Shown here: positions 1 through 62,797 of the stretch, piece after piece | How the letters are laid out: the number at the start of each line of letters is the position of its first letter | Numbering within the stretch: the first letter of the stretch is position 1 | Assembly (NCBI GenBank): GCA_937951675.1 | Contig: CALFBI010000020.1 | Span: 1 to 62,797 of the forward strand | Length of the DNA stretch: 62,797 bases | Reading direction: 5' to 3' | Origin: an uncultured Verrucomicrobiales bacterium | GTDB taxonomy: Bacteria > Verrucomicrobiota > Verrucomicrobiia > Verrucomicrobiales > Akkermansiaceae | Notes under the pieces: model-generated | The model's database searches: none | What the model was told of the DNA's origin: nothing | The model's input: the letters and a program-made list of their open reading frames with translations, nothing else | Position numbers and translations under genes: made by a program

Positions 1-9
1 AGTAGCTAG

Positions 10-88
10 CCCCTGACCCGCTCTATAGGCTAGATCTATGATCATTTAGCCCTTGAGTTTTCCAGCAAAGTTTTTCCTTGGTCAGGGG
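10..88. repeat. Inverted repeat at left edge, possible attC fragment
   Basis: A perfect 9-base inverted repeat, CCCCTGACC at 10-18 and GGTCAGGGG at 80-88, encloses a 61-base loop. The right arm is followed by GTTGAT at 96-101, and the first gene starts about 20 bases further on. The arrangement (long palindrome, GTT, gene start) resembles the better attC-like sites at 1305-1426 and 1913-2034. The outer left arm would lie before base 1, so this cannot be confirmed. It may be a chance palindrome. Confidence 0.3.
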
Positions 89-116
89 TGATTATGTTGA
101 TATTTTCATTTATAGA

Positions 117-524
117 ATGATGTTCTTCGCCCAAACTACCACTAGCTATTCAGTTCCCATTAGCGATTATTTAGGTGGTTTTCAGGCCGTAGCACTTTCG
201 TTTTCAATGATTTACAGCATTGTTTTTTGTGTGCTGGCGATTAAGCGTGCGTGCTTCAAGGCTTTAGTTACGCCATTTCTTTTAGCTTTCTCGATCAGCA
301 CTTGGCTCATCGGCCTTTTATTTTTACGAAGCGGTTCCGGGAAGCATTCGATGATCACGCTGAATGTAGAGATGGATCCCTACGTTGACCAGGTGAACAC
401 ACAAGTGCTTTATACGTCATTGGGTCTTATCCTACAGCTGCTATCTATAAATACAGGTTTGGTATTCTTTAGCTTCCTGATCGTATGCTGGCGTGTCAGA
501 CGTCAAAAAGACGGACAAGAGTGA
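117..524 (+). CDS. Small multi-pass membrane protein, unknown function
   Basis: A 135-residue protein if it starts at the first of two adjacent ATG codons (117 and 120). The frame stays open back to a TTG at 78, but the ATG codons are more likely. Three hydrophobic stretches are visible: one near the N-terminus (SMIYSIVFCVLAI), one in the middle (FLLAFSISTWLIGLLF) and one at the C-terminus (LVFFSFLIVCW). A polar loop (NVEMDPYVDQVNTQ) lies between the last two, and the tail is basic and charged. I do not recognise a family. It is the first of a run of small plus-strand genes in what looks like a cassette array, and may have been acquired as a cassette. Confidence 0.6.
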   Translation: MMFFAQTTTSYSVPISDYLGGFQAVALSFSMIYSIVFCVLAIKRACFKALVTPFLLAFSISTWLIGLLFLRSGSGKHSMITLNVEMDPYVDQVNTQVLYTSLGLILQLLSINTGLVFFSFLIVCWRVRRQKDGQE

Positions 525-741
525 TCTAGATTTGTTGGGATTGATTGTTTTTGGAAAGCGAAAAGTTAAGACATCTTAAATTAAAAAGGGCCTTGCGATA
601 TCCGGGTTTTATCTTTTATAACTTGATGGATGTTAAACAAAAGAGAGATTTTAGATTCTAGTCCTTCCCAAGTAATATCCGAAACGAATATCACTCCTTC
701 ATTCCTATAATAAGACTGTTCGCTAAAATTTCTAAAAATCA

Positions 742-1248
742 ATGACCTCTCACTTAATTAGAATTACAAAGGCTATTGCAGCTTTAACGATTTTGTTGTT
801 TTTTTCATCTTGTTCTTTGCCCCCTCTTTTTGTCGAGCAGGGTGTTAATCCTAGTTCAAATCGAACTGTCACTATCAAACGATCCTTAAACATACATAAA
901 GGATTTACTGCGAGAAGAATGTATATTTCGAAGATTGACGGAGCTCCGGCTCAAGAATCCAAGGAATATAAATTAGCACCTGGTAAACGAAAATTGGAAG
1001 TCGGCGCCCAAGTTGGAGGTATGCATGCAAGTGGTGTCTTAGTTTCTGCCAATCTCTCCCCCGGTAAGACCTATAGACTTAACCCTTCAATTGGTCCGAT
1101 TACTAGGGAAGGCATGGAGTATGTTGCGCCATTTGTTCCCACCATTATTGATGAGGCGAATGGTCAGGTGATTCATTTGAAAATATTAAATCCAGATGGA
1201 AAGCAAAGCTCTGTGCGACAGGTTTTACCAGCGCTTATGATGCCATAA
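742..1248 (+). CDS. Putative lipoprotein, cassette-type gene
   Basis: A 168-residue protein with a lipoprotein signal: a basic N-terminus (MTSHLIRITK), a hydrophobic core (AIAALTILLFF) and the lipobox SSC near residue 24, so it is predicted to be a membrane-anchored periplasmic or outer-membrane lipoprotein. The mature part contains an ISKIDGAP motif, then LAPGKRKLEV and LSPGKTYRLN. The next gene (1433-1903) carries the equivalents RIDGETP, LSPGTRTLEF and AGESYTAH in the same order, so the two appear to be divergent members of one family. No Shine-Dalgarno precedes the ATG. An attC-like palindrome starts 57 bases after the stop. Function unknown. Confidence 0.7.
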   Translation: MTSHLIRITKAIAALTILLFFSSCSLPPLFVEQGVNPSSNRTVTIKRSLNIHKGFTARRMYISKIDGAPAQESKEYKLAPGKRKLEVGAQVGGMHASGVLVSANLSPGKTYRLNPSIGPITREGMEYVAPFVPTIIDEANGQVIHLKILNPDGKQSSVRQVLPALMMP

Positions 1249-1304
1249 TATAGTGTTTCGACTCATGGGTATCACTGGACTAGTTACTGGTTGTCGCAGC
1301 GATG

Positions 1305-1426
1305 CGAACAAGGTGCTGCTGAGCAATCCGCTACCGCCGAGTAGTTGAATTTTATGAATACTAGAACCTTTAACCCCTTCGTCGAGCTGGCGCCGCCTGT
1401 AGCGGATGCCAGAGCATAGACGTTCG
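1305..1426 (+). repeat. attC-like palindromic site A
   Basis: A 122-base imperfect palindrome. CGAAC at 1305-1309 pairs with GTTCG at 1422-1426, TGCT at 1314-1317 with AGCA at 1413-1416, and ATCCGC at 1326-1331 with GCGGAT at 1402-1407. This nested, interrupted pairing is the architecture of integron attC sites (R''/R' outer core, L''/L' inner box, variable centre). The outer core CGAAC departs from the usual RYYYAAC consensus. The site shares its first 24 bases and its centre with site B, and sits between the stop of one small gene and the start of the next, which begins 11 bases after the GTT. Confidence 0.65.
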
Positions 1427-1432
1427 ATATAA

Positions 1433-1903
1433 ATGAAATCTATCCCAGCTCTCTTCCTGACAATAATGCCACTTTTACTGGTTTAGTGTGGATTGATTCC
1501 AGGGACTCACGTTGCTCCTAGAGAAGACGCTCCTCACGCAAAAATCTATGCAGATGGTGAACCATCTCTTGTGAGAATTGATGGAGAAACCCCACGTCTT
1601 AGGTCAGGAAACAAAGTTATTACTAGGCTTTCTCCTGGGACTCGGACTCTGGAGTTTTACGACAGAGTGACCGATGCGAAAACTCTTGGTGAATTGCGCA
1701 CTAAACAAGGTTTGGAAATGAGAGTAAGGGCTTTCTTAACTTTTCAAGCTAAGGCAGGAGAATCATACACTGCGCACATGAAAATAGCTTTGGATAAGTA
1801 TGATTTTTGGTTGACAGATAGGAGTGGGAAAATAGTGAAGAAAGTTTCTGCAAAACCATATTTTGTTGAGAACTACTATCTTAGAAATACTGTTATCTAC
1901 TGA
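1433..1903 (+). pseudogene. Lipoprotein gene with amber stop in its lipobox
   Basis: Reading from the ATG at 1433 gives a basic start (MKS), a hydrophobic core (IPALFLTIMPLLLV), a TAG stop at 1484-1486 and then, in the same frame, Cys-Gly and a 138-codon open frame to the TGA at 1901-1903. The stop sits exactly at the -1 position of a lipobox (LLV-stop-C), where Ser, Ala or Gly is expected; a TCG serine codon differs from TAG by one base. Without the stop this would be a 156-residue lipoprotein. The mature part (RIDGETP, LSPGTRTLEF) resembles the lipoprotein at 742-1248. The open frame beginning at TTG 1493 would lack any export signal, so it is probably not functional. The ATG lies 11 bases after the GTT of attC-like site A. 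Confidence 0.75.
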
Positions 1904-1912
1904 ATCAATTAT

Positions 1913-2034
1913 CGAACAAGGCGTCGCACCACAATCCACTTCCCGCTGAGTAGTTTAGTTTTATGATTTTTAGAACCCTAACCCCTTTGTCGAACCGGCG
2001 CTCCCGGCAGGCGGTGACTGCGCTTCGCGCGTTC
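1913..2034 (+). repeat. attC-like palindromic site B
   Basis: A second 122-base element, the same length as site A. The left end reads CGAACAAGGCGTCGCACC and the right end GGTGACTGCGCTTCGCGCGT then TC, with CACC/GGTG, GCG/CGC and GAAC/GTTC able to pair. The first 24 bases (GAACAAGG...CAATCC) and the centre (TTTTATGA, TAGAACC, AACCCCTT, GTCGA, GGCGC) match site A closely. It begins 9 bases after the stop of the lipoprotein pseudogene. The next gene starts 11 bases after its GTT, exactly as at site A. The repeated length, sequence and spacing support a genuine recombination site. Confidence 0.65.
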
Positions 2035-2041
2035 CTAAAAG

Positions 2042-2530
2042 ATGCCAAGACCAAGTCTAAACCTGTCGTTTCGACTCATAGCAATCGTAATATGCCTATT
2101 TGCCATTCTTCCACTGACTCTTGGTGGCTGGGGATATTTACGCACATCCGATTTCATAGCAGAAGCTTCATCTGCACAAGGTGAAGTAATTGATTTAATT
2201 GAGAATAACGGGTCTGAAGGTGGATCAACTTATGCTCCACGCATTAGGTTCACCGAAAGTTCAGGGAGAGTAATTGAAGCTACCAGTTCTACTTCCAGCT
2301 CGCCACCTAAGTATCAGCCTGGCGACGTTATTAAGATACTTTATGACCCTAATACGCCACAGGATGTCCGAACTACTGATTGGTTTTCATTATGGGGTCT
2401 AGCAACAATAGGATTATCAATTGGAGGATTTACTATATTGTTTACATTGGCTGTTGCATTTTTAGGACCATTGATTCTAAGAGGCTTCAGAACAAAAAAT
2501 GGAGAACAAAGCGTCGTTCCCAATCCATGA
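2042..2530 (+). CDS. DUF3592-type membrane protein in a cassette
   Basis: A 162-residue protein of the DUF3592 pattern: an N-terminal membrane segment (LIAIVICLFAILPLTLGGWGYL), an extracytoplasmic beta-rich domain (GEVIDLIENN... YAPRIRFTESSGRVIEATSS... YQPGDVIKILYDPNTPQDVRT), then a second hydrophobic region (LATIGLSIGGFTILFTLAVAFLGPLIL). The phrase PGDVIKILYDPNTPQDVR is the family hallmark. The role of DUF3592 proteins is unknown. The ATG lies 11 bases downstream of attC-like site B, and the last codons (GEQSVVPNP) are written in what seems to be the left arm of a third site. A second, non-cassette DUF3592 gene is at 25786-26304. Confidence 0.8.
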   Translation: MPRPSLNLSFRLIAIVICLFAILPLTLGGWGYLRTSDFIAEASSAQGEVIDLIENNGSEGGSTYAPRIRFTESSGRVIEATSSTSSSPPKYQPGDVIKILYDPNTPQDVRTTDWFSLWGLATIGLSIGGFTILFTLAVAFLGPLILRGFRTKNGEQSVVPNP

Positions 2531-2615
2531 CCAGTCCTTGAGTTTGTTGGGAATGTGTGTAGTTTGTGAGTGTCTTTCCGTTTCGGGATGATCAGCCGCA
2601 TAATGACGGTTAGGC
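2503..2615 (+). repeat. Possible attC-like site C, overlapping a gene end
   Basis: The last codons of the DUF3592 gene read GAACAAAGCGTCGTTCC followed by CAATCC, matching the left ends of sites A and B (GAACAA, G, G at fixed positions and CAATCC after about 17 bases). About 100 bases downstream, GGGAT and AGCCGC precede GGTTAGGC at 2608-2615, so AAC/GTT, GC/GC and ATCC/GGAT can pair, and TTAGGC fits the TTRRRY core consensus. The centre does not match sites A and B. The following gene starts 71 bases later rather than 11. It is weaker than the first two sites. Confidence 0.4.
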
Positions 2616-2679
2616 CTGATTCTTAAACAAAGACCGCCCATGCTTAAGGGATGTCTATGCTGACACGTCCATAAAAAAT

Positions 2680-3162
2680 ATGAAATCTAAATCTATTCTA
2701 CTCACAATACTCTCATCACTCATTTTATCACCTACGTTATTAGCAGAGCAACAGCAAATTGATGCCACTATTGAGGTGACAGAAGAATCGTATAGCGATA
2801 TTTACAAAGCAGTATGGTTAGACCCAAACAAGGGAACTATTCATAAACTCACAGAGCGAAGTGAAAAACCTCCTGTGAAAGGGGCTATGATTTGGATAGA
2901 ACCAAATGACCCTGAGTTTTCAGTGAGTCCTAATATGAAAGACGTTAACATCTATCATATTGGAGAAGGAGAAGCTGTTTTTAAATCTGCAAATGATCAT
3001 GCTGATATCGAAGGTATGAAGAGGGTGAAAAAGTCTTTGCTAAAGAGCGGTAAGAAGCCTGTATTCATCATAAAAACAGCAATGGGGAAATCTGCTATTA
3101 TGATCGAGCACAGTTCGGAAGATCACTTTAAGTTTAGGTGGAGAAAATTAGCTTCTGAATAA
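2680..3162 (+). CDS. Secreted protein, unknown function
   Basis: A 160-residue protein with a clear Sec signal peptide (MKSKSILLTILSSLILSPTLLAEQQQ, cleavage expected after LLA). The mature part is soluble and charged (DIYKAVWLDPNKGTIHKL, KGAMIWIEPNDPEF, KSGKKPVFIIKTAMGKSAIMIEH). No transmembrane segment follows the signal and no family is recognised. No Shine-Dalgarno is present (ATAAAAAAT precedes the ATG). It follows the possible third attC-like site and may be another cassette gene. Confidence 0.6.
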   Translation: MKSKSILLTILSSLILSPTLLAEQQQIDATIEVTEESYSDIYKAVWLDPNKGTIHKLTERSEKPPVKGAMIWIEPNDPEFSVSPNMKDVNIYHIGEGEAVFKSANDHADIEGMKRVKKSLLKSGKKPVFIIKTAMGKSAIMIEHSSEDHFKFRWRKLASE

Positions 3163-3315
3163 CCAACGAAGAAAGTCTATTGAGTAGACAATATGAGCCA
3201 TACAATCTCCTACAAAGCGCTTTAATCGTGATAGATAAAATTGTATCACAAGTCATATCACCACGGTGCCTTTTTAACGAAGTTCAATAACCTCAAAACG
3301 TTCGTCAAAGCTTAC

Positions 3316-3358
3316 CCTCCCGCAATCCGCAACGGATAGGAGGACTTTGGGTTTTTTT
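3316..3358 (+). terminator. Possible intrinsic terminator
   Basis: CCTCC (3316-3320) and ATCCG (3325-3329) pair with CGGAT (3333-3337) and GGAGG (3339-3343). A run of seven T follows at 3352-3358, eight bases after the stem. The rest of 3163-3383 contains no open frame or homology that I can see, apart from a short GTGATA/TATCAC hairpin near 3228-3249. Confidence 0.4.
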
Positions 3359-3383
3359 CTGAAGGTCGTTTCAAAGTTAGTGA

Positions 3384-3890
3384 TTTGAGGAGAGGGAGAC
3401 TGCGTTTATTCGTGAGCGTAGTAGCTTTTACCTAGCATCTGTTTCCCCGACAGGATGGCCTTACGTTCAACACCGAGGAGGCCCGAAAGGCTTTCTAAAG
3501 ATCTTGGGACTCAGTCATCTTGGTTTTGGTGATTATTGAGGTAATCGCCAATTTGTAACGATGGGACACGCGACTCAGAATAATAAAGTGGCGCTCATTC
3601 TAATGGACTATGAAAATGGAGCTAGGCTGAAGCTGCTTGGGCGATTAACGATGCTCCAAGTCGAGGAAGCCGAAGAGGCGCTTATTGCGCAGCTCGAAAC
3701 ACCTGATGAGGGTCGAGTCGAACGTGTCGCTACCATTGAGGTGGAGGCAATTGATTGGAATTGCCCTCAGTATATCCCGCGAATGGTTGATTATGGGCGT
3801 GTTGAGAAATTGGAAATGGAGAATGAAACATTGAGAGAAGAGCTTCGTCGAATAAAAGAAATCTCTCGCGCTTTAAAGGAAGGTGAATAA
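3384..3890 (+). pseudogene. Pyridoxamine 5'-phosphate oxidase family protein, nonsense-broken
   Basis: The frame from about 3384 reads FEERETAFIRERSSFYLASV, then SPTGWPYVQHRGGPKGFLKI and LGFGDY, a TGA at 3537-3539, and then GNRQFVTMGHATQNNKVALILMDY, RLKLLGR and EAIDWNCPQYIP. These are the conserved blocks, in order, of the FMN-binding pyridoxamine-phosphate-oxidase-like family. In relatives the stop position is Arg in an FRGNRQ motif; CGA to TGA is a single transition. The N-terminus is also missing or shifted: an in-frame TGA lies at 3381. Only the distal part after ATG 3561 is open, and it lacks half the flavin-binding barrel. It is probably an inactive remnant. Confidence 0.75.
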
Positions 3891-3914
3891 ACTTAACCAA
3901 GATTTTATTATCAG

Positions 3915-4178
3915 ATGCATTACTCAATCTTAATTCTTGCGTTCATCTGCGGAGGAGCGTGTTACTTTTTAGCGAAATCAAAAAAAAGAAGTCCTTGGGG
4001 CTGGTTCTTTTTAGGGTTCTTTTTAAATTTTATCCCTTTATTGATTTTAGCGATACTTCCTGATGGAGGGCTTGAGGACGAACTCTACGAGCTAAAGACG
4101 AGAATGAAGCTCCTTGAAAATGCTAAGAATCGGGAAGGCCTGCCAGAGGTTAAAGTTCAGGTAACAAAGAACGAGTAA
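3915..4178 (+). CDS. Small two-pass membrane protein
   Basis: An 87-residue protein: a first membrane segment (SILILAFICGGACYFLA), a basic turn (KSKKRSPWGW), a second segment (FFLGFFLNFIPLLILAIL), then a cytoplasmic tail with a short heptad-like helix (LEDELYELKTRMKLLENAKN). A basic-R-S-P-W-G-W turn followed by a second hydrophobic segment occurs in many small bacterial envelope proteins of unknown role. It lies 24 bases after the oxidase remnant with no palindrome between them. Confidence 0.6.
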   Translation: MHYSILILAFICGGACYFLAKSKKRSPWGWFFLGFFLNFIPLLILAILPDGGLEDELYELKTRMKLLENAKNREGLPEVKVQVTKNE

Positions 4179-4235
4179 GTGAAAGTTGAATGATTAACTG
4201 TAATACTGACATTTCCCAGCAACGGGTATTGATTG

Positions 4236-4310
4236 ATGATTTTGTTTGGGGTGATTGGGTTGGTAGGAGGCATTATTTTTCAATTTAGCCAACGTCCAAA
4301 ATCTTCGTAA
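4236..4310 (+). CDS. Possible 24-residue membrane peptide
   Basis: A short frame ATG 4236 to TAA 4308-4310 encodes a peptide beginning MILFGVIGLVGGIIFQFS and ending in a basic/polar tail (QRPKSS). It is a single hydrophobic helix with glycine spacing, 15 bases upstream of the DUF2007-like gene and on the same strand. No ribosome-binding site is seen, as for most genes here. It could be a small membrane protein co-transcribed with its neighbour, a leader peptide, or the end of a degraded gene. Confidence 0.3.
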   Translation: MILFGVIGLVGGIIFQFSQRPKSS

Positions 4311-4324
4311 AATAAAGAACCATT

Positions 4325-4645
4325 ATGAGAGAGTTATTTCGGGAGAGAGCTTTAACGACGGTTACCCATTACCAATTCCTTCTTCAGGCCGCTGGAATTG
4401 AGACTTTCATCAAGAATGAAAACGTTTCAGCGATGGAAGGTGTCGCGATTCCAGAATTTTTTCCGGCATTATGTGTGATTCATGATGATGACTATGAGGT
4501 GGCAGTCGAGTTGATTAAGAAAGAAATAGCACGCGCTGATAAAGCTTCGCTCACAGAGGTGACTTGTGGGGCCTGTGGGAATAAATCTCCATCCACATTT
4601 GACTTATGTTGGAACTGTCAGGTTGATTTAGCCGAGACGAAGTGA
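4325..4645 (+). CDS. DUF2007-like protein with zinc ribbon
   Basis: A 106-residue protein. The N-terminal part (LTTVTHYQFLLQAAGIETFIKNENVS... EFFPALCVIHDDDYEVAVELIKKE) matches the DUF2007 'putative signal transducing protein' pattern: a small alpha/beta fold in which an aggregated-looking address (FLLQAAGIETFIKNEN) is followed by a D-D-Y-E-V-A motif. The C-terminus adds a zinc ribbon with CGAC and CWNC pairs (residues about 82-100). No transmembrane segment. Function in the family is not established. Confidence 0.7.
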   Translation: MRELFRERALTTVTHYQFLLQAAGIETFIKNENVSAMEGVAIPEFFPALCVIHDDDYEVAVELIKKEIARADKASLTEVTCGACGNKSPSTFDLCWNCQVDLAETK

Positions 4646-4804
4646 GCCTAGTTAGGTGACGGCACAGGGCACTTAGAGTTGGGCTTTGGACAGAAAAGAG
4701 CGCGGCTCTTGGTGATGAGCAATTAGTCGATTTCCTCCATGGCCGAGTAGATTTAGCATGGTCTTTTTTATAGAAAAGAAGGAGAATTCATTTATATAGA
4801 TAAT

Positions 4805-5365
4805 ATGCGTGTGATTTTATTAATTTTTTTGAGTGGTGTCACGGCATTGGCGTCGCCCCTTGTCGAAAGTGCGAAGAAACAAATTGGGGTAACCACTCAG
4901 TATGACCCTTCCTATCAGTCTCTTGATTTCCCTAATGGCGATGTCGACCCTAAGGCGGGCGTATGCACCGATGTTATTATTCGAGCTTTGAGGGATGCTC
5001 ATCAATACGATCTACAGAGCAAAGTTCATTCTGACATGAAAAATCATTTCTCTCAATACCCCAAAATTTGGGGCCTCAAGAGGACTGATAGGAATATTGA
5101 TCACCGTCGAGTTCCTAATCTGAGAAAGTTTTTCTTGAGGCAGGGGTTCAGCTTAGGCATTCATGAAAAATCAAATGATGCTTTTCAAGCGGGAGATATT
5201 GTGACCTGTGTCGTCCCTCCCAATCAGCCTCATATCATGATTGTTTCAGATCGCAAAAATTCTACAGGAGTTCCTTACGTGATTCACAACATTGGCAGTG
5301 GAACGAGTGAAGATGACTGTTTACTTCAATATAAATTAACCGGGCATTATCGCTTCAGCAAATGA
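4805..5365 (+). CDS. Secreted DUF1287 (NlpC/P60-like) protein
   Basis: A 186-residue protein with a signal peptide (MRVILLIFLSGVTALASP). The mature protein begins LVESAKKQIGVTTQYDPSYQSLDFPNGDV and contains GVCTDVIIRALRDA, DIVTCVV, HIMIVSD and YVIHNIGSGT, the ordered hallmarks of the DUF1287 family (E. coli YijF-like), which belongs to the NlpC/P60 papain-like fold. The Cys in GVCTD and the His in PHIMIV are the expected catalytic pair. It is likely a periplasmic amidase or peptidase; the substrate is unknown. It ends the run of small accessory genes. AAGGAG lies about 20 bases upstream of ATG, too far to act as a normal ribosome-binding site. Confidence 0.85.
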   Translation: MRVILLIFLSGVTALASPLVESAKKQIGVTTQYDPSYQSLDFPNGDVDPKAGVCTDVIIRALRDAHQYDLQSKVHSDMKNHFSQYPKIWGLKRTDRNIDHRRVPNLRKFFLRQGFSLGIHEKSNDAFQAGDIVTCVVPPNQPHIMIVSDRKNSTGVPYVIHNIGSGTSEDDCLLQYKLTGHYRFSK

Positions 5366-5503
5366 ATTTGAGGGATTGAAATGAATCTGTGTTAAAATAG
5401 ATGAGTGAGTCTTCGATCAGCGAAATAAAATTTTGAAGTTTTCTCAAAAGGAGCGATCATTTCCAATGAAAAGTGAAATCACTCGATCACCACAAATTAT
5501 ATC

Positions 5504-6202
5504 ATGAAAAACACACAAAAACATCTATTCCAATTAGCGACTGTATTGGCATGCGCCTTTATGTCCTGTGCCCATGCACAGACTAGCGCCGAGCAGCAAA
5601 AAGCAATGACCCCCCAAGATGTCTTAGATGACCTCATGAGTGGTAATGAGCGGTTTGTGAAGAACCAATTAAAGTCAACGAGTGCTGATATTGTTAAAAG
5701 TCGCAAAGTGACGGCATTGGGCCAATACCCTAAAGCGGTGATTCTTTCATGTCTCGATTCGCGAGTTCCTGTAGAGCTCGTTTTTGATCAAGAAATCGGG
5801 GATGTTTTTGTCGGCAGAGTCGCCGGAAATATTGAAAATGAAGATCAACTTGGTTCGATGGAATTTGCGACAAAGCTCGCAGGGTCTAAATTAGTCATGG
5901 TCTTAGGACACAGCAATTGCGGAGCAGTGAAAGGTGCCTGTGATGGCGCTAAGTTAGAAAATCTAACGGCGCTTCTTGGTAAGATTCAACCCGCTGTCGA
6001 CGCTGTTAAAGACGTAGAAGGAGAGCGTAATTCTTCGAATAAAAAGTTCGTCGCGAGAGTTGTTGAAGAAAATGCGAGACAAACGGTGAAAGATATCCGT
6101 AAGAAAAGCAAAACCCTGGCGACACTGGAAAAAGAAGGGAAAATCAAGATCGTAGGAGCCGTTTATGATCTAGAAACTGGTAAGGTGCAACTTCTCGACT
6201 AA
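5504..6202 (+). CDS. Beta-class carbonic anhydrase, exported
   Basis: A 232-residue protein that interconverts CO2 and bicarbonate at a zinc centre. It has a signal peptide (hydrophobic to residue 24, cleavage after AHA), then the beta-class motifs CLDSR (C83, D85, R87) and GHSNCGAVKGA (H136, C139). C83, H136 and C139 are the predicted zinc ligands and D85/R87 the catalytic dyad. The family is usually cytosolic; the signal peptide places this one in the periplasm, as in a minority of Gram-negative homologues. A Cys in the signal region (FMSC) leaves a lipoprotein form possible. Two strong terminators follow. Confidence 0.9.
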   Translation: MKNTQKHLFQLATVLACAFMSCAHAQTSAEQQKAMTPQDVLDDLMSGNERFVKNQLKSTSADIVKSRKVTALGQYPKAVILSCLDSRVPVELVFDQEIGDVFVGRVAGNIENEDQLGSMEFATKLAGSKLVMVLGHSNCGAVKGACDGAKLENLTALLGKIQPAVDAVKDVEGERNSSNKKFVARVVEENARQTVKDIRKKSKTLATLEKEGKIKIVGAVYDLETGKVQLLD

Positions 6203-6255
6203 AAAGAGTTCAAGGGGGTTGAAATCAAATCCGATTTTGAACCTCTTTTAATTTT

Positions 6256-6295
6256 AAAAAACCTCCATGTGATTGATTTACATGGAGGTTTTTTT
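6256..6295 (+). terminator. Strong intrinsic terminator after carbonic anhydrase
   Basis: The 15-base stem AAAAAACCTCCATGT (6256-6270) pairs with ACATGGAGGTTTTTT (6280-6294) around a 9-base loop and ends in a T run. A weaker stem-loop (GAGTTCAA with TTGAACCTC) lies just upstream at about 6206-6248. The arrangement would work on both strands. Confidence 0.85.
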
Positions 6296-6308
6296 ATGGA
6301 GAGAGCTC

Positions 6309-6339
6309 CTCCTTAGCTTTTAAAAAACTAAGGAGTTTT
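6309..6339 (+). terminator. Second tandem terminator
   Basis: CTCCTTAG (6309-6316) pairs with CTAAGGAG (6328-6335) and is followed by TTTT. It lies 13 bases after the first terminator and insulates the heparinase-like gene from readthrough. Confidence 0.6.
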
Positions 6340-6451
6340 GTGTGCGGGAAAAGCTCATAAAAGTGATTGAAACAGAGAAGGTCATGCGGTCGTTGTGTAT
6401 TTGGGTGACTTTAAGTTGTAAGTTTTTTTTGAATTCTTAGTATTACTTTCT

Positions 6452-8917
6452 ATGAAGATGAAAAAGCGCTTAGCCTTTATTGTTTTATTCACAGGGATAG
6501 GCTTTGTTTCTGGGCAGGTTTTGCCGGCAGGCTTTGAGAAAAGCAAAGGAGGGGATAAAAAAGTGGCTTTGACTAAGTCTGGCGATCGTATTCCTTATTC
6601 TCAAATCTCCTTAAGTGACTTAGGCCCGATTAAGGTTAAGTATTCGATGAAAGGGGTTAGGAAGGTGTCGAAGGCACCAGCACCAGGCCAGCACCCTAGG
6701 ATGCTTCATAGCCCAAGCGACCGTAAAATGCTGCTCGATATTTACCAGGGAACCGAACAAGGCCAGTTGCTTTGGAAAATGCTGGAAGGGTATACTAATA
6801 AGTTAAAGGGCAAAATTGAAAACAGAAATGAGTATCCCAAGCATCCTAATGGAAAGCCTCTAGCAGCTTATCAACGCGGAGGGTGGGATAAGCAGATTCA
6901 CAACCGTTATAAAGAAATCATAGGCGGTAAATATGAGGATAAACGTCTTAATATGAACGATGAGATGTTTTCGATCATGGTTTTAGAGGCCTTTCGGTGC
7001 TGGGTGATGAATGATCGTGACGCGGCCAAAGAATATCTAAAAGCGACAGAAGTGATCGTGGACCAGCTTCTTAAGCACATCAAGGAAGGTGACCATTGTT
7101 CCTTTATTAGCGCGCATAATATGGGGTTTATTTATGACTATGGACATCCTTTTATGTCGAAGACACTTCGTAATAAAGTGAGGACTTTGATTGCCAGAGT
7201 TTCGGTAAACGCGGCCCATTATGGGACCTTTGTAGATGCCGTTGCAACGACTTCAAATTGGGTGACCTTAGATTCCTTTCAGGCTTTCACTTTAGCCGCG
7301 ATCGAGGGAGAAGAAGGATTCAACAAAGATTATTTTAAAGGCTTTAAGCGAGCTTATCACAACTTCATTACCTATGGCTTTTATGCTTCTGGATGTGGTT
7401 ATGAAGGTTTAGGTAAGAATTATCAATTCAATGCAACTATGGTGCTCCTTGCCAAGAGGGGGATGAATTTAATTGGGCATCCTCATGTGCATGCGTATGC
7501 GAAGAATTTTTTACCAGCAATTAGCCTTCCTCACGGAAATGGATTTGTTGCGACAGATGATTGGGGAGGAACAGGGCTTGATGAGATTAAAGGAGACTAC
7601 CGTTTCAGTGTCATAGATGTGATCGGGCTAAAGTGGATGTATCCGACAGACCCTGGGGTGGATTATGTATGGCGCTCTTACTTCGGAGAGAATTATGAAC
7701 GGTATACAGATGTGCGCTCTGCTGGTTACTATAATACGGCCTTATTTATGATTGGGTTTCCTTCACAACCACTCGAAAAAGCCCCTAGTGTTCAAGAGGC
7801 CGGGATTAAGCTTAACCATTTCTTTCCAGAACGAGGGTATCAAATTTCACGCTCAGACCTGACAAAGGATTCTTTGTTTCTTACTCATCACTGCCGGCAG
7901 GATAATGGTGGACATACTTCAGCAGATCGAAATCATTTTGTATTCGCATCACATGAACGGCTTTGGGGCCGTTCTTTAACAGTGGCGGGGGGATCTAAAT
8001 TCGGAAAAGTGAATGAGTCTCGGTTCTTTTCAACGGTGCTCATCGATAACAAAGGGCAGTGCGGGATGGCGACAGGCTGTTTCCCCGTGCCAGGGAAAGT
8101 GACGTCCCAACATGATTCAAAACTATTCTCTAGTATGACCGGTGATGCGAGCTATGCCTATAGTTGGGAATGGCATTGGAGAAAAGGAGAGGTAGGGAAA
8201 GAGTCCCCGATGTTGAAAAAAGGGTGGGAAAAGGTTTTAGAAACACCTAATGATTTCCAATATCAACCTATCAAAGGAAGACCACATATGAATCAAGCGT
8301 TCTATGAAAAGCCTCATTGGTTGTCTCCAGGGAAAATCCAACATTATGTAAAACGTCCCTACAATACAGTTCAAAAAGCGAAAAGAATCACGGCGATGGT
8401 TAGGGGGAAATCCCCTTATGTTCTCATCGCGGACGATATTCAGAAAGATGAGCTCACACACGAATATAAGTGGATCATGCAGGCGGCAAGTGATTTGGAA
8501 ATTGTTAAATACCACTTCACCAAAGATTCTGATATTCACGATATTTACCTCTGTGGAAGTGAGGTGAAAAGGAACGAAGCTGATAAACGAGTTCCCAAAA
8601 AAGGAGATCCAGTGCTTTTGGTAAGAGTCTTACAAAACGAGACGGAAAATCACTGGGATACTCCTATTGGGAGATTAGAACAGTATATGGATAACATTCG
8701 TCGACCTCAAAAGGCAGGGAAACGTCTCGTGATCACTTCTACTTCAGTCGCTCCTAAGTTTAAGGTGATGCTCTATCCTCACCTTCATGGAGATCCGATC
8801 CCTGAAACAAAATGGGCTCAAAATGGTGAGCAGTTAGGAATCAAAATCGGGGCTCAAGTGGATACCGTAAGCTTCTTCACAGGTGATACGAAAGATCAGC
8901 TTCAAATTATTCGGTAA
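6452..8917 (+). CDS. Secreted heparinase II/III-like protein
   Basis: An 821-residue secreted protein with a signal peptide (MKMKKRLAFIVLFTGIGFVSG). The region from residue about 80 (APGQHPRMLHSPSDR) through about 460 is the alpha/alpha-toroid domain typical of heparinase-type lyases. The following beta-sandwich begins near FPERGYQISRSDLTKDSLFLTHHCRQDNGGH and continues with ADRNHFVFASHERLWGRS, resembling the heparinase II/III C-terminal domain. Such enzymes cleave uronic-acid-containing glycosaminoglycans or alginate-type polymers by beta-elimination; the substrate here cannot be read from the sequence. The gene stands alone between terminators, so no utilisation locus is evident. No Shine-Dalgarno. 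Confidence 0.75.
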   Translation: MKMKKRLAFIVLFTGIGFVSGQVLPAGFEKSKGGDKKVALTKSGDRIPYSQISLSDLGPIKVKYSMKGVRKVSKAPAPGQHPRMLHSPSDRKMLLDIYQGTEQGQLLWKMLEGYTNKLKGKIENRNEYPKHPNGKPLAAYQRGGWDKQIHNRYKEIIGGKYEDKRLNMNDEMFSIMVLEAFRCWVMNDRDAAKEYLKATEVIVDQLLKHIKEGDHCSFISAHNMGFIYDYGHPFMSKTLRNKVRTLIARVSVNAAHYGTFVDAVATTSNWVTLDSFQAFTLAAIEGEEGFNKDYFKGFKRAYHNFITYGFYASGCGYEGLGKNYQFNATMVLLAKRGMNLIGHPHVHAYAKNFLPAISLPHGNGFVATDDWGGTGLDEIKGDYRFSVIDVIGLKWMYPTDPGVDYVWRSYFGENYERYTDVRSAGYYNTALFMIGFPSQPLEKAPSVQEAGIKLNHFFPERGYQISRSDLTKDSLFLTHHCRQDNGGHTSADRNHFVFASHERLWGRSLTVAGGSKFGKVNESRFFSTVLIDNKGQCGMATGCFPVPGKVTSQHDSKLFSSMTGDASYAYSWEWHWRKGEVGKESPMLKKGWEKVLETPNDFQYQPIKGRPHMNQAFYEKPHWLSPGKIQHYVKRPYNTVQKAKRITAMVRGKSPYVLIADDIQKDELTHEYKWIMQAASDLEIVKYHFTKDSDIHDIYLCGSEVKRNEADKRVPKKGDPVLLVRVLQNETENHWDTPIGRLEQYMDNIRRPQKAGKRLVITSTSVAPKFKVMLYPHLHGDPIPETKWAQNGEQLGIKIGAQVDTVSFFTGDTKDQLQIIR

Positions 8918-8933
8918 GTAAGAAAATCTTACT

Positions 8934-8976
8934 ATGATTGCCTGGGGAAGACCCTTTCTTAGGTAATCATTTTTTT
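8934..8976 (+). terminator. Intrinsic terminator after heparinase-like gene
   Basis: ATGATTGCCT (8934-8943) pairs with AGGTAATCAT (8961-8970) with one G-T wobble. An inner GGG/CCC pair lies between them, and seven T follow. It overlaps the last codons of the convergent cytochrome gene, whose lysine-rich tail is encoded by the T run on the other strand. Confidence 0.7.
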
Positions 8977-9569
8977 GTTTTTCGAGATGCTCGAATCACA
9001 ATGAACACCGTTAAGAGAAGTAAAATCCCCCCTATGACAAAATATGGGGGTGAGCTCTTACTGTAATAGTCAGAAAGAGGCTGCTCAGAGACTTGAGTCG
9101 AAGAACTCTCATCGTGTGAATGATCTTCGTTAGAATGAGATGCTGAGTTTTCTGATTTCTTTTCGGTGCTCGCTTTGAGTTCAGCAACAAGCGCTGGTCC
9201 TTGCAGCATAGGTTTCCCGACTTCACTTCGGAGAGCGGCGACTTGATCTGGGGTGATTGCAGAAGCTTCATTTCCAAAAGTATTTCTAATATAAGTAAGA
9301 ACTGCGGCGAGACTTTCGTCATCGAGGTGCGCATTAGGCATCATCGGAGCAGGAAAGTTATATTCTTTACCCGCTACTGAAATTTTACCTTCAAGACCTC
9401 GAAGCTGGATTTTGATGAGAGTGTCGGGATCTCCAGTAACCCATTCAGACTTCGCAAGAGGAGGAGCTAAGAATGCAGCTCCTTTTCCTTCACTTCCATG
9501 GCATGCGATGCAGTAATGATAAATTTCTTTTCCTTTTTCGAGGATAGCTGGATCTATTGAGTCACTCAT
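8967..9569 (-). CDS. Tail-anchored c-type cytochrome without N-terminal signal
   Basis: A 200-residue protein with a single haem-attachment motif CIACH (residues about 20-24) and axial-Met candidates in APMMPNAHLDDESLAAVLTYIRNTFGN, a class I cytochrome c domain covering about residues 8-95. A low-complexity Ser/His/Glu linker (about 125-165) leads to one C-terminal membrane helix (YFVIGGILLLLTVFIVI) with a basic end. No hydrophobic export signal precedes the haem domain, and the frame has a stop upstream of the ATG, so a longer N-terminus is not available. How the haem domain reaches the periplasm is unclear. It lies 50 bases downstream of ligA on the same strand. Confidence 0.8.
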   Translation of the reverse strand: MSDSIDPAILEKGKEIYHYCIACHGSEGKGAAFLAPPLAKSEWVTGDPDTLIKIQLRGLEGKISVAGKEYNFPAPMMPNAHLDDESLAAVLTYIRNTFGNEASAITPDQVAALRSEVGKPMLQGPALVAELKASTEKKSENSASHSNEDHSHDESSSTQVSEQPLSDYYSKSSPPYFVIGGILLLLTVFIVIRASRKTKK

Positions 9570-9619
9570 TTTTATTCGAAAGGGTCTCTCGCTTCGATCT
9601 CCTTGTCAAATCAGCGTCT

Positions 9620-11848
<2,229 letters not shown>

Positions 11849-11923
11849 TTAGAAAGTTTATGCAATGGTAAGCGCCTCAACAGGAATTCTATTCTCTGTT
11901 CGTGAGATTGATACCCAAAATTA

Positions 11924-12985
11924 GTGAATATAGAGAATTTAGAAATCATCAAGTGGATAGGAATCCTCCTTTGCATTACTCAATCTGCCTGTTTCTCAGG
12001 ATTAAACCTCGCCGTATTTGGGGTAAGTCGCTTGAGACTCGAAATTGAAAGTGATGAGAAAAATGATGAAGCGGTTCACCTTTTGAATCTTCGTCAAGAT
12101 TCGAACTACCTGCTAGCCACCATTTTATGGGGAAATGTGTCGGTGAACTGTCTCTTAACAATCCTGACCGACTCAGTCTTAACTGGGGCACTGGGTTTCT
12201 TCTTTTCAACGGGGCTCATTACGATTTTTGGGGAAATCATCCCACAGGCTTATTTTTCGCGGAATGCTCTTCGAGTGGTGAAGCGTTTGGCTCCTCTACT
12301 CTCTTTCTATCAAGTCATTTTATGGCCTTTAGCTAAACCAACTTCATTATTATTAAATGGGTGGTTAGGCTTAGAGGGAACTGAGTTTTTTCGAGAGCGA
12401 TATTTACAAGCTCTTCTGAGAAAACATGTTGAAGACGATGATTCAGAAGTGGGACATATTGAAGGCACGGGAGCTTCCAACTTTTTAAAAGTAGATGATT
12501 TACTCATTTCGGAAGAAGGGGAGCTTCTTCACGAAGGAAGTGTGATTTTCCTGCCAACCGAAAGCGGGAAACCTGTTTTCCCTTCCTTTGCAGAAAACCC
12601 ACGAGATGACGCTTTTGTGAAAAAAATGCGTCGTTCGGGGATGAAATGGGTGATCATTGTGGATGAGCATGACGAACCGATTGTGGCAATTGATACGGAA
12701 GAGTTTTTGAGCGATTTTGTTTTCAAGCCCCGAGAGAAGTTTAATCCTCATCAATACTCTCATCACCCGATTGTGGTTCGAGACCCCGACCAACCTCTTG
12801 GAGACTTACTGGCTCGATTCCGAGTTCATGCAACCCACGCAGAAGACGATGTGATTGATCAAGACGTGATTCTTCTTTGGCATGGTCGCCGACGTATCAT
12901 CACAGGTTCTGATATCTTAGGGCGCCTCCTTCGTGGGATCGTGCAGCGGACCGCAATCACTCCTCATTTATCAAATCAGTCTTGA
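11924..12985 (+). CDS. CNNM/DUF21 membrane protein (CorC/HlyC-like)
   Basis: A 353-residue protein starting at GTG. The N-terminal half (residues 1-150) is a DUF21/CNNM transmembrane domain with the typical FSGLNLAVFGVSRLRLEIE motif, ILWGNVSVNCLLTIL and TIFGEIIPQAYFSR. These proteins are linked to magnesium/cobalt efflux. The C-terminal half has two divergent CBS-like segments (HEGSVIFLPTESGKPVFPSF and HHPIVVRDPDQPLGDLLARFRVH). The terminal transporter-associated domain found in many relatives is absent. Its 3' end overlaps the convergent VanZ gene by 10 bases. Confidence 0.8.
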   Translation: MNIENLEIIKWIGILLCITQSACFSGLNLAVFGVSRLRLEIESDEKNDEAVHLLNLRQDSNYLLATILWGNVSVNCLLTILTDSVLTGALGFFFSTGLITIFGEIIPQAYFSRNALRVVKRLAPLLSFYQVILWPLAKPTSLLLNGWLGLEGTEFFRERYLQALLRKHVEDDDSEVGHIEGTGASNFLKVDDLLISEEGELLHEGSVIFLPTESGKPVFPSFAENPRDDAFVKKMRRSGMKWVIIVDEHDEPIVAIDTEEFLSDFVFKPREKFNPHQYSHHPIVVRDPDQPLGDLLARFRVHATHAEDDVIDQDVILLWHGRRRIITGSDILGRLLRGIVQRTAITPHLSNQS

Positions 12986-13398
12986 GGAGAGTCTGAGAGG
13001 AGGGGGTGTAATTTCCAAAAAGTGAAAGCCCCTGCGAGAGTTCCAATCATATCAGCAAGAAGATCAAAGGGATCATTGCCTGATCGTTCCGGCACCCAAG
13101 ATTGATGCCATTCGTCAAGTATTCCAGTCGCGGTGCCAACGAGAAAGACAATCAAAATGAGAAGGGTCCATTTCGCCCGTTTTTCAAAAAAACTTTTATA
13201 AAGAAAAGCTGACAGCAGACCGGCACCACCAAAAAAATAACCGAAATGGGCTAACTTATCCGAAAAAAGAAAGCCGTCTGGAGTGATTTTGGCCGGGATC
13301 GGGCCATCTGATAAATACCATAAAACCCCAAACCAAAGCCCCCATAGAATTCCCCAGAGGAAAGGAGATTTGGTCCAAGGAGGTAGAGAACAAGACAT
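12976..13398 (-). CDS. VanZ-like membrane protein
   Basis: A 140-residue integral membrane protein with four hydrophobic segments and the VanZ signature: DKLAHFGYFFGGAGLL and GTATGILDEWHQSWVPERSGNDPFDLLADMIGTLAG (conserved D, E, H, S and D in membrane helices). VanZ family members affect glycopeptide sensitivity in some Gram-positives; in Gram-negatives the role is unknown. It precedes the BrnA-like antitoxin gene's 3' end by 43 bases on the same strand. Confidence 0.85.
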   Translation of the reverse strand: MSCSLPPWTKSPFLWGILWGLWFGVLWYLSDGPIPAKITPDGFLFSDKLAHFGYFFGGAGLLSAFLYKSFFEKRAKWTLLILIVFLVGTATGILDEWHQSWVPERSGNDPFDLLADMIGTLAGAFTFWKLHPLLSDSPQD

Positions 13399-13441
13399 AA
13401 GGCCAGCGAGGGAAGGTGGAGAGTCTTTAAAAAGAAAGGGT

Positions 13442-13747
13442 TTAATCCTTATCGGTCTGTTTCGAGCCAGGTTGCTCGGAGCGGCGCATTTCCTCTTCCA
13501 TTCTTTCGCTTAACCATTGCTTCATCATCGATTGATAATTTAAAAATCGCAGTCGAGCCATACGTTTGATACGAGAAAGCATACGAGGGTCGAAGCGAAG
13601 TGTAATCGTCGTTGATTCTTTGGAATCAATGGAGTGGATTGAACCGAGTATGAGAGAAGGGTCCAATTCATGATCGAGCCAGAATTGGTATTCGGCTTCG
13701 CTATTGTCAAAAAGTGGTATTTCGTCCCAAGAGAGAATGGTCTTCAT
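13442..13747 (-). CDS. BrnA/CopG-like antitoxin
   Basis: A 101-residue protein. The acidic N-terminal half (EIPLFDNSEAEYQFWLDHELD) is followed by a ribbon-helix-helix motif (TTITLRFDPRMLSRIKRMARLRFLNYQSMMKQWLSERMEEEM), as in BrnA-type antitoxins that bind both the toxin and the promoter. It lies 10 bases downstream of the BrnT-like gene, the gene order (toxin first) typical of brnTA. Auto-repression is expected from the family. Confidence 0.75.
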   Translation of the reverse strand: MKTILSWDEIPLFDNSEAEYQFWLDHELDPSLILGSIHSIDSKESTTITLRFDPRMLSRIKRMARLRFLNYQSMMKQWLSERMEEEMRRSEQPGSKQTDKD

Positions 13748-13757
13748 AGCTCGGTAA

Positions 13758-14030
13758 TTATTTAAAATCGGCGTAGTGGCGGTCGTAGAAACGCGCCTCA
13801 GAGGGGCTCATCAGACGGGCCGCGATGAGTTGAATGTTTTTACCATCAGTGGAAAAACAAAGGAAAAGGTGTTTATCAGTAATAGAGCGACCTAATGCGT
13901 AATAACGCTGTGGGCCTGTATCCGCATCAGGCAGAAGTCGAATACCGAACGGGTCCTCAAGAGCTTCCTCAATTTCCTGAGGGAAAATCAGACTCTTATC
14001 AAAATGTGAATTGAGGAGATCAAGTTCCAT
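13758..14030 (-). CDS. BrnT-like ribonuclease toxin
   Basis: A 90-residue protein. The motif order FDKSLIFPQEIEEALEDPFGIRLL, RYYALGRSITDKHLFLCFST and IQLIAARLMSPSEARFYDRHYADF matches BrnT family toxins (RelE-like fold RNases): the 'EALEDP', 'GRS' and 'IAAR...SEARFYD' blocks are clear. It probably cleaves RNA and is held inactive by the downstream antitoxin. Upstream, 14031-14111 contains nothing else recognisable apart from the probable promoter region. Confidence 0.75.
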   Translation of the reverse strand: MELDLLNSHFDKSLIFPQEIEEALEDPFGIRLLPDADTGPQRYYALGRSITDKHLFLCFSTDGKNIQLIAARLMSPSEARFYDRHYADFK

Positions 14031-14111
14031 TAAAAGAAGTCTAAACGGGAATCAGGGGGACTGACAACTAAACATCTTCATTCTTCATCAACCTGTGTGC
14101 GAAAGATTCAC

Positions 14112-15950
14112 TTATTGATCTAATAGAGATAACTTCAAGCGACTCACTTGAGAATGATTAAGAATAAAAAAGTTCGAGTCTCCAGATATTTTTCCGAAGT
14201 AGAACTTGGGGTCTTTACCCTGCGAAATGGGAGCGAGCATGAGAGTTAAAGAAATGGGAGAGGCGTGGTCGCTATCAAAATCATCAGGACGGAAAAGAGC
14301 GGTGATCTCAAATGTTGGTTCCTGGAGCGCTTCATAAGCTCCTGCGTGATTAAAGGGAAGCCATTGAGTTACCTCTATCTCCTGCAAAAGTTTAAGGAGT
14401 TTGTTAGCTCGGTGTTCATTCAATAAAGAACTAACATCGCGGTCATGAAAACGAGCCCCCCATTTTTCAGTATCGAAAGTGTAGCGCAAATCAAGACGCG
14501 GAACATTCGTCCCTTGTATTAAAAGGTGAGAAAGTGAGGTAATGGAAAAATCCCACATGAGAAGGTCTCTCCATTGGTGGTCAAAAATAGCGATTTTAGA
14601 AAAGGTTTCGCCGCTAATTAAAATGACCTCTTCTTGGTCTTCACGGTGTAGATAGTATTGAGCTTCTGGAGTTGAGTAAGCTTTGATGATCAAAGAAGTG
14701 TCGTCCTTTGATCTGATCTTAAGTGTTTTAACAGGCTTCAAGCCTGTGATTTTACTCAAAGGTTGATAGGAGAGAAGTTGATCACGGGTTAAAGCCTGGA
14801 AAAGGGCTGCGACCGTATTTTCGTTGGCGTTTGAGTTGGCTTGACCAATGCCCTGCCACCAACGTGGACCTGAGGCGGTTTGCACGATTGCCAAAGTGAG
14901 TGCAGAACGGCGAAATGGACTATCAATCTCAATGTTTTTGATAGCGGAGATGTTTAAATTGGTGACAGTGTGCCGGCGTAATTTTTCGAGAGTGAGCGGA
15001 AGCTGGGGCAGCACGGCCTTCTTTTGGTGAAGTCGAGGAAGCTCAAAAGCAAAAGATTGGTCACTTGTCGTAGCCCAACAGGTTTGGCTTTCGGGCGTAT
15101 CTGGGGTGTAAATACTAAGGGTGACCGGAGCTTGGTCTTGCCCAAACGAGTGGAGAGTGATTTCGGTTGCGATCCCTTGGCTTGTTTGAGGGTTAGAGCT
15201 GACTTTGAGAGCTTCAAGCTGATAAAGAAGAGACAAGAGAGTGACAACACTTTGTTGATCAGCTGGAACTAAGAGCGGCTTGGTTATCTCCCAAGATTCA
15301 TGAGGAGAGTTTCGTTCAACAAAGATACGAGAACCTTGGTGACTAAGTTCAATTTGCTTGATTTGATTAGGGTGAAAGTAAAAGGGCCGGTGATCAATCA
15401 ATCGTGTCAGATTGTCTTTAAAAAGTAGTCGGGTTGATCCAGGGCAGAGAAAAAAGTTTTTTGTTTCTGTATCGAGACGACGAATAAAGCAGGTTGGAAA
15501 AAGGTTTTCTTGCTCGTCTTTATGATACCAAGTGGATTCCGGCCCGAGCTCGTAAGAAACAAGCACCTTCCCATTCGAGTCTTCCATGGTAATGGTGAAA
15601 GTTTCTTGTTTAGTAGCAATGCTTTGAGGGAACTGCTCTGGAGTGACCGGCTCTAAGTTTACAAGAGATTGAGTGTGGTTAAGAATCAAGCCGATATGGC
15701 GGGCATCGATCCGCTCCCCTTGTTGATTCGTCCACCCTTTATTGTTACGCGTGATGAGGAGGGATTTCTTACTGGAGCCGAGCTTAATTGTATGAACATT
15801 TTGGGCCTCGAAGTGCGGATAAAGAAGATCCCCGACCGCTAAGGTAGGCTGGTTTCTCCATAATGATTGAAAGGAGCCCATCTTAAAATGACTTACCGTC
15901 GCAAGGACCGTAAGAACCATGATTAAAAAGAGAGAGAAAGTGAGGCGCAT
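14112..15950 (-). CDS. DUF4340 protein of a Gld-type ABC operon
   Basis: A 612-residue protein starting at the ATG that gives MRLTFSLFLIMVLTVLATVSHF, one N-terminal membrane anchor, followed by a long periplasmic region with repeated beta-rich DUF4340 units (LLYPHFEAQNVHTIKLGSSKKSLLITRNNKGW; VHTIKL/IKQIELSHQGSRIFVERN and later similar blocks). An in-frame TTG at 15971 is possible but less likely. It is the last gene of the operon with the ATPase, permease and GldG-like protein. DUF4340 proteins regularly accompany such ABC systems; the cargo is unknown. Confidence 0.8.
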   Translation of the reverse strand: MRLTFSLFLIMVLTVLATVSHFKMGSFQSLWRNQPTLAVGDLLYPHFEAQNVHTIKLGSSKKSLLITRNNKGWTNQQGERIDARHIGLILNHTQSLVNLEPVTPEQFPQSIATKQETFTITMEDSNGKVLVSYELGPESTWYHKDEQENLFPTCFIRRLDTETKNFFLCPGSTRLLFKDNLTRLIDHRPFYFHPNQIKQIELSHQGSRIFVERNSPHESWEITKPLLVPADQQSVVTLLSLLYQLEALKVSSNPQTSQGIATEITLHSFGQDQAPVTLSIYTPDTPESQTCWATTSDQSFAFELPRLHQKKAVLPQLPLTLEKLRRHTVTNLNISAIKNIEIDSPFRRSALTLAIVQTASGPRWWQGIGQANSNANENTVAALFQALTRDQLLSYQPLSKITGLKPVKTLKIRSKDDTSLIIKAYSTPEAQYYLHREDQEEVILISGETFSKIAIFDHQWRDLLMWDFSITSLSHLLIQGTNVPRLDLRYTFDTEKWGARFHDRDVSSLLNEHRANKLLKLLQEIEVTQWLPFNHAGAYEALQEPTFEITALFRPDDFDSDHASPISLTLMLAPISQGKDPKFYFGKISGDSNFFILNHSQVSRLKLSLLDQ

Positions 15951-15971
15951 CTTAAAAAGAAAAGGTGGCAA

Positions 15972-17465
15972 CTAAGAACGTCGTGAGTTCCAAACAAAAA
16001 GCCCGAGAAGAATAAAGCCGAATGGAAGAAAGAGGAGGTTGATCCGGTTGAGGTAGGAGATTTCTGATTCAACGAGATTAAGTTTGTAAGTGCGAATTCC
16101 GCGAGCACCAATGCCTAAGAGCTCTTCTTTTCCAGCAAGCCAGTCAACAGAGTTACGGATGAAATCAACTTGTTCTGCTCTAATCCGTTTAGGGTCGAGA
16201 AAGGCCGTGTTATTAATGACGATTAGCTTCGAGAGTTGCTCAGAGGAAGCGTCATCAGCAGCGTTCCCTTGGAAGACTGCTGCGGCGAGGTAAGTGTGAG
16301 GAGGGGTATCTTCTTGTGGGTCGAGAGTCGCTGTTTCTTCTCGGAAGCGAGTTTCTCCCCAATATTCTGGCCCGGCTTGAATGAGCGCTAGAGGAGTGGT
16401 TTTCCGGAGTGCAAGTTCGTCATCATTTTCCCGCACTTCGAGAGAACCACTGGAGCCTTCAAAGACAGTTGATTGACCAAAAAGTCCGGTATTGACGTCA
16501 GGCCCTTCAGTAAAGGTTCCTTTCACTTGCCTCCGAAGTCTTCCGTTTTCAGTCGTGAGGATACGGTCATTTCTCATGCTGACTCCTTTTCTGCGAAGGA
16601 AGGCCCGGATTCGTTCCGGACGATGAGCAGGGTTTAAAACAAGCAGGAAAGAGGATTTCGGTTGCAGCCAATAGTCTTCTAGTAACTTGAGTTCATGTTC
16701 TTCGAGGTCATACTGGGGGGCGATAAGGGCAATGCCTGCGGCATCTTTTGGGATCTCGCTAAGCTCGCTGAGATTTTTATTTACCAAGGTGACATTCTCT
16801 TGTCGCATCAGCTTAGAGAGAAGACTCCAGGGAGTGTCTTCTCCATTTTCATCCAAGTTACTTTTATCTTGGAAGAAGTAGAATTTTTGAGTTTTCCCTT
16901 CACAGGCAGAAAGAAGTGAGGTGCTGAGCCGTTCTTCTGTTTCATATGCAATTACCTTATGCTGTTTGTTTTGATTCGTTTTTTGCAGAATAAGGTCTTC
17001 GAGGGGAATATAACGGCGTAGAGAGAGATCAGGTTTAGCGGCAGAGCTAGCATCAATGATGAGAAGGTCTTCGCTAAAGAAAAGTCCGTATTGGGTGCTG
17101 AGCTGTTCGGTAAGGTCGGGATCTCTCACAGGGTCGACTCGGTTGAGGACAAGCTTTCCTTTTGATTTCTCAATAAATTGATCGAGAATAAAATGAATGC
17201 GTTGATGGTGGGGAGAGCTTCTCCGGATCACGGCATGCAGGGTGATCGGTTCTTCTCGTTCTTGGATCAGAGTAGACCTAAGAAGCTTTTTACTTCTATC
17301 GGAAAGGGTGAAGTTTTGATCACCGGAAAGGTCTCGACTGATTCGAGATTGGCTTGCTAGGAAATTGATTCCAATGACCGCAATCGCAAAAAAGAAAATC
17401 TGGCAAAAAACTTGAATGCCAATGCTAAGTCTTTTTAGTTTGGTAGGTTTATTTTGAGAGCTCAT
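15972..17465 (-). CDS. GldG-like ABC transporter auxiliary protein
   Basis: A 497-residue protein anchored by an N-terminal segment (SIGIQVFCQIFFFAIAVIGINFLA) and a C-terminal one (LLFLPFGFILLGLFVWNSRRS). Between them lies the periplasmic GldG-type domain: LSDRSKKLLRSTLIQEREEPITLHAVIR, a segment on DPVRDPDLTEQL, and VNKNLSELSEIPKDAAGIALIAPQYDLEEHELKLLEDYW (Glu/Asp-rich beta-alpha fold). The start overlaps the permease stop (TAATG), indicating translational coupling. In Bacteroidota GldAFG is tied to gliding; here no other gliding gene is visible. Confidence 0.8.
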   Translation of the reverse strand: MSSQNKPTKLKRLSIGIQVFCQIFFFAIAVIGINFLASQSRISRDLSGDQNFTLSDRSKKLLRSTLIQEREEPITLHAVIRRSSPHHQRIHFILDQFIEKSKGKLVLNRVDPVRDPDLTEQLSTQYGLFFSEDLLIIDASSAAKPDLSLRRYIPLEDLILQKTNQNKQHKVIAYETEERLSTSLLSACEGKTQKFYFFQDKSNLDENGEDTPWSLLSKLMRQENVTLVNKNLSELSEIPKDAAGIALIAPQYDLEEHELKLLEDYWLQPKSSFLLVLNPAHRPERIRAFLRRKGVSMRNDRILTTENGRLRRQVKGTFTEGPDVNTGLFGQSTVFEGSSGSLEVRENDDELALRKTTPLALIQAGPEYWGETRFREETATLDPQEDTPPHTYLAAAVFQGNAADDASSEQLSKLIVINNTAFLDPKRIRAEQVDFIRNSVDWLAGKEELLGIGARGIRTYKLNLVESEISYLNRINLLFLPFGFILLGLFVWNSRRS

Positions 17466-18217
17466 TACTTTTTCCAACGACGGTGGTCAACATGGTGATG
17501 GGTGATGAAAAGCACGAAAGCCGTCATACTGAGGTAGTAGACAAATGGAGGGGAGCTGATGACGCCTCTAGAGAATTCATCAAGGTGAAGTTGGCTTGAA
17601 ATCTGATAAAAGACCCCAGCTGCCGCGAAATCATTCCCCCAAATGAAGGTCACATATCCTAAGAAGTAGTGGAGAAGTAAGATTCCAATCGTAACAATTC
17701 CGGCAATGATTTGACTCGAGGTGAGAGAAGAAGCAAGGCATCCAATTGCCGTAAAATAAAGCCCCATTAGAAAAATAATACTATAAGAGCCAATAAGGGA
17801 CCCTTGATCGTAAGGTGCTGGAATACTTGTGATCCAGTCGAAAGCAAGGAATTGGAATAAGGAAGGAACCCAAAGTAAAATGTAAAAAGTGACTGCGGCA
17901 GCATATTTGGAAAGGACCACTTGCCCCGTGGTGACAGGAGCCGTGAAAAGAGTTTCGATCGTCCCTAATCGCTCCTCTTCAGAGAAGAGTTTCATGGTGA
18001 TGAGAGGGAAAAGAAAGAGGAATGAAAACCAAAAATGAGGGGTGTGAAAAGCGGCGTAGACGAGCGTGTCAGCGATTGCATTATCCGTGAATCCCTTCAT
18101 GGCGGTTGAGAGAGATAGACCTGACATGACGGAAGCAAAAGCCAGGACAACCCAACCAAAAGGGGAGGTGAAATACCCTTTGAGTTCTTTTCGATAGAGA
18201 ATGATAAATTCGCGCAT
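17465..18217 (-). CDS. ABC-2 type permease, GldF-like
   Basis: A 250-residue permease with six predicted membrane helices. It begins MREFIILYRKELKGYFTSPFGWVVLAFASVMSGL, the classic ABC-2 start (KELKGYFTSP), and carries the cytoplasmic EEERLGTIETLFTAPVTTGQVVLSKYAAAV coupling motif. It is expected to pair with the ATPase 20 bases upstream and the GldG-like protein whose ATG overlaps its stop. Confidence 0.85.
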   Translation of the reverse strand: MREFIILYRKELKGYFTSPFGWVVLAFASVMSGLSLSTAMKGFTDNAIADTLVYAAFHTPHFWFSFLFLFPLITMKLFSEEERLGTIETLFTAPVTTGQVVLSKYAAAVTFYILLWVPSLFQFLAFDWITSIPAPYDQGSLIGSYSIIFLMGLYFTAIGCLASSLTSSQIIAGIVTIGILLLHYFLGYVTFIWGNDFAAAGVFYQISSQLHLDEFSRGVISSPPFVYYLSMTAFVLFITHHHVDHRRWKK

Positions 18218-18237
18218 GGGATAGCTTCTTTTTTTAT

Positions 18238-19170
18238 TTAATCGCGGCGAGTGAGCTCCACAAAAACATCTTCTAAACGACCTTCATGACGATAGAGAGT
18301 TTTGACCGGCCATCTTTCTTGAGCAGCAAGGTTTGAGAGCCGCTCTCTTGTCTCTGTTCCCGAGTCGACAATGATTTCGAATTGTTCCCACCCTGCTTGT
18401 TTTCCTCCGTGAAGGACCTTTTTAATCTCAGTGAGAGCGGAAAGTTTTTTGCGAACCTGAATGGGGTCTGCTTTGACTTCGAATTGAATTCGGCCGGCAT
18501 GGCGCATTCCTTGGACAAGATTCGATGGCGTATCGCAGGCTTTAATTTTACCCTGGTCGATAATGACAACTTTACTACAAATCATTTCGACCTCACTCAG
18601 AATATGAGTAGAGAGTAAAATGGTATGCTTTTTGGCGAGCTCCTGGATGAGTTTCCGAATCGCAATAATTTGGTTCGGGTCAAGCCCATTGGTAGGTTCA
18701 TCGAGAATGAGAAGTTCAGGTCGATGCACGAGGGCATCAGCGAGCCCCACGCGTTGCCGGTATCCTTTGGAAAGGGTGGCGATCGGCTTACGCCGTCGAT
18801 CGCTGAGACCGCATTCTGAGATGGTTTGGTTCACTTGAGAGCGAACGGCACGTCCTTTGACGCCTTTTAATTTAGCGCGGAAGGTCAGGTATTCTTTTAC
18901 CGTCATTTCACGGTAGAGAGGCACATCTTCGGGCATATAGCCGATAGAGCGTCTGGCTTTCACAGATTGCTTGAAAACGTCGAAGCCGTTGATGGAGGCA
19001 TTTCCCGAAGTTGGCGGAAGGTAACCCGTTAACATTCTGAGGGTTGTTGTCTTTCCTGCTCCGTTAGGGCCAAGGAATCCTACGATCTCACCTTCACTGA
19101 CATCGAAGCTGATTCCATCGACCGCTTGGTGCCGGCCGAAGCGTTTAGAGAGCTGTTGAACGTGAATCAT
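18238..19170 (-). CDS. ABC transporter ATP-binding protein, GldA-like
   Basis: A 310-residue ATPase with Walker A GPNGAGKTT (residues about 35-43), Q-loop region GYMPEDVPLYREMTVKEYL, signature LSKGYRQRVG, Walker B LLILDEPTNGLDP and the H-loop STHILSE. The C-terminal extension of about 85 residues is typical of ABC-2 export ATPases such as GldA/NatA. It is the first gene of the four-gene operon. The 127-base gap to sucA on the other side must contain both divergent promoters. Confidence 0.9.
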   Translation of the reverse strand: MIHVQQLSKRFGRHQAVDGISFDVSEGEIVGFLGPNGAGKTTTLRMLTGYLPPTSGNASINGFDVFKQSVKARRSIGYMPEDVPLYREMTVKEYLTFRAKLKGVKGRAVRSQVNQTISECGLSDRRRKPIATLSKGYRQRVGLADALVHRPELLILDEPTNGLDPNQIIAIRKLIQELAKKHTILLSTHILSEVEMICSKVVIIDQGKIKACDTPSNLVQGMRHAGRIQFEVKADPIQVRKKLSALTEIKKVLHGGKQAGWEQFEIIVDSGTETRERLSNLAAQERWPVKTLYRHEGRLEDVFVELTRRD

Positions 19171-19213
19171 GAAATAAAAGAGCGTTTGATGTCGCGGTTT
19201 TTGTCCTCTTCAG

Positions 19214-19242
19214 TTGACTTGAGAGAAGGACTTCTTTAACTA
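19214..19242 (+). promoter_or_regulatory. Candidate sigma70-type promoter for sucA
   Basis: TTGACT at 19214-19219, a 17-base spacer and TAACTA at 19237-19242 lie about 55 bases upstream of the sucA ATG in the divergent gap with the ABC ATPase gene. The -35 matches consensus in five of six positions; the -10 is weak. Confidence 0.35.
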
Positions 19243-19297
19243 AACTTAATCACACTTTCGACAAGGAAGAAAATTTAACTTTTGCAGACCATCACCA

Positions 19298-22117
19298 ATG
19301 AAAGCCTCTGTTTCTAGCCGCCTCAATGCGGATCTCCTCGATGAGAATTATGAAAAATGGCAAAATGACCCGACTTCCGTTGATGCGGTATGGTCTGCTT
19401 ATTTTGAAGGATTCGAGTTAGGACTCGCTGAATTAAAAAAACGTCCTGCCGGAAAAGCTCCTGAATCAGGGGGTGGAATGCCTTCAGTTAATTCTGGGGC
19501 AACATCGGTGCCAGCTTCTCTGGGAGGGGATGACCCCGATCATAATTTGAGTTACCGAGGTAAGGTCGTGAGTCTTATTTATAATTATCGGACTCTCGGG
19601 CACACTCAAGCCGCGATCAATCCCTTAGTCGATCACCCTCCCGAGAACCCTCGGCTTGGCTTGAGCCAATTTGGATTAAGTGATCGCGATTTTGCTCGTG
19701 ATGCTACCACCCAATTTTTCCGCAATGGGCAAAAAATGACGCTCGGGGAGATGTTACAAGCTCTCAAGGAAACCTATTCAGGGTCTGTAGGCTTCGAGTT
19801 TATGCATATTCATAATACCGAAGTGCGTAATTGGATCCGGGAAAGGGCTGAGAATCAGCTCACTTCTGACGAGATAGATTCTCAGAAACAACAAAAATGG
19901 CTTCGTTGGCTTTTGGAAGCCGAGCTGTTCGAATCCTTTATTGGTAAACGCTTTTTAGGAGAGAAGCGTTTCTCTCTCGAGGGGGGAGAAGGACTGATGG
20001 TTCTGTTGAATAAAATTTTAGAAGGATGTCCATCCGGTGGAGTCAAAGAGATCGAAATGGGGATGGCTCACCGTGGACGTCTCAATGTGCTTGCTCATTT
20101 CGTTAAAAAATCAATTAAGACGATTCTTTATGAATTCACCCCTAATTATGTGCCCGATCTTGTCGCTGGGGATGGGGATGTGAAATACCACCTTGGTTAT
20201 GAGAGCGTTCGTCAACTTCCAGATGGAGAAGTAAGAGTGAACCTCGCCGCAAATCCTTCCCACCTAGAGGCAGTGAATGCGGTTGTGGAAGGGAAGGCTC
20301 GAGCCCGTCAGCGTAAGATCGGAGATGACGGCGTGAAAACGGATCGTAAACAAGTGCTTCCTCTTCTCATCCATGGTGATGCGGCCTTTGCCGGACAAGG
20401 ATCAGTGGCGGAGGTTTTAAATCTGTCTCAGCTTCCTGGATACCGGACGGGTGGAACGATTCATTTGATTGTAAATAATCAAATCGGATTTACGACCATG
20501 CCAGAAGATGCTCGTTCTTCCGCTTATGCGACGGACGTGGCTAAGATGATTGAAGCTCCTATCATTCATGTGAATGGAGAAAGTCCACAGGATTTGGCTT
20601 GGGTGGCGCAGTTAGCGATCGAATTTCGTCAGAAGTTTGGTCGAGATATCGTGATTGATATGTATTGCTATCGCCGCCAAGGGCATAATGAAAATGACCA
20701 AGCCGCTTTCACGCAGCCTCATATTTACCGCAAAATAGGAACTCGTAAACCCATCGGGCAGCTCTATCGAGATCAGCTGATCGAAACGGGTGCCATGACG
20801 AAAGAAGAAGGCGAAAACTTGTGGAATGATATTTGGAATGGATTCGAAGCAGGTTATGCGGAGATGAAAGAGATCGAAGAAAAGGGGAACCGTAATGTGT
20901 TCACCGGATCTACGGGAGTCTGTCAGCTTCCTTACAGTCATGATCCTGTTGTGACAGGGATTAGCGAAGAAACGCTCTATCATGTCGGTAAAACCCTGAC
21001 CGAAATCCCTTCTAATTTCAGCCTTCACCCAACTTTACAAAAACGTTTTATTCCTCGTCGTTTACAGGCCCTTGAATCTCGAGAAAGCTTTGACTGGGCT
21101 TTTGGGGAAGCTTTGGCCTTTGGATCACTCCTCATGGAAGGAAATCCGGTTCGCCTTTCTGGCCAAGATTGCCGTCGAGGCACCTTTAGTCAACGCCACG
21201 CGGTGTTCTATGATTACCAGACCAGAGAGCGCTACATCCCTTTGAAACATCTCTCTGATGACCAGGCGAAGTTCTGTGTATATAATTCACTTCTCTCTGA
21301 GGCAGCGGTGCTTGGCTTCGATTACGGTTATTCACTTGGTTGTCCAGAAATGCTCTTGCTTTGGGAAGCCCAGTTCGGAGATTTCTCCAATGGAGCTCAG
21401 GTGATCATCGATCAGTTCATCTCTTCTGCGGAGTCGAAATGGCAAACTCCGAATAGCATGGTAATGCTTCTTCCTCATGGATATGAAGGAATGGGACCAG
21501 AGCATTCGAGTGCTCGCTTAGAACGCTACCTCCAACTTTGTGCAGAGAAAAATATGATCGTGGGTAACTTTACCACTCCTGCTCAGTATTTCCACGCTCT
21601 GCGCCGTCAGAAGCATAGTGAGATTCAAAAGCCTCTCATTATTATGACGCCGAAGAGCTTGCTAACACATCCTCTTGCTGTTTCAAAAATCGACGAGTTT
21701 ACGGACCAGTCCCGTTTCCAAGAGATTTTACAAGATGGTATGATGTGTCATACCCCTCAAGAAGTGGAACGCGTCATTTTCTGCACTGGTAAAGTCTACT
21801 ACGATATCCTTAAGTATCGGGAAGAAAACCGCATTGATAACGTTGCCATTGTCCGAGTTGAACAGTTGTATCCTTATCATGAACAAATGGTGAAGGATGT
21901 TATTTCGATCTACGAAAACTGCACGAAGTGGGTGTGGTGTCAGGAAGAACCTCTCAATATGGGAGCTTGGACTTATATCGGACCACGTCTTGGAGAAACA
22001 CTCGATACTCGAATCCGTTATGCCGGGCGTGATCGTGCTTCAAGCCCTTCTACGGGATCAAAGGCTGTTCATAAACGCGAACAGGCTAATCTGGTTGAAG
22101 AAGCTTATGAGGTGTAA
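19298..22117 (+). CDS. sucA: 2-oxoglutarate dehydrogenase E1 component
   Basis: A 939-residue thiamine-diphosphate enzyme that decarboxylates 2-oxoglutarate in the TCA cycle. N-terminal E2-binding-type segment (DLLDENYEKWQNDPTSVDAVWSAYFEGFELG), then FLGEKRFSLEGGEGLMVLLNKILE, GMAHRGRLNVLAHFVKK, HLGYESVRQLPDGEVRVNLAANPSHLEAVNAVVEGKARA, HGDAAFAGQGSVAEVLNLSQLPGY and the ThDP/Mg motif (GTIHLIVNNQIGFTT). The C-terminal half contains LSGQDCRRGTFSQRHAVFYDYQT and LPHGYEGMGPEHSSARLERYLQL. Full length for the family. It is followed 37 bases later by sucB; no lpd (E3) gene is in the window. Confidence 0.97.
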   Translation: MKASVSSRLNADLLDENYEKWQNDPTSVDAVWSAYFEGFELGLAELKKRPAGKAPESGGGMPSVNSGATSVPASLGGDDPDHNLSYRGKVVSLIYNYRTLGHTQAAINPLVDHPPENPRLGLSQFGLSDRDFARDATTQFFRNGQKMTLGEMLQALKETYSGSVGFEFMHIHNTEVRNWIRERAENQLTSDEIDSQKQQKWLRWLLEAELFESFIGKRFLGEKRFSLEGGEGLMVLLNKILEGCPSGGVKEIEMGMAHRGRLNVLAHFVKKSIKTILYEFTPNYVPDLVAGDGDVKYHLGYESVRQLPDGEVRVNLAANPSHLEAVNAVVEGKARARQRKIGDDGVKTDRKQVLPLLIHGDAAFAGQGSVAEVLNLSQLPGYRTGGTIHLIVNNQIGFTTMPEDARSSAYATDVAKMIEAPIIHVNGESPQDLAWVAQLAIEFRQKFGRDIVIDMYCYRRQGHNENDQAAFTQPHIYRKIGTRKPIGQLYRDQLIETGAMTKEEGENLWNDIWNGFEAGYAEMKEIEEKGNRNVFTGSTGVCQLPYSHDPVVTGISEETLYHVGKTLTEIPSNFSLHPTLQKRFIPRRLQALESRESFDWAFGEALAFGSLLMEGNPVRLSGQDCRRGTFSQRHAVFYDYQTRERYIPLKHLSDDQAKFCVYNSLLSEAAVLGFDYGYSLGCPEMLLLWEAQFGDFSNGAQVIIDQFISSAESKWQTPNSMVMLLPHGYEGMGPEHSSARLERYLQLCAEKNMIVGNFTTPAQYFHALRRQKHSEIQKPLIIMTPKSLLTHPLAVSKIDEFTDQSRFQEILQDGMMCHTPQEVERVIFCTGKVYYDILKYREENRIDNVAIVRVEQLYPYHEQMVKDVISIYENCTKWVWCQEEPLNMGAWTYIGPRLGETLDTRIRYAGRDRASSPSTGSKAVHKREQANLVEEAYEV

Positions 22118-22154
22118 CCTCCTCTCAAAAATTTAAAATTTAAGAACTAAGAAC

Positions 22155-23540
22155 ATGTCGCATCAAATCAAAGTTCCTGCTGCAGGAGATTCCATCACCT
22201 CCGCAAGTATTGGACAATGGCATAAGCAAGAGGGAGAATTTGTTTCGAAAGGGGATGTCATCGTGACCCTCGAAACGGATAAGGTTTCCAATGAACTTGA
22301 AGCAGAGGTCTCTGGTGTTTTACGCCTTCTCGTAGCAGAGGGAGAAGAAGTTCCAATCGGGGCTTTGATCGCATCCATCGAAGAATCTGAAGCCGTTCTA
22401 ACTACTGGCTCAGCACCGGCCCCAGCTCTTCAAGCCGAAGAACCTTCCCAAGCTTCATCAGTCAAACAGATCGAGCCAACAGGAGATCCTCTTGATGTAA
22501 CAGTTCCTGCCGCTGGAGACTCGATCACCTCGGCGAGTATCGGAAAGTGGAACGTTTCTCATGGGGATTTCGTTACCAAAGGACAAAACTTAGTGTTACT
22601 AGAAACAGATAAGGTTTCCAATGAACTTGAAGCAGAACTTTCTGGTTCGATTGAAATTATCATCTCCGAGGGAGAGGAAGTGCCGATCGGCACTTTAATT
22701 GCTAGAATCACGCCGGGAGCGGGGAGTGCCCCCGTAGAAGTCCCCAAAGAAGTCAAACCGCTTCAATCTCTGACCCCAGCCGTTGTTCCTGTAGAGACGG
22801 CGAGTATAAGTGAGCCAGCTCAAGCGCCACAAGATGACTCTTCGCGCACCACGCGCAAGAAGATGTCGATGTTACGTCGTAAAATTTCGACTCATCTTGT
22901 TAATGCTCAGCAAACAGCGGCCATTTTAACGACTTTCAATGAGGTCGATATGACTGAGATCATGACCTTGCGGAAGCAAATTCAAGAAGAGTTTGTTGCC
23001 AAACACGGAGTGAAACTCGGCTTCATGTCATTCTTTGTGAAAGCGATCGTGCAAGCGCTTAAAGAAGTTCCGCAAATCAATGGCCGCATCGATGGCACGG
23101 ATATGATTCAGAATCACTTTTTCGATATTGGAGTCGCGATCGGGACGGAGAAAGGTCTCATCGTTCCGGTCTTACGTGACTGCGATCAGAAATCATTCGC
23201 AGAAATCGAACAAGATATCATCGCTTACGCCGAGAAGGCAAAAGAAGGGAAAATCGAATTCACAGACCTACAAGGAGGAGTCTTTACCGTTTCCAATGGA
23301 GGCGTCTATGGCTCTCTGCTTAGCACTCCTATCTTAAATCCTCCGCAAAGTGGAATTTTGGGAATGCATACGATTCAAAAACGCCCGATTGCGGTGAATG
23401 ATGAAGTCGTGATTCGTCCGATGATGTATCTCGCCTTTAGCTATGATCACCGTCTTGTTGATGGAAAAGAAGCCGTCACATTCTTAATTAAAATTAAAGA
23501 CTGTATCGAGAACCCGACTCGGTTGATGTTAGAGGTTTAA
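22155..23540 (+). CDS. sucB: 2-oxoglutarate dehydrogenase E2 with two lipoyl domains
   Basis: A 461-residue dihydrolipoyllysine succinyltransferase. Two tandem, very similar lipoyl domains (residues about 1-76 and 113-187) carry the lipoylated lysines K43 and K153 in identical [12 protein letters not shown] motifs. A Pro/Ala/Glu-rich linker (190-231) leads directly to the catalytic domain, which starts at [15 protein letters not shown] and ends with the active-site motif DHRLVDG (H431, D434). The peripheral-subunit-binding domain that normally lies between the linker and catalytic core, with a PxxRxxA...GTGxxGRI pattern, is not visible. Most bacterial E2o proteins have one lipoyl domain and one binding domain, so this domain order is unusual. 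Confidence 0.93.
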
Positions 23541-23555
23541 GCGTTTTTAAGACCG

Positions 23556-24521
23556 ATGAAAGAATTCACCTCGACTGCGCTCAAAGGCTTCGCGATGGGA
23601 GCCGCTAACGTGATCCCTGGTGTTTCTGGTGGGACGATTGCCTTTATTACTGGGATTTATGCACGAATGATTGATGCCTTAAAGGCCTTCAATCTCTCGA
23701 ATGCGAAGCTCCTTTTTCGCGGGAAATGGCGTGAGTTTTTGAAAGCGATCGATGCCATTTTTCTTTTCCCTTTATTTTTAGGAGTAGGAGTGAGCTTGAT
23801 CTCTTTAGCTTCTGTTCTTAAGTGGGGGTTTGAGAATCATCCGCTTTATGTATGGGCTCTTTTCTTTGGGCTCATCATGGCCTCGATTCCTTCCGTGGGG
23901 AAGATGGTGAAACGTTGGTCACCATCTAGTATTTTATCCTTAGTGATAGGGCTAGCTGTTTCGGTCCCATTGGCTTTCTTAGAACCCGCTGCTGAAAATC
24001 CGAGTTTTGGTTACCTGCTCCTTTGTGGAGTGGTTGCAATGTGCTCTATGCTGATTCCTGGGCTCTCGGGCTCGTTTGTTCTTCTTCTCATGGGGAACTA
24101 TAAATTAGTGATGTTAGATTCTTTAGCCGCTTTGAAAGACTTGAAGTTTTCAGAAGCATTACCCACTTTGCTTCCGGTAGGACTAGGGGCTATATTAGGC
24201 TTAGTTGTTCTGTCCCGCTTCCTGAGCTGGTTGTTTAAATCTTACCATGATCAAGCCGTGGCCTTGATCACAGGGTTCGTGGCAGGTTCGCTTATCGTGA
24301 TATGGCCGTGGAAAGACCAAGTCGTGGAGACTTTCACCAAGACCGATGGCGCAGTAAAAGAAAAATTAATAGGGTTTGAAAACTGGCGTCTTCCAAATTT
24401 CTCAAGTCAGGGGGACTGGATTGCAATGGGATTTACCCTCATTGGGATCTCGATGATCGTGGTGATGGATAAGGTTCAAAGCCAGAAGTCGAAACGCGCG
24501 ATCTTACTAGCAGAAGAATGA
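23556..24521 (+). CDS. DUF368 family membrane protein (PopT-like)
   Basis: A 321-residue polytopic membrane protein with about eight helices. It begins with GFAMGAANVIPGVSGGTIAFITGIYARMIDALKAF, the DUF368 signature, and repeats a related motif later (MLIPGLSGSFVLLLMGNYKLVMLDSL), an internal inverted-repeat architecture. DUF368 proteins (PopT) have been implicated in recycling of undecaprenyl phosphate across the cytoplasmic membrane for cell-wall synthesis. It starts 15 bases after sucB and its stop overlaps the DUF502 start (ATGA). Confidence 0.9.
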   Translation: MKEFTSTALKGFAMGAANVIPGVSGGTIAFITGIYARMIDALKAFNLSNAKLLFRGKWREFLKAIDAIFLFPLFLGVGVSLISLASVLKWGFENHPLYVWALFFGLIMASIPSVGKMVKRWSPSSILSLVIGLAVSVPLAFLEPAAENPSFGYLLLCGVVAMCSMLIPGLSGSFVLLLMGNYKLVMLDSLAALKDLKFSEALPTLLPVGLGAILGLVVLSRFLSWLFKSYHDQAVALITGFVAGSLIVIWPWKDQVVETFTKTDGAVKEKLIGFENWRLPNFSSQGDWIAMGFTLIGISMIVVMDKVQSQKSKRAILLAEE

Positions 24522-25213
24522 AATCAGTATTTGATGCTCCTGGAGAAAAGGCTCCGATTTCGGCCATGAAGCGGATTCTGAGCACGTTCTTAGCGGGCTT
24601 AGCCGCCGTGATTCCAATCTTAGGAATCGTTGTGATTCTCGTTTTCATTTATCGTCTCCTTCGGCAAATCGGTGAGAAGATGATTGATGCCGTCTTTAAG
24701 GCTCTTAACTTTTTACGAGGTTCGGCGGGGATAGATTCTCCTTGGAGCTTTAGTTTCCCAGGGGATGAGTTCGTTTGGATGCTCATTCCAGTGCTTCTCG
24801 TGTATAGTGTGGGATTTCTAGCAAAGGGAGCACAGGGAAGGAAACTGTTAAACTTATTTCATCAGAGCATGCTTCGAATCCCGATTATCGGATTTATTTA
24901 CTCTGCGTTGAAGCAGTTCGTTGATTCAGTAAGAAATTTAGGCGGTCCGCGGAAGTTTAAGAGTGTCGCTTATATCGAATATCCGAGCCCTGGATGCCGT
25001 TTGTTAGGCTTCGTAACCGCAAACTTCCATGACCGTCAGGTAGGGAAGGACGTTACTTCGGTTTTCATCCCCACCAGCCCCAACCCCATGACTGGATTTG
25101 TGGTCATTGTGGAGGATGAAAAAGTGTTCAATAGCGACTTAACTCTCGAAGAAGCCGGGAAACTGATTTTATCAGCAGGCTTAGTTTCACCTGAATCTTA
25201 TCAAGATTCCTGA
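24518..25213 (+). CDS. DUF502 family membrane protein
   Basis: A 231-residue protein with two N-terminal membrane segments (STFLAGLAAVIPILGIVVILVFIYRLL and FVWMLIPVLLVYSVGFLA) and the conserved DUF502 core: IPIIGFIYSALKQFVDSV, FKSVAYIEYPSPGCRLLGFVTA and SVFIPTSPNPMTGFVVIVEDEKV. Function is unknown; the family is widespread in bacteria and plants (COV-like). Coupling to the DUF368 gene by a 4-base overlap suggests a shared envelope role. Confidence 0.9.
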   Translation: MKSVFDAPGEKAPISAMKRILSTFLAGLAAVIPILGIVVILVFIYRLLRQIGEKMIDAVFKALNFLRGSAGIDSPWSFSFPGDEFVWMLIPVLLVYSVGFLAKGAQGRKLLNLFHQSMLRIPIIGFIYSALKQFVDSVRNLGGPRKFKSVAYIEYPSPGCRLLGFVTANFHDRQVGKDVTSVFIPTSPNPMTGFVVIVEDEKVFNSDLTLEEAGKLILSAGLVSPESYQDS

Positions 25214-25342
25214 GGTGATTAGAAAAATAAGGAGTTTTCATAATAGGTTTCATGATTGCTCATTGTTAAGATCATTAACCATGAAACAAGGTCTGGAATG
25301 GGGATTTCTCCTGAAGGCTTTCTAACATCATCTTTGAGCGCT

Positions 25343-25711
25343 ATGAATCAAGAATCAAGCAGCTGGTCGGTAGTTCACAAAAGAAGACCAAGAGGCGGGG
25401 TTGGTAACTTGAGGCCTTTATTACCTTTTACGAAGAAGCTGATTCGACGAACCGGTTGGGGGATTGTGCTTATATCGATTATTTCAGGAGCGATCTTTCA
25501 TATGAAAACGGACTCAGATTTGTTCGAAATGATTGCGCATCAAACCTTCTGGTCTTGGGTCATTTTCCGGCTTTCAAGTGTGGTGGCAGGACTTTACTTT
25601 AGGTTTACTGATTCTGAGAAAAAGGAGCGAATTTGCGCTATCGTTTGGGTCTCTCTCGCTTCGATCCTTTTTCTTTATGTGGTATTGTATGTGGTGCCAT
25701 TCGGTGCTTAG
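25343..25711 (+). CDS. Hypothetical membrane protein
   Basis: From the ATG at 25343 the product is 122 residues: a basic, Ser-rich N-terminus (MNQESSSWSVVHKRRPRGGV) and three hydrophobic stretches (WGIVLISIISGAIF, TFWSWVIFRLSSVVAGLYF and ICAIVWVSLASILFLYVVLYVV). The frame is open further upstream to TTG 25256 and ATG 25298, so the start is uncertain. GTTTCATG at 25247-25254 and CATGAAAC at 25280-25287 form a long-loop inverted repeat before it. No family recognised. Confidence 0.5.
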   Translation: MNQESSSWSVVHKRRPRGGVGNLRPLLPFTKKLIRRTGWGIVLISIISGAIFHMKTDSDLFEMIAHQTFWSWVIFRLSSVVAGLYFRFTDSEKKERICAIVWVSLASILFLYVVLYVVPFGA

Positions 25712-25785
25712 TAGGCAGAAAATGGCGTAAGCCTTTTTTCTCAACCCTCGACAAAGAGAGGGGTTTTCGATAGAAGTCTTCTTCT

Positions 25786-26304
25786 ATGCGCGGATCGGTT
25801 GCGGGGAAGCTTTACCTCATGTTCATCGGCTTTTTACTCGTTTTGGCGGGAGGAGCTTTCACTTGGTTACTTGGGGCTTCTTTTGGAAAGGCACATGAGC
25901 AACGGAGTTGGGCCGAAGTGCCTGCCAAAATTGCTTCTGTGAAGAAAGAAAAGCGCCGTTGGGAAGCCAGTCCTGCTCCTGAATATCGAGTTTTAATTCA
26001 TTTTGATTATGAGTATGAGGGGGAAACGTATCGATCTTCTCGTTTTGAGCTTAGGGGAAACTCTTGGACGGGTAAAACTTCGAAGATCAATCGTTTGCTT
26101 GAGAACTATACAAAAGGTTCCAAGCATCTTGCCTATGTCGATCCTGAAGAACCATCATTAGCGGTTCTTAAATTAGATACCAAGGCTTCTGGATACTCAA
26201 TCTGGTTTCCTTTGATCTTTGTGGTAGGAGGCGTCGGTGTGATGATTGGAGCTTGGCTCCCTAGGCGAAAGGTGAAGAAGTCTAATTCTCCTCCTACCTC
26301 TTAA
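25786..26304 (+). CDS. DUF3592 domain membrane protein
   Basis: A 172-residue protein with two membrane helices (LYLMFIGFLLVLAGGAFTWLLG near the N-terminus; IWFPLIFVVGGVGVMIGAWL near the C-terminus) bracketing an extracytoplasmic DUF3592 domain (WAEVPAKIASVKKEKRR... YRVLIHFDYEYEGETYRSSRF... KHLAYVDPEEPSLAVLK). The terminal YVDPEEPS motif marks the family. Unlike the cassette DUF3592 gene near the left edge, this copy sits in core sequence, 4 bases before the MFS gene. Role unknown. Confidence 0.85.
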   Translation: MRGSVAGKLYLMFIGFLLVLAGGAFTWLLGASFGKAHEQRSWAEVPAKIASVKKEKRRWEASPAPEYRVLIHFDYEYEGETYRSSRFELRGNSWTGKTSKINRLLENYTKGSKHLAYVDPEEPSLAVLKLDTKASGYSIWFPLIFVVGGVGVMIGAWLPRRKVKKSNSPPTS

Positions 26305-26308
26305 ATTA

Positions 26309-27532
26309 ATGGTTACGACGTGGCGGGGGCATCCCTATTGGATTTCGGTAGCATTTTTCTTAATGCTCACTGCAATGGGGGCCTGGGTGCCTTCTTTGGC
26401 CAATATCATGAAGGAAAAAGGAGCCGGAGGGCTTGTGCCTTTGGCTTTTCTGGCCTGGCCTGTAATGAGTCTTATTTCTCCTCTTTTTTGGGGAGCTTTG
26501 GCGGACCGAAAAGTTGAAGCTCAGAAGCTTCTTGCAGTTTTGGTCATGCTGAGTGCCGTGGTGTTATTCGTTGCCTTTTGGCAATTCGGGCAGGGACTCA
26601 AGGCAAAATGGTTTGTGCTGTTATTATTTATCGCGGCCGGACTTTCAGCTCCCACTTTTTCGTTACTCACTCAAATTGGTCTGACACATGCGAAAGATCA
26701 AGAGTCTGGGTTTGCTCGCTTTCGCGTTTGGGGCACGATCGGTTGGGTGTTTGGAGGGGCGATGATTAGCTTTGTTTTTAAGGCGGACTCTGAAATCTGG
26801 GCCGGATTATTTGCAGGAGTATTACGTTTTGTGATGGGGCTGATTTGTTTTTTCCTGCCGGCGACGCCTCCACGAGGGGCAGGGAAAGACCATGATTGGA
26901 AGTCGGTCATGGGACTCAAGGGGTATGCCTTACTCAAGGAACGAAATATGATGGCTTTGGTGGTGACAACGGTTTTAGTCTCTATTCCGCTTTCGTCATT
27001 TTACATGTATACTCCTGTTCATCTCAAAGATTTGGGGTTTGAGCGAGCCACTGGGATTTTGACAGTGGGTCAACTGATCGAAGTCGCAGTGATGCTCAGC
27101 ATGGGGTTCATTTTAAAACGTTTCCGGATCAAAACGGTTCTTCTTTGTGCGGCGATGATTTCGGGGGTTCGTTTTTCGCTTTTTGCAGTGAGTGGGTATA
27201 CTGATACCTCATGGACTATGATTTCCGGCGCTGCCTTTCATGGAGTGGCTTACACACTCTTTTTCATCACAGGACAGATTTATATGCAAAAACGAGTAGA
27301 GGCTGGAGTTCGTTCCCAGGCTCAAGCCCTTCTATCAGTGGCAACAGGAGGGGTAGGAACCTTAATCGGGACAAGTTTGTGTGGGGTTCTTTATCGCTTT
27401 TTTGTCGATACGAAAGGCGATTGGGGAGGGTTTTGGCTTTCTCTGACGGCGGTTTCTGCCGTTTCAGTTCTCTTTTTATTCTTTGCTTACCAAAGCCAAA
27501 AGGTAGTTCCCAAGAAAGAAAGCGTTAAATAG
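26309..27532 (+). CDS. MFS transporter, nucleoside/sugar-symporter type
   Basis: A 407-residue major facilitator with 12 predicted helices. The helix 2-3 loop has LFWGALADRK (the motif A G-[LA]-x-D-R pattern), and RFRVWGTIGWVFGGAMISFVF is typical of the nucleoside:H+ symporter/LacY-like group, as is the second-half HGVAYTLFFITGQIYMQKRVEAGVRSQAQALLSVATGGVGTLIGTSLCGVLY. Substrate cannot be assigned; nucleosides or disaccharides are the best guess. Confidence 0.8.
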   Translation: MVTTWRGHPYWISVAFFLMLTAMGAWVPSLANIMKEKGAGGLVPLAFLAWPVMSLISPLFWGALADRKVEAQKLLAVLVMLSAVVLFVAFWQFGQGLKAKWFVLLLFIAAGLSAPTFSLLTQIGLTHAKDQESGFARFRVWGTIGWVFGGAMISFVFKADSEIWAGLFAGVLRFVMGLICFFLPATPPRGAGKDHDWKSVMGLKGYALLKERNMMALVVTTVLVSIPLSSFYMYTPVHLKDLGFERATGILTVGQLIEVAVMLSMGFILKRFRIKTVLLCAAMISGVRFSLFAVSGYTDTSWTMISGAAFHGVAYTLFFITGQIYMQKRVEAGVRSQAQALLSVATGGVGTLIGTSLCGVLYRFFVDTKGDWGGFWLSLTAVSAVSVLFLFFAYQSQKVVPKKESVK

Positions 27533-27689
27533 AGATTATCTCAGAATGGGTCCTTTCTCAGCAAATCATGATTTTCCATTCTGTCCCAAGTCGATCTTAT
27601 TCTTATTTTCTGAAGTTCTCACTAGAATAAGTCTTTTTCGAAGGGATTGTCACTTGCGTCCTTTCATGTGTGGGAGTATCGGTAAGAGC

Positions 27690-28289
27690 ATGTGGCGTTT
27701 AGGGGTAATCATCATTGGAATCGTAAGTCTTTGTTCCTGTAAAAAACGGGAAGAAGTCATCGCAATTAATCAAACTCGTCAGAAGTCGACAATTGACGTT
27801 GCAACAACAACAGAGGCGACGAGCCTCGAAAGGTTCCGAGGCAAAAAAGCAGCGTCTTTACAAAAAGCGCTTCCTGTGGCTCCGCCACACCCTGAGCATT
27901 GGAAACCCCAAGCAGCAACTCAGTTCAGACTTTTAAATTTCGCCACGGAGCGAGGGGTCGAGATCTACTTGAGTCAAGTCCGAGGAGGGGTCGAAGGGAA
28001 TTTCGACCGTTGGATGAAGCAATTTGGACAAACTGCTCTCACTCCCGAGCAGTTTTCAGGCCTTCCAAAGCTCTCTTTCATGGATCATGAAGGACGTTTA
28101 CTCGAAGTGACTGGCCCCTTTGCGGGAGGAATGGGGAAAACGCCGATTAAAGACGCCGCTCTGATCGGGGCTGGAGTTGTCATTGGGGCTGATACTTGGA
28201 CCATGAAAATGATTGGCCCTCGTGAAGCTGTTCTGGCTGAGAAAGATTCTTTTATTCAGTTCGTATCCCTTCTTAAGAAAAATTCATAA
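27690..28289 (+). CDS. Lipoprotein of the cytochrome c assembly operon
   Basis: A 199-residue predicted lipoprotein from the ATG giving MWRLGVIIIGIVSLCSCKKREE, with lipobox LCSC. Longer in-frame starts at 27666 and 27546 exist but would put non-signal sequence in front. The mature part (WKPQAATQFRLLNFATERGVEIYLSQVRGGVEGNFDRWMKQFGQTALTPEQF, then LPKLSFMDHEGRLLEVTGPFAG, ADTWTMKMIGPREAVLAEKDSFIQFVSLLKK) matches a pattern I recall beside ResB/CcsA genes in planctomycetes and verrucomicrobia. The stop overlaps the resB start (TAATG), so it probably has a part in cytochrome c assembly. A catalytic role is not evident. Confidence 0.7.
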   Translation: MWRLGVIIIGIVSLCSCKKREEVIAINQTRQKSTIDVATTTEATSLERFRGKKAASLQKALPVAPPHPEHWKPQAATQFRLLNFATERGVEIYLSQVRGGVEGNFDRWMKQFGQTALTPEQFSGLPKLSFMDHEGRLLEVTGPFAGGMGKTPIKDAALIGAGVVIGADTWTMKMIGPREAVLAEKDSFIQFVSLLKKNS

Positions 28290-29497
28290 TGACGTCTTTT
28301 CGTTCCATTTTATCGCGAACCCTTCAGATTTTCTCTGGGTTAAAGCTCGCTACGGCGTGTTTCATCGTGCTCTTTATTTTGACCTGGTTAGGCACTTTAG
28401 AGCAGGTTGATCACGGTTTGTATCAAACCACTAAAAAGTATTTTAGTTCGGAGAACTTTCTCGTGCTTCCGGAAATTAACGGAAAGATGATTCCGCTTCC
28501 TCTCCCAAGTGCTTATTGGGTTTCGGTGGTTCTTTTCATCAACCTCTTAATCGGTGGAGTCATTCGTGCTCGTAAAGGATGGAAGAAAGTGGGGGTCTTA
28601 ATGTCGCACTGTGGCATGTTATTTCTTTTAGTTGGTGGGTTTATCACTCATCACTTTTCTGAACGTGGGAACATGCAGGTTTGGGAAGGTGAAACTTCCA
28701 ATGTTGCAAAACATTATTTCAATTACGTGATTGAAATCACGGAGCTCGTCGCGGGTGAAATCAAAGAGATTCATGTGATTGATCATGAATATCTCGAAGT
28801 TTTAAAGCCAGACCAGCATCAATTCTTCAAGCTCGAACAATTGCCTTTTGACCTAGAAGTCGCAGGTTATCAAAAGAATAGTGTCGCTCGTCAGGCGATC
28901 AACCGAGCCCCTCGGTTTGGTGAAAGAATCGTAGATGGCTTTTATTTAGAGCAGGAAGATTCAGAGTTAGAAGCCGAGACGAATATTGCAGGCTGTTATG
29001 CTCGCTTAGTAGAAAAAGACTCCACAAAAGGGGAGCTTTTCATTCTATGGGGCGGTTCTGCTTATATGCAGCCTAAAGTGCAAAAAACGATTCAGCACGG
29101 GGAACGGACCTTCCTTGTCGATCTCGTGAAAGAACGTTGGGTATTGCCTAATAAAATTAAGCTGAATGATATGAAGGCGGAGTTTTATCCAGGAACGATC
29201 AATCCCAAAACATTTGAAAGCCGAGTCACAAGGACTCAAGAAGGGGTTTCAGAGGATGTCTTAATCAAAATGAATCAACCTATGCGAAGAGACGGATTTA
29301 CTTATTTCCAGGCTCAGTGGGGACCTCAGGGGAGTGATGGAACAGGGAAGCTTTTTTCGGTTTTTGAAATCGTTAAAAACCCCGCCGACCAGTGGCCTAA
29401 ATACGCGCTTTATGTTTCAGGAGTCGGTCTTTCTATTCATTTTGCTTTGATGCTAGGTGCTTTTATCATGAACCAATTTAAACGTCGCAATGTCTAA
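28289..29497 (+). CDS. ResB-like cytochrome c biogenesis protein
   Basis: A 402-residue membrane protein. N-terminal helix (GLKLATACFIVLFILTWLGTLEQVDHGLYQTTKKYF, the ResB start pattern with LKLA...L..L..LGT), two further helices (YWVSVVLFINLLIGGVI and VGVLMSHCGMLFLLVGGFITHHF), a large periplasmic domain (residues about 125-365) and a C-terminal helix. With CcsA it makes the system II haem lyase that attaches haem to CXXCH motifs. It overlaps ccsA by 8 bases. Confidence 0.85.
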   Translation: MTSFRSILSRTLQIFSGLKLATACFIVLFILTWLGTLEQVDHGLYQTTKKYFSSENFLVLPEINGKMIPLPLPSAYWVSVVLFINLLIGGVIRARKGWKKVGVLMSHCGMLFLLVGGFITHHFSERGNMQVWEGETSNVAKHYFNYVIEITELVAGEIKEIHVIDHEYLEVLKPDQHQFFKLEQLPFDLEVAGYQKNSVARQAINRAPRFGERIVDGFYLEQEDSELEAETNIAGCYARLVEKDSTKGELFILWGGSAYMQPKVQKTIQHGERTFLVDLVKERWVLPNKIKLNDMKAEFYPGTINPKTFESRVTRTQEGVSEDVLIKMNQPMRRDGFTYFQAQWGPQGSDGTGKLFSVFEIVKNPADQWPKYALYVSGVGLSIHFALMLGAFIMNQFKRRNV

Positions 29498-31433
29498 GAT
29501 CAAAAGAGGGAGAGTCATAGCGGTCTGGCTCATGATTGCATTGATTTTCGGGGTGATTCTCATCGTAGGTCGTAGTTTGATGCCTGCCAAAGTAGTAGCT
29601 ACCCTCGAGAACTATGAACCCTGGGAGACGCAAGTCGTGGAAGCTTTCTCACAACTTCCGATGCAAGAAGGAGGTCGGATTAAACTTTTCGAAAGCTGGG
29701 CCAATCAACAGATGCTGAGTTTTTCTGGAAAAAGGAAGAGCAAGGTGAGCAACGGAGAAGGTGAGGAAATCACGGTTCGCCCAACGGAATGGATGTTAGA
29801 TATTCACTTTCGCCCTGAATTAGCAAAACAGTTCCCTAGCTTTCGAGTCGAGAATGCCGAAGTTCTGGAAATGGTGGGGCTTGATCACAAAAAAGCTCGG
29901 GATTATTACTCTTATAACGAGCTAGAAGCGAAGCTCGATCGCATTTCAGAGCTCAAAAAGGAGTTAGAAGAATTACAAAAAAATCCAGAAATAGAGCTTA
30001 ATACCGTCCAAAAACAGGCGCTCGCGCTTTCTGGTAATTTGGCCTGGTTTGAAAGTTATTTGAGCTACTTTGATTTTGCTAAGCTTCGTGCAGATAATGA
30101 AAAATCAGGGCTGGCTTGGTCGTCGATTATTCTCACCGCTCCAAAAATCAGGGCTGCCATTAATCAGCGGGCCCCCAATGCACCCTTAGGAAGAGAAGAG
30201 CTCCTTATTGGAAGGTTAGTCCAAGAAGCAAGTAATGCGGCGCGATACGGATGGCCCGTGATGCCTCCAACCCAAGAAGGGCAAGAAGCCTGGGAAACAG
30301 CAGGAGCGCGCTTGTGGGAAGTTTTCACAACCGGTAAAAACGATTTAGTTCAAACTTCCAAGATCTTCAATCAGCTCGAAGAAATTTATCTTCATCGAGA
30401 CGCCTCCGGAGAGAAATTGGTTCCTTTAATTAAAGCTTACCATGACACGTTGAATAAGGAGCAAACCGTGGCAGCGAAGGCCTCGAATTTATCAGCCGAG
30501 AAATCCTACCTTAAAGGGCAATGGTTTTATCGAGCCTTAGGGTATTGTTTTATCCCGGGAACCCTGCTCGTTGTGCTTTCATGGCTTTCACCTGCCACGC
30601 GATGGTCTCGAGTTTTAAATCTGGTCACCTGGGGCTTATCGGGAATTGGCCTCATTTTATGTGTCACGGGGATTATTCTAAGAATGGTCATTACGGAACG
30701 TCCCCCTGTTGGAAATCTCTTCGAAACGATCCCATTCATTACTGCTGCAATTGTTTTAATCGCGCTTCTAATGGAACTCATGACAAGGCGCGGACTTGCG
30801 ATCGGTCTAGCTCCTATTGCAGGGTTTGCTGGTTTGGTTCTAGCGCGACTGTATGAATTGGAAGAAGGGGGAGATAGTTTAGAACCTCTCAGGGCGGTAT
30901 TGGCTTCGAACTTCTGGCTTACTTATCATGTCTTAACGATCACGCTCGGCTATGCTGCTGGGATCTTGGCTGGCTTTATTGGAATCGCTTATTTGGGTAA
31001 TAGACATTTGGGAATTGCGGAAGATGACCCTAAAATATTACGGAGTTTGACTCGGATGAATTATGGCGTGATTTGCTTCACCTTATTGCTCTCTCTGATC
31101 GGAACGATTTTGGGCGGGATCTGGGCCAACGATTCTTGGGGTAGGTTTTGGGGTTGGGACCCTAAAGAAAATGGAGCGCTTATGATTGTGCTATGGAACC
31201 TTATTATCCTTCATTCGCGCATTGGTGGTGCCATTAAGGAGTGGGGCTTCCACATGCTCTCAGTAGCGGGAATGGCGGTAGTGGTTTTCTCATGGTGGCA
31301 TGTCAATATGCTGGGCACAGGATTGCATTCCTATGGCTTTACGGAAGGGGCTCACATCATTTGGTTTTTCTATGGGCTCATTGGTCTCGTTTTACTCCTT
31401 TCTTCTTATGCAAAGATGCTAGAAAAGAAGTGA
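29490..31433 (+). CDS. CcsA-type cytochrome c assembly protein
   Basis: A 647-residue protein. The N-terminal third has one helix (VIAVWLMIALIFGVILIVG) and a long soluble periplasmic region with a coiled-coil patch (YNELEAKLDRISELKKELEELQKN). The rest has about eight helices and the WWD haem-handling motif WANDSWGRFWGWDPKENGALM, flanked by conserved histidines (LTYHVLTITLGYAAG; WWHVNMLGTGLHSYGF). This is the core of system II cytochrome c synthase. The extended N-terminal domain is a feature of the verrucomicrobial/planctomycete form. With ResB it would mature the cytochrome at 8967-9569. Confidence 0.88.
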   Translation: MSKIKRGRVIAVWLMIALIFGVILIVGRSLMPAKVVATLENYEPWETQVVEAFSQLPMQEGGRIKLFESWANQQMLSFSGKRKSKVSNGEGEEITVRPTEWMLDIHFRPELAKQFPSFRVENAEVLEMVGLDHKKARDYYSYNELEAKLDRISELKKELEELQKNPEIELNTVQKQALALSGNLAWFESYLSYFDFAKLRADNEKSGLAWSSIILTAPKIRAAINQRAPNAPLGREELLIGRLVQEASNAARYGWPVMPPTQEGQEAWETAGARLWEVFTTGKNDLVQTSKIFNQLEEIYLHRDASGEKLVPLIKAYHDTLNKEQTVAAKASNLSAEKSYLKGQWFYRALGYCFIPGTLLVVLSWLSPATRWSRVLNLVTWGLSGIGLILCVTGIILRMVITERPPVGNLFETIPFITAAIVLIALLMELMTRRGLAIGLAPIAGFAGLVLARLYELEEGGDSLEPLRAVLASNFWLTYHVLTITLGYAAGILAGFIGIAYLGNRHLGIAEDDPKILRSLTRMNYGVICFTLLLSLIGTILGGIWANDSWGRFWGWDPKENGALMIVLWNLIILHSRIGGAIKEWGFHMLSVAGMAVVVFSWWHVNMLGTGLHSYGFTEGAHIIWFFYGLIGLVLLLSSYAKMLEKK

Positions 31434-31522
31434 AATCCTTTCTTTCTTGGTCACGAAAACGGTCGATTTTACGATTGATTGATAAAAGTATTCTGTGAGA
31501 ACGTATTAAATCTATAACAACG

Positions 31523-33676
31523 ATGTCAAAATCACTATTTAATTCATTTTTCCTGGCTTCCTTAGCGATCGCTGGAAGTTCCCTTACCACCAAGGCTGAA
31601 CAGGGAGTTTCAGAAGGTCCTTATCAAGCAGATTGGCAATCAATCTCAGCACACCAAACTCCGGAGTGGCTTGCGGATGATAAATTCGGGATTTTCATTC
31701 ATTGGATGCCCAACGCCGTTCCGGCCTATAATGATGAGTGGTATGCTCGTTGGATGTATACCGAGAACCACGATGTCTTTAATCACCACAAAAAAACATG
31801 GGGAGATCAAAAGGAATTTGGATACATTGATTTCATTCCTAAATTTAAGTGTGAGAAATGGGACCCTGTTGAATGGGCTAGCTTCTTCAAAGAAGTAGGA
31901 GCCAAATTTGTGGTTCCCACCGCCGAACACCATGACCACTACGCGATGTGGGATAGTGCCCTCACCAAGTGGGATGCTAAAGACACTGGACCTAAGAGAG
32001 ATCTGATTGGAGAATTAGCGCAAGCCACTCGTGAGGCGGGTTTAAGGTTTGGAGTCTCTAACCACCGTGCTCGTGGGTGGAATTTTTTCACTTACGATGA
32101 GAAATTTGACACGATGGATCCTGAGCATAAGGATTTTTATTGGCCTCAACTTGGAAAAGAGCCAGATGCTGAATGGCTCGCGGATTGGCAAGCTCGTTTA
32201 CATGAGCTCGTCGATAAGTATCAGCCAGACGTGATGTGGTTTGATTACGGGTGGAATGGCCTAGCTTTCGAACCTTATAAGAAAGATTACGCGGCCTATT
32301 ACTATAACCAGGCAGCTAAGTGGGGGAAAGAAGTGAGCTTAATCTACAAAGGAGACCATCTTCCCAAAGGGGCTGGACTCCTCGATGTGGAGAAAGGTAA
32401 ATTAGATAAGCTTTGGCCTTCTCTTTGGATGACAGACACCACTGTATTTAAGAGAACTTGGGGGTATGTTGAAGGAGCCCCGATGAAAGAAGTCAATACG
32501 CTTCTCCATGACTTGATTGACATCGTTAGTAAGAACGGAACTCTTTTACTGAACGTTGGCCCGAAAGCAGACGGCACGATCCCGCAAGACCAAAGAGAGG
32601 TTCTGCTCGAAATGGGGAAATGGTTAAAAGTAAATGGAGACTCTATTTACAAAACTCGTCCATTCATCACCTTCAAAGAAGGGGAGCATGTTCGTTACAC
32701 ACGCAGAGGTAATTCGATCTACGCCATTTTCTTAGAAGCTCCTAAAGGAGAAATCACCTTGAAAGAACTTTCTTCTTCGAAATTGGGCGGACTCACTCAT
32801 AAAAAAGTATCCTTCTTAGATGGAGGTAAAGAAATCTCCTGGAAACAAGATGAGAAAGGGCTCCATTTAAATTTCCCCGAAGAATTACCTGGAACTCGAG
32901 CTTGGGTCGCTAAGGTTGAATTAGAAGGAATCGGTTTCGATAAGCCTGTGGTTCGTATTGAACACAAGGCTAAAGGGGCCGCTGTCTTTGCTCATAGTAA
33001 AGTGCACAACTTCACGGAAGAAGTGCAGAGCTTTGATGTCTCACTCTTCAACAATGGCAAACGTCTCCCAGCACAAACCTGCCGCGTCAAATTAGAGCCT
33101 GGTGAGTCGACTGATGTTCGTTTTGAAGATCGGGATCAAAATCATTACAATGCTTCTCATTGCTTACTCCTCGATTTAGAAAGCTCTATTAACGAGATTA
33201 CGATCGGAAATAAAAAGCCTGCTTCTTCAGCCCGTATTATTGCTTATCCCTCGATCCCAATGAGTGGACCTTGGAAATATAATGAAGGAGATCAGATCGA
33301 ATGGTCTAAAGCAGATTTTGATCACACAGCATGGAAGACCGCGCAAGTTCCTGCGGAGTGGCCACTTGGCCGTAAAGTAACGACGGCGTGGTTTCGAAAA
33401 GAAATTTTTATCCCAGAAGAGTGGGAAGGCCGTGAATTAGTGATCAACCTCGGCGTTGTTCGAGATACAAACGTTACTTATATCAATGGACAAAAGGTTG
33501 GTGAAAGTGACCAAGCTTCTGGAGAATACCATTTCTCTTATGAAGTCCGTGAATTTGATATTCCTACCTCCGCTCTTAAATTTGGAGAAACTAATGTCAT
33601 AGCAGTGAGAATTCAAAACTTCCAAAATGGGGGGGGGATGACAGGCCCTGCTGGTTTTGTGGGAGTGAAGAATTAA
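31523..33676 (+). CDS. Secreted alpha-L-fucosidase (GH29)
   Basis: A 717-residue secreted enzyme with a signal peptide (FLASLAIAGSSLTTKAEQ). GH29 features: EWLADDKFGIFIHWMPNAVPAYNDEWYARWMY, KFVVPTAEHHDHYAMWDS, and the nucleophile Asp in PDVMWFDYGWNGLAFEPY, followed by a C-terminal GH29 beta domain. An extra region (about 560-717) holds a galactose-binding-like sandwich (WSKADFDHTAWKTAQVP... TTAWFRKEIFIPEEWEGRELVINLGVVRDTNVTYINGQKVG). It releases alpha-L-fucose from fucosylated glycans or fucans. It stands alone before a strong terminator; no fucose-catabolism genes are nearby. Confidence 0.93.
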   Translation: MSKSLFNSFFLASLAIAGSSLTTKAEQGVSEGPYQADWQSISAHQTPEWLADDKFGIFIHWMPNAVPAYNDEWYARWMYTENHDVFNHHKKTWGDQKEFGYIDFIPKFKCEKWDPVEWASFFKEVGAKFVVPTAEHHDHYAMWDSALTKWDAKDTGPKRDLIGELAQATREAGLRFGVSNHRARGWNFFTYDEKFDTMDPEHKDFYWPQLGKEPDAEWLADWQARLHELVDKYQPDVMWFDYGWNGLAFEPYKKDYAAYYYNQAAKWGKEVSLIYKGDHLPKGAGLLDVEKGKLDKLWPSLWMTDTTVFKRTWGYVEGAPMKEVNTLLHDLIDIVSKNGTLLLNVGPKADGTIPQDQREVLLEMGKWLKVNGDSIYKTRPFITFKEGEHVRYTRRGNSIYAIFLEAPKGEITLKELSSSKLGGLTHKKVSFLDGGKEISWKQDEKGLHLNFPEELPGTRAWVAKVELEGIGFDKPVVRIEHKAKGAAVFAHSKVHNFTEEVQSFDVSLFNNGKRLPAQTCRVKLEPGESTDVRFEDRDQNHYNASHCLLLDLESSINEITIGNKKPASSARIIAYPSIPMSGPWKYNEGDQIEWSKADFDHTAWKTAQVPAEWPLGRKVTTAWFRKEIFIPEEWEGRELVINLGVVRDTNVTYINGQKVGESDQASGEYHFSYEVREFDIPTSALKFGETNVIAVRIQNFQNGGGMTGPAGFVGVKN

Positions 33677-33708
33677 GATTCTTACGACAAAAATAACTCA
33701 ATAATAAT

Positions 33709-33744
33709 AAAAAGCCCGCTTTGAATCATCAAAGCGGGCTTTTT
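33709..33744. terminator. Bidirectional terminator
   Basis: A perfect 16-base stem, AAAAAGCCCGCTTTGA (33709-33724) with TCAAAGCGGGCTTTTT (33729-33744), and a 4-base loop. It separates the convergent fucosidase and peroxiredoxin genes and has A/T tracts for both directions. Confidence 0.92.
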
Positions 33745-33788
33745 CGTGAAAAGGAAAGTCTCAGTAAATAGAAACCTTTACGGTATCT

Positions 33789-34415
33789 TTACTCAGACAG
33801 GTAATCAGAAATCCCCTTATGATTAGGCTGCATCGCACTGTCACCTTTTTGCCAATCCATTGGGCAGACTTCTCCGTTTTGTTCAAAATGCTGTAGAGCA
33901 TCAACAACTCGTAAGGCTTCACGAATGGAGCGTCCTAAAGGCATATCATTAACAACTTGGTGACGAACAACTCCTTCTTTGTCGATGAGGAAAAGCCCCC
34001 GGTAAGCGACCATTTCGCCTTCAACATCGAGGTCTCCATTTTCATCAGCGATGTATTCACCTGCTAAAACGTCATACTGAGTCGCGATTGTTTTATTAAT
34101 ATCAGCAACAAGAGGGTAAGTGACACCTTGAATCCCAGCTTGATTTTTAGGAGTGTTGAGCCAAGCCCAGTGCGAAAATTCAGAATCTGTAGAACAACCA
34201 ACGACGGCCACATCTCGTAATTCAAATTCTGCAATTTCTTCTTGGAAACGATGGAGTTCGGTCGGGCAGACGAAAGTGAAGTCTTTCGGGTAAAAGAAGA
34301 AGACGACGTATTTCTTTCCTAGATATTGATCGAGAGAGAAATTTTCAATGATGTTCTCGCCGACAACAGCTTTGGCTGAGAAGCTTGGTGCTTTTTTTCC
34401 TACTAATACTGACAT
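33789..34415 (-). CDS. Typical 2-Cys peroxiredoxin (AhpC/Prx1)
   Basis: A 208-residue peroxidase from the ATG giving MSVLVGKKAPSF. An upstream in-frame start at 34466 would add a non-conserved 17 residues. Peroxidatic Cys is C50 in FYPKDFTFVCPTEL; the resolving Cys is C184 in GEVCPMDW. GGLG/YF-type details are reduced, but RGLFLIDKEGVVRHQVVNDMPLGRS is well conserved. It reduces hydrogen peroxide and organic peroxides using a thioredoxin or AhpF partner. MsrA, another oxidative-damage enzyme, lies just upstream on the same strand. Confidence 0.93.
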   Translation of the reverse strand: MSVLVGKKAPSFSAKAVVGENIIENFSLDQYLGKKYVVFFFYPKDFTFVCPTELHRFQEEIAEFELRDVAVVGCSTDSEFSHWAWLNTPKNQAGIQGVTYPLVADINKTIATQYDVLAGEYIADENGDLDVEGEMVAYRGLFLIDKEGVVRHQVVNDMPLGRSIREALRVVDALQHFEQNGEVCPMDWQKGDSAMQPNHKGISDYLSE

Positions 34416-34510
34416 GATCGATTTTAATTTTAGATTTTTCGCTTCGGTAAAGAAGCGAGACGTCACTCAGTAGCAGTGAAAACCTCCTTTGTCTAGAGGG
34501 AGGAGTATTT

Positions 34511-34541
34511 AAAAAAGGACCGAATTCCAAAGAGGGAATTC
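34511..34541 (-). terminator. Terminator after msrA
   Basis: On the minus strand GAATTCC (34541-34535) pairs with GGAATTC (34528-34522), with a 6-base loop, and is followed by a run of six T (34516-34511). It sits 5 bases after the msrA stop. Confidence 0.5.
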
Positions 34542-34545
34542 ACCC

Positions 34546-35157
34546 TTATTCATTAAGCTTCAACTTCTTAAGCTTGGGGGTGATCACGACCCGACAATAA
34601 GGGTTTTTACTTTTATTGAGTCGGTAATAGTCCTGATGGTATTCTTCTGCAGGATAAAAAGTCTCAGCAGGACGTAAAACGGTGACGATCGGATCTTTAA
34701 ACTCTTTTTGAAACGATTGGATCGAGGCTTTGGCTGCCGTTTTTTGAGCGTCGGTATGGTGAAAAATAGCAGAAGCATACTGAGGTCCGGCATCATTACC
34801 TTGTCGGTTCAAGGTAGTGGGATCATGAGCATTCCAAAACCAGCCGAAAAGTTTTTCTGCTGAAATCACTTCAGGATCAAAAGTGATCTTAACGACTTCA
34901 ATGTGTCCTGTTTTTCCCCCGCTAATTTGCTCATAAGTCGGATTTTTAACATGCCCTCCCATATAACCTGAAATGGCTGAGGAGACTCCCGGTAGTTGTT
35001 GGAAAACGGCTTCGACACACCAAAAACAACCGCCCCCAAGAGTCAGGGTTTCGTGAGTTTTAGGGATTTCTTTGACGTCAGTTTTCATAGCAGAAGGTTC
35101 TCCGCATGCCGCCAGAGAGAGGAGAAGTGTAATAGCACAAGCAATTCTAGAGATCAT
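34546..35157 (-). CDS. msrA: Peptide methionine sulfoxide reductase, lipoprotein
   Basis: A 203-residue enzyme that reduces methionine-S-sulfoxide. Signal with lipobox LAAC (C18) predicts a lipid-anchored periplasmic form. The MsrA core starts TLTLGGGCFWCVEAVFQQLPGV (catalytic C44) and continues with GYMGGHVKNPTYEQISGGKTGHIEVVKITFDP, FWNAHDPTTLNRQGNDAGPQYASAIF and YPAEEYHQDYY. Cytosolic MsrA is more common; exported lipoprotein forms are known in some Gram-negatives. The M48 protease gene is the next one upstream, 17 bases away on the same strand. Confidence 0.93.
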   Translation of the reverse strand: MISRIACAITLLLSLAACGEPSAMKTDVKEIPKTHETLTLGGGCFWCVEAVFQQLPGVSSAISGYMGGHVKNPTYEQISGGKTGHIEVVKITFDPEVISAEKLFGWFWNAHDPTTLNRQGNDAGPQYASAIFHHTDAQKTAAKASIQSFQKEFKDPIVTVLRPAETFYPAEEYHQDYYRLNKSKNPYCRVVITPKLKKLKLNE

Positions 35158-35174
35158 ATATCAAATAAGAGCAC

Positions 35175-35972
35175 TTAACGGGCTTTATATTCCCGTAAAG
35201 CTGTCGGCATGTATTTCTGCAATGCTTGGATCCTCGTGTTATCGACAGGGTGTGTTCTTAAAAATTCAGGACCTTGCCCTCCTTGATTGTTCGATCGGTA
35301 AGCTGAAAACCGCTTCCACAGTGCCACTGCTTCGCGCGGGTCATATCCTGCTCGAGCCATATAAAGAGCCCCAATTCGGTCTGCTTCAAGTTCATGCCGA
35401 CGTGAATTAGGAAGGCTTACGGCAAGCTTACTGCCTGCTCCATATAATTTTTCAAACCCTTCTTGTGAATTTCGGCCTTGTCCTCCACGTGAAGAAAGCA
35501 CGGAGCCTAACACAGAGCCGAGCATGGCAGTGGTTTGACGTTGTCGGTATTGAGATTCAGAATGCTTACCGGTGACATGAGCAATCTCGTGCGCAAGAAC
35601 AGCGGCTAAGCCCGCATCATTCTGAGTGACTTGAAAGAGGCCGGTATGAACCCCAATTTTACCTCCCGGGAGCGCAAAAGCATTTGGGGTTTTATCTTGA
35701 AACACTACAAATTCCCATTCGGCTCCTGGTAAGCTGATAACTCTTTTTAAACGATTAGCTACTCTCCGCACTTGAGCATTATAGGTCGAATTGTAGGAGA
35801 CTTTTTTACTTTGCTTGATCTTGGTGAATTCTCGTTTCCCTAATTGCTGGAATTGTGTGTTTTGTTGCGTAGAAATCGTATTACCTGAGGAATCAAAATT
35901 ACTAGGAGCGACACAAGAAGAGAAAGAGATGGCAGCTGCCATCGCTACTGAAAGTGAAATAATGGGTTTCAT
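35175..35972 (-). CDS. M48 family metalloprotease, lipoprotein
   Basis: A 265-residue peptidase with a lipoprotein signal (SISFSSC, C20). The zinc-binding motif HEIAH is in AVLAHEIAHVTGKHSESQYRQ near residue 130, and the downstream glutamate ligand is in RHELEADRIGALYMARAGYDPREAV. The fold matches the LoiP/YcaL/BepA group of periplasmic quality-control proteases that act on misassembled outer-membrane proteins. It probably shares a transcript with msrA. Confidence 0.9.
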   Translation of the reverse strand: MKPIISLSVAMAAAISFSSCVAPSNFDSSGNTISTQQNTQFQQLGKREFTKIKQSKKVSYNSTYNAQVRRVANRLKRVISLPGAEWEFVVFQDKTPNAFALPGGKIGVHTGLFQVTQNDAGLAAVLAHEIAHVTGKHSESQYRQRQTTAMLGSVLGSVLSSRGGQGRNSQEGFEKLYGAGSKLAVSLPNSRRHELEADRIGALYMARAGYDPREAVALWKRFSAYRSNNQGGQGPEFLRTHPVDNTRIQALQKYMPTALREYKAR

Positions 35973-36022
35973 AAAATTGAGGAGAAAAAAAGGTTTGTTG
36001 AGAAAAGGAGAATGGAGTCGGG

Positions 36023-38026
36023 TTATGAGATTTTCTTAAGCACAGTAATAGTTCTGCTTGGTAGATAAAAGAGGAATTGGTTTTCGAGGCAGGAATAGAG
36101 CATCTTTTTATTGATTCTATTATGACCACCGTGATCGGGGGTATCATTGGTAAGAATCACTTGATAAGAACCTTTCTGGTGAGAGGGGAGTTTATAATCT
36201 GAATAGGATTTCTCTCCAGAAAAATTATAAATCCAGAGGAGGTTATTTCTCTCCATCATCATGACCCGGTCTTCTTCATGAATGTAGAGAAGTTGAGCTG
36301 GCAGGGAAGATAAGAGGTTGTTTTGAGAGGCTAAATGAGTCAACGCGGAGTCAAATTTAGCAATCTGCCCATAACGCAGTTGAGGATGATCTCGTAAGCT
36401 CCACTGGCGGCGGCAATATTGATAAGACCAATCGTTTCCCTCTCTAGGGAAATCAATCCACTCGGGATGACCAAATTCATTTCCCATGAAGTTCAAATAC
36501 CCTTCACCTCCGGCCACTAAGGTGAGAGATTTAATTATGGCGAGGTAAGCGATACCCCGTTCGACCCGGAGTGACTGTTGGTCTTGATGCATGGATTCAT
36601 ACATCGATTGATCCATGAGCCAGAAGGCGAGAGTTTTATCACCCACGAGTGCTTGATCATGAGATTCGGCATAAGCGATATTTTTTTCATCCCTCCGCCG
36701 GTTACAGAGAGTGCCCCAAAGCGCTCCTAGGTCCCATTCTTCATCACGTTGATGCTTGAGGAGCTTGATCCAATAATCGGGAATCCCCATAGCGAGGCGG
36801 TGGCTCATTCCAAGTCCTCCTTCTTCAATAGGGCGGCACAGGCCAGGCATTCCAGACATGTCTTCTGCGATCATCAAGGCTCCTGGTTTGATTTCTTGAA
36901 TGAGCTGACTGGCAAGCTGAAGGTAAATAATGGCGTCGTGATCTACTTCTTCACTGAAATAATGATCAAAATGGTCAAAGGATTTTTCGCCACGATGCCA
37001 GTAGAGCATGGAAGTGACCCCATCAAATCGGAATCCATCAAACTGAAATTCCTCTAACCAATACCTCAGATTTGAAAGTAAAAATCGGCGCACTTCAGGG
37101 CGTCCATAGTCAAAACATTTTGAATCCCAGCTCGGGTGATTCCCTCGTTCTCCAGCATGGAAATAAAGCCCTTCGCCACCATTCATACGGTTGAGGCCAT
37201 CCCGGATATTTTTGACCGCGTGCGAATGAACAATATCCATAAGCACCCCAAGTCCTAGTCTATGGGCTTGGTCAATCAGATATTTAAGGTCTTCCGGAGT
37301 TCCAAACCGGGAAGAGGGTGCGAAAAAATTAGAAACATGATAACCAAAAGACCCGTAGTAGGGATGTTCCGCTATGGCCATAAGCTGAACGACTTGGTAA
37401 CCCGCATTTTTGATGCGAGGTAAGATTTGATCAGCAAATTCCCGGTAAGAATGCACTCGAGCTTCTTCGCCTGACATCCCGATATGAGCTTCGTAAATTA
37501 AAGGATTCTGAAGCTGATCCAAGGGAGGAGAAGAATATTGCCATCTATAAGGCTCTTTGGGTTCCCAAAGCTGAGGACAAAAATCCTGTGTGTTAGAATC
37601 TTGGGTCACATAGCGAGCACAAGCCGGAATCCGATCCATTTCAGAGTTATCTAAACCTCTCACATGAAGCTTATACTTATGTAAGTGCTTCAATTCATGA
37701 TGGGGAATGAGGCATTGCCAAATACCACGCCGGATATGGGTCAGAGGATGTGATTCACGATCCCAATCATTAAAGTCTCCAGTAATTGAAACAGACTTCG
37801 CATCGGGAAGCCATTCGCTAATAAGCCAGTCACCTTGGTTTCCTTGACGCGAAATCCCTGATTTAAGATGCACCCCGGCGTAAGCAGTAAGATTCCCGTA
37901 ATGATGGATAATCTCCTGATGACGTTGCGAAAACCTCTCGATGCGGTCTTCAATGTTTCCAGAATAAGGAGCTAACCAGGAATCATTTTCGACTAACTTT
38001 GGCGGTTTTGATTCAGGTTGAGACAT
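36023..38026 (-). CDS. glgB: 1,4-alpha-glucan branching enzyme, eukaryote-like
   Basis: A 667-residue enzyme forming alpha-1,6 branches in glycogen. CBM48 near the N-terminus (ISEWLPDAKSVSITGDFNDWDRESHPL), then the GH13 barrel: LMDIVHSHAVKN, nucleophile Asp in DGFRFDGVTSMLYWHRG, acid/base Glu in MIAEDMSGMPGLCRP and AYAESHDQALVGDKTLAFWLMD. The blocks HRLAMGIPDYWIKLLKHQRDEEWDLGALWGTLCNRR and YLNFMGNEFGHPEWIDFPREGNDWSYQYCRRQWSL resemble the GH13_8 (animal, fungal and plant) subfamily more than the usual bacterial GlgB (GH13_9). No other glycogen gene is adjacent. Confidence 0.93.
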   Translation of the reverse strand: MSQPESKPPKLVENDSWLAPYSGNIEDRIERFSQRHQEIIHHYGNLTAYAGVHLKSGISRQGNQGDWLISEWLPDAKSVSITGDFNDWDRESHPLTHIRRGIWQCLIPHHELKHLHKYKLHVRGLDNSEMDRIPACARYVTQDSNTQDFCPQLWEPKEPYRWQYSSPPLDQLQNPLIYEAHIGMSGEEARVHSYREFADQILPRIKNAGYQVVQLMAIAEHPYYGSFGYHVSNFFAPSSRFGTPEDLKYLIDQAHRLGLGVLMDIVHSHAVKNIRDGLNRMNGGEGLYFHAGERGNHPSWDSKCFDYGRPEVRRFLLSNLRYWLEEFQFDGFRFDGVTSMLYWHRGEKSFDHFDHYFSEEVDHDAIIYLQLASQLIQEIKPGALMIAEDMSGMPGLCRPIEEGGLGMSHRLAMGIPDYWIKLLKHQRDEEWDLGALWGTLCNRRRDEKNIAYAESHDQALVGDKTLAFWLMDQSMYESMHQDQQSLRVERGIAYLAIIKSLTLVAGGEGYLNFMGNEFGHPEWIDFPREGNDWSYQYCRRQWSLRDHPQLRYGQIAKFDSALTHLASQNNLLSSLPAQLLYIHEEDRVMMMERNNLLWIYNFSGEKSYSDYKLPSHQKGSYQVILTNDTPDHGGHNRINKKMLYSCLENQFLFYLPSRTITVLKKIS

Positions 38027-38111
38027 ATAAAAGTAAACAATGGTAAGTTAGCTTGTTCGAGGAACTGCCTCAAGGAAAAGCGCGTAAAATCCCGGTGTGA
38101 GGAAAGACTGA

Positions 38112-38939
38112 TTAGAAATGACCTAATAATCCTGAAAGAGTCACCACGGTCTTTTCGTTTTTTTTAAGGCGGTGGATTCCGAGACGGCTTTCGGGGACAA
38201 GAGCAATCAAACAAGGGTTCTTGAATACAATTCCAGGTTTCCCTCCAAAAGGCTCTGCGGCATAAAAAGAAGCGGCCGGAACCTGAATGGTTCCATATTT
38301 GATCTGGCCACCCCAGGGGTCCATATATTCAAATTGGAAAGAAAAGTCACCTTTGTTGAAATCACGATCGAGACCAGTCATCACGACAAAGTGTCCTTGC
38401 ACTGGATTCCACGCTTTTGGAAGAGAAGAAGTCAGTCGGTAATGAGCAAAACGTCTCAAATTAATAATAGGGGGAAGCCCTGATTTAAGAGAGTTCGACA
38501 TGGCTGTATGAAGTCGATTAATCAGCTCCACCGAGTTCTCCTTTTTCTTTTTGAATCCTGATAAAGCCTCGATTTCAGGAAGGCCCGTGCCTTCTCTCAT
38601 CTCATTTGCCATATCATGTAAGTCACCGTAATTAACCCCTTTCCTGAAATCATAGCGCAACCGGTTTGGTAGCGTCCTAGATTTTTTCATCCCCCAATGA
38701 CGAATCACAGTTTGAATCCTACCTCGGTCATTAACCGAAGTGACTCGTTTCGCGACCTTTTCCCAGCGCTCCGTTCCGCTCCCAAAGGCCGCAAGCAAAC
38801 AAGTCGGGCCGCAAGCATTTCCTGATTGCTTGAGCTGGTCAATTTGCTCTGGGGGAGCTTCTCGAGCTCGCAGCCAATTTTGCCCCTGAAGTAAGGCGCT
38901 GGTATAAAAAAGCGTAAAAAAGATGAAGGGAAGTTTCAT
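38112..38939 (-). CDS. Secreted papain-like (C39-type) peptidase candidate
   Basis: A 275-residue exported protein (signal MKLPFIFFTLFYTSALLQG). The N-terminal region has GNACGPTCLLAAFGSG, where C43 is a candidate nucleophile; QGHFVVMTGL supplies H183 and MDPWGG supplies D207, matching the Cys-His-Asp order of C39-like papain-fold peptidases. The ATGA overlap with the subtilase gene upstream (4 bases) implies coupled translation. Substrate is unknown: one possibility is a partner in processing or inhibiting the subtilase. Confidence 0.65.
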   Translation of the reverse strand: MKLPFIFFTLFYTSALLQGQNWLRAREAPPEQIDQLKQSGNACGPTCLLAAFGSGTERWEKVAKRVTSVNDRGRIQTVIRHWGMKKSRTLPNRLRYDFRKGVNYGDLHDMANEMREGTGLPEIEALSGFKKKKENSVELINRLHTAMSNSLKSGLPPIINLRRFAHYRLTSSLPKAWNPVQGHFVVMTGLDRDFNKGDFSFQFEYMDPWGGQIKYGTIQVPAASFYAAEPFGGKPGIVFKNPCLIALVPESRLGIHRLKKNEKTVVTLSGLLGHF

Positions 38940-40522
38940 TCAACTAAAGATTCAAGAGGAGCCCGGGAGATTCTAAAAGCATTATCTTGGAGATTCAAAT
39001 CGGTAATTTGAGCTGGTAGAATCACTCCGGCAGTAATTTCGACTGAAGTCGATGGATCCAAAGAGACCTGGGTAGAGGAGGGGACAGTTAGTGATTGGCC
39101 GGGAGCAATCGCGGGGAGAGCCACTCTTTCTGGAGGTCCTTCACCTGTCTTGATGAAAAGACTGGCTTCTTCTACGATCTCGGTTCCTTGATTTTCGATC
39201 ACGACTGAAGCGCCCCCCTTATCATCCACGATGATGGAAGTCGTCGAAAGATCATAACGATTAGGACTTCTGGAAAAAAAAGTTCTCTCAAGGTCGGGGT
39301 AACCTTCTCCAAAAAGAGGGTCCTGATTAGCCAGGCCGGCATCATTAGAAGTCCGTTCAAGAAGAGAGGCTGCTTCTGAAACAGGGATATTAAAATGATC
39401 CGCTGTTGCAATAATCGCACCAGAAATGATGGGGGCTGAAAAAGAGGTTCCGCTGACTTGTTGTAAAGATTCCTCCTCACCTGCAACGAAAATCCCATGA
39501 CTAGGAGCCGAAAAACTCAGCTCATCATCACGATTAGAATAAAAAGCATGTCGAAAAGAAGCATCGAGCGCTCCGACCGAAATCACACGCGGATCACGAG
39601 CAGGGTAAAGAGAAGAGCTCGTTCCATCGTTTCCGGAAGCCGCAACAAGAATCACTCCTTTCGCGACCGCAAAATCAATCGCTTCTTTGATGAGAGGGCT
39701 CGATCCGTCAGAACCTAGAGAAAGATTAATGAGATGACTCCCTTGTTCCACTGCGAGAACAATCGCTTCGGCAAGAGTCACTTGATCCGTAACTCCATTT
39801 TCATCCGTGACTTTAATAGAGAGAATTTCCGCTTGAGGAACGATTCCTCGTAGATTTTCACCTCTTCCATTGAGGATAGAGGTAACTCCGGTGCCATGTG
39901 CTGATCTTTCCTCAGTCCCGGAAAGGTTGATTTCGTTGATTCCTTTAACGATTCCTGGGTGGGGTAAAAGGCCCGAATCAATCACCGCAATTTTATACCC
40001 TTGTCCTGCGTTTTGATTATCCGTCGGGATCCGAATTAATTCAAAGAGTCGGTTCCCAATCGGTTCGAGACTAATACCATTGCTTTCAAGAGGTGGGTCG
40101 GGCTCTGTAAATAAAGCAGGAGGAAGCAGTGAGAATTGACTATCGAACTCTTCTTCTAGGCGGCTCCATTGCGTCGTGCTAAGGCGTAGCGCCTTCAATC
40201 GCGAGGAATAAGAATGAATCGTCCCTTCTTGAGCATAAGAACTTTGTAAAAATCGATTGTAGCTTTCTTGGTCTTGGAATTGGAGGCTGACAGTTCTTTC
40301 GTTTTCTTGGAGAGATTCCGGGGTAACGTGACCTTTGGGAAACGATCTATCATCTTTCCATGAGTTGATTACTTCGTGCTTCGGTAAGTCCGATAGTTTT
40401 TTGAGCTCTTTGGGAAGAGAAAGAGAAGCCTGTGAGGGAACTAGTTTTTGCCATCCAAGGTAAAAGGAAAGAAGGAGGATGACTCCTGCTAAGAAAGGGA
40501 AGATCTTCTGCATCAAATTCAT
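38936..40522 (-). CDS. Subtilisin-like serine protease (S8), membrane-anchored
   Basis: A 528-residue protease. An N-terminal hydrophobic segment (IFPFLAGVILLLSFYLGW) acts as signal or anchor. Catalytic triad: D182 in KIAVIDSGLLPHPG, H209 in SAHGTGVTSIL and S360 in SGTSFSAPIISGAI; the oxyanion Asn lies in VAASGNDGTSSSLYPA. After the domain (residues about 170-400), a C-terminal CARDB-like beta region (VVIENQGTEIVEEASLFIKTGEGPPERVALPAIAPGQSLTVP) probably mediates binding. A pro-region lies between the signal and residue about 165. Coupled to the C39-like gene downstream. Confidence 0.9.
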   Translation of the reverse strand: MNLMQKIFPFLAGVILLLSFYLGWQKLVPSQASLSLPKELKKLSDLPKHEVINSWKDDRSFPKGHVTPESLQENERTVSLQFQDQESYNRFLQSSYAQEGTIHSYSSRLKALRLSTTQWSRLEEEFDSQFSLLPPALFTEPDPPLESNGISLEPIGNRLFELIRIPTDNQNAGQGYKIAVIDSGLLPHPGIVKGINEINLSGTEERSAHGTGVTSILNGRGENLRGIVPQAEILSIKVTDENGVTDQVTLAEAIVLAVEQGSHLINLSLGSDGSSPLIKEAIDFAVAKGVILVAASGNDGTSSSLYPARDPRVISVGALDASFRHAFYSNRDDELSFSAPSHGIFVAGEEESLQQVSGTSFSAPIISGAIIATADHFNIPVSEAASLLERTSNDAGLANQDPLFGEGYPDLERTFFSRSPNRYDLSTTSIIVDDKGGASVVIENQGTEIVEEASLFIKTGEGPPERVALPAIAPGQSLTVPSSTQVSLDPSTSVEITAGVILPAQITDLNLQDNAFRISRAPLESLVE

Positions 40523-40591
40523 ACGTAAACTTTTAACTCAATTTGGTCAAATCATCCTTTCTCTTTAAAAGGGGAGCTCTCAAATCAGCAC

Positions 40592-42100
40592 TTGAGATTC
40601 CTTCATTTTGAGCGAAGAATAATAACCTTGCGTGATTTCTTAACAGACCCTGCCTGGCAGGCCGAAGATATTGGGATTCCTATTCCCGATAGTCCTCATG
40701 CCTGCTCGGTTTGCTTACCGACCTATGATTCTGTCATCGGGTATGAAGAAGGCCGTGATAAGGTGATTCGAGCCATGAAAGCAGGGTATCCTCGTTTTTT
40801 TCTCAACCCGGCCCTCCAAGCATTACTAACAAAGGCGCGAAAGGATTTTTGTGCTGAGGATGAAGACTTACTGTTATTTCCCAATAAAGAAGTGGCTCAA
40901 CGCGCTCAAAGATTCATTGAACGTCGTCATACAGGGGCAGCTCGAGTGCAAGAATTCGACGACGGGATCCGGGCTGTTGTTGTTCCGAAAGAATTCCACG
41001 CGACCTTACTCCAATATTGGCGGTTCACAGGAGAAGTTGTTAGTAGTCGCCAGGTAGAAGCGGTATTAGAACATCGGGCGCCTCAATATGGCTCTCCTCA
41101 TGAGTTTCTAAAAAAACTGGCTAAGGAATTCTCTGTGGGAGTGTCCGACCTCTATGTCTACGAAAGTGGGATGACGGCCATTTATACGATTTATCGAGCG
41201 ATGGTAAGTCGCGAGCCAGGAAAGAAGACCTTGCAAGTGGGCTTTCCTTACACGGATGCTTTAAAAATCCAGGAACACTTTGGTCCAGGAGTTGTTTTTC
41301 TCCCTGACGCCACGGGTGAGAGCTTTCAAGAAGCATTACAACGGACTCGGCAGGGTGAGTTTGCGGCTGTTTTTTGCGAGATCCCAAGTAATCCCTTACT
41401 CAAAACACTCCCTTTAAAAGAGCTCTCTTTAGCTTGCCAGCAAAGTAAAACGCCTCTTATTGCTGATGAGACGGTTTCTTCTCACTATAACGTCTCCCTA
41501 TTGCCTCATGTTGACGCCGTGACGACGAGTTTAACGAAATGGATTTCTGGAAAAGGGGACGTCATGGCCGGCTCGGTTCGTCTGAACTCGGATTCTACTT
41601 TTGCAGAAGAAATGAGAGCCTTTCTTACCGAAGACAGCCCTGAGCATTGTCGCCTTTACGGTGCAGACCGCGTCGTTCTTGAAGCGAATATGGAAGGCTT
41701 TACTTCGCGGATGAAAGCAGTGAATCAAAATGCAGAGAGTGTGGCTGATTTTTTAAGCTCTCATCCCGCAGTCGAACAAGTTTGGTATCCTAAGTTTACA
41801 GATCGAGAATATTACGATGACGTTCTGACTGCTCATGGGGGATATGGAGGGTTACTCTCATTTACGATTAAGAATCCCAAGAAAACAGGGAAAGTCTTTG
41901 ATCTCTTAGCGTGGAATAAAGGTCCTAGTTTAGGCACCGACTTCTCACTTGCATCATTATATACCCTTCTGGCTCACTATGATGAAATTGACTGGGCGGA
42001 AGGGTGTGGAGTCTCACGTCATTTAATCCGCCTCTCAGTTGGTTTAGAAGATCCCGCTCTCTTATGCAGCTCTTTACAAGAAGCACTTGATTACGCCTAA
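40592..42100 (+). CDS. Cystathionine gamma-synthase-like PLP enzyme
   Basis: About 490-502 residues, fold type I PLP enzyme of the Cys/Met-metabolism family. No ATG is available; the start is TTG at 40592 or, better placed against homologues, TTG at 40628 (MRDFLTDPAWQ). An N-terminal extension with PDSPHACSVCLPTYDSVIGYEEGRDKVIRAMKAGYPRFF precedes the PLP domain, as in the fungal STR2-like subgroup. PLP lysine is in VTTSLTKWISGKGDVMAGS and LIADETVSSHYNV supplies the pyridine Asp. It probably joins an activated homoserine with cysteine or sulfide. It is isolated between minus-strand genes. Confidence 0.8.
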   Translation: MRFLHFERRIITLRDFLTDPAWQAEDIGIPIPDSPHACSVCLPTYDSVIGYEEGRDKVIRAMKAGYPRFFLNPALQALLTKARKDFCAEDEDLLLFPNKEVAQRAQRFIERRHTGAARVQEFDDGIRAVVVPKEFHATLLQYWRFTGEVVSSRQVEAVLEHRAPQYGSPHEFLKKLAKEFSVGVSDLYVYESGMTAIYTIYRAMVSREPGKKTLQVGFPYTDALKIQEHFGPGVVFLPDATGESFQEALQRTRQGEFAAVFCEIPSNPLLKTLPLKELSLACQQSKTPLIADETVSSHYNVSLLPHVDAVTTSLTKWISGKGDVMAGSVRLNSDSTFAEEMRAFLTEDSPEHCRLYGADRVVLEANMEGFTSRMKAVNQNAESVADFLSSHPAVEQVWYPKFTDREYYDDVLTAHGGYGGLLSFTIKNPKKTGKVFDLLAWNKGPSLGTDFSLASLYTLLAHYDEIDWAEGCGVSRHLIRLSVGLEDPALLCSSLQEALDYA

Positions 42101-42173
42101 AGACTATTAAAAGTCATTTCTAATGTTCGGAAAACCAAATGCGGAGAATTTTTCTGACGGAAGCGGCCTTTTT

Positions 42174-43334
42174 CTACGATCGCAAAGCCAGGCGTAAATC
42201 TTGGAGGTGCTCAAGCTGATGTTCTGCGGTTAAGGTTAACCGTAACCGTGCCGTATGACGTGGAACAGTTGGATAACGGATCGCTGGCGCAAGAATCCCG
42301 GCTTCAAGAAGTTGCGCGGATTTGGCAAGCGCCTTCTCGTTTTCTCCAATATGATAAGGAAGAATGGGGGACTGCGAGAGAGGGAGCTCCAAAAGAGAGC
42401 AGGCTTCTCTGACCAGCATGAAGAGGTGCTCGCGCCTTGTGTCACCTTCTGTAGATTGGAGTAATTCAATCCCAGCTAAAGCCATCGCTACTTGTGAAGG
42501 GGGGGGAGCTGTCGAAAAAATGAAAGAGCGTGCTGAGTTAATCAAGTAATCGATTAAGCGCTGTGACCCGGCAATATACCCACCAGCTGCACCGACTGCT
42601 TTCCCTAAAGTTCCCATCTGGATATCGACCTGTCCCGCCGTAAGGCCTAATTGGTCAATTAGCCCTCTCCCAGACTGGCCAAAGACGCCCACAGCGTGAG
42701 CTTCATCGACCAGTAAACTGGCTTCATAAGCTTCTTTTAATGCTACGATTTCTTTGAGTGGAGCGATGTCACCATCCATGCTAAAAACGGATTCAGTCAC
42801 AATAAGGCACTTCGAATCAGTTTTTTTATTATTACGCTCCTGAAGTAATATTTTATTTAAGTCGCTTATATCATTGTGCTTAAAGAATCTTAACCTGGAG
42901 CCTGAGAGACGGGATCCATCGATAAGGCAAGCGTGACTTCGTTTATCAAGGATGATCACATCCTGAGGCTCCATCAGGCTGCTAATGGTTCCAACCGCAG
43001 CCGTATAGCCATTCGCAAAAGAGAGGGCGGCTTCTGTTTTTTTGAAATTTGCCAAGGCGGCTTCCAGAGCTCGGTGTTCCGTGAGACTTCCAGAGATTAA
43101 GCGAGATGAGGTCGATCCTGAACCCGCCTCTAGAAGGGTTTTTTGCCCGACTTCCAGAAGCCGGGGGTGCTGCGCTAATCCTAAATAATCATTGGAAGAG
43201 AAATTAAGACAGGGGGCCCCTTCCACTAAAAGGTAAGGAGCTGGCGGCGTGCTTGAACACGACCGCAAGGACCGGTAGAGAGACTCATCCTCCCAGCCGT
43301 GAAGCTTCCTCATGAGAAAGTCTTCTAAACTCAT
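42174..43334 (-). CDS. bioF: 8-amino-7-oxononanoate synthase (BioF-like)
   Basis: A 386-residue PLP enzyme of the alpha-oxoamine synthase family that condenses pimeloyl thioester with alanine in biotin synthesis. LNFSSNDYLGLAQHPRLLE, GSGSTSSRLISGSLTEHRALE, VDEAHAVGVFGQSGRG and the PLP lysine in MGTLGKAVGAAGGYIAGS are all present. KBL (2-amino-3-oxobutyrate ligase) is a close relative, but the SRLISG...LE and length fit BioF. No other bio gene is adjacent, and no Shine-Dalgarno is seen. Confidence 0.85.
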   Translation of the reverse strand: MSLEDFLMRKLHGWEDESLYRSLRSCSSTPPAPYLLVEGAPCLNFSSNDYLGLAQHPRLLEVGQKTLLEAGSGSTSSRLISGSLTEHRALEAALANFKKTEAALSFANGYTAAVGTISSLMEPQDVIILDKRSHACLIDGSRLSGSRLRFFKHNDISDLNKILLQERNNKKTDSKCLIVTESVFSMDGDIAPLKEIVALKEAYEASLLVDEAHAVGVFGQSGRGLIDQLGLTAGQVDIQMGTLGKAVGAAGGYIAGSQRLIDYLINSARSFIFSTAPPPSQVAMALAGIELLQSTEGDTRREHLFMLVREACSLLELPLSQSPILPYHIGENEKALAKSAQLLEAGILAPAIRYPTVPRHTARLRLTLTAEHQLEHLQDLRLALRS

Positions 43335-43355
43335 CTGCCTTTAACTAAATAATGA

Positions 43356-44336
43356 TTAAGGTGAGGTTTCAGGAAGATCAAGTGACCAGCGCAGAAGTTT
43401 TTCTGAATCTTTCCAAACCTCGGCTGGCGTGCTGCCTAACACGACTGCAATAACGGTTCTTCCTTGATGTGAGGCACTGCTAATCAAGCATTTGCCTGAA
43501 GCCTTGGTTGTTCCGGTTTTCATCCCATTCACGAAGGGAAGGCGCTTTAAAAGCTGATTGGTATTAGAAAGCCAAAGGCTATTACGCTGAGGTCTTTTGA
43601 ATTCCAGTTTTTTAATCTGCACACATTGACGGATAAAGGGGTTCCGATAAGCTGCTACCGCTAATTTGGCCATATCTCGGGCTGTTGAATACTGTCCCTC
43701 AACCGTCAAACCGCTCGGATTTTTGAAATGTGAACGAGTCATCCCTAGTTGAGCAGCCTTATGGTTCATCCGAGCGGCAAAGCCTACATTGCTTCCTGCC
43801 ACATCCCGAGCCAAGGAACGCGCCGCATCATTCCCAGATCTTACTAAGAGCGCGGTGAGAAGATCAGCACGAGAATAAGTCTCTCCAACTCGAAGATATA
43901 GCTTGATCGGTTCTACTTGTGTATCAGTTAATTGCACTATAACTGGGTCTTCAATAGAGCCGGCTTCTAGCGTTACCAGCGCCGTCAAAAGCTTTTGAGT
44001 GCTCGCCACCGCTCGCTGCGTATCAGCATTCTTTGAAGTTAATATTTGCCCAGTATTAACATCGATTACAATCGCGGCCTTCGCGGTCAAATGAGGAACC
44101 CCAGCGGTGAAATTTAAGCCTTTATACGATTTTTTAACAGCAACTTGTGTCGCAGGTTGTTGAGCAACTTGAGGTTGATTCGTCGAAGTTGGTGAAATCA
44201 CCTTAATGGGAGCTTGCTGAGGAATTTGATTCGGCGTCAGCGTATTTTGAGCGACTGCAGCCGGAGGGATGCAGGAATTCAGAAAAATCGGTGTGATTAA
44301 AATGGCAGAAAGGAGAAATGGCTTCACACGAGCCAT
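43356..44336 (-). CDS. D-alanyl-D-alanine carboxypeptidase (PBP5-type, S11)
   Basis: A 326-residue exported peptidase. The signal has an SC (lipobox-like) end: FLLSAILITPIFLNSC. A Gln/Pro/Thr-rich linker (residues about 30-70) precedes the catalytic domain. Motifs: SxxK as STQKL, SxN as SGNDAARSLARDV and KTG as VNGMKTGTTKASGKCL. It trims the terminal D-Ala of peptidoglycan stem peptides. The C-terminal PBP5 beta domain and amphipathic anchor are absent, so it is attached, if at all, through the N-terminus. Start is ATG 44336 (an adjacent TTG at 44339 is also in frame). Confidence 0.9.
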   Translation of the reverse strand: MARVKPFLLSAILITPIFLNSCIPPAAVAQNTLTPNQIPQQAPIKVISPTSTNQPQVAQQPATQVAVKKSYKGLNFTAGVPHLTAKAAIVIDVNTGQILTSKNADTQRAVASTQKLLTALVTLEAGSIEDPVIVQLTDTQVEPIKLYLRVGETYSRADLLTALLVRSGNDAARSLARDVAGSNVGFAARMNHKAAQLGMTRSHFKNPSGLTVEGQYSTARDMAKLAVAAYRNPFIRQCVQIKKLEFKRPQRNSLWLSNTNQLLKRLPFVNGMKTGTTKASGKCLISSASHQGRTVIAVVLGSTPAEVWKDSEKLLRWSLDLPETSP

Positions 44337-44598
44337 CAATCAACAAAATCAGACAAAAGACAAGAGAACACACTCATGAAGGTTGATAAAATCCGCCTTC
44401 ATGGAGTGTTTCTCATTCGCGTCAAAGAAAGCAAACTAAGAAAATTCTCATTTTCAATTAGCCTCTTGACGGGGAAGCTTACAATATTTTTGATAAATGC
44501 TGATATTCCAGATGATTTTTTGTAGAAAGAGGCTTTTTAGTTAATTTGAACTTAAATCATGCTGGTCATGGGTGTGATCTTGTTATATTTCGGCTTTG

Positions 44599-44796
44599 AT
44601 GACTGACATTGATATACCTTTTGCCAGCATTGAAGCTGCGCCTAAAGCTTCAAAATCTAGTTGGCGCACTGCTTTTTTTTGTGGAAGCGTCGTGCTATCT
44701 ATCCTTTTGATTGTAGGTGTAGGCTGGCTTCTAAAAAACTTATCAGGAGATAAATATAGAACACTCGAAGCATTTCCAGCGGGTGTTATAGGATGA
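44599..44796 (+). CDS. Small single-pass membrane protein in AT-rich island
   Basis: A 65-residue protein: a hydrophilic N-terminus (MTDIDIPFASIEAAPKASKSSWRT), one membrane helix (AFFCGSVVLSILLIVGVGWLLKNL) and a short tail. Its stop overlaps the start of the next gene (ATGA), so the two are coupled. The 44340-44598 gap before it has no visible gene. No homologue recognised. Confidence 0.5.
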   Translation: MTDIDIPFASIEAAPKASKSSWRTAFFCGSVVLSILLIVGVGWLLKNLSGDKYRTLEAFPAGVIG

Positions 44797-45803
44797 AGAC
44801 ATATTTCATAGCAGTATTACTATTAGCCTCATCAGTGAAGATGTTCGCTGAGGTTTCTTTGGTGTATTATTTTAAAAAAGATGTTAGGGATTATAGAACG
44901 ATAGAATATCATTATTTTACAGAAGTTAATTGGCAAATAGTAATGTATAAATCGGAAGCTCCTTATGAAGACCAAGGTAAGGGTTATGAAGATTATATCC
45001 AAAGGGTGAAAAAAACGGGAGACATCGTTTATATTATTAATTCTCACAAAGAAGGGTCATCGTATTACGATTATCACGAAGATTTATGGGAGGTTAGGAA
45101 TAAGTTGTATTTTGATTATATCGAGCTATTCATGGATAGCATTGATTTGAAATCAAAGAAATTCCAGAGTTTGGAGAAGCTCATAGACAAATGTATTTTG
45201 AGTTCAAATGATGGGATTAAAAAAGATGTGGCTGAATTTAATAGATCTCAGATTTTAGCAATAAGTAATATGGCGGAGCCGGGAGAGTGTTGGCTCAATG
45301 GTGTTTCTTTGATAAAGTCATTACGTTATAATTCTTCTGTAGAGGATGGCATGTCTACTAGAATCATCACTAATACTAAATCATACCGCCTTGTTATAGA
45401 AGAATTCATGATGGGGAAGATTGATGGTTTTTTGATTCACCGAAAAAAGACGGACTTAACTGCGCGTCTTAGTTTTGAATCTGAAGAGGGTAGATTTAAG
45501 TTGCAAAGAAAGCGATTTGAAAAAGAGTCAATAGAGGCGGCTATAAAAAAAATAAATGGTTTGAAAAAAGATGAGAAATACTTTGGTTTTCTACATAATG
45601 ACTTAAAAATAAACTATGTTTTTGAAGAGGGAGCTGCTCACAAATCAGGGATTAAAGCTGGCATGACTATACTCTCAGTTAACGGTATTAAAGATGATGA
45701 AATCATTAAGGAGATGATTATAAAATCAGAGAAGCTGATGTTTTTATTGAAAGATCAAAAGGGCAATGAGTTGGAGGTTGAAATGACCAAGAATTTTCTT
45801 TAA
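44793..45803 (+). CDS. Secreted PDZ-domain protein, AT-rich
   Basis: A 336-residue protein with a signal peptide (MKTYFIAVLLLASSVKMFAEV). Residues about 20-270 are rich in Lys, Asp, Tyr and Ile with no family I recognise. Residues about 275-336 (YFGFLHNDLKINYVFEEGAAHKSGIKAGMTILSVNGIKDDEIIKEMI) form a PDZ domain: the GIKAGMTILSVNG carboxylate-binding turn is clear. Codon choice is far more A/T-rich than in flanking genes, suggesting recent acquisition. Translation is coupled to the small membrane protein upstream. Confidence 0.7.
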   Translation: MKTYFIAVLLLASSVKMFAEVSLVYYFKKDVRDYRTIEYHYFTEVNWQIVMYKSEAPYEDQGKGYEDYIQRVKKTGDIVYIINSHKEGSSYYDYHEDLWEVRNKLYFDYIELFMDSIDLKSKKFQSLEKLIDKCILSSNDGIKKDVAEFNRSQILAISNMAEPGECWLNGVSLIKSLRYNSSVEDGMSTRIITNTKSYRLVIEEFMMGKIDGFLIHRKKTDLTARLSFESEEGRFKLQRKRFEKESIEAAIKKINGLKKDEKYFGFLHNDLKINYVFEEGAAHKSGIKAGMTILSVNGIKDDEIIKEMIIKSEKLMFLLKDQKGNELEVEMTKNFL

Positions 45804-45846
45804 TATCGAAATGCAGTAATAACTACTTGCTTGAAAAAGGGGGTTA

Positions 45847-47274
45847 ATGAGTTTTTCGTATCAATCCTTAGCCTTATTTCGGGTAGGGCTAGGTGCTCTG
45901 TGTCTGATTCAAGCTCTCACCGCTTGGAGTCATTTTGAGGCGTTTTATTCAGAACAGGGAATTCTGCCTCTAAGTGAGGCTCGTGTCCTGTCCAAAAATT
46001 GGAGTGTTTTTTCTGGAATGCTAATGATGCATTTGCGAGAGGAGTGCTCGCAGTGTTGGTGTTGTCGAGTGCTTGCTTAATTGCTGGATGGAAGACGAAA
46101 TGGGCAACCGCTTTTTGCTGGGTTCTGATTTCGTCTCTGCATGCCCGTATTACCTTGTCTGATTTTGGGGGAGATACCTTTTTGAGAATATTATTGTTTT
46201 GGGGGATCTTCTTGCCTTTAGGGCAGAGGTGGGTGCTCGATTCTCGTCATGGAACCAACAAAGATCATAGCTCGATCAATACGGTGTGGACGATGGCGTT
46301 TACAGCACAAATCATCATCATCTATTTGATGACGACTTTATTGAAGTATGGTCCGTCTTGGAGGAGGGATTTTAATGCGATCGAGCATGCATTGGTTAAA
46401 GATAGCTGTTCGACAAAATTTGGAGAATGGTTATTACAGTTTCCTCAAATTTTAGAAGTGTTAACACAGGCTACTGTTTTTTTAGAAGGTGTAGGGCCTG
46501 TGCTTTTATTGTTGCCCTTGAAGTCAAATTTAGTTCGCTTAGGTGTTTGCGTGTCTTTCCTCTCCTTTCATTTACTTGGGATCGGTTTGACAATGCATAT
46601 TTGGATTTTTCCTTTGGTCGGTGCTGTGGCTTGGTTGGCCTTACTTCCTTCTTGCTCTTTAAAACAGGGGAAACGAGAGGAGGGGGTATTGAAAAAGTCC
46701 TGGAAAGAGACTCCTTTTCAGGTGTGTTGTTGCGTTCTTCTTTTGAGCTTGGTCACATTCTTTGGAACGGGAAGGCCTTAGTGGAGGAGGAAAACAGGCC
46801 TTCTTGGCCTCCTAAGCCTATTGAGGTCTTAACAAGAGCGTTTCAATTACAGCAAAGTTGGAAACTTTTTGCGCCAGACCCCGGGGTTTATGATTTTTGG
46901 TATATTTTTGAGGCAGAGCTTGCTGGGGGTGAAAAAATCGATTTATTTCATGGGGGCGGTCGTTGAATTTTGCGACTCCAGATGATAAATATGATAGGCT
47001 GCCAAGTTTCCGGTATCGCAAGTTTTTAATTAGCCTGTGGAGAAATAAATCTCCATCTCTTGTTGATCGCTTCGTGGATTTTAAAAAACGCGAATGGGAG
47101 CAAAAGTCGGGTCAGGAAATCAGGAAAATGAAACTTTACCGTTGTGTGAGTAAATATCAAGGGCGAGAGAAGGAAGATGAGATCACATGTTTTCAAGTCT
47201 ATCCTTATAAGGTGGATGAATTGGGTGAAGCAGTATTTGAGGAAAGAGATAGTTCGGTTCTAAGCTTACACTAG
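45847..47274 (+). pseudogene. HTTM (VKD carboxylase-like) protein, three frameshifts
   Basis: One gene read in three frames. It starts MSFSYQSLALFRVGLGALCLIQALTAWSH (HTTM start pattern) and shifts by one base at the T6 run 46007-46012, continuing as VLVLSSACLIAGWKTKWATAFCWVLISSLHARITLSDFGGDTFLRILLFWGIFLPLGQRW. It shifts again near the TTT at 46761-46763 into WPPKPIEVLTRAFQLQQSWKLFAPDPGVYDFWYIFEAEL, and once more at the G5 run 46952-46956 into RYRKFLISLWRNKSPSLVDRF. Each shift fits loss of a single base from a homopolymer; restoring them gives about 475 residues, full family length. HTTM proteins are membrane relatives of vitamin K-dependent gamma-carboxylase. Probably decayed; systematic homopolymer sequencing error is the alternative. 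Confidence 0.75.
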
Positions 47275-47429
47275 AAATCTCATAAAGTTTAGTGTGGGGT
47301 AACTACATCAAAATTTTCATTTTAAGATTTGGACCCCTTGAGTTTACATCGTTGATAAAGCCCATCCTGCTTGTCGCCCCATAAACGGCTTCCTTAAAGA
47401 ATCAAACAACCTCTCGATGTATAGTCCTC

Positions 47430-47637
47430 GAGCCTCATCGAATGTGGTCAATAGGTTTTATGAGTGATAGCCTTTATTATGGGAGAAGGTTTCGAACTCT
47501 CAATATTCATCGACGAAGGAGTTCGAGAAGCACTGGCAATTGAAGTCGATACTTCGTTGCCGACAGATCGAATGATTCGAGTTTTGGATCATTTATTTGG
47601 ACCTTTGAGAAAAGTTCGTGAGATTGTCCATGACTGA
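47430..47637 (+). pseudogene. IS3-type transposase (OrfB) fragment, frameshifted
   Basis: The frame through 47442 reads EPHRMWSIGFMSDSLYYGRRFRTLNI, then, after one extra base near 47508, IDEGVREALAIEVDTSLPTDRMIRVLDHLFG. Together these are the conserved catalytic-core block of IS3-family OrfB (MWS-D-FMSD...GRRFRTLNVID...REALAIEVD...LPA.RVIRVLE). The first D of the DDE triad (WSMDF in relatives) is Gly here (WSIGF). Only about 70 codons remain, and no terminal repeats are visible. It is a fossil marking insertion activity next to the decayed HTTM gene. Confidence 0.75.
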
Positions 47638-47807
47638 TAATCGCCATTTTTTCTGAAGAGAAAGACTGTAGTTAAACAATTAACCACGTATTACATATAT
47701 TGTGTGAAGTTATGGAATGAGGGGTTGGTGGAGAATATTAAGCGCACTTTTCTACCGTGACAAAAAGAACGAAAAGAATTATAGTCTGCTTCAATAACCC
47801 CCTAACT

Positions 47808-48515
47808 ATGAAACCCCCAAATCGTTTACGGCTCGTAAACCTATTGCTGCTATCTGTAGTATTAATGCGTTTTGTGAATGCTGCGGATCTCCAGTTGAAT
47901 GGAGATTTTGGAGCCTTTACCACTTCGACTTCTGCTCCGGCAATTCTGGCGCTGACCGGAAATAACTTAGCTGGAGGCCCTGATATTGTTTCCTTATCTT
48001 TAACTAGTGATCTGACATTACTTGCTCTTGAGAATTTTGTGACCGCTAAGGCTTCTTATTCGATTGGAGAACTTGATGATGGGCTTCGAGTGATTCTAGG
48101 AGGAGTCACTCTTTTAGATTTTGACCAGGATGACTGGGAAGCTGCCCCTGCTATGCAAGAAGCTTTCGGCGCGCTCTGGACTCCGTGGTCAGCGGAAGGA
48201 GCTCCTTTTGAACTCGAAATTAGCCCAGGAAATATCAATCTTTATGTTACTGCGAAAGAAGGTGTTAACGTGGGTCAACGAGTCGATATTTTAACTTTAT
48301 TTACTCCTCTTACTCAAAATGCGCCCACTCTGGCTGATTTCAATCTAGGTGATTTCAACCTGACCTTAGAGAATGCAAATCATGGTGGACCAGGTGAACT
48401 TCGAGACATTACCGCAACCATCGAGATCGAAATTGCGATGATTCCTGAGCCTCATTCGGGGTCTCTTTTGTTACTTGCAGGATTAGCAACACTGGTCCGT
48501 CGTCGTCGAGGATAG
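47808..48515 (+). CDS. PEP-CTERM sorting-signal protein
   Basis: A 235-residue exported protein from the ATG giving MKPPNRLRLVNLLLLSVVLMRFVNAAD. The frame is open upstream to 47757, but without signal character. The mature part is Gly/Asn/Asp/Leu-rich and acidic, without recognised catalytic motifs. The C-terminus is a PEP-CTERM signal: PEP in IPEPHSGSLLLLAGLATLVRRRRG, a hydrophobic helix and an arginine cluster. In the family this is cut by an exosortase, and the protein is anchored or released in the outer envelope. The exosortase is not in the window. Confidence 0.85.
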   Translation: MKPPNRLRLVNLLLLSVVLMRFVNAADLQLNGDFGAFTTSTSAPAILALTGNNLAGGPDIVSLSLTSDLTLLALENFVTAKASYSIGELDDGLRVILGGVTLLDFDQDDWEAAPAMQEAFGALWTPWSAEGAPFELEISPGNINLYVTAKEGVNVGQRVDILTLFTPLTQNAPTLADFNLGDFNLTLENANHGGPGELRDITATIEIEIAMIPEPHSGSLLLLAGLATLVRRRRG

Positions 48516-48620
48516 GAACAGGAGCGAACTTTCCCTGCCCGCCTTTTCTCTTTAGTAAAAGAGAGCTCTGATGGAACACCTCTCTTGCCTCTCTGCTTTA
48601 TTTGAGGTTATTTTGAAGTT

Positions 48621-49430
48621 ATGCAGCAATATCATCACCTTTTAGCAGATGTCTTGGCCCATGGCGAAAGCCGTTCGGACCGCACCGGCACTGGGACATT
48701 GTCTGTATTCGGAAGACAAACGAGGTATGATTTACGAGAAGGTTTCCCGTGCTTAACGACGAAGAAATTGCACCTTCGCTCAATCATTCATGAGCTTCTT
48801 TGGTTTCTGAAGGGAGAAACTAATATTGCCTACCTTAAAGAAAACAAGGTGAATATTTGGGATGAATGGGCTGATGCTGATGGAGAGCTTGGCCCTGTTT
48901 ATGGCGCTCAGTGGAGATCTTGGCCTAAGCCCGATGGAAGTTCAGTTGACCAGATTGCGCAACTTTTAAAAAGCCTTAAGGAGCAACCAGCTTCTCGAAG
49001 ACATCTTGTCTCGGCCTGGAATGTAGGCTTAGTCGAACAAATGGCACTACCTCCCTGTCACCTTCTTTTTCAGTTTTATGTGCACGACCTTGATTCAGAG
49101 CGTCCAGGTTTATCATGCCAACTCTATCAGCGCAGTGCGGACCTCTTTCTTGGAGTTCCTTTCAATATTGCTTCCTATGCTTTACTCACAATGATGATGG
49201 CTCAAGTTTTAGGGTATGAAGCGCGGGAATTTGTCCATACTTTTGGTGATTTGCATCTCTACCAGAATCACCTCGAACAGGCCAAAATTCAATTGTCACG
49301 GGAATGCCGAGCATTACCTGAAATGATCATTAACCCTGAAATATCTCGCCTTGAGGACTTTACTTTTGAGGATTTCACACTTCAAAATTACGATCCTCAC
49401 CCGCATATTAAAGCCGCTGTTTCAATCTGA
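48621..49430 (+). CDS. thyA: Thymidylate synthase
   Basis: A 269-residue enzyme that methylates dUMP to dTMP using methylene-tetrahydrofolate, which it converts to dihydrofolate. It starts [65 protein letters not shown]. Catalytic Cys is in [14 protein letters not shown], followed by [26 protein letters not shown] and [12 protein letters not shown]. The C-terminus ([10 protein letters not shown]) is intact. FolA, which regenerates tetrahydrofolate, follows 25 bases downstream. Confidence 0.97.
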
Positions 49431-49455
49431 TTTTTCATCTCAATCATTCTACTAG

Positions 49456-49923
49456 ATGCTTACTCTTACAGGTATTGTCGCCATGACTTCAGAGCACGTC
49501 ATTGGCTCAAAAGGAGGTCTCCCGTGGCACCTTCCGGAGGATTTAAAATTCTTTAAGCGCACCACAAAAGGCCACCCTATTTTAATGGGGCGAAAGACCT
49601 TTGAATCTATCGGGTTCCCTCTCCCTGGCCGACAAAATATTATTCTCACAGAACAAGAAAGCTGGTGCCATGAAGGGGTCGAGATCATTCATGATGTCAG
49701 TGAGCTTGCTTCTCTAGAGCTTCAAGATCAGCAGGTTTACGTGATTGGGGGTTCTCAAATTTATCGTTTACTTCTTGATGAAATGGATGAGCTGATCGTT
49801 TCACATGTGAAGAAAAACTATGAAGGTGATACCTTTTTTCCTGAGTTCGCAGACCTTTTCTCCATCACAGAACCTTTAGAAGAATACGAGGATTTTAAAG
49901 TCGTTTCTTACCGGAAAGTTTGA
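49456..49923 (+). CDS. folA: Dihydrofolate reductase
   Basis: A 155-residue enzyme reducing dihydrofolate with NADPH. It starts MLTLTGIVAMTSEHVIGSKGGLPWHLPEDLKFFKRTTKGHPILMGRKTFESIG, the full DHFR N-terminal signature (LPWHLPEDLKFFK with the active-site acid in PED). VYVIGGSQIYRLLLDEMDELIVSHV supplies the NADPH-binding GG and the conserved Tyr. Co-transcription with thyA is typical, linking dTMP synthesis to folate regeneration. Confidence 0.96.
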   Translation: MLTLTGIVAMTSEHVIGSKGGLPWHLPEDLKFFKRTTKGHPILMGRKTFESIGFPLPGRQNIILTEQESWCHEGVEIIHDVSELASLELQDQQVYVIGGSQIYRLLLDEMDELIVSHVKKNYEGDTFFPEFADLFSITEPLEEYEDFKVVSYRKV

Positions 49924-49960
49924 AAAAAATAGCGGCAGACTTTGTAAGCCTACCGCTATT
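49923..49960 (-). terminator. Terminator between convergent folA and folD
   Basis: AATAGCGG (49928-49935) pairs with CCGCTATT (49953-49960), with an inner CTT/AAG pair. On the minus strand a run of seven T follows, so it ends folD transcripts; it may also act, less well, on folA. Confidence 0.7.
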
Positions 49961-49989
49961 GATGATAAAATAAGTTAACGACGTTCTCC

Positions 49990-50862
49990 TTAAACAGATT
50001 GTTGGCGAGCAGCCTTAATCGTATTCTTAATGAGCATTGCAATCGTCATTGGACCGACCCCTCCTGGAACAGGAGTGATAGCGGCGCATTGATCTTTAAT
50101 TTCGTCGTAAGCAACATCACCCACAAGGCGGTAACCTGACTTACGAGAGTCATCCTTGATACGATTAATTCCAACATCGATCACCACCGCGCCTTCCTTG
50201 ACGTAATCAGCAGTGACAAATTCAGGCTTACCAATGGCTGCGATGACAATGTCCGCACGGCGACAAACGCCAGCAAGATCTTTGGTTCTAGAGTGAGCAA
50301 TCGTCACCGTTGCATTGGATTCACGCCCCATCAGAAGGAGACCCATTGGCTTCCCAACGATCATGCTCCGACCGAGAACAACCGCTTCAGCACCGGACGT
50401 CTCAACCCCCGCTGCCTGCAGGAGGCGCATACACCCTGCAGGAGTGCATGGAACAAATCCAGTAGGGTCTTCTAATGCGAGTTTGGCTACATTCTCCGGA
50501 TGGAAGCCATCGACATCTTTCCCCGGGTCGATCGCACGAACAATCGCCGCTTCATCGATATGGGGTGGAGGTGGAGACTGCACGAGAATACCGTGAATCG
50601 CCGCGTCTTCATTGAGTTCTTTAACAACTTTAAGCAGCTCTTCTTGAGTTGTCTCAGAAGGAAGTTCTATCTTAAGCGAATGTAAGCCGAGTTCTCCACA
50701 TTTTTTGACTTTCGACCCTACGTAAACTTGCGAAGCAGGGTCCTCTCCGACGAGAACGACTGCTAAACCGGGAATGATCCCTTGAGTTTTGAGTGTTCCG
50801 ATTTCAAGGGCGCATTCTGCTAAAACCTCTTGAGCGACTTGTTTTCCATCAATGACCTTCAT
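49990..50862 (-). CDS. folD: Methylene-THF dehydrogenase/cyclohydrolase
   Basis: A 290-residue bifunctional enzyme interconverting methylene-, methenyl- and formyl-tetrahydrofolate with NADP. Motifs: [29 protein letters not shown] (catalytic Lys in YVGSKVK), [35 protein letters not shown] and [54 protein letters not shown] at the end. QSPPPP stands in place of the usual QLPLP. The DUF374 gene lies 22 bases upstream on the same strand. Confidence 0.96.
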
Positions 50863-50884
50863 TATATCTTCTTTCAGTTAAATT

Positions 50885-51529
50885 TTATGAAGCACTCATT
50901 AAGTGCTGCAGTTGTTCTTCAAATTGATCTTGATCACCTCCTTCGGTGAGTTCAAGCCCAGCCTCAATACAAAGGTAGACTTTTGAGAAAGGTTTAGGGA
51001 TCCGGAAGTGATCCCAAGTGCGCAGCTCCCAATAATGTTCATACTGAACAGATACAGGTAAAACAAGGGCCCCTGTGATTTGAGCCAGTTTAGATACCCC
51101 TGATTGGAGGTGATACATCGGGCCGCGCGGTCCATCTGGGGTGATGCAAATATCATCCCCTTGTGAGATGATTTTTTTAAGTGCAATCAAGGCCGCCACC
51201 GCTCTTCTAGAGGATGACCCTCGGACTGATTTCAAACCAAATTGCGCCACCGCTTTTTCTAAAATCAGTCCATCCTTACTCGCACTTGTTAAAACAGTGA
51301 CTTGCCTCTCTCCAAGATACTCATGAATTTGGGGCGCCATCATGACTCGGTTATGCCATAAGGCAAAAATGCAAGGGCGTTGAACTTCCCCTTTTTGAGA
51401 GACCCCCACTCGGTCAATAAACTCAACCCGCAACAGCTTTGCGTAGCCTCGCATCATTTTCCCAAGTAAGGATCCAAGAAGGCGTTCCTTTCGTCCACCA
51501 CGAATCTGGAGTTGTTTGGATGATGCCAT
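50885..51529 (-). CDS. DUF374 lysophospholipid-acyltransferase-like protein
   Basis: A 214-residue protein from the ATG giving MASSKQLQIRGG (the frame continues upstream to 51655 without conserved sequence). The core has FALWHNRVMMAPQIHEYL (HxxxxD-like position), VTVLTSASKDGLILEKAVAQFGLKSVRGSSSRRAVAALIALKKII and ICITPDGPRGPMYHLQSGVSKLAQITGALVLPVSVQY, the DUF374 signature (TPDGPRGP). The family is related to glycerolipid/lipid A acyltransferases; the acceptor is unknown. It shares an operon with folD and is divergent from the Fe-S scaffold gene, with 91 bases between starts. Confidence 0.85.
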   Translation of the reverse strand: MASSKQLQIRGGRKERLLGSLLGKMMRGYAKLLRVEFIDRVGVSQKGEVQRPCIFALWHNRVMMAPQIHEYLGERQVTVLTSASKDGLILEKAVAQFGLKSVRGSSSRRAVAALIALKKIISQGDDICITPDGPRGPMYHLQSGVSKLAQITGALVLPVSVQYEHYWELRTWDHFRIPKPFSKVYLCIEAGLELTEGGDQDQFEEQLQHLMSAS

Positions 51530-51620
51530 GACTCTTTTAGTTAATGAATGAAGTCTCCTTCTTTGGCAATCTTTGTCTCTGTGACTTGATTCTCGTTCTA
51601 TTCTACCGCATTCTTTTTTT

Positions 51621-52106
51621 GTGAGTGATTTTGAAGAACGAGCGAAAGAAGCCATAGCAAACCCTCAGAATATGGGGGAAATGGAAGATGCGGACCGCGT
51701 TGGCACCGTAGGATCGCCCGACTGTGGGGACATGCTGCGGATGTGGATCAAATTCACCGAAAAAGATGGAAAGAAAGTCATCGATCGAGCCTCGTTTCAA
51801 TCCTTTGGCTGCCAAACTGCGATCGCGGTGGCCTCGATGGCAACCGAACTCCTCAAAGGAAAAACTTCCGAGGAAGCTAAAGAGCTGTCACCTCATGACC
51901 TTTCCGGAGATCTTGGTTCCCTCCCTCCTATGAAAATTCATTGTGGAGAGCTCGTGCAAAACGCCCTTTCTCAAGCACTTGATGAGAATCCGGCCTCTAC
52001 CGAAGAGGCCGTGCCTTCTGCCCCTACTCTTGCTTCCGATATGAATTCGGCCTCTAAAAAAGGGAAGATTAAAATTGTCCCGCTCAATTCTGAGGAAGAC
52101 GCTTGA
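51621..52106 (+). CDS. Iron-sulfur scaffold, NifU-N/IscU-like
   Basis: A 161-residue protein starting at GTG. It matches the NifU N-terminal/IscU fold: GTVGSPDCGDMLRMWIKF (first ligand Cys and the conserved Asp), FQSFGCQTAIAVASMATELLKGKTSEEAKEL and LPPMKIHCGELVQNALSQAL (third Cys). These three Cys assemble transient [2Fe-2S] clusters for delivery to client proteins. A low-complexity C-terminal tail (residues about 125-161) is extra and lacks the NifU domain. SufT follows 31 bases downstream; no cysteine desulfurase is in the window. Confidence 0.88.
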   Translation: MSDFEERAKEAIANPQNMGEMEDADRVGTVGSPDCGDMLRMWIKFTEKDGKKVIDRASFQSFGCQTAIAVASMATELLKGKTSEEAKELSPHDLSGDLGSLPPMKIHCGELVQNALSQALDENPASTEEAVPSAPTLASDMNSASKKGKIKIVPLNSEEDA

Positions 52107-52137
52107 TGAGTTTATCCCTCTACGCCACATTACTTTT

Positions 52138-52686
52138 ATGAACGAAGAAATCTCACTCTCTCGCGAAGTTGAAGCGATTCAAATCCCTTCTGGCGATAGT
52201 GTTGTCTTACCCGCAGGAACTCCCGTTGTCATTACTCAGACTTTAGGAGGCACTTATACCGTTGCGACCTCCTCTGGTCTGGCCCGGATTTCCTCTCAAG
52301 ATATCGATGCGCTTGGGATCGATGTTGCTGAGAATGAGAAAAAACAAAAGGAAGCGAAAGCAATCCTTGATGCCCCTTTAGAGGAACAAGTTTGGCATCA
52401 AATGAAACAAGTCTATGATCCAGAGATTCCAGTAGACATCGTTAATCTCGGCTTGGTTTATGATTGCGCTATTGTTGAAGGCGAAGATGGGAAGAAGAAT
52501 GTTGAAGTGAAAATGACCCTGACGGCCCCTGGCTGTGGAATGGGGCCGGTTATCGCGGCAGATGCTCAATCTCGCATCATGACAATTGATGAAATCGGAC
52601 AGGCCGAAGTAGAGCTCGTTTGGGAACCTGCTTGGAACCAAGAAATGATTTCAGAAGAAGGAAAAATGAAGTTAGGGATGATTTAA
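52138..52686 (+). CDS. sufT: SufT (DUF59) Fe-S assembly factor
   Basis: A 182-residue protein from the ATG giving MNEEISLSREVEAIQIPSGDSVVLPAGTPVVITQTLGGTYTVAT, the SufT N-terminal domain. The DUF59 domain follows: VWHQMKQVYDPEIPVDIVNLGLVYDCAIVEG and VKMTLTAPGCGMGPVIAADAQSRIM, with the conserved DPE and the APGCGM Cys. It is proposed to help [4Fe-4S] cluster maturation. Together with the scaffold just upstream it forms a two-gene Fe-S operon. Confidence 0.92.
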   Translation: MNEEISLSREVEAIQIPSGDSVVLPAGTPVVITQTLGGTYTVATSSGLARISSQDIDALGIDVAENEKKQKEAKAILDAPLEEQVWHQMKQVYDPEIPVDIVNLGLVYDCAIVEGEDGKKNVEVKMTLTAPGCGMGPVIAADAQSRIMTIDEIGQAEVELVWEPAWNQEMISEEGKMKLGMI

Positions 52687-52785
52687 TCTCTAGTCTTTAG
52701 AATAACTCTATTTTATCTCATTTCTAGATTGCCAAATCCTCTCGGGCTAAGGCATCTTCCCCATCTCTTAATGAGTCCCGAAAAT

Positions 52786-52871
52786 GCGCACGTGGCGGAA
52801 TTGGTAGACGCGCCGTCCTCAGAAGGCGGTGCCCTTTGGGTGTGAAGGTTCGAGTCCTTTCGTGCGCACCA
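52786..52871 (+). tRNA. tRNA-Leu (CAG)
   Basis: An 86-base class II tRNA. Acceptor GCGCACG (52786-52792) pairs with CGTGCGC (52861-52867), followed by A and an encoded CCA. The D arm contains GGTAGAC, the anticodon loop is CTCAGAA with anticodon CAG (reading CUG), the variable arm is long and T arm GGTTCGAGTCC. All elements are complete. Confidence 0.97.
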
Positions 52872-52906
52872 TTTGGGATTTCTTCGTGAAGCCTCCTTTT
52901 TATTTT

Positions 52907-53425
52907 ATGAAGTCTTTCCGCGCCCGACCTTCAGGCCTCCAGTTTCTTATTCCACCTGTTTTACCAGATCAATACCTACGAATCTCGGTTTCACGCCAAG
53001 TGATGGAAATGAGAGATTCTGAGGATCAAATTTTAGCCGAGTTCTCGATCTCAACCTCAAAGTTCGGCCTAGGAGCCGAAGAAGGAAGCTATCGAACCCC
53101 ATTGGGATGGTTTCAGATCTGTGAGAAATATGGAGATGGCTGCCCTCTTCATACTGTTTTCAAAGGACGGGTCCCTACCGGTGAATGGAGCGAAGAAGGA
53201 GATCATCAATCAGATCTCGTATTAACCCGTATTTTAAGACTCGAGGGGTTGGAAAAAGAAAATGAGAACACCTATTCTCGATACATTTATATTCATGGGA
53301 CAAACCAAGAGTCTCAGATCGGAACCCCTGCTTCGATGGGCTGTATTCGAATGAATAATAAAGAGATTATCGATCTTTATCCAGAGATAGAACTTGGCAC
53401 CCGAGTCTTGATCGAGGAGTCTTAA
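52907..53425 (+). CDS. L,D-transpeptidase (YkuD)
   Basis: A 172-residue protein from the ATG giving MKSFRARPSG; an upstream in-frame start would lie inside the tRNA. The YkuD domain (residues about 25-170) has GAEEGSYRTPLGWFQIC and the catalytic HGTN...SMGCIRM motif (Cys in SMGCIRMNN, His in YIHGTNQ). YkuD enzymes make 3-3 cross-links or attach proteins to peptidoglycan in the periplasm, but no signal peptide is visible. It may be exported by another route, or the start may be wrong. serB follows 10 bases later. Confidence 0.85.
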   Translation: MKSFRARPSGLQFLIPPVLPDQYLRISVSRQVMEMRDSEDQILAEFSISTSKFGLGAEEGSYRTPLGWFQICEKYGDGCPLHTVFKGRVPTGEWSEEGDHQSDLVLTRILRLEGLEKENENTYSRYIYIHGTNQESQIGTPASMGCIRMNNKEIIDLYPEIELGTRVLIEES

Positions 53426-53435
53426 TCCTTATTTT

Positions 53436-54089
53436 ATGAAGAGTTCTAAACTGATTGTTTTTGACTGTGACTCAACTCTCTCTTCGATCGAAGGAGTTGA
53501 TGAACTCGCCGCGCTGCGTGATACCGATATTAAGCGTCAAATTGAAGACCTAACTAATCAAGCCATGAATGGTGAGGTTCCTATAGCCGAAGTCTTTGGG
53601 AAACGTTTGGAATTAATTCAGCCTTCTCAAGAGATGGTTGATAAAATTGGCCAAATGTATATCGATACGATCGTGCCAGGAGTGGTTGAAACCATCACTA
53701 CGTTAAAAGAAGCTGGTTGGAATATCGCCATTGTATCAGGAGGTTTCACTCCCGTTATTTTACCATTAGCGAAGCATTTAGGTATTACTGAGGTGCAAGC
53801 CGTCCCCCTCTTTTTTAAGCCCGATGGAAGCTATGATGGTTTTGACACCTCAGCTCCCACAACGCGCAATGGAGGGAAGCCTGAAGTCGTTAAGAAGTTA
53901 ACAACTCATTATCAAGCCGATATCACCATCATGGTGGGTGATGGGATTTCCGATTTAGAAACCAAGGATACTGTTCACTCCTTTATTGGGTTTGGAGGAG
54001 TCGTGGCTAGGCCTCAAGTTAAAGATTCATCAGAATACTACACTGAAAAATTTTCTGAAATAATCAATTTTTTACCCAAACCTGCTTAA
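53436..54089 (+). CDS. serB: Phosphoserine phosphatase, HAD-IB
   Basis: A 217-residue HAD hydrolase for the last step of serine synthesis. Motif I DCDSTLS (D nucleophile and general acid DxDST), motif II SGG in IAIVSGGFTPVILPLA, motif III Lys in GGKPEVVKKL and motif IV GDGISDLE. The cap (RDTDIKRQIEDLTNQAMNGEVPIAEVFGKRLELI) matches phosphoserine phosphatases. Related HAD-IB phosphatases with other substrates exist, so the substrate is inferred. Confidence 0.88.
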   Translation: MKSSKLIVFDCDSTLSSIEGVDELAALRDTDIKRQIEDLTNQAMNGEVPIAEVFGKRLELIQPSQEMVDKIGQMYIDTIVPGVVETITTLKEAGWNIAIVSGGFTPVILPLAKHLGITEVQAVPLFFKPDGSYDGFDTSAPTTRNGGKPEVVKKLTTHYQADITIMVGDGISDLETKDTVHSFIGFGGVVARPQVKDSSEYYTEKFSEIINFLPKPA

Positions 54090-54102
54090 CACTAAAGAAA
54101 AC

Positions 54103-54131
54103 TTGACAAATTTAACCTGAAATAGAGAATA
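54103..54131 (+). promoter_or_regulatory. Candidate promoter of the HTH gene
   Basis: A perfect -35 hexamer TTGACA at 54103-54108 lies 14 bases after the serB stop, with a weak AGAATA/GAATAC -10 after 17-18 bases. The ATG of the next gene is 25 bases further on. A dinucleotide run (CACACACACAC) directly precedes the start codon. Confidence 0.35.
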
Positions 54132-54156
54132 CATAAGTATTTTGCACACACACACC

Positions 54157-54492
54157 ATGTCCTCCGAACATTCACCAAATAATCCAGCTAGAGGAAAGCG
54201 TTATACAAACGCTCAGAAAACTCAGGTTCTCGCTTATGTTGATAAGGTTAATGACGAGCAAGGTCGTGGAGGAGTAACTGCCGCCTCTAAAAAATATGGA
54301 GTGACGCCTCTTTCTATTAGTAATTGGCTGAAACGTAAAAGGATCAACGACCAAACTGCGATGATGTCAAATGCTGACTACGCGGTCAAACTTCGAGAAC
54401 TTGCTGATTTACATGAGGTTATTGTCCGTAAAGAAGAAGAGTTACAAGATCTTCGAGACCAATACCACAATGTTAAATCAGAACTTTCCTAA
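54157..54492 (+). CDS. Small HTH protein with coiled coil
   Basis: A 111-residue protein from the ATG giving MSSEHSPNNPARGKRYT. A helix-turn-helix (YTNAQKTQVLAYVDKVNDEQGRGGVTAASKKYGVTPLSISNWLKRK) resembles the transposase-type/Psq HTH fold. A coiled coil follows (YAVKLRELADLHEVIVRKEEELQDLRDQYHNVKSEL). With no catalytic domain it is probably a small DNA-binding protein rather than a transposase. It has its own candidate promoter and terminator, so it is a monocistronic unit. Confidence 0.65.
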   Translation: MSSEHSPNNPARGKRYTNAQKTQVLAYVDKVNDEQGRGGVTAASKKYGVTPLSISNWLKRKRINDQTAMMSNADYAVKLRELADLHEVIVRKEEELQDLRDQYHNVKSELS

Positions 54493-54515
54493 GGTTTTAG
54501 ATTTTAGATTTTCTT

Positions 54516-54545
54516 AAAAAGACGCCCTTTATCGGCGTCTTTTTT
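54516..54545. terminator. Bidirectional terminator
   Basis: AAAAAGACGCC (54516-54526) pairs with GGCGTCTTTTT (54534-54544) around a 7-base loop, with T-rich and A-rich flanks. It separates the convergent HTH and cysE genes. Confidence 0.88.
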
Positions 54546-54563
54546 GATGAATAGACGTGGTCT

Positions 54564-55430
54564 TCAAAGATTCGCAGACTCTCTACTTTGGTCTTCACAG
54601 CAAAGGTGCTGATCCATGTCCAAAGCAGGATGAGATTCTGCAGCGCGCCCTACAGCTCGTGCTGGGACTCCCGCCACCGTGGTATGTGGAGAGACCGATT
54701 CAAGAACAACGCTTCCGGCGCCAATTTTGGCACCCTCTCCAATTTCAACTCGACCCAAGATCTTAGCGCCTGCTCCAATAAGGACTCCTGAACGCACTAC
54801 CGGGTGACGGTCCCCTTTATCTTTTCCAGTCCCTCCTAAAGTGACTTCATGCAAGATGGAAACATTGTCTTCTATAATGGCGGTCTCACCTACAACGAAA
54901 CTAGTGGCATGATCCAGTAGAATCCCACACCCGATTTGAGCTGCAGGATGAATATCGACCCCGAACACTTCACTTGCAATACTTTGAAAATAAAGAGCTA
55001 ACAACTTTCGGTTCGCGTTCCAGAGATAGTGCGATATACGGTAAGTGCTAATCGCAAGAAACCCCTTGAAAAACATGAGAGGCTCTAAAGTAGAATGACA
55101 TGCAGGATCCCGGTCATGAATCGCAATGAGATCGCGTGCGACACTTTGCAAAAGTTCGGGGTCTTTTTCTATGATCTCTCGAAGTAAGGGGTAGAGCTCT
55201 TCTCTGGTCATATCCTCTCGAGCTAATTTACGAGAAAGACGAGCGGCGAGCGCACAGCCAAGACTTTTAGAGTCTAAAATGACTTCTCTAAGAAGTGGCT
55301 CTAAGGAAGGCTCCCCCTGCATGACAAGCTCAGCCCGATCATGAATGGAGTTCCAAAGTTCATCTAGATTGATTTTTTTACCATGGCACAGATTATTCTG
55401 GCTGGTCGAATCCTTAGTAGCGTGGTTCAT
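54564..55430 (-). CDS. cysE: Serine O-acetyltransferase
   Basis: A 288-residue enzyme from the ATG giving MNHATKDSTSQNN. It transfers acetyl to serine, the first step of cysteine synthesis. An N-terminal helical domain (residues about 20-160) is followed by the left-handed beta-helix: VDIHPAAQIGCGILLDHATSFVVGETAIIEDNVSILHEVTLGGTGKDKGDRHPVVRSGVLIGAGAKILGRVEIGEGAKIGAGSVV with the catalytic DH and H residues. The C-terminal tail is longer than usual, so a CysK-binding isoleucine end is not obvious. It starts 8 bases from the divergent Rrf2 gene. Confidence 0.95.
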   Translation of the reverse strand: MNHATKDSTSQNNLCHGKKINLDELWNSIHDRAELVMQGEPSLEPLLREVILDSKSLGCALAARLSRKLAREDMTREELYPLLREIIEKDPELLQSVARDLIAIHDRDPACHSTLEPLMFFKGFLAISTYRISHYLWNANRKLLALYFQSIASEVFGVDIHPAAQIGCGILLDHATSFVVGETAIIEDNVSILHEVTLGGTGKDKGDRHPVVRSGVLIGAGAKILGRVEIGEGAKIGAGSVVLESVSPHTTVAGVPARAVGRAAESHPALDMDQHLCCEDQSRESANL

Positions 55431-55438
55431 TTTAATGA

Positions 55439-55852
55439 ATGAAAATTTCTCAGAAATTAGATTATGCCTGTCGGGCGTGTGTCCAGCTGGCAAAGCATTA
55501 TGATGGAGAGTCCATTATGAGGCTTGATGCTGTGGCGCAGGCAGAGGGTATCTCAGCAAACTTCTTAGTGCAAATCATGAACGATTTAAAAAAAGCTCAT
55601 ATCGTGACAAGCCGACGAGGAAAAGCCGGTGGTTACCTTTTAGAAAGAGATCCCGAAACGATTCTGCTGAGTGAAATTATTATCGCGATTGAGCCAAGTT
55701 TCTTACATTACCCTCTTAGTAGAGAAGGAGAGTCCGCCCCACTCGTCTCTCATCTCTGGAGTCAGCTTGCCGAAAAACTTGAGTCTCATCTCTCTGAGAT
55801 GTCACTGAAACAATTAGCTCAGAAGGAAGAAGAGCCCATGTATTTCATCTAG
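55439..55852 (+). CDS. Rrf2-family transcriptional regulator
   Basis: A 137-residue winged-helix regulator. MKISQKLDYACRACVQLAKHYDGE... LDAVAQAEGISANFLVQIMNDLKKAHIVTSRRGKAGGYLLERD is the Rrf2 DNA-binding domain (RGxxGGYxL motif). The IscR-type cluster cysteines in the central loop are absent (AIEPSFLHYPLSREGES). Divergent and almost overlapping with cysE, it resembles CymR of Bacillus, an Rrf2 cysteine regulator that works with CysK. I infer control of cysE and possibly the nearby serine/sulfur genes. Confidence 0.87.
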   Translation: MKISQKLDYACRACVQLAKHYDGESIMRLDAVAQAEGISANFLVQIMNDLKKAHIVTSRRGKAGGYLLERDPETILLSEIIIAIEPSFLHYPLSREGESAPLVSHLWSQLAEKLESHLSEMSLKQLAQKEEEPMYFI

Positions 55853-55885
55853 AAGTTTAAAAAACGATGATAAGAAGGGCCCAAA

Positions 55886-56536
55886 CTAGGGCAGCGGCAA
55901 AGGCACCACCTCTCCTAAATGACGAGGCTGGGTTTTCAAAACTTTAACATCTAAGAGCATTTTTACACGTGCGCCAATCTCACGAAGTTTCACTTTAATT
56001 CCATTGTGTAAGCCCACGTCACGAGCGTTGTAACCAAAAGCTTTAAGGCCGATTTCTTTAGCAATATAAGAGGCTCTCTCATTTTGAAATTTTTGAGACA
56101 CAAAAATAACATCTGGTGATTGAAATACCTTTTTCGCTCGGATGACCGAATCAAGCGTTCTGAGACCCGCGAAATCACATACAATCACTTCTTTCGGCAC
56201 CCCTTTTTGAATCAGAGCTTCTTTCATTTTTTGAGGCTCATTATAATACTTACTTCGATTATCACCTGAAACGATCAGGCATTGAACCTTTCCAGCTTTC
56301 CATAACTCGGTGGCTGCATCGATTCGGTATTCAAAATATTTGTTTGTCTTGTTTCCGATTTTATTGGAACACCCAAAAACAAGCCCTACAGAAGCCTTAG
56401 GAAGGTCAGCGAGCTCATCATGCAAGGTCCATTTACCAGCTTGAACTGCAAGAAAGTAGGAGTAAATCACAAGCAAGACCCCAGCTAATAAAATAAAGGC
56501 GAGAGTTTTGAAAACACGGCGGAGGGGGTTTTTCAT
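55886..56536 (-). CDS. SanA/DUF218 envelope protein
   Basis: A 216-residue membrane-anchored protein (N-terminal helix VFKTLAFILLAGVLLVIYSYFLAV). Core motifs VGLVFGCSNKIGNKTNKYFEYRIDAATELWKAGKVQCLIVSGDNRSKYYNEPQKMKEALIQKGVPKEVIVCDFAGLRTLDSVIRAKKVF match SanA, the DUF218 family member linked to vancomycin exclusion in enterics. It sits 9 bases downstream of the lipid-kinase gene on the same strand. Confidence 0.88.
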   Translation of the reverse strand: MKNPLRRVFKTLAFILLAGVLLVIYSYFLAVQAGKWTLHDELADLPKASVGLVFGCSNKIGNKTNKYFEYRIDAATELWKAGKVQCLIVSGDNRSKYYNEPQKMKEALIQKGVPKEVIVCDFAGLRTLDSVIRAKKVFQSPDVIFVSQKFQNERASYIAKEIGLKAFGYNARDVGLHNGIKVKLREIGARVKMLLDVKVLKTQPRHLGEVVPLPLP

Positions 56537-56545
56537 CAGAGAAGG

Positions 56546-57481
56546 TTATTGCGGTGTTTTAATCCATGGTGCGACTGTCTGCAGAATCTCGGTCCACTTA
56601 TTGGTAGGAGCTTTCTTAGGAGCTAAGACCTTTAACTTGGACGCACTGTGAGTGAAATAAACTTCATCAAGACGATCCCAATATTCGCCATCGATTTCAA
56701 TGGGCACTTTCCGGTCCGATAAAACGCTGAGCGTTTTTGATTGGAAATATTCGACACTCCCCTTGTGACTTTCAAAGCCTCCTTGCGCCACCCCGGTGAT
56801 CGAATCGACCACGAATTGATACCCGGATTCTTTGAAAACAATAATATCGAGCAAGTCATCAGAATTATCGGCCTTGCTGAAAAGGCGGAATTGCCCTCCA
56901 TAAAGTCCCCCATTCCCAACCACTACACAGACTCCTTCAGTCTCTCTTCCTCCATCAAGCGTGATTTTAATATGCGGGGGCTTATCCCCGAGAACTTTCA
57001 CCGCCTGCACTAAGTAAGCAAGTGGACCAAGCGCCTTTTTCCGCTCCCAAGGCGTTTCTTCAATGACCTGAGCGTCGAATCCCACTCCCGCCATTTGGAC
57101 AAAAGGAGTCTCATTTGCTTGAAATAAATCGACCTCCATCACGTGCTCATCTAAAATAATTTCGAGGGCGCCTTCCAGATCTACGGCAGGGATTCCCATT
57201 TCTCTGGCAAAAACATTCATCGTTCCAGTGGGTAAGATTCCAAGCGCTGTATTAGAACCTTCTAGACCTTTGACCACCGCATTAATGGTGCCGTCTCCTC
57301 CAGCTACCAAAACATAAGGTTCCCCCGCTGCGGCAAAGTCACGTGCCAACTGTGTCCCATTTTCAGCACTCCGACTCGCATAAATGGCAAAATGAGCGGC
57401 ATGATCCATGATGAATTTTTGCGCCCGCCTAGCTCGTTCACTACGAGCTTTCGGGTTCATGATCAGAGGATACCTGTGCAT
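56546..57481 (-). CDS. Diacylglycerol/lipid kinase (YegS-like)
   Basis: A 311-residue DAGK-catalytic-domain protein. The ATP/lipid motif is in YVLVAGGDGTINAVVKGLEGSNTALGILPTGTMNVFAREMGIP (GGDGT), and FVQMAGVGFDAQVIEETPWERKKALGPLAYL and VVVGNGGLYGGQFRLFSKADNSDDLLDIIVFKE complete the fold. It phosphorylates a lipid, probably diacylglycerol, in the cytoplasmic membrane. Upstream of sanA in a two-gene operon. Confidence 0.9.
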   Translation of the reverse strand: MHRYPLIMNPKARSERARRAQKFIMDHAAHFAIYASRSAENGTQLARDFAAAGEPYVLVAGGDGTINAVVKGLEGSNTALGILPTGTMNVFAREMGIPAVDLEGALEIILDEHVMEVDLFQANETPFVQMAGVGFDAQVIEETPWERKKALGPLAYLVQAVKVLGDKPPHIKITLDGGRETEGVCVVVGNGGLYGGQFRLFSKADNSDDLLDIIVFKESGYQFVVDSITGVAQGGFESHKGSVEYFQSKTLSVLSDRKVPIEIDGEYWDRLDEVYFTHSASKLKVLAPKKAPTNKWTEILQTVAPWIKTPQ

Positions 57482-57588
57482 AATTTAAATAGGGTAAGAG
57501 AACGATGTGCAAAGATGAGTGGATTGTCTAGTCAAGCGACGAATAGTTTTGCTTTTATCTCTCTTTTAAATGCTTCATTCTCATCGAA

Positions 57589-58077
57589 ATGAAAACTGCT
57601 GTTTACGCTGGAAGTTTCGATCCTCCCACTAACGGACATTTATGGATGATCCAGGAAGGATTGCAACTTTTTGATCGTCTCATTGTTGCCATTGGTAACA
57701 ACCCGAGTAAAAAATACACTTTTTCTATTGAACGGCGATTGGAGCTTCTTCACGCGTCGATTCCTTCATGTGAACGCTTAAGAATCGAACATTTTGATAA
57801 CCGCTACCTGGTTGACTATGCTAGTGATGAGGACGCCTCTTATATCTTAAGAGGGATTCGTTCTCCTCAAGATTATGAATATGAACGTGTCATGCGCCAT
57901 ATTAACTCTGATTTAGCTCATGATATCACCACCATTTTCTTAATGCCTCCTCGCGATATTGCGGAATTAAGTTCAAGTATGGTGAAAGGCCTCTTAGGCC
58001 CCGAAGGTTGGGAAGATACCGTGAGACGTTATGTCCCGATGCCCGTTTTTGACGCACTCTTCGAGATGCATTCATGA
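57589..58077 (+). CDS. coaD: Phosphopantetheine adenylyltransferase
   Basis: A 162-residue nucleotidyltransferase that makes dephospho-CoA from ATP and phosphopantetheine. MKTAVYAGSFDPPTNGHLWMIQEGLQLFDRLIVAIGNNPSKKYTFSIERRLELL has the TNGH nucleotide motif; YILRGIRSPQDYEYE and the final IAELSSSMVKGL (ISSTxVR-like) are conserved. The stop overlaps the cstA start by 4 bases (ATGA). Confidence 0.96.
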   Translation: MKTAVYAGSFDPPTNGHLWMIQEGLQLFDRLIVAIGNNPSKKYTFSIERRLELLHASIPSCERLRIEHFDNRYLVDYASDEDASYILRGIRSPQDYEYERVMRHINSDLAHDITTIFLMPPRDIAELSSSMVKGLLGPEGWEDTVRRYVPMPVFDALFEMHS

Positions 58078-59918
58078 GCCCTCTCTTTATTGCACTTGGT
58101 GCGCTCCTCTTTTACTTCATTGCCTACCATACTTACGGCAGGTGGTTAGGCCAAAAGCTTTTTAGACTCAGCGCCAAAAATCTTACGCCTGCTTACGAAC
58201 TTGAAGACGGGACCGATTATGTCCCGACCCCTAAAGGAATCGTTTTCGGTCACCATTTCACTTCGATTGCTGGCACTGGCCCGATTGTAGGGCCAGCTGT
58301 TGCCGTGATCTGGGGGTGGGTTCCTGCGCTTCTCTGGGTGCTTCTTGGGTCTGTCTTGATTGGCGCGGTGCATGACTTCGGAGCCTTAGTTGTTTCACTT
58401 CGAAACCGAGGTCAAACGATTGGTGATATTGCCGGGAAAGTCTTATCACTTCGAACACGCCTGCTTTTCCTCTCTCTTCTTTTTGTCGCCCTGACCATTG
58501 TTTTAGCCATTTTCGGGCTTGTGATTGCAGGTGTTTTCAAAATGTTCCCGAGCTCCATTAGCCCCTGTTTGTTACAAATTCCCCTCGCAATAGGAGTCGG
58601 ATTTCTTTTTCGTAAAACAAAGGTCGGGATTCTAATCCCCTCTCTCCTGACTCTAGGGCTAATGTATCTCAGTATTGTTTTTGGAACCCATTCTTTTTTA
58701 GGTGAAATCAACACGACCCTTTCGGAGCTTTCTTTAGTTTGGTGGGTGGGCCTTCTTTTATTTTATTCTTATATCGCCTCGGTTTTACCAGTTTGGTCAC
58801 TCCTCCAGCCTAGAGACTACATTAACAGTCTCCAGCTAATCGCTACTTTAGGGTTGATCGTTCTAGGTCTTTTGGCTGCTTCATTCTGGGGACTTCAGAC
58901 GGGAGGGCATCATCAAGAAATGAAAATGGTTGCTCCTGCTTTCCAGTGGAGCCCAGAGGGCGCGCCCAGTATCTTTCCCTTTCTCTTTATCACGATCGCC
59001 TGTGGAGCCATTTCAGGGTTCCACTGCCTTGTCTCTTCGGGCACCTCTTCCAAGCAAATTAAGAATGAATGTGATGCTCAGTTCATTGGCTATGGATCAA
59101 TGCTCACCGAAGGATTCTTAGCGGTGCTAGTCATTCTCGCCTGTGTCGCAGGAATTGGCCTTGGGAGTGCTTCTGTAAGCGACCCTTCACTGATTCTTTA
59201 TGGTGAATCAGCTTTTTTAGACCGTTATGCGAGCTGGGGAAACCTCGCGGGACTGGGCCCAAAAGTAGGTGCTTTTGTGACAGGTTCGGCGAATTTTCTG
59301 AAAGCTTTAGGCATTCCTCCGGACCTAGCAGTCCCCCTCATGGGCGTCTTTGTCGCTTCTTTTGCCGCGACCACTCTTGATAGTGCCTGTCGGCTCCAAC
59401 GTTATGTAGTGCAAGAACTCGCTGGCACCTTATACAAGCATCAGCCTGTTGTAGCTCCACACACCGGGATTCAACTAACGATGAACCCTTTGTCCTGGTT
59501 GACGAGGAAACATGGAGCGACGCTCTTTGCGATTCTTATGGCCGGAATGCTAGCCTACCTTCCAGACTCTGGTTCAGGAAAAGGAGGGATGCTTTTATGG
59601 CCCCTTTTTGGAGCAACCAACCAACTTTTAGGAGGGCTTGCCTTTTTAGTGATTATTTTTTGGCTGCGCCGGCGTGGACTTCCTACTTGGTTCCTTCTCT
59701 TCCCGGCCGCACTCATGCTCGTCTTACCTGCTGTTGCGATGACGATGAATGTGGCTACCTTTTGGAGTGAGCAAAATTGGCTCCTTTTTTCATTAGGCGT
59801 AATGACCTTATTGCTGGAGCTTTGGATTTTAATCGAGGCTTTTCTCGCCTGGCCTCGGGTCAAAGACGAAATCGAATCGCCCCTTCGGAAGCGAAAGCCT
59901 CCTACTCCTACCGTTTGA
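58074..59918 (+). CDS. cstA: CstA-family peptide/pyruvate transporter
   Basis: A 614-residue polytopic membrane protein with about 15 helices. It starts FIALGALLFYFIAYHTYGRWLGQKLFRLSAKNLTPAYELEDGTDYVPTPKGIVFGHHFTSIAGTGPIVGPAVAVIWGWVPALLWVLLGSVLIGAVHDFGALVVSLRNRGQTIGDIAG, which is the full CstA signature (FGHHFTSIAGTGPIVGPA). CstA proteins import peptides or pyruvate during carbon starvation. It is translationally coupled to coaD, an uncommon pairing. Confidence 0.93.
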   Translation: MSPLFIALGALLFYFIAYHTYGRWLGQKLFRLSAKNLTPAYELEDGTDYVPTPKGIVFGHHFTSIAGTGPIVGPAVAVIWGWVPALLWVLLGSVLIGAVHDFGALVVSLRNRGQTIGDIAGKVLSLRTRLLFLSLLFVALTIVLAIFGLVIAGVFKMFPSSISPCLLQIPLAIGVGFLFRKTKVGILIPSLLTLGLMYLSIVFGTHSFLGEINTTLSELSLVWWVGLLLFYSYIASVLPVWSLLQPRDYINSLQLIATLGLIVLGLLAASFWGLQTGGHHQEMKMVAPAFQWSPEGAPSIFPFLFITIACGAISGFHCLVSSGTSSKQIKNECDAQFIGYGSMLTEGFLAVLVILACVAGIGLGSASVSDPSLILYGESAFLDRYASWGNLAGLGPKVGAFVTGSANFLKALGIPPDLAVPLMGVFVASFAATTLDSACRLQRYVVQELAGTLYKHQPVVAPHTGIQLTMNPLSWLTRKHGATLFAILMAGMLAYLPDSGSGKGGMLLWPLFGATNQLLGGLAFLVIIFWLRRRGLPTWFLLFPAALMLVLPAVAMTMNVATFWSEQNWLLFSLGVMTLLLELWILIEAFLAWPRVKDEIESPLRKRKPPTPTV

Positions 59919-59920
59919 GC

Positions 59921-59954
59921 AAAAAAATACCGTGGGTCTATTTTCCCACGGTAT
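59921..59954 (-). terminator. Terminator after the YlbF-like gene
   Basis: A perfect 10-base stem, ATACCGTGGG (59927-59936) with CCCACGGTAT (59945-59954), with an 8-base loop. On the minus strand it is followed by a run of T (A run at 59921-59927), so it ends the YlbF-like transcript. On the plus strand it also lies just after cstA but lacks a T run. Confidence 0.75.
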
Positions 59955-60000
59955 AGATCAATAAATGATATAGAAGGTTCGATGAAATCGAACGAGCGAT

Positions 60001-60438
60001 TTAACAGCCGCAGCTTTCTTCGCCACTTCCTCCACAGCATCCACCACCACTTTGGCTCGCTGCTGCGAAATCTTCTTCACTTGGGACATGACCAAGCTCA
60101 ATAGTAAGACCGACGTATTTCCCAATCGCCATTTGAAGAACTTCGAGCTCCCGTTGAGCTTCAAGGAAATCGTTCGCAACCTCATTTTTGAAAAGGGACT
60201 CTCTCGCTTCCTCAAAAGTTCCAATTTCACCTTCCGCAATTTCGATTCCCGATTGTTGCTTTTGTTGAAGTTGTTGCCCCTGCTCGTGCACAGATTGGTA
60301 TTGGAGGCGGGCTGCATCATCTCCGAGAAAAGTTTCTACTTTCCCCTGAAGTGCAAGAAACTCGGCGCTGTTTGCGATTGTGTCACAAAGCTCACGAGTT
60401 TTTGTCATAATTGGTGTTTCATCAGCGATCAAGCTCAT
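60001..60438 (-). CDS. YlbF/YmcA-family protein with Cys-rich tail
   Basis: A 145-residue helical protein from the ATG giving MSLIADETPIMTKTRELCD (the frame runs on to 60474). The YlbF core is KVETFLGDDAARLQYQSVHEQGQQLQQKQQSGIEIAEGEIGTFEEARESLFKNEVANDFLEAQRELEVLQMAIGKYV. The tail SGGGCCGGSGEESCGC adds five Gly-embedded cysteines. In Bacillus, YlbF/YmcA/YaaT form an Fe-S-containing complex modulating RNase Y; a similar redox or cluster role is possible here, though the tail differs from the Bacillus proteins. Confidence 0.8.
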   Translation of the reverse strand: MSLIADETPIMTKTRELCDTIANSAEFLALQGKVETFLGDDAARLQYQSVHEQGQQLQQKQQSGIEIAEGEIGTFEEARESLFKNEVANDFLEAQRELEVLQMAIGKYVGLTIELGHVPSEEDFAAASQSGGGCCGGSGEESCGC

Positions 60439-60628
60439 ATAAGGACTCATAAGACGTCCGGGGTGAGAGCGCAATAGGTTTTTCCTATTTGAGTGGGCTT
60501 TTGAAGTCGTAAAGACTCCTGGAAATACCTAAATTCACTTTAGATTAACTAAATAATCTTTGAATCCATTTCAAGATTTGCCTACAACCACCCAGCTTTT
60601 ATTCAATTCTTAGTCACCATACTACAAT

Positions 60629-61429
60629 ATGTCTCAACGCAAAAAACTCACGGTTCACGACCTTTTAAAACTTAAAAAAAGCCCTAATAAACGGCAGCTC
60701 ACGGAAGTTTTTGTCGAAACCCCTCAAGAAGCCGCCGCTTGTGAAGCAGCGGGAATTGATATGCTAGTCTGCATGGGAGATGAAATCGGCAAATCGATCC
60801 GAGAAGCCGCTCCGACCTGTTTTGTCACGATGGCAATTAGCCGAGCTCTTGCGGTAAGTGAAAAAGCCACTCTTGAGGCCGGCTTCCGTCAGCTTTCAAA
60901 TGGAGCAGATGCTGTCTACACTTCAATGAGTTCACACCGCGTTTCACAAATGGCTCGTGAAAAAATCCCTGTAGTGGGTCATGTCGGATTTGTTCCCCTC
61001 CAAGCTTCGTGGACCGGTGGATTTAAGGCCGTAGGTAAAACCGCAGATCAAGCGCTACGAATCCTCGAAGACACTCTCGCCTATGAAGATGCCGGAGCGA
61101 TCGGAGTAGAAGTTGAAATCGTCCCAGCACGTGTCGCAGAAGAAATCTCGAAGCGGACTGACATTCTGGTCATTTCAATGGGAGCGGGAGCAGGCTGTGA
61201 CGCGCAATACCTCTTCTATAAAGATCTTCTCGCGACTCATAATGGTCATATTCCTCGTCATGCGAAAGTTTACCGTAAACATTTCGAAGAATATGAGCGT
61301 CTTCAAAACGATGCGGTTGAAGCGCTTAAAGAATTTCAGAATGATGTGATCACAGGTGCATTCCCAACTGAAGCCACTACTTTGAAAATTCAAGACGAAG
61401 AGTGGGAGAAATTCCTCGACCGCATCTAA
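60629..61429 (+). CDS. Divergent PanB-like (KPHMT superfamily) protein
   Basis: A 266-residue protein. PVVGHVGFVPLQASWTGGFKAVGKTADQALRILEDTLAYEDAGAIGVEVEIVPARVAEEISKRTDILVISMGAGAGCDAQYLFYKDLL clearly matches ketopantoate hydroxymethyltransferase (GHVGLTPQ..., E in VEVEIVP, GIGAGxxCDGQ). The N-terminal blocks do not: VGDSLGM is replaced by CMGDEIGK and the metal-ligand DLPF Asp by VTMAISRA. It may be a PanB with altered metal site, or an isofunctional paralogue with another substrate. No panC or panD is adjacent. Confidence 0.75.
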   Translation: MSQRKKLTVHDLLKLKKSPNKRQLTEVFVETPQEAAACEAAGIDMLVCMGDEIGKSIREAAPTCFVTMAISRALAVSEKATLEAGFRQLSNGADAVYTSMSSHRVSQMAREKIPVVGHVGFVPLQASWTGGFKAVGKTADQALRILEDTLAYEDAGAIGVEVEIVPARVAEEISKRTDILVISMGAGAGCDAQYLFYKDLLATHNGHIPRHAKVYRKHFEEYERLQNDAVEALKEFQNDVITGAFPTEATTLKIQDEEWEKFLDRI

Positions 61430-61459
61430 AGGAGCTCATTCCTTTTGCCATTTTTAATG

Positions 61460-61504
61460 AAAGGCCTCGCCTCATTTTGCCCGACCTGGCAGAGGCCTTT
61501 TATG
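61460..61504 (+). terminator. Terminator between PanB-like gene and engB
   Basis: AAAGGCCTC (61460-61468) pairs with GAGGCCTTT (61492-61500), leaving a 23-base loop, followed by T-rich sequence. It ends 24 bases before the engB ATG. Confidence 0.5.
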
Positions 61505-61527
61505 ATTTTGGAAACTCACCTTTCCCT

Positions 61528-62109
61528 ATGAAAATCACTTCAGCAACCTACGTCAAAGGAGTCACCGAACTCGAAGACACTCCTTCCACGACTTTTCCGG
61601 AATTCGCTTTTATTGGCCGTTCCAATGTAGGGAAATCGTCACTCATCAATATGTTGACTGAGAAAAAGGGGCTCGCTTCTGTTTCTCAGAAACCTGGGCA
61701 TACCCGCTTGATTAATTTTTTCTTAATCAACAAAAAATGGCATCTTGTAGATCTTCCTGGATATGGTTTTGCGAAAGCATCCAAGAAAGATCGCGAGAAA
61801 TTCCAGGCCTTTGTCTCTGATTTCATCCTTAACCGTGAAAACTTAAGAGGTGTTTTCCAACTGATCGATAGCAGACATGAGCCGCAGCGGAGTGACCTTG
61901 AATTCACACATTGGCTCATTGCCTCACAAGTCCCCTTTATCCTATTGTTTACGAAACAAGATAAGGCCAAAGTAAATATCGCAAAACAAAATCAGGCCAC
62001 CTATCTTGAAGCCATTTCTGAATTGTGTCACAACCTTCCTCAAGTGATTGCCTGTTCTTCGAAAGACGGCTCAGGACGAAAAGAAATCTTATCTTTGATT
62101 GAAGAGTAG
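61528..62109 (+). CDS. engB: Ribosome-biogenesis GTPase EngB (YsxC/YihA)
   Basis: A 193-residue GTPase from the ATG giving MKITSATYVKGVTELEDTP. Upstream in-frame starts would lie in the terminator region. G1 FIGRSNVGKSSLINML, G2/G3 region GHTRLINFFLINKKWHLVDLPGYGFAK (DxPGYG) and G4 LLFTKQDK are present. EngB helps late large-subunit assembly. It follows the PanB-like gene with the terminator between, so it is separately expressed. Confidence 0.95.
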   Translation: MKITSATYVKGVTELEDTPSTTFPEFAFIGRSNVGKSSLINMLTEKKGLASVSQKPGHTRLINFFLINKKWHLVDLPGYGFAKASKKDREKFQAFVSDFILNRENLRGVFQLIDSRHEPQRSDLEFTHWLIASQVPFILLFTKQDKAKVNIAKQNQATYLEAISELCHNLPQVIACSSKDGSGRKEILSLIEE

Positions 62110-62226
62110 ATTAGCTTTTCGATATCTCATTGAGATTATCGCTTTAAATTTTTTCTGCTCCGTGAAGGTGACTTTTCTTTCATTAAAGACCTCTCTAGTT
62201 ACATAAGTGATTATTACAACTAATTG

Positions 62227-62797
62227 ATGTCTTCTCCTTTACCTCGCTTTCTTCTTTTTCCTCTTATTCTTGTATTAGGAGGACTTGTTTGTCTAGGAGT
62301 CCTTTACCAACAAGGTTATTTTAAAGACCCCAAAGTAGCACTCCGGGAACTCAAAAAACAAGGCGTTGAGGCGAACCCAGCCAGTGTCCATAAAGCCACT
62401 CTCCAAGGGCAAACTTCTCTTCTTGAGGTTTTAAAACGAGCCGAAGTCGACTTAACCGCGCCAAATGCTTTAGGCCAAAACCCACTCCAACTTGCCTTAC
62501 TTAGTGGTCGCCAGAATTTGTTAGAATTCTTTGTGACGAACGGGAATGATCTCAATACCTCTGACCAAGAAGGAAACACCCCTCTTTCCATTGCTCTAGA
62601 CCAATCATTCCAAGGCGCTGCAGCCACCTTGATAAGGGCCGGAGCCCAACCGGATTTCAAGCTTTCGAGTGGAGAGCTGGCCCTGATTGAATACCAAAAA
62701 ACAGGGCGCCTACAGGATGCTCGATTCTTATTAGAACATGGAGCTAACCCTCATTCTACAAATCTTAGTGGCGAAAATATTTTAAGTTTAGCGCTTC
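62227..62797 (+). CDS. Ankyrin-repeat protein, partial
   Basis: The frame opens with ATG 62227 and runs off the right end, at least 190 residues. An N-terminal signal or anchor (FLLFPLILVLGGLVCLGVLYQQGYF) is followed by ankyrin repeats: TSLLEVLKRAEVDLTAPNALGQNPLQLALLSGRQNLLEFFVTNGNDLNTSDQEGNTPLSIAL, then LIRAGAQPD and FLLEHGANPHSTNLSGENILSLAL. The repeats suggest a protein-protein interaction scaffold at the cell envelope. The C-terminus lies outside the window. Confidence 0.85.
   Translation, partial: MSSPLPRFLLFPLILVLGGLVCLGVLYQQGYFKDPKVALRELKKQGVEANPASVHKATLQGQTSLLEVLKRAEVDLTAPNALGQNPLQLALLSGRQNLLEFFVTNGNDLNTSDQEGNTPLSIALDQSFQGAAATLIRAGAQPDFKLSSGELALIEYQKTGRLQDARFLLEHGANPHSTNLSGENILSLAL

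Follow-up and report, generated by a model that had tools for sequence, protein, structure and literature searches.

The window analysed here, which is the entire contig C20 (62,797 bases) of genome G000 (2.05 Mb in 28 contigs, 96.8% complete), very probably holds one of six gene cassette arrays in this genome that are headed by an attI site and have no integrase gene beside them. The original prediction, a decaying integron cassette array without an integrase (CALIN), is supported by the attC sites, the cassette ends, the further copies and the missing intI described below. The decay it proposed is apparent in a degenerate attC3 and in the broken gene of cassette 2, whose frame from ATG1433 meets an in-frame TAG at 1484-1486, directly 5′ of a lipobox-like Cys. 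The layout it gave was right in that small genes are separated by attC sites, but a conserved attI at 540-720, before cassette 1, had been missed (Table 1).

Table 1. Features of the cassette array at the left end of the window.
Feature	Position	Strand	Description
attI leader (AIL)	540-720	+	Reads as attI; conservation stops at crossover GTT 718-720
Cassette 1	719-1422	+	attI GTT to attC1 GTT; start GTTCGC, own attC start GCGAAC
Cassette 1 gene	742-1248	+	168-aa predicted lipoprotein; no Pfam family assigned
attC1	1303-1427	+	Imperfect palindrome, three extrahelical bases on L″ arm; GTT 1422-1424; R1 E 9.8e-24
Cassette 2	1423-2031	+	Start GTTCGAT, own attC start ATCGAAC
Cassette 2 gene	1433-1903	+	Lipoprotein-like frame, broken; remaining open frame 1493-1903, 136 aa
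attC2	1911-2036	+	Weakly paired; GTT 2031-2033; R1 E 1.5e-20
Cassette 3 gene	2042-2530	+	DUF3592 protein, 162 aa; Pfam PF12158 E 3.9e-10
Degenerate attC3	2501-2612	+	Left end GAACAAAGCGTCG; possible right end GTTAGGC from 2609

The two elements of about 122 bases at 1305-1426 and 1913-2034 are attC sites. They lie where they were first noted, share their left ends and centre, and each has an ATG at a distance of 11 bases from the G of its GTT (1433 after GTT 1422-1424, and 2042 after GTT 2031-2033). The accompanying claim that both fold holds above chance for the first element only. Element 1 folds better than its own shuffles (z -2.3 on one strand and -2.7 on the other), which element 2 does not, and its anchored AAC...GTT pairing scores 33.0 against a best of 30.7 in 20 Markov-randomised sequences of 62.8 kb, whereas the score of element 2 (22.6) is at chance level in the same comparison. 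Structure alone thus proves only element 1, and element 2 is secured by homology (E 1.5e-20 with covariance model R1, of which it is itself one of the building sites) together with the complementarity of its cassette ends, GTTCGAT/ATCGAAC. Model R1 was built from 15 attC sites of G000 and contig G079:C53 (alignment A3). The original prediction depended on there being further copies in the genome, and these exist: a search of G000 with R1 returned 10 strong attC sites, spread over three contigs and all among the model's own building sites, and two weak ones. One of the latter (2501-2584, E 0.74) is the third, weaker copy that had been suspected, now recognisable as the degenerate attC3, whose own arms pair no better than foreign arms (rank 17/19 on swapping arms). 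Searching with element 1 led to copies on contigs C9 and C18, where arrays of small genes are separated by xxxAACAAGGCG...GACGTTxxx sites. Across the 15 sites, and on a hand-set structure, 39 cells are altered on both sides against 20.9 after shuffling (0/500 shuffles), and sliding the partner by one column lowers pairing from 72.7% to 46.7% or less. When arms are swapped between sites, own arms score 24.3 against 18.1 for foreign ones (0/100,000). The sites show AAC...GTT boxes flanking an imperfect palindrome whose structure is conserved through compensatory change. Two sub-types can be told apart by whether the left arm has two or three unpaired bases, and known attC sites likewise carry such extrahelical bases on one arm. 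RNAalifold predicted no pairs on a MAFFT alignment of the attC sites, owing to the difference of one extrahelical base between the sub-types, and an Rfam scan returned no attC family, only a tRNA. On C9, an attC-like stretch (L045, approximately 7690-7845) forms an uninterrupted hairpin of about 18 bp with no extrahelical bases and has lost its GTT; it is possibly a dead attC.

The start of a cassette (GTTxxx) and its own attC box (xxxAAC) were once a single site on the circular cassette, and for this reason the two are expected to be complementary. Of 20 cassettes for which both ends are available, 17 show this complementarity over three bases, compared with 3.25 expected from permuted ends (17 was reached in 0/100,000 permutations). 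In the window, GTTCGC/GCGAAC for cassette 1 and GTTCGAT/ATCGAAC for cassette 2 obey this rule and cassette 3 fails it, in line with its degenerate attC. The CGAAC/GTTCG outer core, which had been taken as a departure from the canonical form, is indeed present but is no defect: the three bases beside AAC/GTT are specific to each cassette and match between its ends. One small plus-strand gene had been placed before each element, and cassettes do mostly carry one gene in a single orientation. The segments between attC sites are real integron cassettes, and the arrays of G000 that contain them are short (1-8 cassettes) and dispersed. In one cassette on contig G079:C53 (L059, 1383-1920), DUF2442 and DUF4160 genes adjoin as a two-gene unit. 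The elements are palindromic, intergenic and repeated, as inverted repeats unrelated to integrons (REP- or MITE-like sequences, or transcription terminators) would also be, but such repeats are refuted, with next to no probability left to them, by the complementarity of ends cassette by cassette, the extrahelical bases, the single orientation and the attI junctions.

The leader before cassette 1 is about 185 bp long and occurs at six loci in G000, 84-97% identical, with divergence starting right after the GTT. In addition to the window copy, these lie on C9 (316-503, 31100-31283 and 33307-33494), at the right end of C9, from where the locus continues into contig G079:C53, and on C11/C18, a single locus split across two contigs with an exact overlap of 108 bp. 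Every one of the six opens a cassette array, with constant sequence upstream of the crossover at GTT and variable sequence downstream. The five complete first cassettes behind a leader all obey complementarity (p 0.017, from five cases only). The leader core, AATAAnACTGTT, is also found at intI-adjacent sites of relatives, and it is through this core motif only that the leader resembles attI beside genuine intI. At 32 intI loci of relatives, the core AATAA-N1-3-CTGTT stands 5′ of intI and points away from it in eight cases, compared with 0.1 expected, and on the wrong strand in none. Long similarity to the leader was found nowhere outside G000 and contig G079:C53, and AIL pattern scans of genome and viral contigs and a BLAST search of plasmids gave no match. 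Because its core matches these intI-adjacent sites and all five first cassettes fit by complementarity, the leader at 540-720 is, on sequence criteria, an attI at whose GTT the first cassette would have been inserted. Several attC and attI sites of G000 still look intact enough for use by IntI. The leader also contains a possible Pc promoter, TTGCGA-18-TATAAC, which is unsupported by a consensus promoter scan that found nothing above chance. A longer form of about 290 bp, starting AGTCTTTTCGG, is seen in stretches L045 (9101-9380), L057 (9268-9515) and L059 (1-240); two of these copies come immediately after an earlier array, which places arrays in tandem. Contig G079:C53 was considered as independent proof of the leader in another genus, in which it is binned, and was rejected for this purpose: an exact overlap of 107 bases links it to the end of C9, and its tetranucleotide profile is nearer to G000 (0.76) than to G079 (0.48). 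The contig was probably misbinned, belonging to a G000-like organism and joining C9.

No integrase lies in the window, as the original prediction had it, and profile searches extend this to the whole of G000. Of the three conditions that were named as refuting the prediction, the absence of intI is thus the one that applies to this genome. A PF00589 search of the genome gave three matches only, two XerC/XerD-like genes and a fragment of 99 aa, and an integron-integrase model found nothing above its cut-off. The fragment, on contig C10, was rejected as a remnant of IntI since it matches only profile positions 268-308, and also for its position among apparent IS3 transposase fragments. The latter (L047, 5293-5735 and 8167-8589) adjoin this C-terminal tyrosine-recombinase fragment and a Fic/DOC gene. 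The contig begins only 540 bases 5′ of attI in the window, and these bases hold a gene for a 148-aa membrane protein and no intI-like frame or remnant. At the readable leader flanks in G000 no intI was found at any; apart from this membrane protein gene, the upstream neighbour is an earlier array (twice) or genes that we take, from their translations, to be YqeY-like, hrpB-like and thiH-like. G000 therefore has clusters of at least two attC sites with no neighbouring intI, as in a CALIN, and nowhere an intI adjacent to attI, as in a complete integron. Differing flanking genes (presumably hrpB-, thiH- and YqeY-like) might be expected of an ordinary CALIN, in which cassettes were inserted off-target at non-attI sites (attG) and there is no attI. 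We consider this highly improbable and largely refuted, given that a leader of about 185 bp ending at GTT precedes every array, which attG sites would not share, and that the leader core matches the intI-adjacent attI of relatives. Off-target insertion is nevertheless a published route to CALINs (PMC8618304). It is also possible that intI sits in one of the gaps of this draft assembly of 28 contigs, so that its absence is an artefact and one of the arrays is a complete integron. True intI is present in 24 of 58 family genomes, and leader repeats at contig ends break the assembly, but five of the six leader loci have a known upstream flank, made up of a chromosomal gene or another array, and neither the 540 upstream bases of the window nor the three PF00589 matches offer a candidate; we regard an artefact as unlikely.

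Integrons are widespread among the relatives of G000. The attC model matches 123 of 195 family genomes and 13 of 16 genera, with no match in the listed genomes of genus g3. Complementarity also holds for the first cassette behind each of 11 attI sites read across four relatives, extending to four bases in ten of them. Genome G119, which is closed, possesses three intI loci, of which one is broken, and in addition an array at 163-174 kb (L137) that is headed by attI and lacks intI. This array has a leader of about 600 bp that shares 98% identity with the genome's intI-attI platforms and extends into the intI open frame. G119 also carries a large chromosomal integron, about 60 kb in size, beside a complete intI (C1, 2191-2253 kb; L145 and L138). 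Genome G069 similarly combines three intI loci with one integrase-less array headed by attI (L149). In G014 there is one IntI and there are approximately 30 copies of its attI leader (33 BLAST pieces), found on contigs C15, C14, C39, C46, C31, C21 and C9 (stretches L155, L159, L165, L166, L167, L163 and L160, respectively); on the 18-kb contig C15, at least seven leaders alternate with attC sites at intervals of roughly 2 kb. An exact complementary box lies downstream in 8 of the 22 G014 leader copies with GTT, against 2.0 expected, and since only these retain it, part of the copies have probably decayed.

We envisage that IntI would have inserted the cassettes of G000 by recombining folded bottom strands of attC with attI, the enzyme having been encoded at one platform that has since been lost or escaped assembly, or having been supplied in trans. 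The arrays would now be mostly fixed and slowly decaying, as the in-frame TAG of cassette 2 and the degenerate attC3 suggest. Recombination by IntI does not on its own move attI. The multiple attI sites might have arisen when platforms were duplicated and intI was then lost, to which the integrase-less copy in G119 is the clearest pointer because it has about 600 bp in common with the intI-attI platforms. Alternatively, the leader could be an older dispersed repeat, MITE- or promoter-like, whose end serves IntI as a preferred target. We judge this to be quite improbable: copy number (about 30 in G014 and six in G000) and left edges that vary in G000 (about 185 or 290 bp) speak for it, but all copies in G000 head cassette arrays, leader sequences vary by species yet keep the core and GTT, the repeated block of G119 extends into the intI open frame, and no terminal repeats or target duplications were noticed on casual inspection. 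Our preferred reading of the leader remains attI. A broader proposal, which we advance tentatively and hold at somewhat below even chances, is that the integrons of this family are distributed, with one IntI or none and many scattered or tandem attI sites (six in G000, about 30 in G014) that each have a short array. Units of attI might in that case be copied or moved too, for example where attI lies between two attC sites (C9 of G000 and C15 of G014). If so, cassettes would be expressible from many promoter-proximal first positions at once, and genomes with many attI sites would change the idea of a single promoter-adjacent cassette per integron.

The complementarity rule, combined with conservation that ends at GTT, offers a simple means of recognising attI where intI is absent. 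Such detection would separate CALINs that arose by loss of intI from those due to off-target insertion; CALINs are common, and their origin by off-target insertion, intI loss or rearrangement is debated and open in the literature (PMC8618304). Beyond class 1, attI sites have been described so little that IntegronFinder omits them, and CALIN finders do not detect them there either (PMC9024848). Integrons have been recorded in Verrucomicrobiota (PMC8618304). Our literature search, which had no reach into subscription papers, found no description of multiple attI sites per genome. The usual description of an integron has a single attI next to a single integrase.

The term CALIN denotes clustered attC sites that have no integron integrase (Cury et al., cited in PMC8618304 and PMC9024848). 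The arrays of G000 share with it tandem attC cassettes in the same orientation without a neighbouring intI, but differ in that each keeps a recognisable attI, of one type common to six arrays. Sedentary chromosomal integrons of the Vibrio type are similar in being chromosomal, with attC sites alike within a genome, and G119 has its array of about 60 kb by intI, whereas G000 has short, dispersed arrays (1-8 cassettes) that lack intI. For Xanthomonas, the part of the source that we drew on describes intI as inactivated or lost, with cassettes that outlive it and CALINs at several chromosomal loci (PMC12444791). This resembles the situation in G000, where cassettes likewise lack intI at several loci; in contrast, Xanthomonas intI has a single ancestral locus (ilvD), and multiple copies of attI are not described in that part of the source (PMC12444791). 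The closest parallel is prophage M16-3 of Shewanella, which carries a CALIN with its own attI, there being one complete integron and one CALIN with the same attI (PMC9892861). There too an integrase-less array is headed by attI, which ends ...CACTAATAAAATGTT, close to the core of the family (for example CACTAATAAAACTGTT in G001) (PMC9892861). An attI-headed CALIN is known from this one report, and a high copy number of attI was not found described. The window is accordingly filed under attI-headed integrase-less arrays in several copies, the parts of which are known individually: the Shewanella prophage has one such array, whereas G000 has six and no integrase, and G014 has about 30 copies of attI.
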